A stretch of 14,968 nucleotides of DNA, from positions 1 to 14,968 of the forward strand of contig JAFSZQ010000082.1 in assembly GCA_017458885.1 (NCBI GenBank). Direction: 5' to 3'. This DNA comes from Oscillospiraceae bacterium. Its GTDB lineage: Bacteria; Bacillota; Clostridia; Oscillospirales; Oscillospiraceae. A program made the translations under genes and the position numbers. The notes under the pieces were generated by a model. It did no database searches. It was given only the letters and a program-made list of their open reading frames with translations, and was not told where the DNA came from. This document shows positions 1 through 14,968 of this stretch, in pieces (within the stretch, counting starts at the first letter, position 1; every line of letters starts with the position of its first letter).

Positions 1-852
1 GTGGACGCCGAGCGCATCGTGGCGGCGGGCGCGGCGGAGGGCGAAGCCGACGCGGCGCTCGCGGGCGGCGAGAAGGTGGCGATCCGCCAGAACGGGACGG
101 AGCGTTACGCCACGGGGCGCGCGGGCGAGACCGTCAGCGCGCTGCTCCGGCGCGAGGGCGTCAGCGTGGGCGCGCTGGAGCGCGTCTACGCGGAGCGCAC
201 GGACGAGGGTCTGGTGCTGGAGATCGCGTCCGACTTCACCTATTATGAGACGGTCGCCGAGGCGGCGGCCTACACCACGGTCTACCAGACGGACTACACG
301 CTCCCCAAGGGCGAGACCGCTGTGGAGCGGAAGGGCGCGGCGGGGACGCGCGACGTGACCTACGAGGTCATCTACGCCGACGGCGAGCTGGTCTCCCGTC
401 AGGCGGTCGCCGAGTACGACAGCACCGCGGTCAACGAGGTCGTCCGCACCGGCACGCTGGTGAAGGAGGCGCGCGCGGGGGATACGATCGCCTCGGTCGT
501 GACGAACGCGGACGGCAGCGGCTATTTGCTGCTCAAGTCCGGCGACTCGCTGCACTTCACCGGCTCGATGGCGGTCAAATGCACGGCGTACAGCGCCGAG
601 CAGCGCACCGTCGGCACGCGCACGGCGACGGGCACGGCGGTGCGCGTCGGCGTCGTGGCGGTAGACCGCTCGGTCATCCCGCTGGGCACGACGATGTTCG
701 TCACGACCGCCGACGGCTCGTACACCTACGGCATGGGCTACGCCGAGGACACGGGCGTGCGCGGGCAGAACGTCGATCTGTATATGAACACGATCTACGA
801 GTGCCGGCAGTTCGGGCGGCGCAGCAGCGTGGTGTACTTCCTCGACAAGTGA
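1..852 (+). CDS. G5 and 3D domain cell-wall protein (YabE/RpfB-like), 5' end probably cut off
   Basis: Likely a secreted peptidoglycan-active protein of the YabE/RpfB-like group. The first in-frame start, GTG, is base 1 of the window, and no signal peptide is visible, so the true N-terminus probably lies outside. Visible residues 24-70 resemble the DUF348 repeat found in these proteins, residues about 78-152 form a G5 domain (beta-rich, with TYEVIYADGELVSRQ), and residues about 189-283 are a 3D domain. The three aspartates that name the 3D domain are visible in VAVDRSVIPLGT (D222), AEDTG (D250) and VDLYM (D259). The 3D fold is related to the double-psi barrel of MltA-type lytic transglycosylases, so a peptidoglycan-cleaving role is likely but inferred. 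The gene ends just before a two-sided terminator and converges on the TSUP genes. Family assignment is firm; substrate is not. Confidence 0.9.
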   Translation: MDAERIVAAGAAEGEADAALAGGEKVAIRQNGTERYATGRAGETVSALLRREGVSVGALERVYAERTDEGLVLEIASDFTYYETVAEAAAYTTVYQTDYTLPKGETAVERKGAAGTRDVTYEVIYADGELVSRQAVAEYDSTAVNEVVRTGTLVKEARAGDTIASVVTNADGSGYLLLKSGDSLHFTGSMAVKCTAYSAEQRTVGTRTATGTAVRVGVVAVDRSVIPLGTTMFVTTADGSYTYGMGYAEDTGVRGQNVDLYMNTIYECRQFGRRSSVVYFLDK

Positions 853-891
853 AAAAAAGGAACGTCATGCGGTTGCATGGCGTTCCTTTTT
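852..891. terminator. Two-sided intrinsic terminator between converging genes
   Basis: The stem pairs 859-870 with 875-886 around a GGTT loop, with one T-G wobble. It is flanked by seven A on the left (852-858) and five T on the right (887-891), so it can work in both directions. The stop codon of the minus-strand TSUP gene (865-867) lies inside the stem, so the hairpin doubles as the 3' end of that gene. Confidence 0.88.
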
Positions 892-1248
892 GTCCTTTTG
901 CAGCAGCATCGACCCGCCCGCGTAGAGCAGGAACAGTCCGAAGGGCTTGCGCAGCAGCGCGGCGTCCGTCGCCGTGGACGCGAGCGCCGCGAGCAGCGCG
1001 CAGACGATACCGGATGGCACGGCGCTTTTGAGGACGCGCGCGTCGAGGTAGCCGTTTTTGCGGTGGTACCACAGCGACGCGGCGGCGGTCGGGAGGAAGT
1101 AGAGGAGGTTGATCCCCTGCGCCTCCGCCTGATCGACGCCGAGCAGCAGCGTCATGCACAACAGCAGCAGCGTCCCGCCGCCGACGCCCCACGCGGAGAG
1201 CACGCCCGTCGCCGCGCCAATGAAGAAGGGAAGCAGGTATTCCTTCAC
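865..1248 (-). CDS. Half-size TauE/SafE (TSUP) membrane protein, second of a pair
   Basis: A 127-residue membrane protein of the TauE/SafE (TSUP) transporter family, which moves small anions such as sulfite, sulfoacetate or related organosulfur compounds; the substrate here is unknown. The start is the GTG at 1248, because a GGAGGT ribosome site sits 7 bases upstream and the stop of the preceding gene overlaps it in a four-base GTGA. The glycine-rich family motif GVLSAWGVGGGTLLLL is at residues 15-30, followed by about three more hydrophobic segments, so roughly four helices in all. Full-length TSUP proteins have about 250 residues and two such halves; this is one half. It ends in a lysine-rich tail (KDKKERH). 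It probably pairs with the product of the adjacent gene. Confidence 0.85.
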   Translation of the reverse strand: MKEYLLPFFIGAATGVLSAWGVGGGTLLLLCMTLLLGVDQAEAQGINLLYFLPTAAASLWYHRKNGYLDARVLKSAVPSGIVCALLAALASTATDAALLRKPFGLFLLYAGGSMLLQKDKKERHATA

Positions 1249-1640
1249 GTCAGGTACCTCCACGCGCCGTATAGTAAAAACAGCGCGAACACGCGCCGCA
1301 GCCAGACGTTCGGCACGCCGCGGAACAGCTTGCCGCCGAGGAAGCCGCCGAGCAGCCCGCCCAGAAGGTAGGGGATCGCAGGAACAAGGGAAAGACCCGC
1401 GCGCAGAAAGTACACGGCGGCGGAGACGGCGCACACGGGCAGGATGACCGCGACGCAGGTGGCGAACGCGGTCTTCTCGTCGAGCTTCGCCCACTTGGTC
1501 AGCAGCACGAGCAGCGGGATGCCGCCGCCCCCGCCGAACAGCCCGTTCACCGTGCCCGCGAGCGCGCCCGCGACGCGGTATTTAGCGGCATCGCCGCCAA
1601 GCGGCGGCGATGCGTTGCGAGGTTCAGACGAGCTTTTCAA
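1245..1640 (-). CDS. Half-size TauE/SafE (TSUP) membrane protein, first of a pair
   Basis: A 131-residue TSUP-family membrane protein, the partner of the following gene. The motif GTVNGLFGGGGGIPLLVLL (residues 29-47) is the typical first-helix glycine signature, and GGLLGGFLGGKLFRGV (residues 94-109) begins the last conserved part. About four hydrophobic segments are present. The only usable start codon before the motif is a TTG at 1640, which overlaps the end of the DUF1540 gene by 17 bases; no strong ribosome site precedes it, so the start is uncertain and translation may be coupled to the upstream gene. Residues 10-18 are encoded by a perfect 11-bp hairpin. The stop overlaps the next start as GTGA. 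Confidence 0.82.
   Translation of the reverse strand: MKSSSEPRNASPPLGGDAAKYRVAGALAGTVNGLFGGGGGIPLLVLLTKWAKLDEKTAFATCVAVILPVCAVSAAVYFLRAGLSLVPAIPYLLGGLLGGFLGGKLFRGVPNVWLRRVFALFLLYGAWRYLT
1256..1261 (-). promoter_or_regulatory. Ribosome binding site that fixes the GTG start of the second TSUP gene
   Basis: GGAGGT on the minus strand, 7 bases before the GTG at 1248 and located inside the last codons of the upstream TSUP gene. An open frame continues upstream, but that extension is arginine-rich out-of-frame coding of the neighbour, so the GTG is the supported start. Confidence 0.8.
1588..1613. repeat. Perfect 11-bp inverted repeat at the DUF1540/TSUP junction
   Basis: Arms 1588-1598 and 1603-1613 (GCATCGCCGCC and its complement) surround a four-base loop. 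It begins 11 bases after the DUF1540 stop on the minus strand but has no T-run after it, so it is not a normal intrinsic terminator. If the TTG at 1640 is used, it lies inside the first codons of the TSUP gene and could damp its translation or protect the upstream mRNA end. Confidence 0.7.
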
Positions 1641-1815
1641 AGCTCTGGCAATCCGTGCACTGATCCATGGTCGGGTCGGACTCGTGGGTGCCGACTTGGA
1701 TGGCGTTCAGCCCGCAGTACTGCGCCTCCTGACAGTGGTGGGCGCAGTCGGTGACGCTGCAATGGATCGAGGTGTTGGGCGTGCAGGCGCTGCCGCGTTT
1801 GGTATGATCGGTCAT
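1624..1815 (-). CDS. Small cysteine-rich DUF1540 protein
   Basis: A 63-residue protein with seven cysteines (positions 11, 19, 24, 28, 34, 53, 56) spaced like the DUF1540 domain common in Clostridia and Bacilli: IHCSVTDCAHHCQ, then YCGLNAIQVG, then TMDQCTDCQSF. The family function is unknown; the cysteine pattern suggests metal binding. The start at 1815 is supported by GGAGGT about 7 bases upstream. It is the first gene of a likely three-gene unit with the two TSUP genes. Only about 92 bases separate it from TrkH, most of them holding the TrkH terminator, and I see no convincing promoter there. Confidence 0.88.
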   Translation of the reverse strand: MTDHTKRGSACTPNTSIHCSVTDCAHHCQEAQYCGLNAIQVGTHESDPTMDQCTDCQSFEKLV

Positions 1816-1874
1816 GACAGTTACCTCCGGTAAAGTTTTGGCGTTTCGCCGAAGGTAGGTTTTGCGGCAGAACG

Positions 1875-1903
1875 AAAAAAATGCGCCCGCGGGCGCATTT
1901 TTT
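1875..1903. terminator. Strong intrinsic terminator after trkH
   Basis: A near-perfect palindrome (ATGCGCCCGCGGGCGCAT, 1881-1898) is flanked by an A-run on the left and a T-run on the right. On the minus strand it lies four bases after the trkH stop codon and separates the K+ operon from the DUF1540/TSUP genes. Confidence 0.9.
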
Positions 1904-1907
1904 ACGC

Positions 1908-3344
1908 TCATTTTCTCCACACGTTCGGAAACAGCAGCACGAGCAGCGGCATGATCTCCAGCCGCCCGAGCAGCATCGTGACCGTCAGCGCGCCCTTGCT
2001 CGCTGCCGAGAGGAACGCGAAGTTGCACGTGGGCCCCACGCGCGAAAACCCGGGACCGACGTTCGAGATCGCCGTCAGCGCCGCGGTGAACGCCGTCGTG
2101 AGGTCTACCCCGTCGAGCGAGACGATCGCGGCGCACAGCAGCGTGATGGCGATATACGCGAAGAAGAACGCCGACACGGACGAGACCGTGCCCTCCGCGA
2201 CGCGCTCGCCCTCGAGCGTCAGCGCGCGCACCTCGCGGGTGTGCAGGATGCGCCGCAGCTCGCGCCTGAGCCCCTTGAACAGGATCACGAAGCGGCTGAC
2301 CTTCACGCCGCCCGCCGTCGAGCCGGCACAGCCGCCGACGAGCATCAGCAGGATCAGCACGAGCTTGGCGAACGGCGACCAGAGATCGAAGTCCGCCGTG
2401 GCGTAGCCGGTCGTGGTCATCAGCGTCACGACCTGGAACGCGGACTGTGACACGCCCTCGTAGACGCTCCTGCCCGCCTTCACGATCCGATCCGCCGCGA
2501 TCAGCGCCGTCGCGCCGAGCGTGAGCACGGCGTACCAGCGCGCCTCCTCGCTGCGCAGCGCGTCCCGCCAGCGGCGGCGCTGCACCTGAAACAGCACGCT
2601 GAAGTTGACGCCCGAGACGAACATGAAAAACACGACGATCCAGTTGATCGTCTCGGACCGGTAGAACGCGAGGCTCGTGTCGCGCACGGAGAAGCCGCCG
2701 GTCGAGATCGTCGTGAACGCGGTGGTCACGCTGTCAAAGAGCGGCATCCCCGCGACGCGGAGCGCCAGCGTCTCCGCGAGCGTCAGCGCGATGTAGATGA
2801 CGTAGAGCGACTTCGCCGTCTCGCTGGTCTTGGGGCGCAGCTTGGAGCTGATGGGGCCCGGGCTCTCGGCTTTCATCAGGTTGACGCTCCCCTCGCCGAG
2901 CGAGGGCATCAGCGCCAGCACCATGACGAGCACGCCCATGCCGCCCATCCACTGCGTCAGCGCGCGCCAGAACTGCAAGCCCCGCGGCAGCGCCGACGGC
3001 GCGGCGACGACGCTCGCGCCCGTGGTCGTGAAGCCGGAGACCGTCTCGAACAGGCTGTCCATGTAGGAGAAGCCGTACAGCGCGTAGGGCAGCGCACCCA
3101 TCAGCCCCAGCACGATCCAGCACAGCGCCGCGGCGACGAAGCCGTCACGCGTCTGGAAGCGGCGGGTCTTCGCCTTGACGCGCGTGAGCAGCAGCGACAG
3201 CGCGCCGCACACCGCGATGGACGCCGCGAACGCGCGCGCGTCCGCGCCGCGCGCGGCGAGCGCGATGGCAAAGCTCGGCGCCATGCAGACCGCCTCGATG
3301 CCGAGGATCAGCCCGACGACGCGGGCGATGACCGAACGGTTCAT
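1908..3344 (-). CDS. trkH: TrkH-type potassium uptake channel subunit
   Basis: The membrane subunit of a Trk/Ktr-type K+ uptake system. The 478-residue length is typical. All four pore loops of the SKT superfamily are visible: TTTGAS (106-111), STGGFS (214-219), TTTGYA (310-315) and SNVGPG (427-432), each with the filter glycine. The stretch GGCAGSTAGGVKV (337-349) and the C-terminal GRLEIMPLLVLL (460-471) are also hallmarks of the family. It begins 3 bases after the TrkA stop, and its ribosome site (GAGGGA) lies in the last codons of trkA, so the regulator and channel are made together. Trk systems let K+ in and are gated by the cytosolic TrkA ring. The assignment to TrkH rather than KtrB rests on the two-RCK TrkA partner. 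Confidence 0.96.
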   Translation of the reverse strand: MNRSVIARVVGLILGIEAVCMAPSFAIALAARGADARAFAASIAVCGALSLLLTRVKAKTRRFQTRDGFVAAALCWIVLGLMGALPYALYGFSYMDSLFETVSGFTTTGASVVAAPSALPRGLQFWRALTQWMGGMGVLVMVLALMPSLGEGSVNLMKAESPGPISSKLRPKTSETAKSLYVIYIALTLAETLALRVAGMPLFDSVTTAFTTISTGGFSVRDTSLAFYRSETINWIVVFFMFVSGVNFSVLFQVQRRRWRDALRSEEARWYAVLTLGATALIAADRIVKAGRSVYEGVSQSAFQVVTLMTTTGYATADFDLWSPFAKLVLILLMLVGGCAGSTAGGVKVSRFVILFKGLRRELRRILHTREVRALTLEGERVAEGTVSSVSAFFFAYIAITLLCAAIVSLDGVDLTTAFTAALTAISNVGPGFSRVGPTCNFAFLSAASKGALTVTMLLGRLEIMPLLVLLFPNVWRK

Positions 3345-3347
3345 GGC

Positions 3348-4706
3348 TTATCCCTCTAATATGTCGTTGAGGTCGCGCAGGAACAGCGAGCGCGCCACGA
3401 CGATGACGCGGTCGCCCGCGCGGATCTGCGAGCTGCCGTTCGGGATCGACACCTTGCCGTCGTGGACGATGGCGGCGACGATGATGCCGCGCTTCAGGTG
3501 CAGGTCGCGCAGCGGCGTGTCGAGGAAGTGCGTCGCGGCGAGCGCGGTGAACTCCACCGCCTCCATCGCGCCGTCGAGGATCTTGTGCAGGCTCTCCACC
3601 GCGCTGCCCTGCGAGTTCGCGAACCCGCGGACGCAGCGGGAGATGAAGTTCGCCGTGATGTCCTTCGGGCTGATGACCGTCTCCAGCCCGAGCTGGCGCA
3701 GCAGCTCCATGTAGTTCGGGCGCGACATCTTGGGCAGCACCTTTTTGACGCCCGCGTGCTGGGCGGAGAGCGCCATGAGCAGGTTCTCCTCGTCGCGCCC
3801 CGTCAGCGGCACGAAGGCGTCGCACTCGAAGATGCCCTCGGTGTCCAGCAGCTCGTGGTCGGTGCCGTCGCCCTGGATGACGGTGGCCTTCGGCAGCTTC
3901 TCCGCGAGCGTGACGCAGCGGTCGTAGTCGCGCTCGACGATGGTGAGCCGCGCGCCCGTGCTCTCCATCGCCCACGCGAGGTAGAGCGCGATGCGCCCGC
4001 CACCGAGGATGGACACGCGGCGCACCGGCGCGACGTCCCTGCCCGTGCTCTTGAGCACGCGCGTCGTCTCCTGCGGCGAGCCGATGACGTAGATCAGGTC
4101 TCCCGCGCGCGGCACGAAGCCGCCGTCCGGCACGATGACCTCGTCGCCGCGCTTCGCGGCGCAGACGAGCACGTTCCCCGGGTGGCTGCGGTTGTAGTCG
4201 GTCAGCGACACGCCGACCATCGCGCCGCCCTCCGTGAGCTGGAAGCCGATCAGCTCCACGAGCCCGCGGGCGAGGCTCTCCACGCTGAACGCGGCGGGCA
4301 CGCGCAAAATGCGCGCGATCTCCTGCGCGGCGGCGTATTCGGGGTTGATGGTGAGGTCGAGCCCGATCTCGCGGCGGAGCACCGCCGCCTCGCGGAAGTA
4401 TTCGGGGTTGCGGACGCGGGCGACCGTGCGCTTCGCGCCGAGCTTCTTCGCCATCAGGCAGCAGATGAGGTTCACCTCGTCGTTCTCCGTCACGGCGACG
4501 ACGAGGTCGGCGTCGCGCACGCCGGCTTGCAGCAGCGTGCCGACGCCCGCGCCGTTGCCGGTGACGAACATCGCGTCGATGGAGTTTTCCGCGCGCGAGA
4601 GCGCCTCCACGTTCGCGTCCACGAGCGTGAGGTCGTGATGCTCGCCCTCGAGCTGCTGGGCGATGGCGTAGCCGACCTTGCCCAGACCAACGATGAGTAT
4701 TTTCAT
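3348..4706 (-). CDS. trkA: TrkA, cytosolic regulator of the K+ channel
   Basis: A 452-residue peripheral protein that forms a nucleotide-binding gating ring under TrkH. Two RCK repeats are visible: the first Rossmann unit has GLGKVG (7-12) and an acidic residue ending strand 2 (VDAN, D30), the second starts with SILGGGRIA (232-240) and has VERD (D260). Each is followed by a TrkA_C lobe (GAMVGVSLTDYN... and the region from about residue 395 ending LRDLNDILEG). The start at 4706 has AGGAG about 8 bases upstream and overlaps the YihY stop as ATGA; a long upstream in-frame extension is not real because it reads the neighbouring genes out of frame. NAD(H) or ATP binding is expected from the family. 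Confidence 0.95.
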   Translation of the reverse strand: MKILIVGLGKVGYAIAQQLEGEHHDLTLVDANVEALSRAENSIDAMFVTGNGAGVGTLLQAGVRDADLVVAVTENDEVNLICCLMAKKLGAKRTVARVRNPEYFREAAVLRREIGLDLTINPEYAAAQEIARILRVPAAFSVESLARGLVELIGFQLTEGGAMVGVSLTDYNRSHPGNVLVCAAKRGDEVIVPDGGFVPRAGDLIYVIGSPQETTRVLKSTGRDVAPVRRVSILGGGRIALYLAWAMESTGARLTIVERDYDRCVTLAEKLPKATVIQGDGTDHELLDTEGIFECDAFVPLTGRDEENLLMALSAQHAGVKKVLPKMSRPNYMELLRQLGLETVISPKDITANFISRCVRGFANSQGSAVESLHKILDGAMEAVEFTALAATHFLDTPLRDLHLKRGIIVAAIVHDGKVSIPNGSSQIRAGDRVIVVARSLFLRDLNDILEG

Positions 4707-5554
4707 TTGGAACTCCTTTGTGCGTTTCGGGTATCCAGCAGCACACGGTTGAACTCCGCGCCCATGATGAGCGTGGTCGCGGAGAGGTAGAGCCACAGCA
4801 GCAGCACGATGATCGTGCCGATGGAGCCGTAGATGAGCGAGTAGCGCGCGGCCTGCTCGACGTAGAGCGAGAAGCCCATCGACAGCCCCACCCACATCGC
4901 GAGCGAGACGAGCACGCCCGGCCAAATGCCGCGCGTGAACTGCCGCTCGTCCAGCGCGAGCGCGTAGAGCAGCGCGATCATGGCAAAGAGCACCGCGCCG
5001 AGGGCGAGAAAGCGCAGCCGCGGCCACAGGGCGAGCACGGCGTCGTTCAGATAGACATAGTCCGAGAGGAACCGCAGCGCCCGTCCGCCCACCGACGACA
5101 CGGCGATGGAGAGGAAGATCGTCACGATCAGCAATATCGTGTAGAGCAGGACGCGGAACTGGTAGCGCACGAACTGCCTGGGCATACCGGCGTCGTACGC
5201 CTTGCGCACGGACAGGAACAGCGCGTTCACCGCGCGGTAGGGGAAGTAGATGGTGAACACGAGGCTGAACCACATCAGCGCTCGGCTCGACACGCGCGAG
5301 AGGTAGGCGACGTACTGGCGCAGCAGCTCGACCACGTCGCGCGGGATGACGCCGGCGAACTCCGTGAGCAGCGCGTCGAGGTCGAGCGCCCACACGGCGA
5401 CGAGGTTGTTCAGAAAGATGAGCAGCGGGAACAGCGCGAAGAGCAGGTAATAGGTCAGCGCGGCGCTGTCGCGCGCGACATGGTGGTCGTAGTAGCGCCG
5501 CAGCAGCAGCGCGGCGCCTCTGGCGAAGCGGTGCCGCTCCAGAAAGTCGGACAA
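4703..5554 (-). CDS. YihY/UPF0761 family inner-membrane protein
   Basis: A 283-residue membrane protein of the YihY (once called RNase BN) family, whose function is unsettled; the old RNase claim was withdrawn in favour of a different E. coli gene. About six hydrophobic segments are visible. The family marks are AALTYYLLFALFPLLIF (31-47) and the C-terminal SLIYGSIGTIIVLLLW (239-254) followed by MGAEFNRVLL (264-273). The start is a TTG at 5554 with AAGGGGG 7 bases upstream. The stop overlaps the trkA start as ATGA, so it is the first gene of the K+ operon and its translation is coupled to trkA. The context suggests a role linked to ion homeostasis, but that is inference. Confidence 0.92.
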   Translation of the reverse strand: MSDFLERHRFARGAALLLRRYYDHHVARDSAALTYYLLFALFPLLIFLNNLVAVWALDLDALLTEFAGVIPRDVVELLRQYVAYLSRVSSRALMWFSLVFTIYFPYRAVNALFLSVRKAYDAGMPRQFVRYQFRVLLYTILLIVTIFLSIAVSSVGGRALRFLSDYVYLNDAVLALWPRLRFLALGAVLFAMIALLYALALDERQFTRGIWPGVLVSLAMWVGLSMGFSLYVEQAARYSLIYGSIGTIIVLLLWLYLSATTLIMGAEFNRVLLDTRNAQRSSK

Positions 5555-5586
5555 GCGCCCGCCCCCTTCCGTGGGATGATTGTGGT

Positions 5587-5592
5587 ATTATA
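5587..5592 (-). promoter_or_regulatory. Extended -10 promoter of the yihY-trkA-trkH operon
   Basis: On the minus strand the sequence TGGTATAAT is a consensus extended -10 (TGnTATAAT), about 32 bases before the YihY start and inside an AT-rich patch that contrasts with the GC-rich surroundings. No good -35 is seen at the normal distance, which is acceptable for extended -10 promoters. Confidence 0.75.
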
Positions 5593-5631
5593 CCATATGT
5601 TAAGGAAAAATAAAGAAAAACTGTGCGCCGC

Positions 5632-6957
5632 TTACTCCGTAAACAGCTCGATGACCACGTCGTAGGGATTTTCCCGCAGGAACGTCGTAAGGCTCCCCGT
5701 GAACTCGCGCGGGTCGATGGAGTCCAGATACTCCACGCCCAGCGCGAGGAACGGCAGCACGCAGTTGTCGAACGAGTGCCCGAGCACGAGCACGCGCTTG
5801 CCGTCGCCGCGCAGCTCGTTGTGGACGCGGGTGAGCGCGTTGTCGCCGTAGAAGTACGCCGCGTAGGGGCTCTGCGCGTAGTAGTCGCGCGGCTCCACCG
5901 CGCCGTAGCGGTAGAAGACCGAGAAATCGCCCGTCTTGTCCACGTCCAGCGAGGGTATCTCAATGTGTATTTGTGTGTCAAATTTTGGATAAAATAGCGT
6001 AAAATCCTCGGGTTTCGCGCGCGTAAGCGTCACCTTTTTCCCCTGCGAGCCGAGGAACCAGTCCTCGTAGACCTCGGCGCGCCAACGGTCGGCGTCAAAG
6101 AGCGTGAGGTCGATATCGAACCCGTAGTCCGCGTTGAGCGTTTCCGCGATCACGCCCGCCGCCCAGCGTCCCGTCTCCGGCAGCCAGTGGTGGTCGGTCT
6201 GGTAGAAGCTCTTGTGGTGGTCCATCCCCGCCTCGTGCAGGGTTTCACGCAGGTCGATGGTATCGACATCCGCCTCTCGCAATGCCGCTTGCAGGCGGTC
6301 GGCGTTCTGGTTGTAGAAGTCCATCACGCCGGAGATGCCCGTATCGTAGCGGCAGGTATCGTTCGGCGTCGTGACGTAGAGGTGCGCCATGCCGAGCGAG
6401 GCGCAGTAGTCGCGCAAGTCCGCGATCTCCGCCGCGCGCGCTTCGCGATCCTGCCGCGCGACGCAGGTGATGAAGTAGTTGTCCTCCGCCATGATGACGG
6501 GGTTGTAGCTCTCCACGCCCGCGATCTCCCAGCCGAGGATCGCGTCATAGCGGTTCGCCGCCTCGACCATCGTGCGGTAGCCGGGCGCGTAGTCGGTGGC
6601 GTAGTCGGTGACGCGCTGCTCCAGCGCGTCCGCGCGCTCCTCGTAGGGGCGCGTGCGCTCCTGCAAGTCCTCGACCCACGCCGCGAAGCGGGCGAGCGCG
6701 GTGTCGGGCGCGGCCTCCGCCTCCGCCTCCGGCGGGTAGAGCGCCGCCCAGTCCACGCGCGTCGACCACACGATGCCGTCCGCGTCGCGCAGCGCCTCGC
6801 GCTCCTCGGCGGTCAGCTCCCGCGCGGGGGCGGCGTCAAGCTCCGGCGGCGTCTCGGGGCGGTAGGTCAGCATCCGCCAGCCGACGCCGAACAGCATCAG
6901 CGTCAGACCCGCGACCGCCGCCAGCGCGGCAAGCTCGTAAATGCTCCTGCGGGGCAT
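5632..6957 (-). CDS. DHHW family (AlgX/AlgJ-like) SGNH-type protein, polymer O-acylation partner
   Basis: A 441-residue protein with one N-terminal membrane anchor (residues about 8-30) and an outside-facing domain. It carries the family mark TDHHW (254-258) and a late nucleophile region VLVLGHSFDN (389-398), where S395 would be the catalytic serine of an SGNH-like fold. In AlgX/AlgJ and related proteins these residues transfer acetyl groups to an exported polysaccharide. The residues before the DHHW block include a predicted coiled or charged region (about 90-135). It starts 10 bases after the MBOAT stop with AGGAGG in the gap, so the two are one operon. The polymer modified is unknown. No clear terminator follows; a T-rich stretch (5605-5630 read on the minus strand) may serve. 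Confidence 0.88.
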   Translation of the reverse strand: MPRRSIYELAALAAVAGLTLMLFGVGWRMLTYRPETPPELDAAPARELTAEEREALRDADGIVWSTRVDWAALYPPEAEAEAAPDTALARFAAWVEDLQERTRPYEERADALEQRVTDYATDYAPGYRTMVEAANRYDAILGWEIAGVESYNPVIMAEDNYFITCVARQDREARAAEIADLRDYCASLGMAHLYVTTPNDTCRYDTGISGVMDFYNQNADRLQAALREADVDTIDLRETLHEAGMDHHKSFYQTDHHWLPETGRWAAGVIAETLNADYGFDIDLTLFDADRWRAEVYEDWFLGSQGKKVTLTRAKPEDFTLFYPKFDTQIHIEIPSLDVDKTGDFSVFYRYGAVEPRDYYAQSPYAAYFYGDNALTRVHNELRGDGKRVLVLGHSFDNCVLPFLALGVEYLDSIDPREFTGSLTTFLRENPYDVVIELFTE

Positions 6958-6967
6958 GGCGTCCTCC

Positions 6968-8407
6968 TCAAAAGTGATAGTAGATGAACGGGTTGTACGC
7001 GCTCTTGGCGCACACGGCGACGCACACCGCCAGCAGCGAGAGCATCGCCGCGGAGCGCGCGAGGTCGTAGCAGACGACCGCGCCGCGGCAGCGGCTCAGC
7101 CTGCCCGTCTCGAACAGGTCGCGCAGCCACGGCAGCACGGGCAGGCTGAACACCGCGCAGGCGAGCAGCACCCACTTGCCGTTTGCGACGTAGTACGGGA
7201 ACACGTTGTCCGTCCAGCCCGACGCGCCGACGCCGAATAGATTGGCGATGTAGCGCGCCGTGTGCGGGAGGCTCTCGGCACGGAAGATGACCATGCCCAC
7301 GGCGGTCAGCGCGAGCGCATAGACGTGGCGCAGCGGTCGCGCCGCGCCCGTGAGCTGGTTCGGGAAGCCGGTGAATTTTTCAAACACCAGCAGCACGAAG
7401 TAGTAGAGCCCCCAGAGCCAGAACGTCCAGTTCGCGCCGTGCCAGATGCCCGTCAGCAGCCACACGACGAACAGGTTCCACACCCAGCGCGGCTTCGACA
7501 CGCGGCTGCCGCCGAGCGGGATGTAGACGTAGTCGCGGAACCACTTGGACAGCGAAATGTGCTGCCGCCGCCAAAAGTCGGTGATGCTGTCGCAGGTGAA
7601 CGAGTAGTTGAAGTTCTCCTCAAAGTGGAAGCCGAACATCAGCCCCATGCCGATCGCCATGTCGCTGTAGCCGGAGAAGTCGAAGTACACCTGAAAGCTG
7701 TACGCCACCGCGCCGAGCCACGCCGTCGTGACCGCGAGCTCCGTGCCGACGAGGGCGAAGATGTTGTCCGCGATCAGCGCGACGTAGTTCGCGAGCAGCA
7801 CCTTTTTCGCCAGCCCGCACACCGTCCGCGTCACGCCGCGCGAGAAGTCGGGCAGGTTCTCGCGGCGGCGCTCGATCTCGTCCGCCACCGTGCCGTAGCG
7901 CACGATCGGCCCCGCGATGAGCTGCGGGAACATCGAGATATAGAGCGCGAGGCGGAAGATGCTCCGCTGCGCCTCCGCCTTGCGGTAGTAGACGTCGAAG
8001 ACGTAGGACATGATCTGGAAGGTGAAAAACGAGATGCCGACGGGCAGCTCGATGTGCAGACTGGGAAAATTCGCGCTCCCGAGCAGCAGCCCAATGTTCT
8101 CGAACGTAAAGGCGAGGTACTTGAACGTGAACATCAGCACGAGGTCGAACGCGATCGCCGCCGTGAGCCACGCCTTGCGCGCCCGCTTCTCCTCATGCGC
8201 CGCGATGCGCAGCCCGCAGACGTAGTTCCACAGGATCGAGAACAGCATCAGCCCCACGAACACCGGCTCGCCCCAGGCGTAGAACACGAGGCTGACCGCG
8301 AGCAGCACCGCGTTGCGGTATCCGCGGGAGCGGCAGAGCGGGTTATAATACAGCAGCAGGGACAGCGGCAGGAACAGAAATAAGAACACCGTTGACGCAA
8401 AAACCAT
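6968..8407 (-). CDS. MBOAT family O-acyltransferase (AlgI/DltB/PatA-like)
   Basis: A 479-residue multi-pass membrane protein, the length usual for AlgI-type MBOAT enzymes, which bring acyl groups across the membrane for polymer O-acylation. Visible marks are VFYAWGEPVF (41-50), KYLAFTFENI (96-105), LPVGISFFTFQIMSYVFDVY (121-140), FPQLIAGPIVRY (160-171), YFDFSGYSDMAIGMGLMFG (241-259), FWRRQHISLSKWFRDYVYIP (278-297) and LTGIWHGANWTF (318-329). H323 in IWHG is the invariant MBOAT histidine. The start at 8407 has GGAGG about 7 bases upstream; an upstream in-frame ATG at 8455 lies before the promoter's transcription start and is rejected. It pairs with the DHHW gene downstream. Confidence 0.96.
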   Translation of the reverse strand: MVFASTVFLFLFLPLSLLLYYNPLCRSRGYRNAVLLAVSLVFYAWGEPVFVGLMLFSILWNYVCGLRIAAHEEKRARKAWLTAAIAFDLVLMFTFKYLAFTFENIGLLLGSANFPSLHIELPVGISFFTFQIMSYVFDVYYRKAEAQRSIFRLALYISMFPQLIAGPIVRYGTVADEIERRRENLPDFSRGVTRTVCGLAKKVLLANYVALIADNIFALVGTELAVTTAWLGAVAYSFQVYFDFSGYSDMAIGMGLMFGFHFEENFNYSFTCDSITDFWRRQHISLSKWFRDYVYIPLGGSRVSKPRWVWNLFVVWLLTGIWHGANWTFWLWGLYYFVLLVFEKFTGFPNQLTGAARPLRHVYALALTAVGMVIFRAESLPHTARYIANLFGVGASGWTDNVFPYYVANGKWVLLACAVFSLPVLPWLRDLFETGRLSRCRGAVVCYDLARSAAMLSLLAVCVAVCAKSAYNPFIYYHF

Positions 8408-8445
8408 CGCGCGCCTCCGAAAACGTGGAATGTCGATTTGGGAAC

Positions 8446-8474
8446 AGTATAGCACAGCTTTTGCGCGGTTTCAA
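8446..8474 (-). promoter_or_regulatory. Promoter of the MBOAT/DHHW operon
   Basis: On the minus strand a -35 TTGAAA (8469-8474) is followed by a 17-base spacer and a -10 TATACT (8446-8451) with the extended TG one base before it. Transcription should start near 8439, leaving a leader of about 32 bases with the GGAGG site. Confidence 0.82.
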
Positions 8475-8484
8475 CGCAAAAAGC
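8457..8484. repeat. Inverted repeat between the divergent promoters
   Basis: Arms GCTTTTGCG (8457-8465) and CGCAAAAAGC (8475-8484), matching except for one extra A, flank the -35 box of the minus-strand MBOAT promoter and end just before the -35 box of a plus-strand promoter (8487). The position is that of an operator able to control both, but no regulator is known. Confidence 0.45.
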
Positions 8485-8486
8485 GC

Positions 8487-8514
8487 TTGACAAAGCAAGC
8501 GGGGAGGGTATAAT
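8487..8514 (+). promoter_or_regulatory. Perfect-consensus sigma-A promoter pointing into the intergenic island
   Basis: TTGACA (8487-8492), a 16-base spacer and TATAAT (8509-8514), both boxes matching consensus exactly. Start expected near 8521. No gene begins soon after; the first element downstream is a terminator at 8579-8608, so it should make a short RNA of roughly 90 bases, or a long mgtE leader if read-through occurs. Confidence 0.8.
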
Positions 8515-8520
8515 AAAAGA

Positions 8521-8612
8521 CAGAGGGGCAGACCGCGACAACGGCAAGGCCCTACAGGTAAGTTAGATTTTCAGAAAGAAAACCGTCACCGTGCAGGGTG
8601 GCGGTTTTCCCT
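8521..8612 (+). ncRNA. Candidate small RNA or attenuated leader, about 90 bases
   Basis: This stretch lies between a perfect-consensus promoter and an intrinsic terminator and holds no sensible reading frame. Its 5' part can fold: AGGG (8524-8527) pairs with CCCT (8550-8553) and encloses a CCG/CGG hairpin (8533-8544) with a six-base loop; an A/U-rich linker follows, then the terminator. I do not recognise it as any known riboswitch or sRNA (no M-box, SRP, 6S or tmRNA core). It could be a stand-alone small RNA, or a regulatory leader whose terminator controls read-through to mgtE 280 bases further on. The 5' end is estimated from the promoter. Confidence 0.45.
8579..8608. terminator. Two-sided intrinsic terminator in the intergenic island
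   Basis: Arms 8579-8590 and 8597-8608 (AAAACCGTCACC with GGTGGCGGTTTT, one T-G wobble) enclose a six-base loop. The right side reads TTTTCCCTTTT on the plus strand and the left side reads TTTTCTTTC on the minus strand, so it can stop transcription from both sides. It lies between two opposing promoter signals and far from any protein gene end. Confidence 0.78.
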
Positions 8613-8674
8613 TTTGAGTCTCAACGAAAGAACATATCCTTTGATATGTAACGTGAGATACAAAAAGTACATAG

Positions 8675-8750
8675 CTCCACCCCCTTTCGGAGGTCGTGAG
8701 CCTCGCCGCCGCCGTGTTCAGTTTGCCCCTCTGCCCCCTTGCGGGTGGTC
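8675..8750. repeat. Imperfect direct repeat pair (8675-8695 and 8729-8750)
   Basis: Two copies of a CTC-N2-CCCCCTT-N-CGG...GGTC unit start 54 bases apart. Thirteen of the first sixteen bases match, followed by GGTC after a one-base shift. On the minus strand each copy forms the tip of one GNRA hairpin, so the repeat probably reflects a duplicated RNA hairpin rather than a mobile element. Both explanations remain open. Confidence 0.55.
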
Positions 8751-8769
8751 TCGGAAAGAGGTTGCGCTT

Positions 8770-8798
8770 ATTCTACAACGTCCGCGCGGGGAAGTCAA
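8770..8798 (-). promoter_or_regulatory. Minus-strand promoter inside the intergenic island
   Basis: On the minus strand TTGACT (8793-8798), a 17-base spacer and TAGAAT (8770-8775) each match the sigma-A consensus at five of six positions. It points away from mgtE, toward the hairpin-rich stretch and the terminator at 8579-8608. No protein gene lies between it and that terminator. Confidence 0.6.
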
Positions 8799-8829
8799 CG
8801 CCAAGACGTGCGAAAGCGCCCACAAATGC

Positions 8830-8858
8830 TTGACACGGCGCGCAAAAACGCATAAACT
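8830..8858 (+). promoter_or_regulatory. Promoter of mgtE
   Basis: TTGACA (8830-8835), a 17-base spacer and TAAACT (8853-8858; four of six matches) precede the MgtE start by about 32 bases. The resulting leader is only about 25 bases, too short for a Mg2+ riboswitch such as the M-box. Confidence 0.72.
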
Positions 8859-8890
8859 ATAAGCCCAAAACGCGGAAAGGAGGAGCCGGT

Positions 8891-10273
8891 ATGGTGGATT
8901 TTGAGGAGCATCGCGAGGAATTGCTCGCGTGCATCCGCGACCTGCTCGCGCGCAAGCAGTACGCCGCCCTGCGCGACCAGCTCGCGCAGCTCGAACCCGC
9001 GGACATCGCCGCGCTGTTCGAGGATCTCGACGAGCGGCAGCTCCCGCTGCTGTTCCGGCTGCTTCCCAAGGAGCCGGCGGCGGAGGTGTTTGTCGAGCTC
9101 GACCCCGAGGCGCAGGAGCTGCTGATTCGCGGCTTTTCCAACACGGAGCTCAAGGAAGTCCTCGACGAGCTGTACGTCGACGACGCCGCCGACCTCGTCG
9201 AGGAGATGCCCGCCAACGTCGTCAAGCGCATTTTGCGCCACGCCGACGACGAGACGAGAGAGAGCATCAACCAGATACTCAGGTACCCCGAGGACTCCGC
9301 CGGCTCGCTGATGACGACGGAGGTCATCGACCTCAAGCGCACGATGACCGTCGCGGACGCGTTCAAGCGCATCCGCCGCACGGCGGCGGACATGGAGATC
9401 ATCTCCGTCGGCTACGTCACCGACGAGGGCCGCCACCTGCTCGGCGTCGTCACCATCCGAGACCTGCTGCTCGCCGAGGAGGACGACGTCGTCGGCGAGC
9501 TCATGGACCCCAACGTCATCTCCGTGGGCACGCTCGACGACAAGGAGGAGGTCGCGCAGGCGTTCAGCCGCTACGACTTCTTCGTGCTTCCCGTCGTGGA
9601 TGCCGAGGGGCGGCTCGTCGGCATCGTCACGTTCGACGACGCCATCGACGTCATGGAAGAGGAGGCGACGGAGGATATCGAGAAGATGGCGGCGATGCTG
9701 CCCTCCGACAAGCCCTACCTCAAGACCGGCGTGTGGGAGACGTGGAAGGCGCGCATCCCATGGCTGCTGCTGCTGATGGTATCGGCGACGTTCACGGGCC
9801 AGATCATCGCGGGCTTTGAGAGCGCGCTTGCCGCCGTCACGATCCTGACGGCGTATATCCCGATGCTGATGGACACCGGCGGCAACTGCGGCGGGCAGGC
9901 GAGCGTCACGGTCATCCGCGGCATCTCGCTCGACGAGATTGAGTTTGCCGACCTGCCGAAGGTCATCTGGAAGGAGATCCGCGTCGGTGTGATCTGCGGC
10001 GCGACGCTCGCCGCGGCGAACTTCGTCAAGATCATGCTCGTCGACCGGCTCATGTTCCACAATCCGATCACGATCACCGTCGCGGCGGTCATCTGCCTGA
10101 CGATGCTGCTGACCGTCGTGTGCGCGAAGATCATCGGCTGCGTGCTGCCGCTGCTGGCGAAGAAGCTCGGCTTCGACCCCGCGGTCATGTCCTCGCCGTT
10201 CATCACGACGCTGGTGGACGCGGTCTCGCTGCTCATCTACTTCAACTTCGCGCGAACGCTGCTGCATATCTAG
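8891..10273 (+). CDS. mgtE: MgtE magnesium channel/transporter
   Basis: A 460-residue Mg2+ transporter of the MgtE (SLC41-like) family. Order of domains: MgtE_N superhelical domain (about 1-130, with repeated acidic helices), a CBS pair (about 139-258) beginning after EDSAGSLMTTE (134-144) and containing IISVGYVTDEGRHLLGVV and FFVLPVVDAEGRLVGIVTF, a plug helix region, then a C-terminal membrane domain of about five helices from residue 290. The pore signature PMLMDTGGNCGGQAS is at 324-338 and the pore aspartate (Asp432 in the Thermus protein) corresponds to D443 in TTLVDAVSL. Cytosolic domains close the pore when Mg2+ is high. The start has an AAGGAGGAG site and its own promoter. Its stop codon is part of the ribosome site of the next gene. 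Confidence 0.97.
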   Translation: MVDFEEHREELLACIRDLLARKQYAALRDQLAQLEPADIAALFEDLDERQLPLLFRLLPKEPAAEVFVELDPEAQELLIRGFSNTELKEVLDELYVDDAADLVEEMPANVVKRILRHADDETRESINQILRYPEDSAGSLMTTEVIDLKRTMTVADAFKRIRRTAADMEIISVGYVTDEGRHLLGVVTIRDLLLAEEDDVVGELMDPNVISVGTLDDKEEVAQAFSRYDFFVLPVVDAEGRLVGIVTFDDAIDVMEEEATEDIEKMAAMLPSDKPYLKTGVWETWKARIPWLLLLMVSATFTGQIIAGFESALAAVTILTAYIPMLMDTGGNCGGQASVTVIRGISLDEIEFADLPKVIWKEIRVGVICGATLAAANFVKIMLVDRLMFHNPITITVAAVICLTMLLTVVCAKIIGCVLPLLAKKLGFDPAVMSSPFITTLVDAVSLLIYFNFARTLLHI

Positions 10274-10282
10274 GAGAGTTTT

Positions 10283-11512
10283 ATGGAAGCAAAGCTGCAA
10301 GAGTACGCAAGATTGCTCGTCGCCGTCGGCTGCAACGTGCAGCGGGGGCAGACGCTGGTGCTCGCCGCGCCGGTGGAGTGCGCGCATTTCGCGCGCCTGT
10401 GCGCCTCCGCCGCCTACGACCTGGGCGCGCGCGAGGTCGTGACGTCGTGGGGCGACGACTTCCTCGCCCGCGAGCGGTACCTGCGCGCCGACGGCGCCGT
10501 GTTCGACGAGGTGCCCGAGTGGCGCAGGCGCTTTTACAACGACTACGCGACGCAGGGCGCGGCGTACCTCGCCATCTCGGCGACCGACCCCGAGACCTTC
10601 CGCGGCGTCGAGCCCGACCGCATTGTGCGCGCCCAGCAGGCGGGCGGCACGGCGCTCGAGCCGTTCTACCACGCGCAGATGAACAACGAGATGCCGTGGT
10701 GCATCGGTTCCGTCCCCATCCCGAGCTGGGCGAAAAAGGTGTTCCCCGGCGTGCCGGAGGACGAGGCGATGCGGCGGCTCTGGGACGCCATCTTTGCCAC
10801 CGTCCGCGTCACGGGCGACGGCGCGGCGGTGGAGCGGTGGCGCGAACACCTCGACACGCTGGAGGCGCGGCGGAGCAAGCTCAACGAGCTGCGCTTCAAG
10901 CGCCTGCATTACACGAACGCCCTCGGCACCGACCTCACGGTCGAGCTGCCCGAGGGGCACCTCTGGTCGAGCGGGCGGAGCGTCACGCCGAAGGGGCAGG
11001 CGTTCGTCGCGAATATGCCGACCGAGGAGGTCTTCACCGCGCCGCACCGCCTCGGCGTGAACGGCATCGTGTACGCGGCGCTCCCGCTCGTGGAGAGCGG
11101 CAACGTCATCGACGGCTTCCGTTTCGTCGTCAAGGACGGCAGGATCGTCGAGTCCCGCGCCGAAAAGGGCGGGGAGTTCCTCAAAGCCGCCTACACGGTG
11201 GACGAGGGCGCGTCGTACTTCGGCGAGGTCGCGCTCGTGCCCTACGACTCGCCCATCTCGAACCAGGGCATTTTGTACTACAACACGCTCTTTGACGAGA
11301 ACGCGCGCTGCCACCTCGCCTTCGGCGAGGCGTACCCCGAGTGCCTCGAGGGCGGCGTCGCGATGACGCGCGAGGAGCTGAAGGAGCGCGGGCTGAACTG
11401 GTCGATCCAGCACGTCGATTTCATGATCGGCACGCGCGACCTCTCCATCGTCGGCACGACCCGCGACGGGCGGGAGATCCCCGTGTTCGTGAACGGGAAC
11501 TTCGCGATATGA
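10283..11512 (+). CDS. M29 family metallo-aminopeptidase (AmpS/PepS-like)
   Basis: A 409-residue cytosolic aminopeptidase of family M29 (thermophilic aminopeptidase, AmpS, PepS), which removes N-terminal residues using two metal ions. The length is usual. Likely metal and catalytic residues are visible in NMPTEEVFTAP (E248/E249), YFGEVALV (E315), ARCHLAFGEAY (H344, Y351) and SIQHVDFMIGT (H377, D379), in the expected order for the family. It starts 9 bases after the mgtE stop; the TAGGAG that ends mgtE supplies its ribosome site, so the two genes are probably co-transcribed. No functional reason for the pairing is obvious from the sequence. Confidence 0.93.
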   Translation: MEAKLQEYARLLVAVGCNVQRGQTLVLAAPVECAHFARLCASAAYDLGAREVVTSWGDDFLARERYLRADGAVFDEVPEWRRRFYNDYATQGAAYLAISATDPETFRGVEPDRIVRAQQAGGTALEPFYHAQMNNEMPWCIGSVPIPSWAKKVFPGVPEDEAMRRLWDAIFATVRVTGDGAAVERWREHLDTLEARRSKLNELRFKRLHYTNALGTDLTVELPEGHLWSSGRSVTPKGQAFVANMPTEEVFTAPHRLGVNGIVYAALPLVESGNVIDGFRFVVKDGRIVESRAEKGGEFLKAAYTVDEGASYFGEVALVPYDSPISNQGILYYNTLFDENARCHLAFGEAYPECLEGGVAMTREELKERGLNWSIQHVDFMIGTRDLSIVGTTRDGREIPVFVNGNFAI

Positions 11513-11514
11513 GC

Positions 11515-11548
11515 AAAAAAAGAAGCGCCGCGAGGCGCTTCTTTTTTT
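11515..11548. terminator. Two-sided terminator between aminopeptidase and azlD
   Basis: The stem GAAGCGCC (11522-11529) pairs with GGCGCTTC (11534-11541) around GCGA. Seven A precede it and seven T follow it, so it ends both the plus-strand aminopeptidase transcript and the minus-strand azlCD transcript. It lies two bases beyond both stop codons. Confidence 0.92.
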
Positions 11549-11549
11549 G

Positions 11550-11876
11550 CTAAAACACGACTTGCACCAGCAGCATATAGACCACGGTGCCCGACAGGAT
11601 GCTCAACAGCGAGTTGCGCTTCCACGCCTGCAAGCCCACCACGCACAGCGCGGCGAGCGCCTCCGGCGCGCCGTGGGGCGCGGCGGCGACGGCGGTGTCC
11701 TTGAGGCAGTAGACCACCAGCATCCCGATGATCGCCGCGGGCAGCACCTCGCCGAGGTAGGCGACGTAGGGCGGGATGGGCTTGCCCGCGCAGAAGATGA
11801 GGAACGGCAAAAACCGCAGCAGCATCGTGACCGCCGCCATGACCGCGACCAGCGCCGCCGAATGTCCGAGGTTCAT
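11550..11876 (-). CDS. azlD: AzlD, small subunit of the branched-chain amino acid exporter
   Basis: A 108-residue membrane protein with about three to four hydrophobic segments. The family mark RFLPFLIF followed by GKPIPPYVAYLGEVLPAAII is clear (residues about 23-52). With AzlC it forms an exporter linked to branched-chain amino acids and to 4-azaleucine resistance in Bacillus subtilis. The ATG at 11876 overlaps the AzlC stop as ATGA, with AAGGGGG upstream; a longer in-frame extension reads AzlC out of frame and is rejected. The terminator follows directly. Confidence 0.93.
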   Translation of the reverse strand: MNLGHSAALVAVMAAVTMLLRFLPFLIFCAGKPIPPYVAYLGEVLPAAIIGMLVVYCLKDTAVAAAPHGAPEALAALCVVGLQAWKRNSLLSILSGTVVYMLLVQVVF

Positions 11877-12568
11877 TCCGCCGCCCCCTTCCGCCTGCCG
11901 CGCAGCAGCGTCAGCACCAGCGTGATGAGCAGCATCGCGGGGATGAGGAAGCTCCGCGCGCCGAAGAGCAGCAGGCACGCGAGCGTGCCGAGCAGCCCCG
12001 TCAGCGCGGGAACGTGGTCGCGCGTCTTCAGCCACTGCTCGGTGAACGACGCGAGGAACAGCGCGGTCATCGAGAACTCGATGCCCTGCGTCGGGAACGG
12101 GAGCACGCTGCCGAGCAGGCTGCCCAGCACGCTGCCCGTCACCCAGTAGACGTGATCGAACGCCGAGACCAGCAGGCGGTAGCGGTCGGGATCGACGCCC
12201 TCGGGCGCCGCGCCGTCGGAGAGGATGGAGTAGGTCTCGTCCGTCAGCGCGAAGACGAGGTAGGGCTTGTACCTCGCGTTCTGATACCGTCCGATCATCG
12301 AGATGCTGTAAAAGAGATGCCGCGCGTTGACCGTCACGGTCGTCAGCGCCGCCGTGAGCAGCGACGCGCCGCCGGAGAGCAGGCTCACGCCGACGAACTG
12401 CATCGAGCCGGCGTAGATCAGCAGGCTCATCGCCAGCGCCCAGAGGACGCCGTAGCCCGCGCCGCGCAGCAGGATGCCGAAGCCGATCCCCAGCACGACG
12501 TAGCCCGCCATCACGGGAACGGAGCGCAGAAACGCCGCGCGCAGGACGCTTGTCTTTCGCTCGCTCAT
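11873..12568 (-). CDS. azlC: AzlC, large subunit of the branched-chain amino acid exporter
   Basis: A 231-residue membrane protein of the AzlC family. The conserved block YAGSMQFVGVSLLSGGAS (52-69) and TVNARHLFYSISMIGRYQ (79-96) are the family marks, followed by LTDETYSIL (108-116) and about six hydrophobic segments in total. It exports branched-chain amino acids together with AzlD. I place the start at 12568 because a GGTGA lies 5 bases upstream; an ATG at 12580, overlapping the stop of the transglutaminase gene, would add four residues and cannot be excluded. Either way it is tightly coupled to the upstream gene. Confidence 0.93.
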   Translation of the reverse strand: MSERKTSVLRAAFLRSVPVMAGYVVLGIGFGILLRGAGYGVLWALAMSLLIYAGSMQFVGVSLLSGGASLLTAALTTVTVNARHLFYSISMIGRYQNARYKPYLVFALTDETYSILSDGAAPEGVDPDRYRLLVSAFDHVYWVTGSVLGSLLGSVLPFPTQGIEFSMTALFLASFTEQWLKTRDHVPALTGLLGTLACLLLFGARSFLIPAMLLITLVLTLLRGRRKGAAE

Positions 12569-12573
12569 GTTCG

Positions 12574-14016
12574 TCACCATGGGTGCAGCCTGTACGACTC
12601 CGCGATCGTCATGCCGAAGCAGTCCATATCGACGCGGCCGGACTGGTCGCCCCAGGTCACGTCGATGTGGTAGGTCGCGTTGTCGAGCGTCGCCACCGTC
12701 CAGATGTGGTCGCGGTTGTACAGCGCGTAGCAGTCGATGCCCTCCATGCGCAGGAAGAGGTCGTACGCGCCGGTGTAGCCGTCGCAGACCGCCTTGCCGT
12801 TCACGAGCGCGCTGTAGGCGAGGTGGCAGATCGAGCGGTCGTCGTCCACGTTGTCCCAGTCGTAGGCGCAGTTGTCGCACAGCCAGAGGAAGTAGACCTT
12901 TGCGATCTCGTACTGGCTCATGCTCTCGTCGAGCTGCCCCGTCTCCCAGAGCATATCGTGCACCTCGATGGCGCGCGCCATCGCCGCCTCGCGGTAGCGC
13001 GCGAGCTGCTCGCCCGTGCACGAGGCGGCGGAGAAGGTCAGCTCGTATGCGTAGTTGCCGAGCGGGCGGCAGAGGATGGAGTCGTACATCTGCTCGCAGT
13101 AGAACTTGATCTGCGTCAGGAAGCTGTTCACGAGCTGCTCGAGGTAGCGCGGCGCGACCGACTGGGGGGAGTATTGCAGGGCGATCGTGTTCTCGCCCGC
13201 GGCGAGCATCCGGCGCACCAGCGTGTCGATGCTCTCCACGTCGTCGTACTCGGGCGCGGTCGTCGGCTCGTAGGCGGACGCCTTGACGATGCTCGAAAGC
13301 GTCGTGCCCGCCGCCGACCACGGCGGGAGCACGACCCAGTCCGGCGTGAGCCGCAGCGCGGGGTCCGCCATGCGCGCGACGATGGCGGCGGTCTCGGCGC
13401 GCGTCGTCGTGTCGTTCGGGCGGTAGCTTCCCGCCCCGTCCACGCCGACCAGCAGCCCCTGGCGGTAGAGCCAGAGGATCTGCGGCTGGCAGGGCGTGTC
13501 CGCGCTCACGTCGGCGATGAAGCCGCCGGAGGCATAGGCGTCGGTCACGAGCGTGTCGTTGCGCCCGTCGAAGCAGTCCTCGGGCAGCGAGACGGCGAAG
13601 ACGCCCGCGAGCTGGGCGCGGGTCGCCCGCTCCGAAAGATGCGGCGTCAGCGCGTCGTCGTAGACGCCCTGCGCGCGCAGGTAGGCGACGTACGGCTCGA
13701 CCGACCACGGCTCGGTATCCGCGATTGCGTCCCCCGCGTGGGCGGCGCGCAGGCGCGCTGAGAGCGTCAGCAGCTCCGCGACCGTGATCTCCGCGTCCGG
13801 CGCGAAGCCGCTGCCGCGCCCGTTCATCAGCGCGTATTCGTAGGCGGCGGCGACGTAGGGGTAGTACCAGTCTCCGGCGTCCACGTCGGCAAACTGCCCC
13901 GCGTAGGTCTGCGCGCGGGGCAGGAGCGCGGCCTGCGCCGCGTCCGCCGCGTGGGCGGGGACGGTCAGCGTCAGCGCGAGCAGCAGCGCGAACGCGCGCC
14001 GCGTCAGGCGTTTCAT
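12574..14016 (-). CDS. Secreted SLH-domain protein with a transglutaminase-like domain
   Basis: A 480-residue exported protein. Residues 1-23 are a signal peptide (MKRLTRRAFALLLALTLTVP then AHA-A). Three SLH repeats follow: about 42-89 (FADVDAGDWYYPYVAAAYE), about 104-145, and about 166-216 (FIADV...YRPNDTTTRAETAAIVARM); SLH repeats hold proteins to wall-bound secondary polymers. A linker (217-330) leads to a transglutaminase-like fold whose triad is visible: C411 in GKAVCDGYTGAYD, H437 in RDHIWTV and D452 in IDVTWGD. The likely role is a wall-anchored protease or cross-linking enzyme; the substrate is unknown. Eleven cysteines remain in the mature protein, unusual for a secreted Gram-positive protein. 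AAGGAGGG lies 8 bases before the start. It sits between the LCP gene and azlC. Confidence 0.92.
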   Translation of the reverse strand: MKRLTRRAFALLLALTLTVPAHAADAAQAALLPRAQTYAGQFADVDAGDWYYPYVAAAYEYALMNGRGSGFAPDAEITVAELLTLSARLRAAHAGDAIADTEPWSVEPYVAYLRAQGVYDDALTPHLSERATRAQLAGVFAVSLPEDCFDGRNDTLVTDAYASGGFIADVSADTPCQPQILWLYRQGLLVGVDGAGSYRPNDTTTRAETAAIVARMADPALRLTPDWVVLPPWSAAGTTLSSIVKASAYEPTTAPEYDDVESIDTLVRRMLAAGENTIALQYSPQSVAPRYLEQLVNSFLTQIKFYCEQMYDSILCRPLGNYAYELTFSAASCTGEQLARYREAAMARAIEVHDMLWETGQLDESMSQYEIAKVYFLWLCDNCAYDWDNVDDDRSICHLAYSALVNGKAVCDGYTGAYDLFLRMEGIDCYALYNRDHIWTVATLDNATYHIDVTWGDQSGRVDMDCFGMTIAESYRLHPW

Positions 14017-14042
14017 TCGTGTATCCCTCCTTTGGGAGCGTA

Positions 14043-14966
14043 TCAGGGGACGAGGATGTCCAACTCGTCCATCGTGATGGGCTGGTCGTAGGGGTTGAGC
14101 GCGTCGTTGACGAGCGCGAGCGTCGCCTCGGGGTCGAGGACGTAGACCGACTCGCCGCGGTAGTACCCCGCGCCGTCGCCGGGCAGCGTGTGGAAGCGGA
14201 CGTCCTCCGCGTCAATGTCCATCGCGCCGGCGGCGAGCCAGACGAGGTTGCCCGCCGAGAAGTCGGTCTTGACGTGGGAGAAGAGCGCCTGCGCCAGCGC
14301 GGGCGCGTTTCCGATGCGCATCGCCTGCTCCGCGACGGCGCGCAGAAACGCCTGCTGCGTCGCGATGCGCCCCACATCGGCGTCGGCGTAGCCGCCGCCG
14401 TCGTTGTTCTTGCGCCAGCGCACGACCTCCATCGCCTCCTCGCCGTTCAGGCGGCGGAGCCCCTTGGCGAAGTGGATGTGCAGCCCCTGCGCGGGGTCGT
14501 CGTAGTCCATGTCGGCGGGCACGTCGAACTCCACGCCGCCGATGGCGTCCACCAGCGCGGCAAAGCCGTCGAGACCGACGGAAACACAGAAATCCACCGG
14601 CACGCCGAGCAGGTCCTCCACGTCGCTCCGCAGGCGCTCCGTGCCGCCGGAGGCGTAAGCGTAGTTGAGCTTGTTGCTGTGCCGCGCGGTGTGGAGCAGC
14701 GTGTCGCGCGGCAGGCTCACGAGATCGACGCGCTTGTTCGGCGCGTCGAAGCGCACGAGCAGGTTCGTGTCGCTTCCGCCGCCCGCGTCGTCCACGCCGG
14801 AGACGAGGATGACGTAGCAGTACGGCAGCCGCTTTCGCGCGGGCGCGGCCTGCGGTTCTTCCTCCTCCAGCTCGCGCGCGACCTCGACCGCCCGCGCGCG
14901 GTCGCCTGCGCCCGCCGCGTCCCGCTGCCCGCCGCACGCGGCAAGCACGGCGGCGAGTGAGAACAA
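14043..14966 (-). CDS. LCP (LytR-CpsA-Psr) family protein, N-terminus cut by the window edge
   Basis: A wall-polymer ligase-like protein: LCP enzymes move lipid-linked polymers (teichoic acids, capsule, other glycans) onto peptidoglycan. The visible 307 residues include the LCP core: VSGVDD then SDTNLLVRFD (65-74), RVDLVSLPRDT (79-89; R87 and D88 are the usual active-site pair), KLNYAYASGG (99-108), FAKGLRRLNGEEAMEVVRWR (166-185) and DVGRIATQQAFLRAV (197-211; R200, Q204). The first in-frame start, TTG at 14966, is at the window edge and the two bases beyond it do not close the frame, so the true start probably lies outside. The visible N-terminus SLAAVLAACGG looks like a lipobox. It is 26 bases before the SLH gene, which carries its own ribosome site in the gap. 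Confidence 0.92.
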   Translation of the reverse strand: MFSLAAVLAACGGQRDAAGAGDRARAVEVARELEEEEPQAAPARKRLPYCYVILVSGVDDAGGGSDTNLLVRFDAPNKRVDLVSLPRDTLLHTARHSNKLNYAYASGGTERLRSDVEDLLGVPVDFCVSVGLDGFAALVDAIGGVEFDVPADMDYDDPAQGLHIHFAKGLRRLNGEEAMEVVRWRKNNDGGGYADADVGRIATQQAFLRAVAEQAMRIGNAPALAQALFSHVKTDFSAGNLVWLAAGAMDIDAEDVRFHTLPGDGAGYYRGESVYVLDPEATLALVNDALNPYDQPITMDELDILVP

Positions 14967-14968
14967 TA

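Follow-up and report, generated by a model that had tools for sequence, protein, structure and literature searches.

The island of 483 bases beside mgtE (8408-8890) is best explained as an inserted element of approximately 340 bases whose mode of operation resembles that of a type I toxin-antitoxin locus, a reading to which a probability of roughly 0.7 is assigned; the window referred to below is the whole stretch of DNA that was analysed (14,968 bases). According to this proposal, a promoter on the minus strand (8798-8770) would drive the synthesis of a ~190-nt mRNA that encodes a cationic peptide of 28 amino acids and whose Shine-Dalgarno sequence would be locked within a GNRA-capped hairpin, and a stronger promoter on the plus strand (8487-8514) would produce a ~94-nt RNA that runs towards the peptide mRNA and ends at a common terminator. 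This antisense RNA would be fully complementary to approximately 40 nt at the 3' end of the mRNA, and pairing, which may start at the two complementary loops of the terminator, would lead to repression of the mRNA or to its decay by RNase III; if the antisense RNA were lost, the peptide would be made and the cell would be harmed or arrested. The ORF, the promoter and terminator matches, the predicted hairpin, the complementarity, the conservation, the coding selection, the repeats and the empty sites are all visible in the DNA itself, and from them we infer transcription, toxicity, repression and the mode of pairing. The features of the island and its flanks are the following:

6971-8407, minus strand: MBOAT-family gene (Pfam MBOAT, E 3.3e-28)
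8474-8446, minus strand: promoter of the MBOAT-family gene, TTGAAA-17-TATACT, 10/12; a neighbour, outside the element
8485-8492, plus strand: GCTTGACA, left copy of a short duplication, which includes the -35 box of the antisense RNA promoter
8487-8514, plus strand: promoter of the antisense RNA (putative antitoxin), TTGACA-16-TATAAT, 12/12
8521-8614, plus strand: putative antisense RNA, ~94 nt, both ends deduced from promoter and terminator
8521-8533, plus strand: 5' motif CAGAGGGGCAGAC, common to both RNAs, left arm of an inverted repeat, 12/13 (92%) complementary to 8721-8733
8575-8763, minus strand: putative peptide mRNA, ~190 nt, with deduced ends
8578-8609, both strands: two-sided intrinsic terminator common to both RNAs, 13 pairs, 7 of them G-C
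8586-8672, minus strand: 28-codon ORF for the putative toxin peptide MYFLYLTLHIKGYVLSLRLKRENRHPAR, with homologues and purifying selection in the family
8679-8694, minus strand: leader hairpin ACCTCC-GAAA-GGGGGT, containing the Shine-Dalgarno sequence, from the predicted fold of the mRNA
8721-8733, minus strand: right arm of the inverted repeat, within the mRNA leader, recognised by its complementarity to 8521-8533
8798-8770, minus strand: promoter of the peptide mRNA, TTGACT-17-TAGAAT, 10/12
8828-8835, plus strand: GCTTGACA, right copy of the duplication, which includes the -35 box of mgtE
8830-8858, plus strand: mgtE promoter, TTGACA-17-TAAACT, 10/12; a neighbour, outside the element
8891-10273, plus strand: mgtE (Pfam MgtE, E 4.5e-37)

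An earlier, sequence-only reading of this DNA had placed four promoters in the island (8446-8474, 8487-8514, 8770-8798 and 8830-8858), and all of them are present where it put them, with 10-12 of 12 consensus positions, as is the two-sided terminator that it gave as 8579-8608. Matches to the sigma-70 promoter number six in the whole window, four of them in the island, compared with 1.1 per window in shuffles; the probability of finding at least four of the six within 483 bases is approximately 1.5e-5 by the binomial distribution, for an interval that was picked after the sites had been seen. The attribution of the outer two promoters to the flanking genes agrees with Pfam, which identifies the minus-strand gene as MBOAT and the plus-strand gene as mgtE. 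The same reading saw no credible protein gene in the island and none for the inner promoters to serve, and in this respect it has to be corrected: the inner minus promoter precedes the 28-codon ORF, which has many conserved homologues and a G-rich Shine-Dalgarno sequence directly 5' of its ATG, and whose last codons and stop codon are contained in the terminator stem-loop. Its picture of two convergent small RNA genes with a common terminator survives in part, given that the layout is predicted by the sequence and kept across the family and that the plus transcript would be non-coding, but the minus transcript would be the mRNA of a conserved peptide. An Rfam scan, which had been proposed as a check, returned no match for the window at the gathering score (two matches below it are at chance level), and in eight fetched loci nothing except two tRNAs reached that score; a known RNA family was for this reason rejected as the identity of the island. 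The search of the window for tRNA and tmRNA found none. A second strong terminator-like stem in the window (854-891, 17 pairs), located after the first ORF, resembles an ordinary terminator.

In the assembly to which the window belongs (0.92 Mb, 64% complete), five places match the peptide at E up to 10, and a 14-row profile finds eight places in the same genome, some of them degenerate and the last one partial. This profile gives a best E of 1e-5 or less in 11 of the 18 genus genomes and in 12 of the 295 order genomes (own genome included), figures that rise to 13/18 and 25/295 at a looser E of 0.05, where the matches include broken copies. A 51-row profile, again at E 1e-5, yields 1/391 in the class-wide sample, which is the own genome, and 5/398 in the phylum-wide sample, namely the own genome and four genomes outside the class; judging from the counts in genus and order versus class and phylum, the family is frequent in certain lineages and thinly spread as a whole. 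In three loci from the outside-class genomes (L224-L226) the peptide is accompanied by a ribosome site and its end overlaps with a stem; L225 and L226 also show, on inspection by eye, a facing promoter-like site. At the level of DNA, a pattern based on the terminator matches at least 117 stretches in a collection of species genomes; among the matches listed are Oscillospiraceae, Ruminococcaceae, Lachnospiraceae and other Clostridia and, by name, Gemmiger formicilis, Pseudoflavonifractor capillosus and Evtepia gabavorous. The set used for most comparisons consists of 149 distinct elements obtained from 173 profile hits in 185 loci, duplicates and hits without a start codon being left out. In Vescimonas fastidiosa, no listed gene lies under the best place of each search, in a gene table that is incomplete.

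Phages and plasmids were rejected as the main home of the element, which was found in four viral contigs by a narrower DNA pattern, in one phage record for one peptide (none for a second) and in one large Vescimonas replicon. Copies on phage-like or viral contigs are those of L014 (MT835905.1) and L065-L068, and these few cases suggest that phages may occasionally carry the element. Literature word searches, limited in reach, brought up no description that was recognised as this peptide family, and the available portions of PMC5521070 and PMC11264685 do not mention it; a catalogue of oppositely overlapping structured RNAs (PMC8040213, in the portion available) could include the element.

Family ORFs mostly encode 25-30 residues and begin with ATG in 126 of the 149 elements, and almost all elements among the matches listed have a G-rich ribosome site ahead of the start. 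In the 25-residue group, pN/pS amounts to 0.21 when all pairs are counted and to 0.13 in close pairs; the values for the 27-residue group are 0.53 and 0.24, respectively, whereas those for the two remaining frames of that strand, with all pairs counted, are 0.99-1.97; by this measure, the peptide family is under purifying selection. Taken over 51 members, the majority consensus reads MPITLTFHIxxxTVTIxVKSxNRHSAK. In some copies (L045, L098 and L141) the ORF ends ahead of the terminator, which suggests that the NRHSAK tail is in part a side effect of the sequence needed for the terminator.

As for the physical character of the peptides, their mean net charge is +4.8, and the hydrophobic moment is 2.67 at the beta angle (shuffled 1.91, sd 0.59) and 1.39 at the alpha angle (shuffled 1.80, sd 0.39); a helix-like mean hydropathy over 17 residues of at least 1.6 is reached by 4% of 111 family peptides. 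The relative L079, a member of 31 residues (the window peptide has 28 aa), was modelled with AlphaFold2 (51 rows) as a beta-hairpin, with strands at residues 3-9 and 12-18, a mean pLDDT of 90 over residues 1-20 and of 62-65 over the rest, and a pTM of 0.34. A Foldseek search with this model gave 199 matches at E up to 10 and none at or below 0.001, a result that is uninformative at 31 residues. Peptide P0001 has no match in Pfam, NCBIfam or PHROGs. When 51 members were compared with the family libraries, YrzI was matched by four in Pfam (best E 0.027) and by five in NCBIfam (best E 0.01), and PHROG 4193 by six (best E 0.0027); PADLOC gave no match, the few further matches involved one or two members each, and a sequence search of the PDB with family peptides found no match. 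None of the Pfam and NCBIfam matches of the peptides exceeded a cut-off.

Another check that had been proposed, covariation, was run on the family elements with a divided outcome: it is found in outer pairs 1-3 of the terminator, and RNAalifold returned no consensus structure on either leader alignment, which is why covariation was tested on anchored pairs. At the terminator, the pairs considered were those just outside the core, which are not fixed by the search pattern, in 132 distinct arms from 139 elements. The first outer pair is formed in 132/132 (A-T 84, C-G 39, G-C 7, T-A 2) against 0.53 in shuffled arms, the second in 0.93 against 0.68 and the third in 0.75 against 0.61, and pairs 4-6 outward are at chance level. 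Two loci, L040 and L048, have variant terminators with the stem core altered on both sides and TAA as the stop, as in a natural compensatory series.

A hairpin with a four-nucleotide loop and at least three pairs is located at the ribosome site in 114 of 148 leaders, with a GNRA loop in 89 of these, and the combination of at least four pairs with a GNRA loop occurs in 41.9% of leaders versus 0.7% of shuffles. With 77 distinct leaders anchored solely at the loop (8 pairs tested, 500 shuffles), pair 3 of this hairpin covaries (0.91 versus 0.74, 0/500 shuffles), pair 1 does so weakly (6/500 shuffles) and the remaining tested pairs not convincingly. In the predicted fold of the window mRNA, the unpaired probability of the G-run at the ribosome site is 0.00. 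A GGGC...GCCC hairpin drawn in the 5' part of the antisense RNA from the motif common to both RNAs, attractive by eye, received no significant support (0.52 versus 0.46 shuffled, with a negative column test).

Promoter statistics refer to the 130 of 149 elements that have full flanks and the canonical end. The promoter on the antisense side matches at least 11/12 positions in 117/130 (the controls at this threshold being approximately 0% for shuffles and 5% for the wrong strand) and 12/12 in 85/130, and the distance from its -10 box to the stop codon is mostly 60-85 nt. The promoter on the peptide side reaches at least 10/12 in 77/130 and 12/12 in 10/130, with a wrong-strand control that is not clean (11% at 11/12 or more). 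Because perfect matches are so much more frequent on the antisense side, the antisense promoter is usually the stronger of the two; both promoters occur together (peptide at least 10, antisense at least 11 of 12) in 71/130. Beyond the peptide end of the element a further promoter is often present: a second TTGACA in the same direction is found in 31/107 (4.7% shuffled), which may simply reflect insertion upstream of genes.

With the ends chosen for them, the two RNAs of the window overlap by 45 nt, all of which pair (-90.2 kcal/mol). Cross-pairing was computed for copies of the own genome and of one relative by combining seven antisense RNAs with nine mRNAs (eight rows, as two versions of the window's antisense RNA were used), and the cognate pair is the most stable in every row (-83 to -92 versus -47 to -82 kcal/mol); this stability is due to the perfect overlap and is hence no proof of function, and the predicted energies leave room for specificity between copies. 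The motif at 8521-8533 and 8721-8733 has the same sense in both RNAs, which makes it an inverted repeat on the DNA, and for that reason it gives no second antisense contact. A comparable common 5' motif can be recognised by eye in many family members among those listed.

The elements are mostly intergenic, since their midpoint falls inside a stop-to-stop frame of at least 150 codons in 16.4% of 140 cases versus 85.5% for random positions in the same loci. The MBOAT-mgtE site is empty in a sister species, G004, whose mgtE and MBOAT are 92% and 94% identical: there MBOAT adjoins mgtE, the gap holds no element, and GCTTGACA is present as a single copy (L187), compared with two in the window, one of which forms the -35 box of the antisense promoter and the other that of mgtE. 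Another relative, G011, keeps both neighbours, MBOAT and mgtE, with a longer gap and the element absent. The gene mgtE is present in 18/18 genus genomes, and, among the contigs compared, the window's genome is the only one that has the element and mgtE on one contig. A conserved regulator of mgtE was rejected on these grounds, the element being missing at the mgtE loci of relatives and the MBOAT-mgtE gap of G004 being empty; by this comparison of genomes, the link of the element to mgtE is accidental. Two other elements of the own genome are located upstream of genes that we take to be coaBC-like and pckA-like, and at these sites in genus relatives the element was not seen, in the stretches read by eye, in 5/5 and 12/12 cases, respectively. 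A loose search for the terminator core was positive in 3/3 own loci and in none of the relatives' loci (0/18 mgtE, 0/12 pckA, 0/5 coaBC).

A universal target-site duplication was sought and not found. Direct repeats of at least 14 nt in the flanks accompany 17 of 132 elements (none in shuffles), of which several belong to tandem arrays. A tandem array in a Lachnospiraceae MAG, UBA3287 (L072, 396-2206), consists of five tandem pattern matches approximately 450 bases apart, four copies having a peptide (two of the four are alike) and the first being without an intact one. At another locus (L002, G000:C153), presumably near a recR-like gene, a long direct repeat stands on both sides of the element; its exact part measures 35 nt and its whole length, judged by eye, approximately 75 nt, which gives the impression of an insertion or duplication that took flanking DNA along.

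The way in which copies decay was also compared between the two halves of the element, in the 127 pattern matches of the 117 genome-collection stretches retrieved, 10 of these matches being too near an edge, so that 117 were scored, with a promoter counted as present at 10/12 or more. Peptide and promoter are both present in 86, the promoter alone in 21, the peptide alone in 6 and neither in 4. On re-reading the 21 promoter-only cases, L098 and L141 proved to encode an intact peptide that stops earlier, and L149 and L155 an intact core with a shifted tail; among the six peptide-only cases, two have a promoter of 9/12, just below the cut-off, and one has an aberrant peptide. The peptide half is lost (start missing or frame cut short) in 17 versus 6 losses of the antisense promoter (p 0.035). 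Loss of the peptide first is what is predicted for a toxin with a needed antitoxin, and it could also result from the larger mutational target that an ORF offers in comparison with a promoter. The elements are not independent, and the asymmetry is supporting, not strong, evidence for the toxin-antitoxin reading. In L025, L027, L032 and L034 the peptide start or leader is deleted or replaced and the facing promoter-like site is kept, and these loci are candidate orphan antitoxin RNAs.

The evidence has to be weighed against three other explanations. That the island holds two convergent non-coding RNAs, the ORF being incidental, is very improbable: the promoters and the common terminator are indeed present, but coding selection is strong in the frame of the ORF and absent in the other two, and the frequent ATG start and the G-rich ribosome site speak against it as well. 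A more serious competitor, although still an unlikely one, accepts the gating of the peptide by the antisense RNA and takes the peptide to be no toxin, with a regulatory, signalling or antimicrobial role. The cationic, amphipathic beta pattern without a membrane helix, together with the hairpin modelled for a relative, would suit such a peptide, and the toxicity of the family is putative; the dispersed and tandem copies, the sporadic presence, the empty sites and the loss of the peptide first are better suited to an addiction-type locus, which is for these reasons preferred over a housekeeping regulator.

It is also conceivable, with a low probability that lies between those of the two preceding explanations, that the island is a miniature insertion element of the selfish kind, in which all that is conserved serves its own spread and the peptide is a mobility factor. 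Dispersed copies, empty sites, the short duplication at the mgtE site and the direct repeats in the flanks are what such an element would leave behind, but no shared termini are defined, and a purely selfish element would need no consensus antisense promoter. This explanation and the toxin-antitoxin reading are compatible and can both hold.

The toxin-antitoxin reading can be extended, tentatively and with somewhat less than an even chance of being right in all its parts, to an unnamed repeated type I class of gut Clostridia, with a membrane-active amphipathic beta-hairpin toxin, its C-terminus and stop written into the common terminator, that would spread between promoters without a transposase of its own and whose antitoxin at the mgtE site has a -35 box apparently copied from that of the host gene. 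If this is true, many gut Clostridia carry a repeated toxin-antitoxin-like element, often in several copies per genome, of which the best matches are unlisted as genes in the one annotated relative that was checked, Vescimonas fastidiosa. A beta-hairpin peptide would then join a class of toxins mostly described as alpha-helical membrane peptides, in which the legend of Table 1 of one review marks beta-sheet for some (PMC8309996, in the portion available). The end of the peptide, the stop codon, the two-way terminator and the antisense pairing site are all contained within approximately 30 bases, and the element supplies a ready DNA signature for locating and testing such loci.

With regard to the known type I systems, the element has a peptide gene (ORF 8586-8672) and, on the opposite strand, a predicted antisense gene with a promoter kept in the family, whose RNA is expected to pair with the toxin mRNA over 45/45 nt; a hydrophobic, membrane-spanning toxin, which is usual and not universal in these systems, is not what the hydropathy of the 111 family peptides indicates. 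YrzI (PF09501 / TIGR02413) weakly resembles the beta stretch of the family peptide, one member scoring 12.3 bits against the NCBIfam cut-off of 47.05, which places it outside that family. In the TxpA/RatA and BsrG/SR4 systems of Bacillus subtilis, as in the element, toxin mRNA and antisense RNA overlap at their 3' ends, and their toxins are longer and hydrophobic, unlike the peptide of the element, so that by description they are set apart. The txpA-RatA locus sits in the skin element (PMC6563280). The Clostridioides difficile pairs CD2517.1-RCd8, CD2907.1-RCd9 and CD0956.2-RCd10 are alike in having convergent, overlapping toxin and antisense genes in Clostridia, with toxin genes that were formerly unannotated, and are set apart by the description of their toxins, which have 50-53 aa and are located in the membrane, and of their loci, two of three of which are in prophages (PMC6563280, in the portion available).

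The sequence-only reading knew of no named system with this arrangement, and here the Fst/par loci (RNA I / RNA II of Enterococcus pAD1 and relatives) supply one, with convergent promoters and a common bidirectional intrinsic terminator, and with a short peptide, a Shine-Dalgarno sequence in a leader stem-loop and a charged C-terminal tail that are also reminiscent of the element (PMC7472228, in the portion available). The Fst/par peptide is a transmembrane helix with a PXXXG motif, and the direct repeats DRa and DRb form a second complementary region in Fst/par (PMC7472228), whereas the peptide of the element is unrelated and, in a relative, modelled as a beta-hairpin, and the repeats of the element are inverted and have the same sense in both RNAs. 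The family consensus has no PXXXG motif and, as noted, P0001 has no Pfam or NCBIfam match; because both the peptide and the repeats differ in this way, the element is placed outside the Fst family. Unlike Fst/par, it has its stop codon and last residues within the terminator stem and is found mainly in genome contigs of gut Clostridia. Its layout, as far as the DNA can be read, works like a type I toxin-antitoxin locus with putative transcription and toxicity, and Fst/par is the closest of the known systems.
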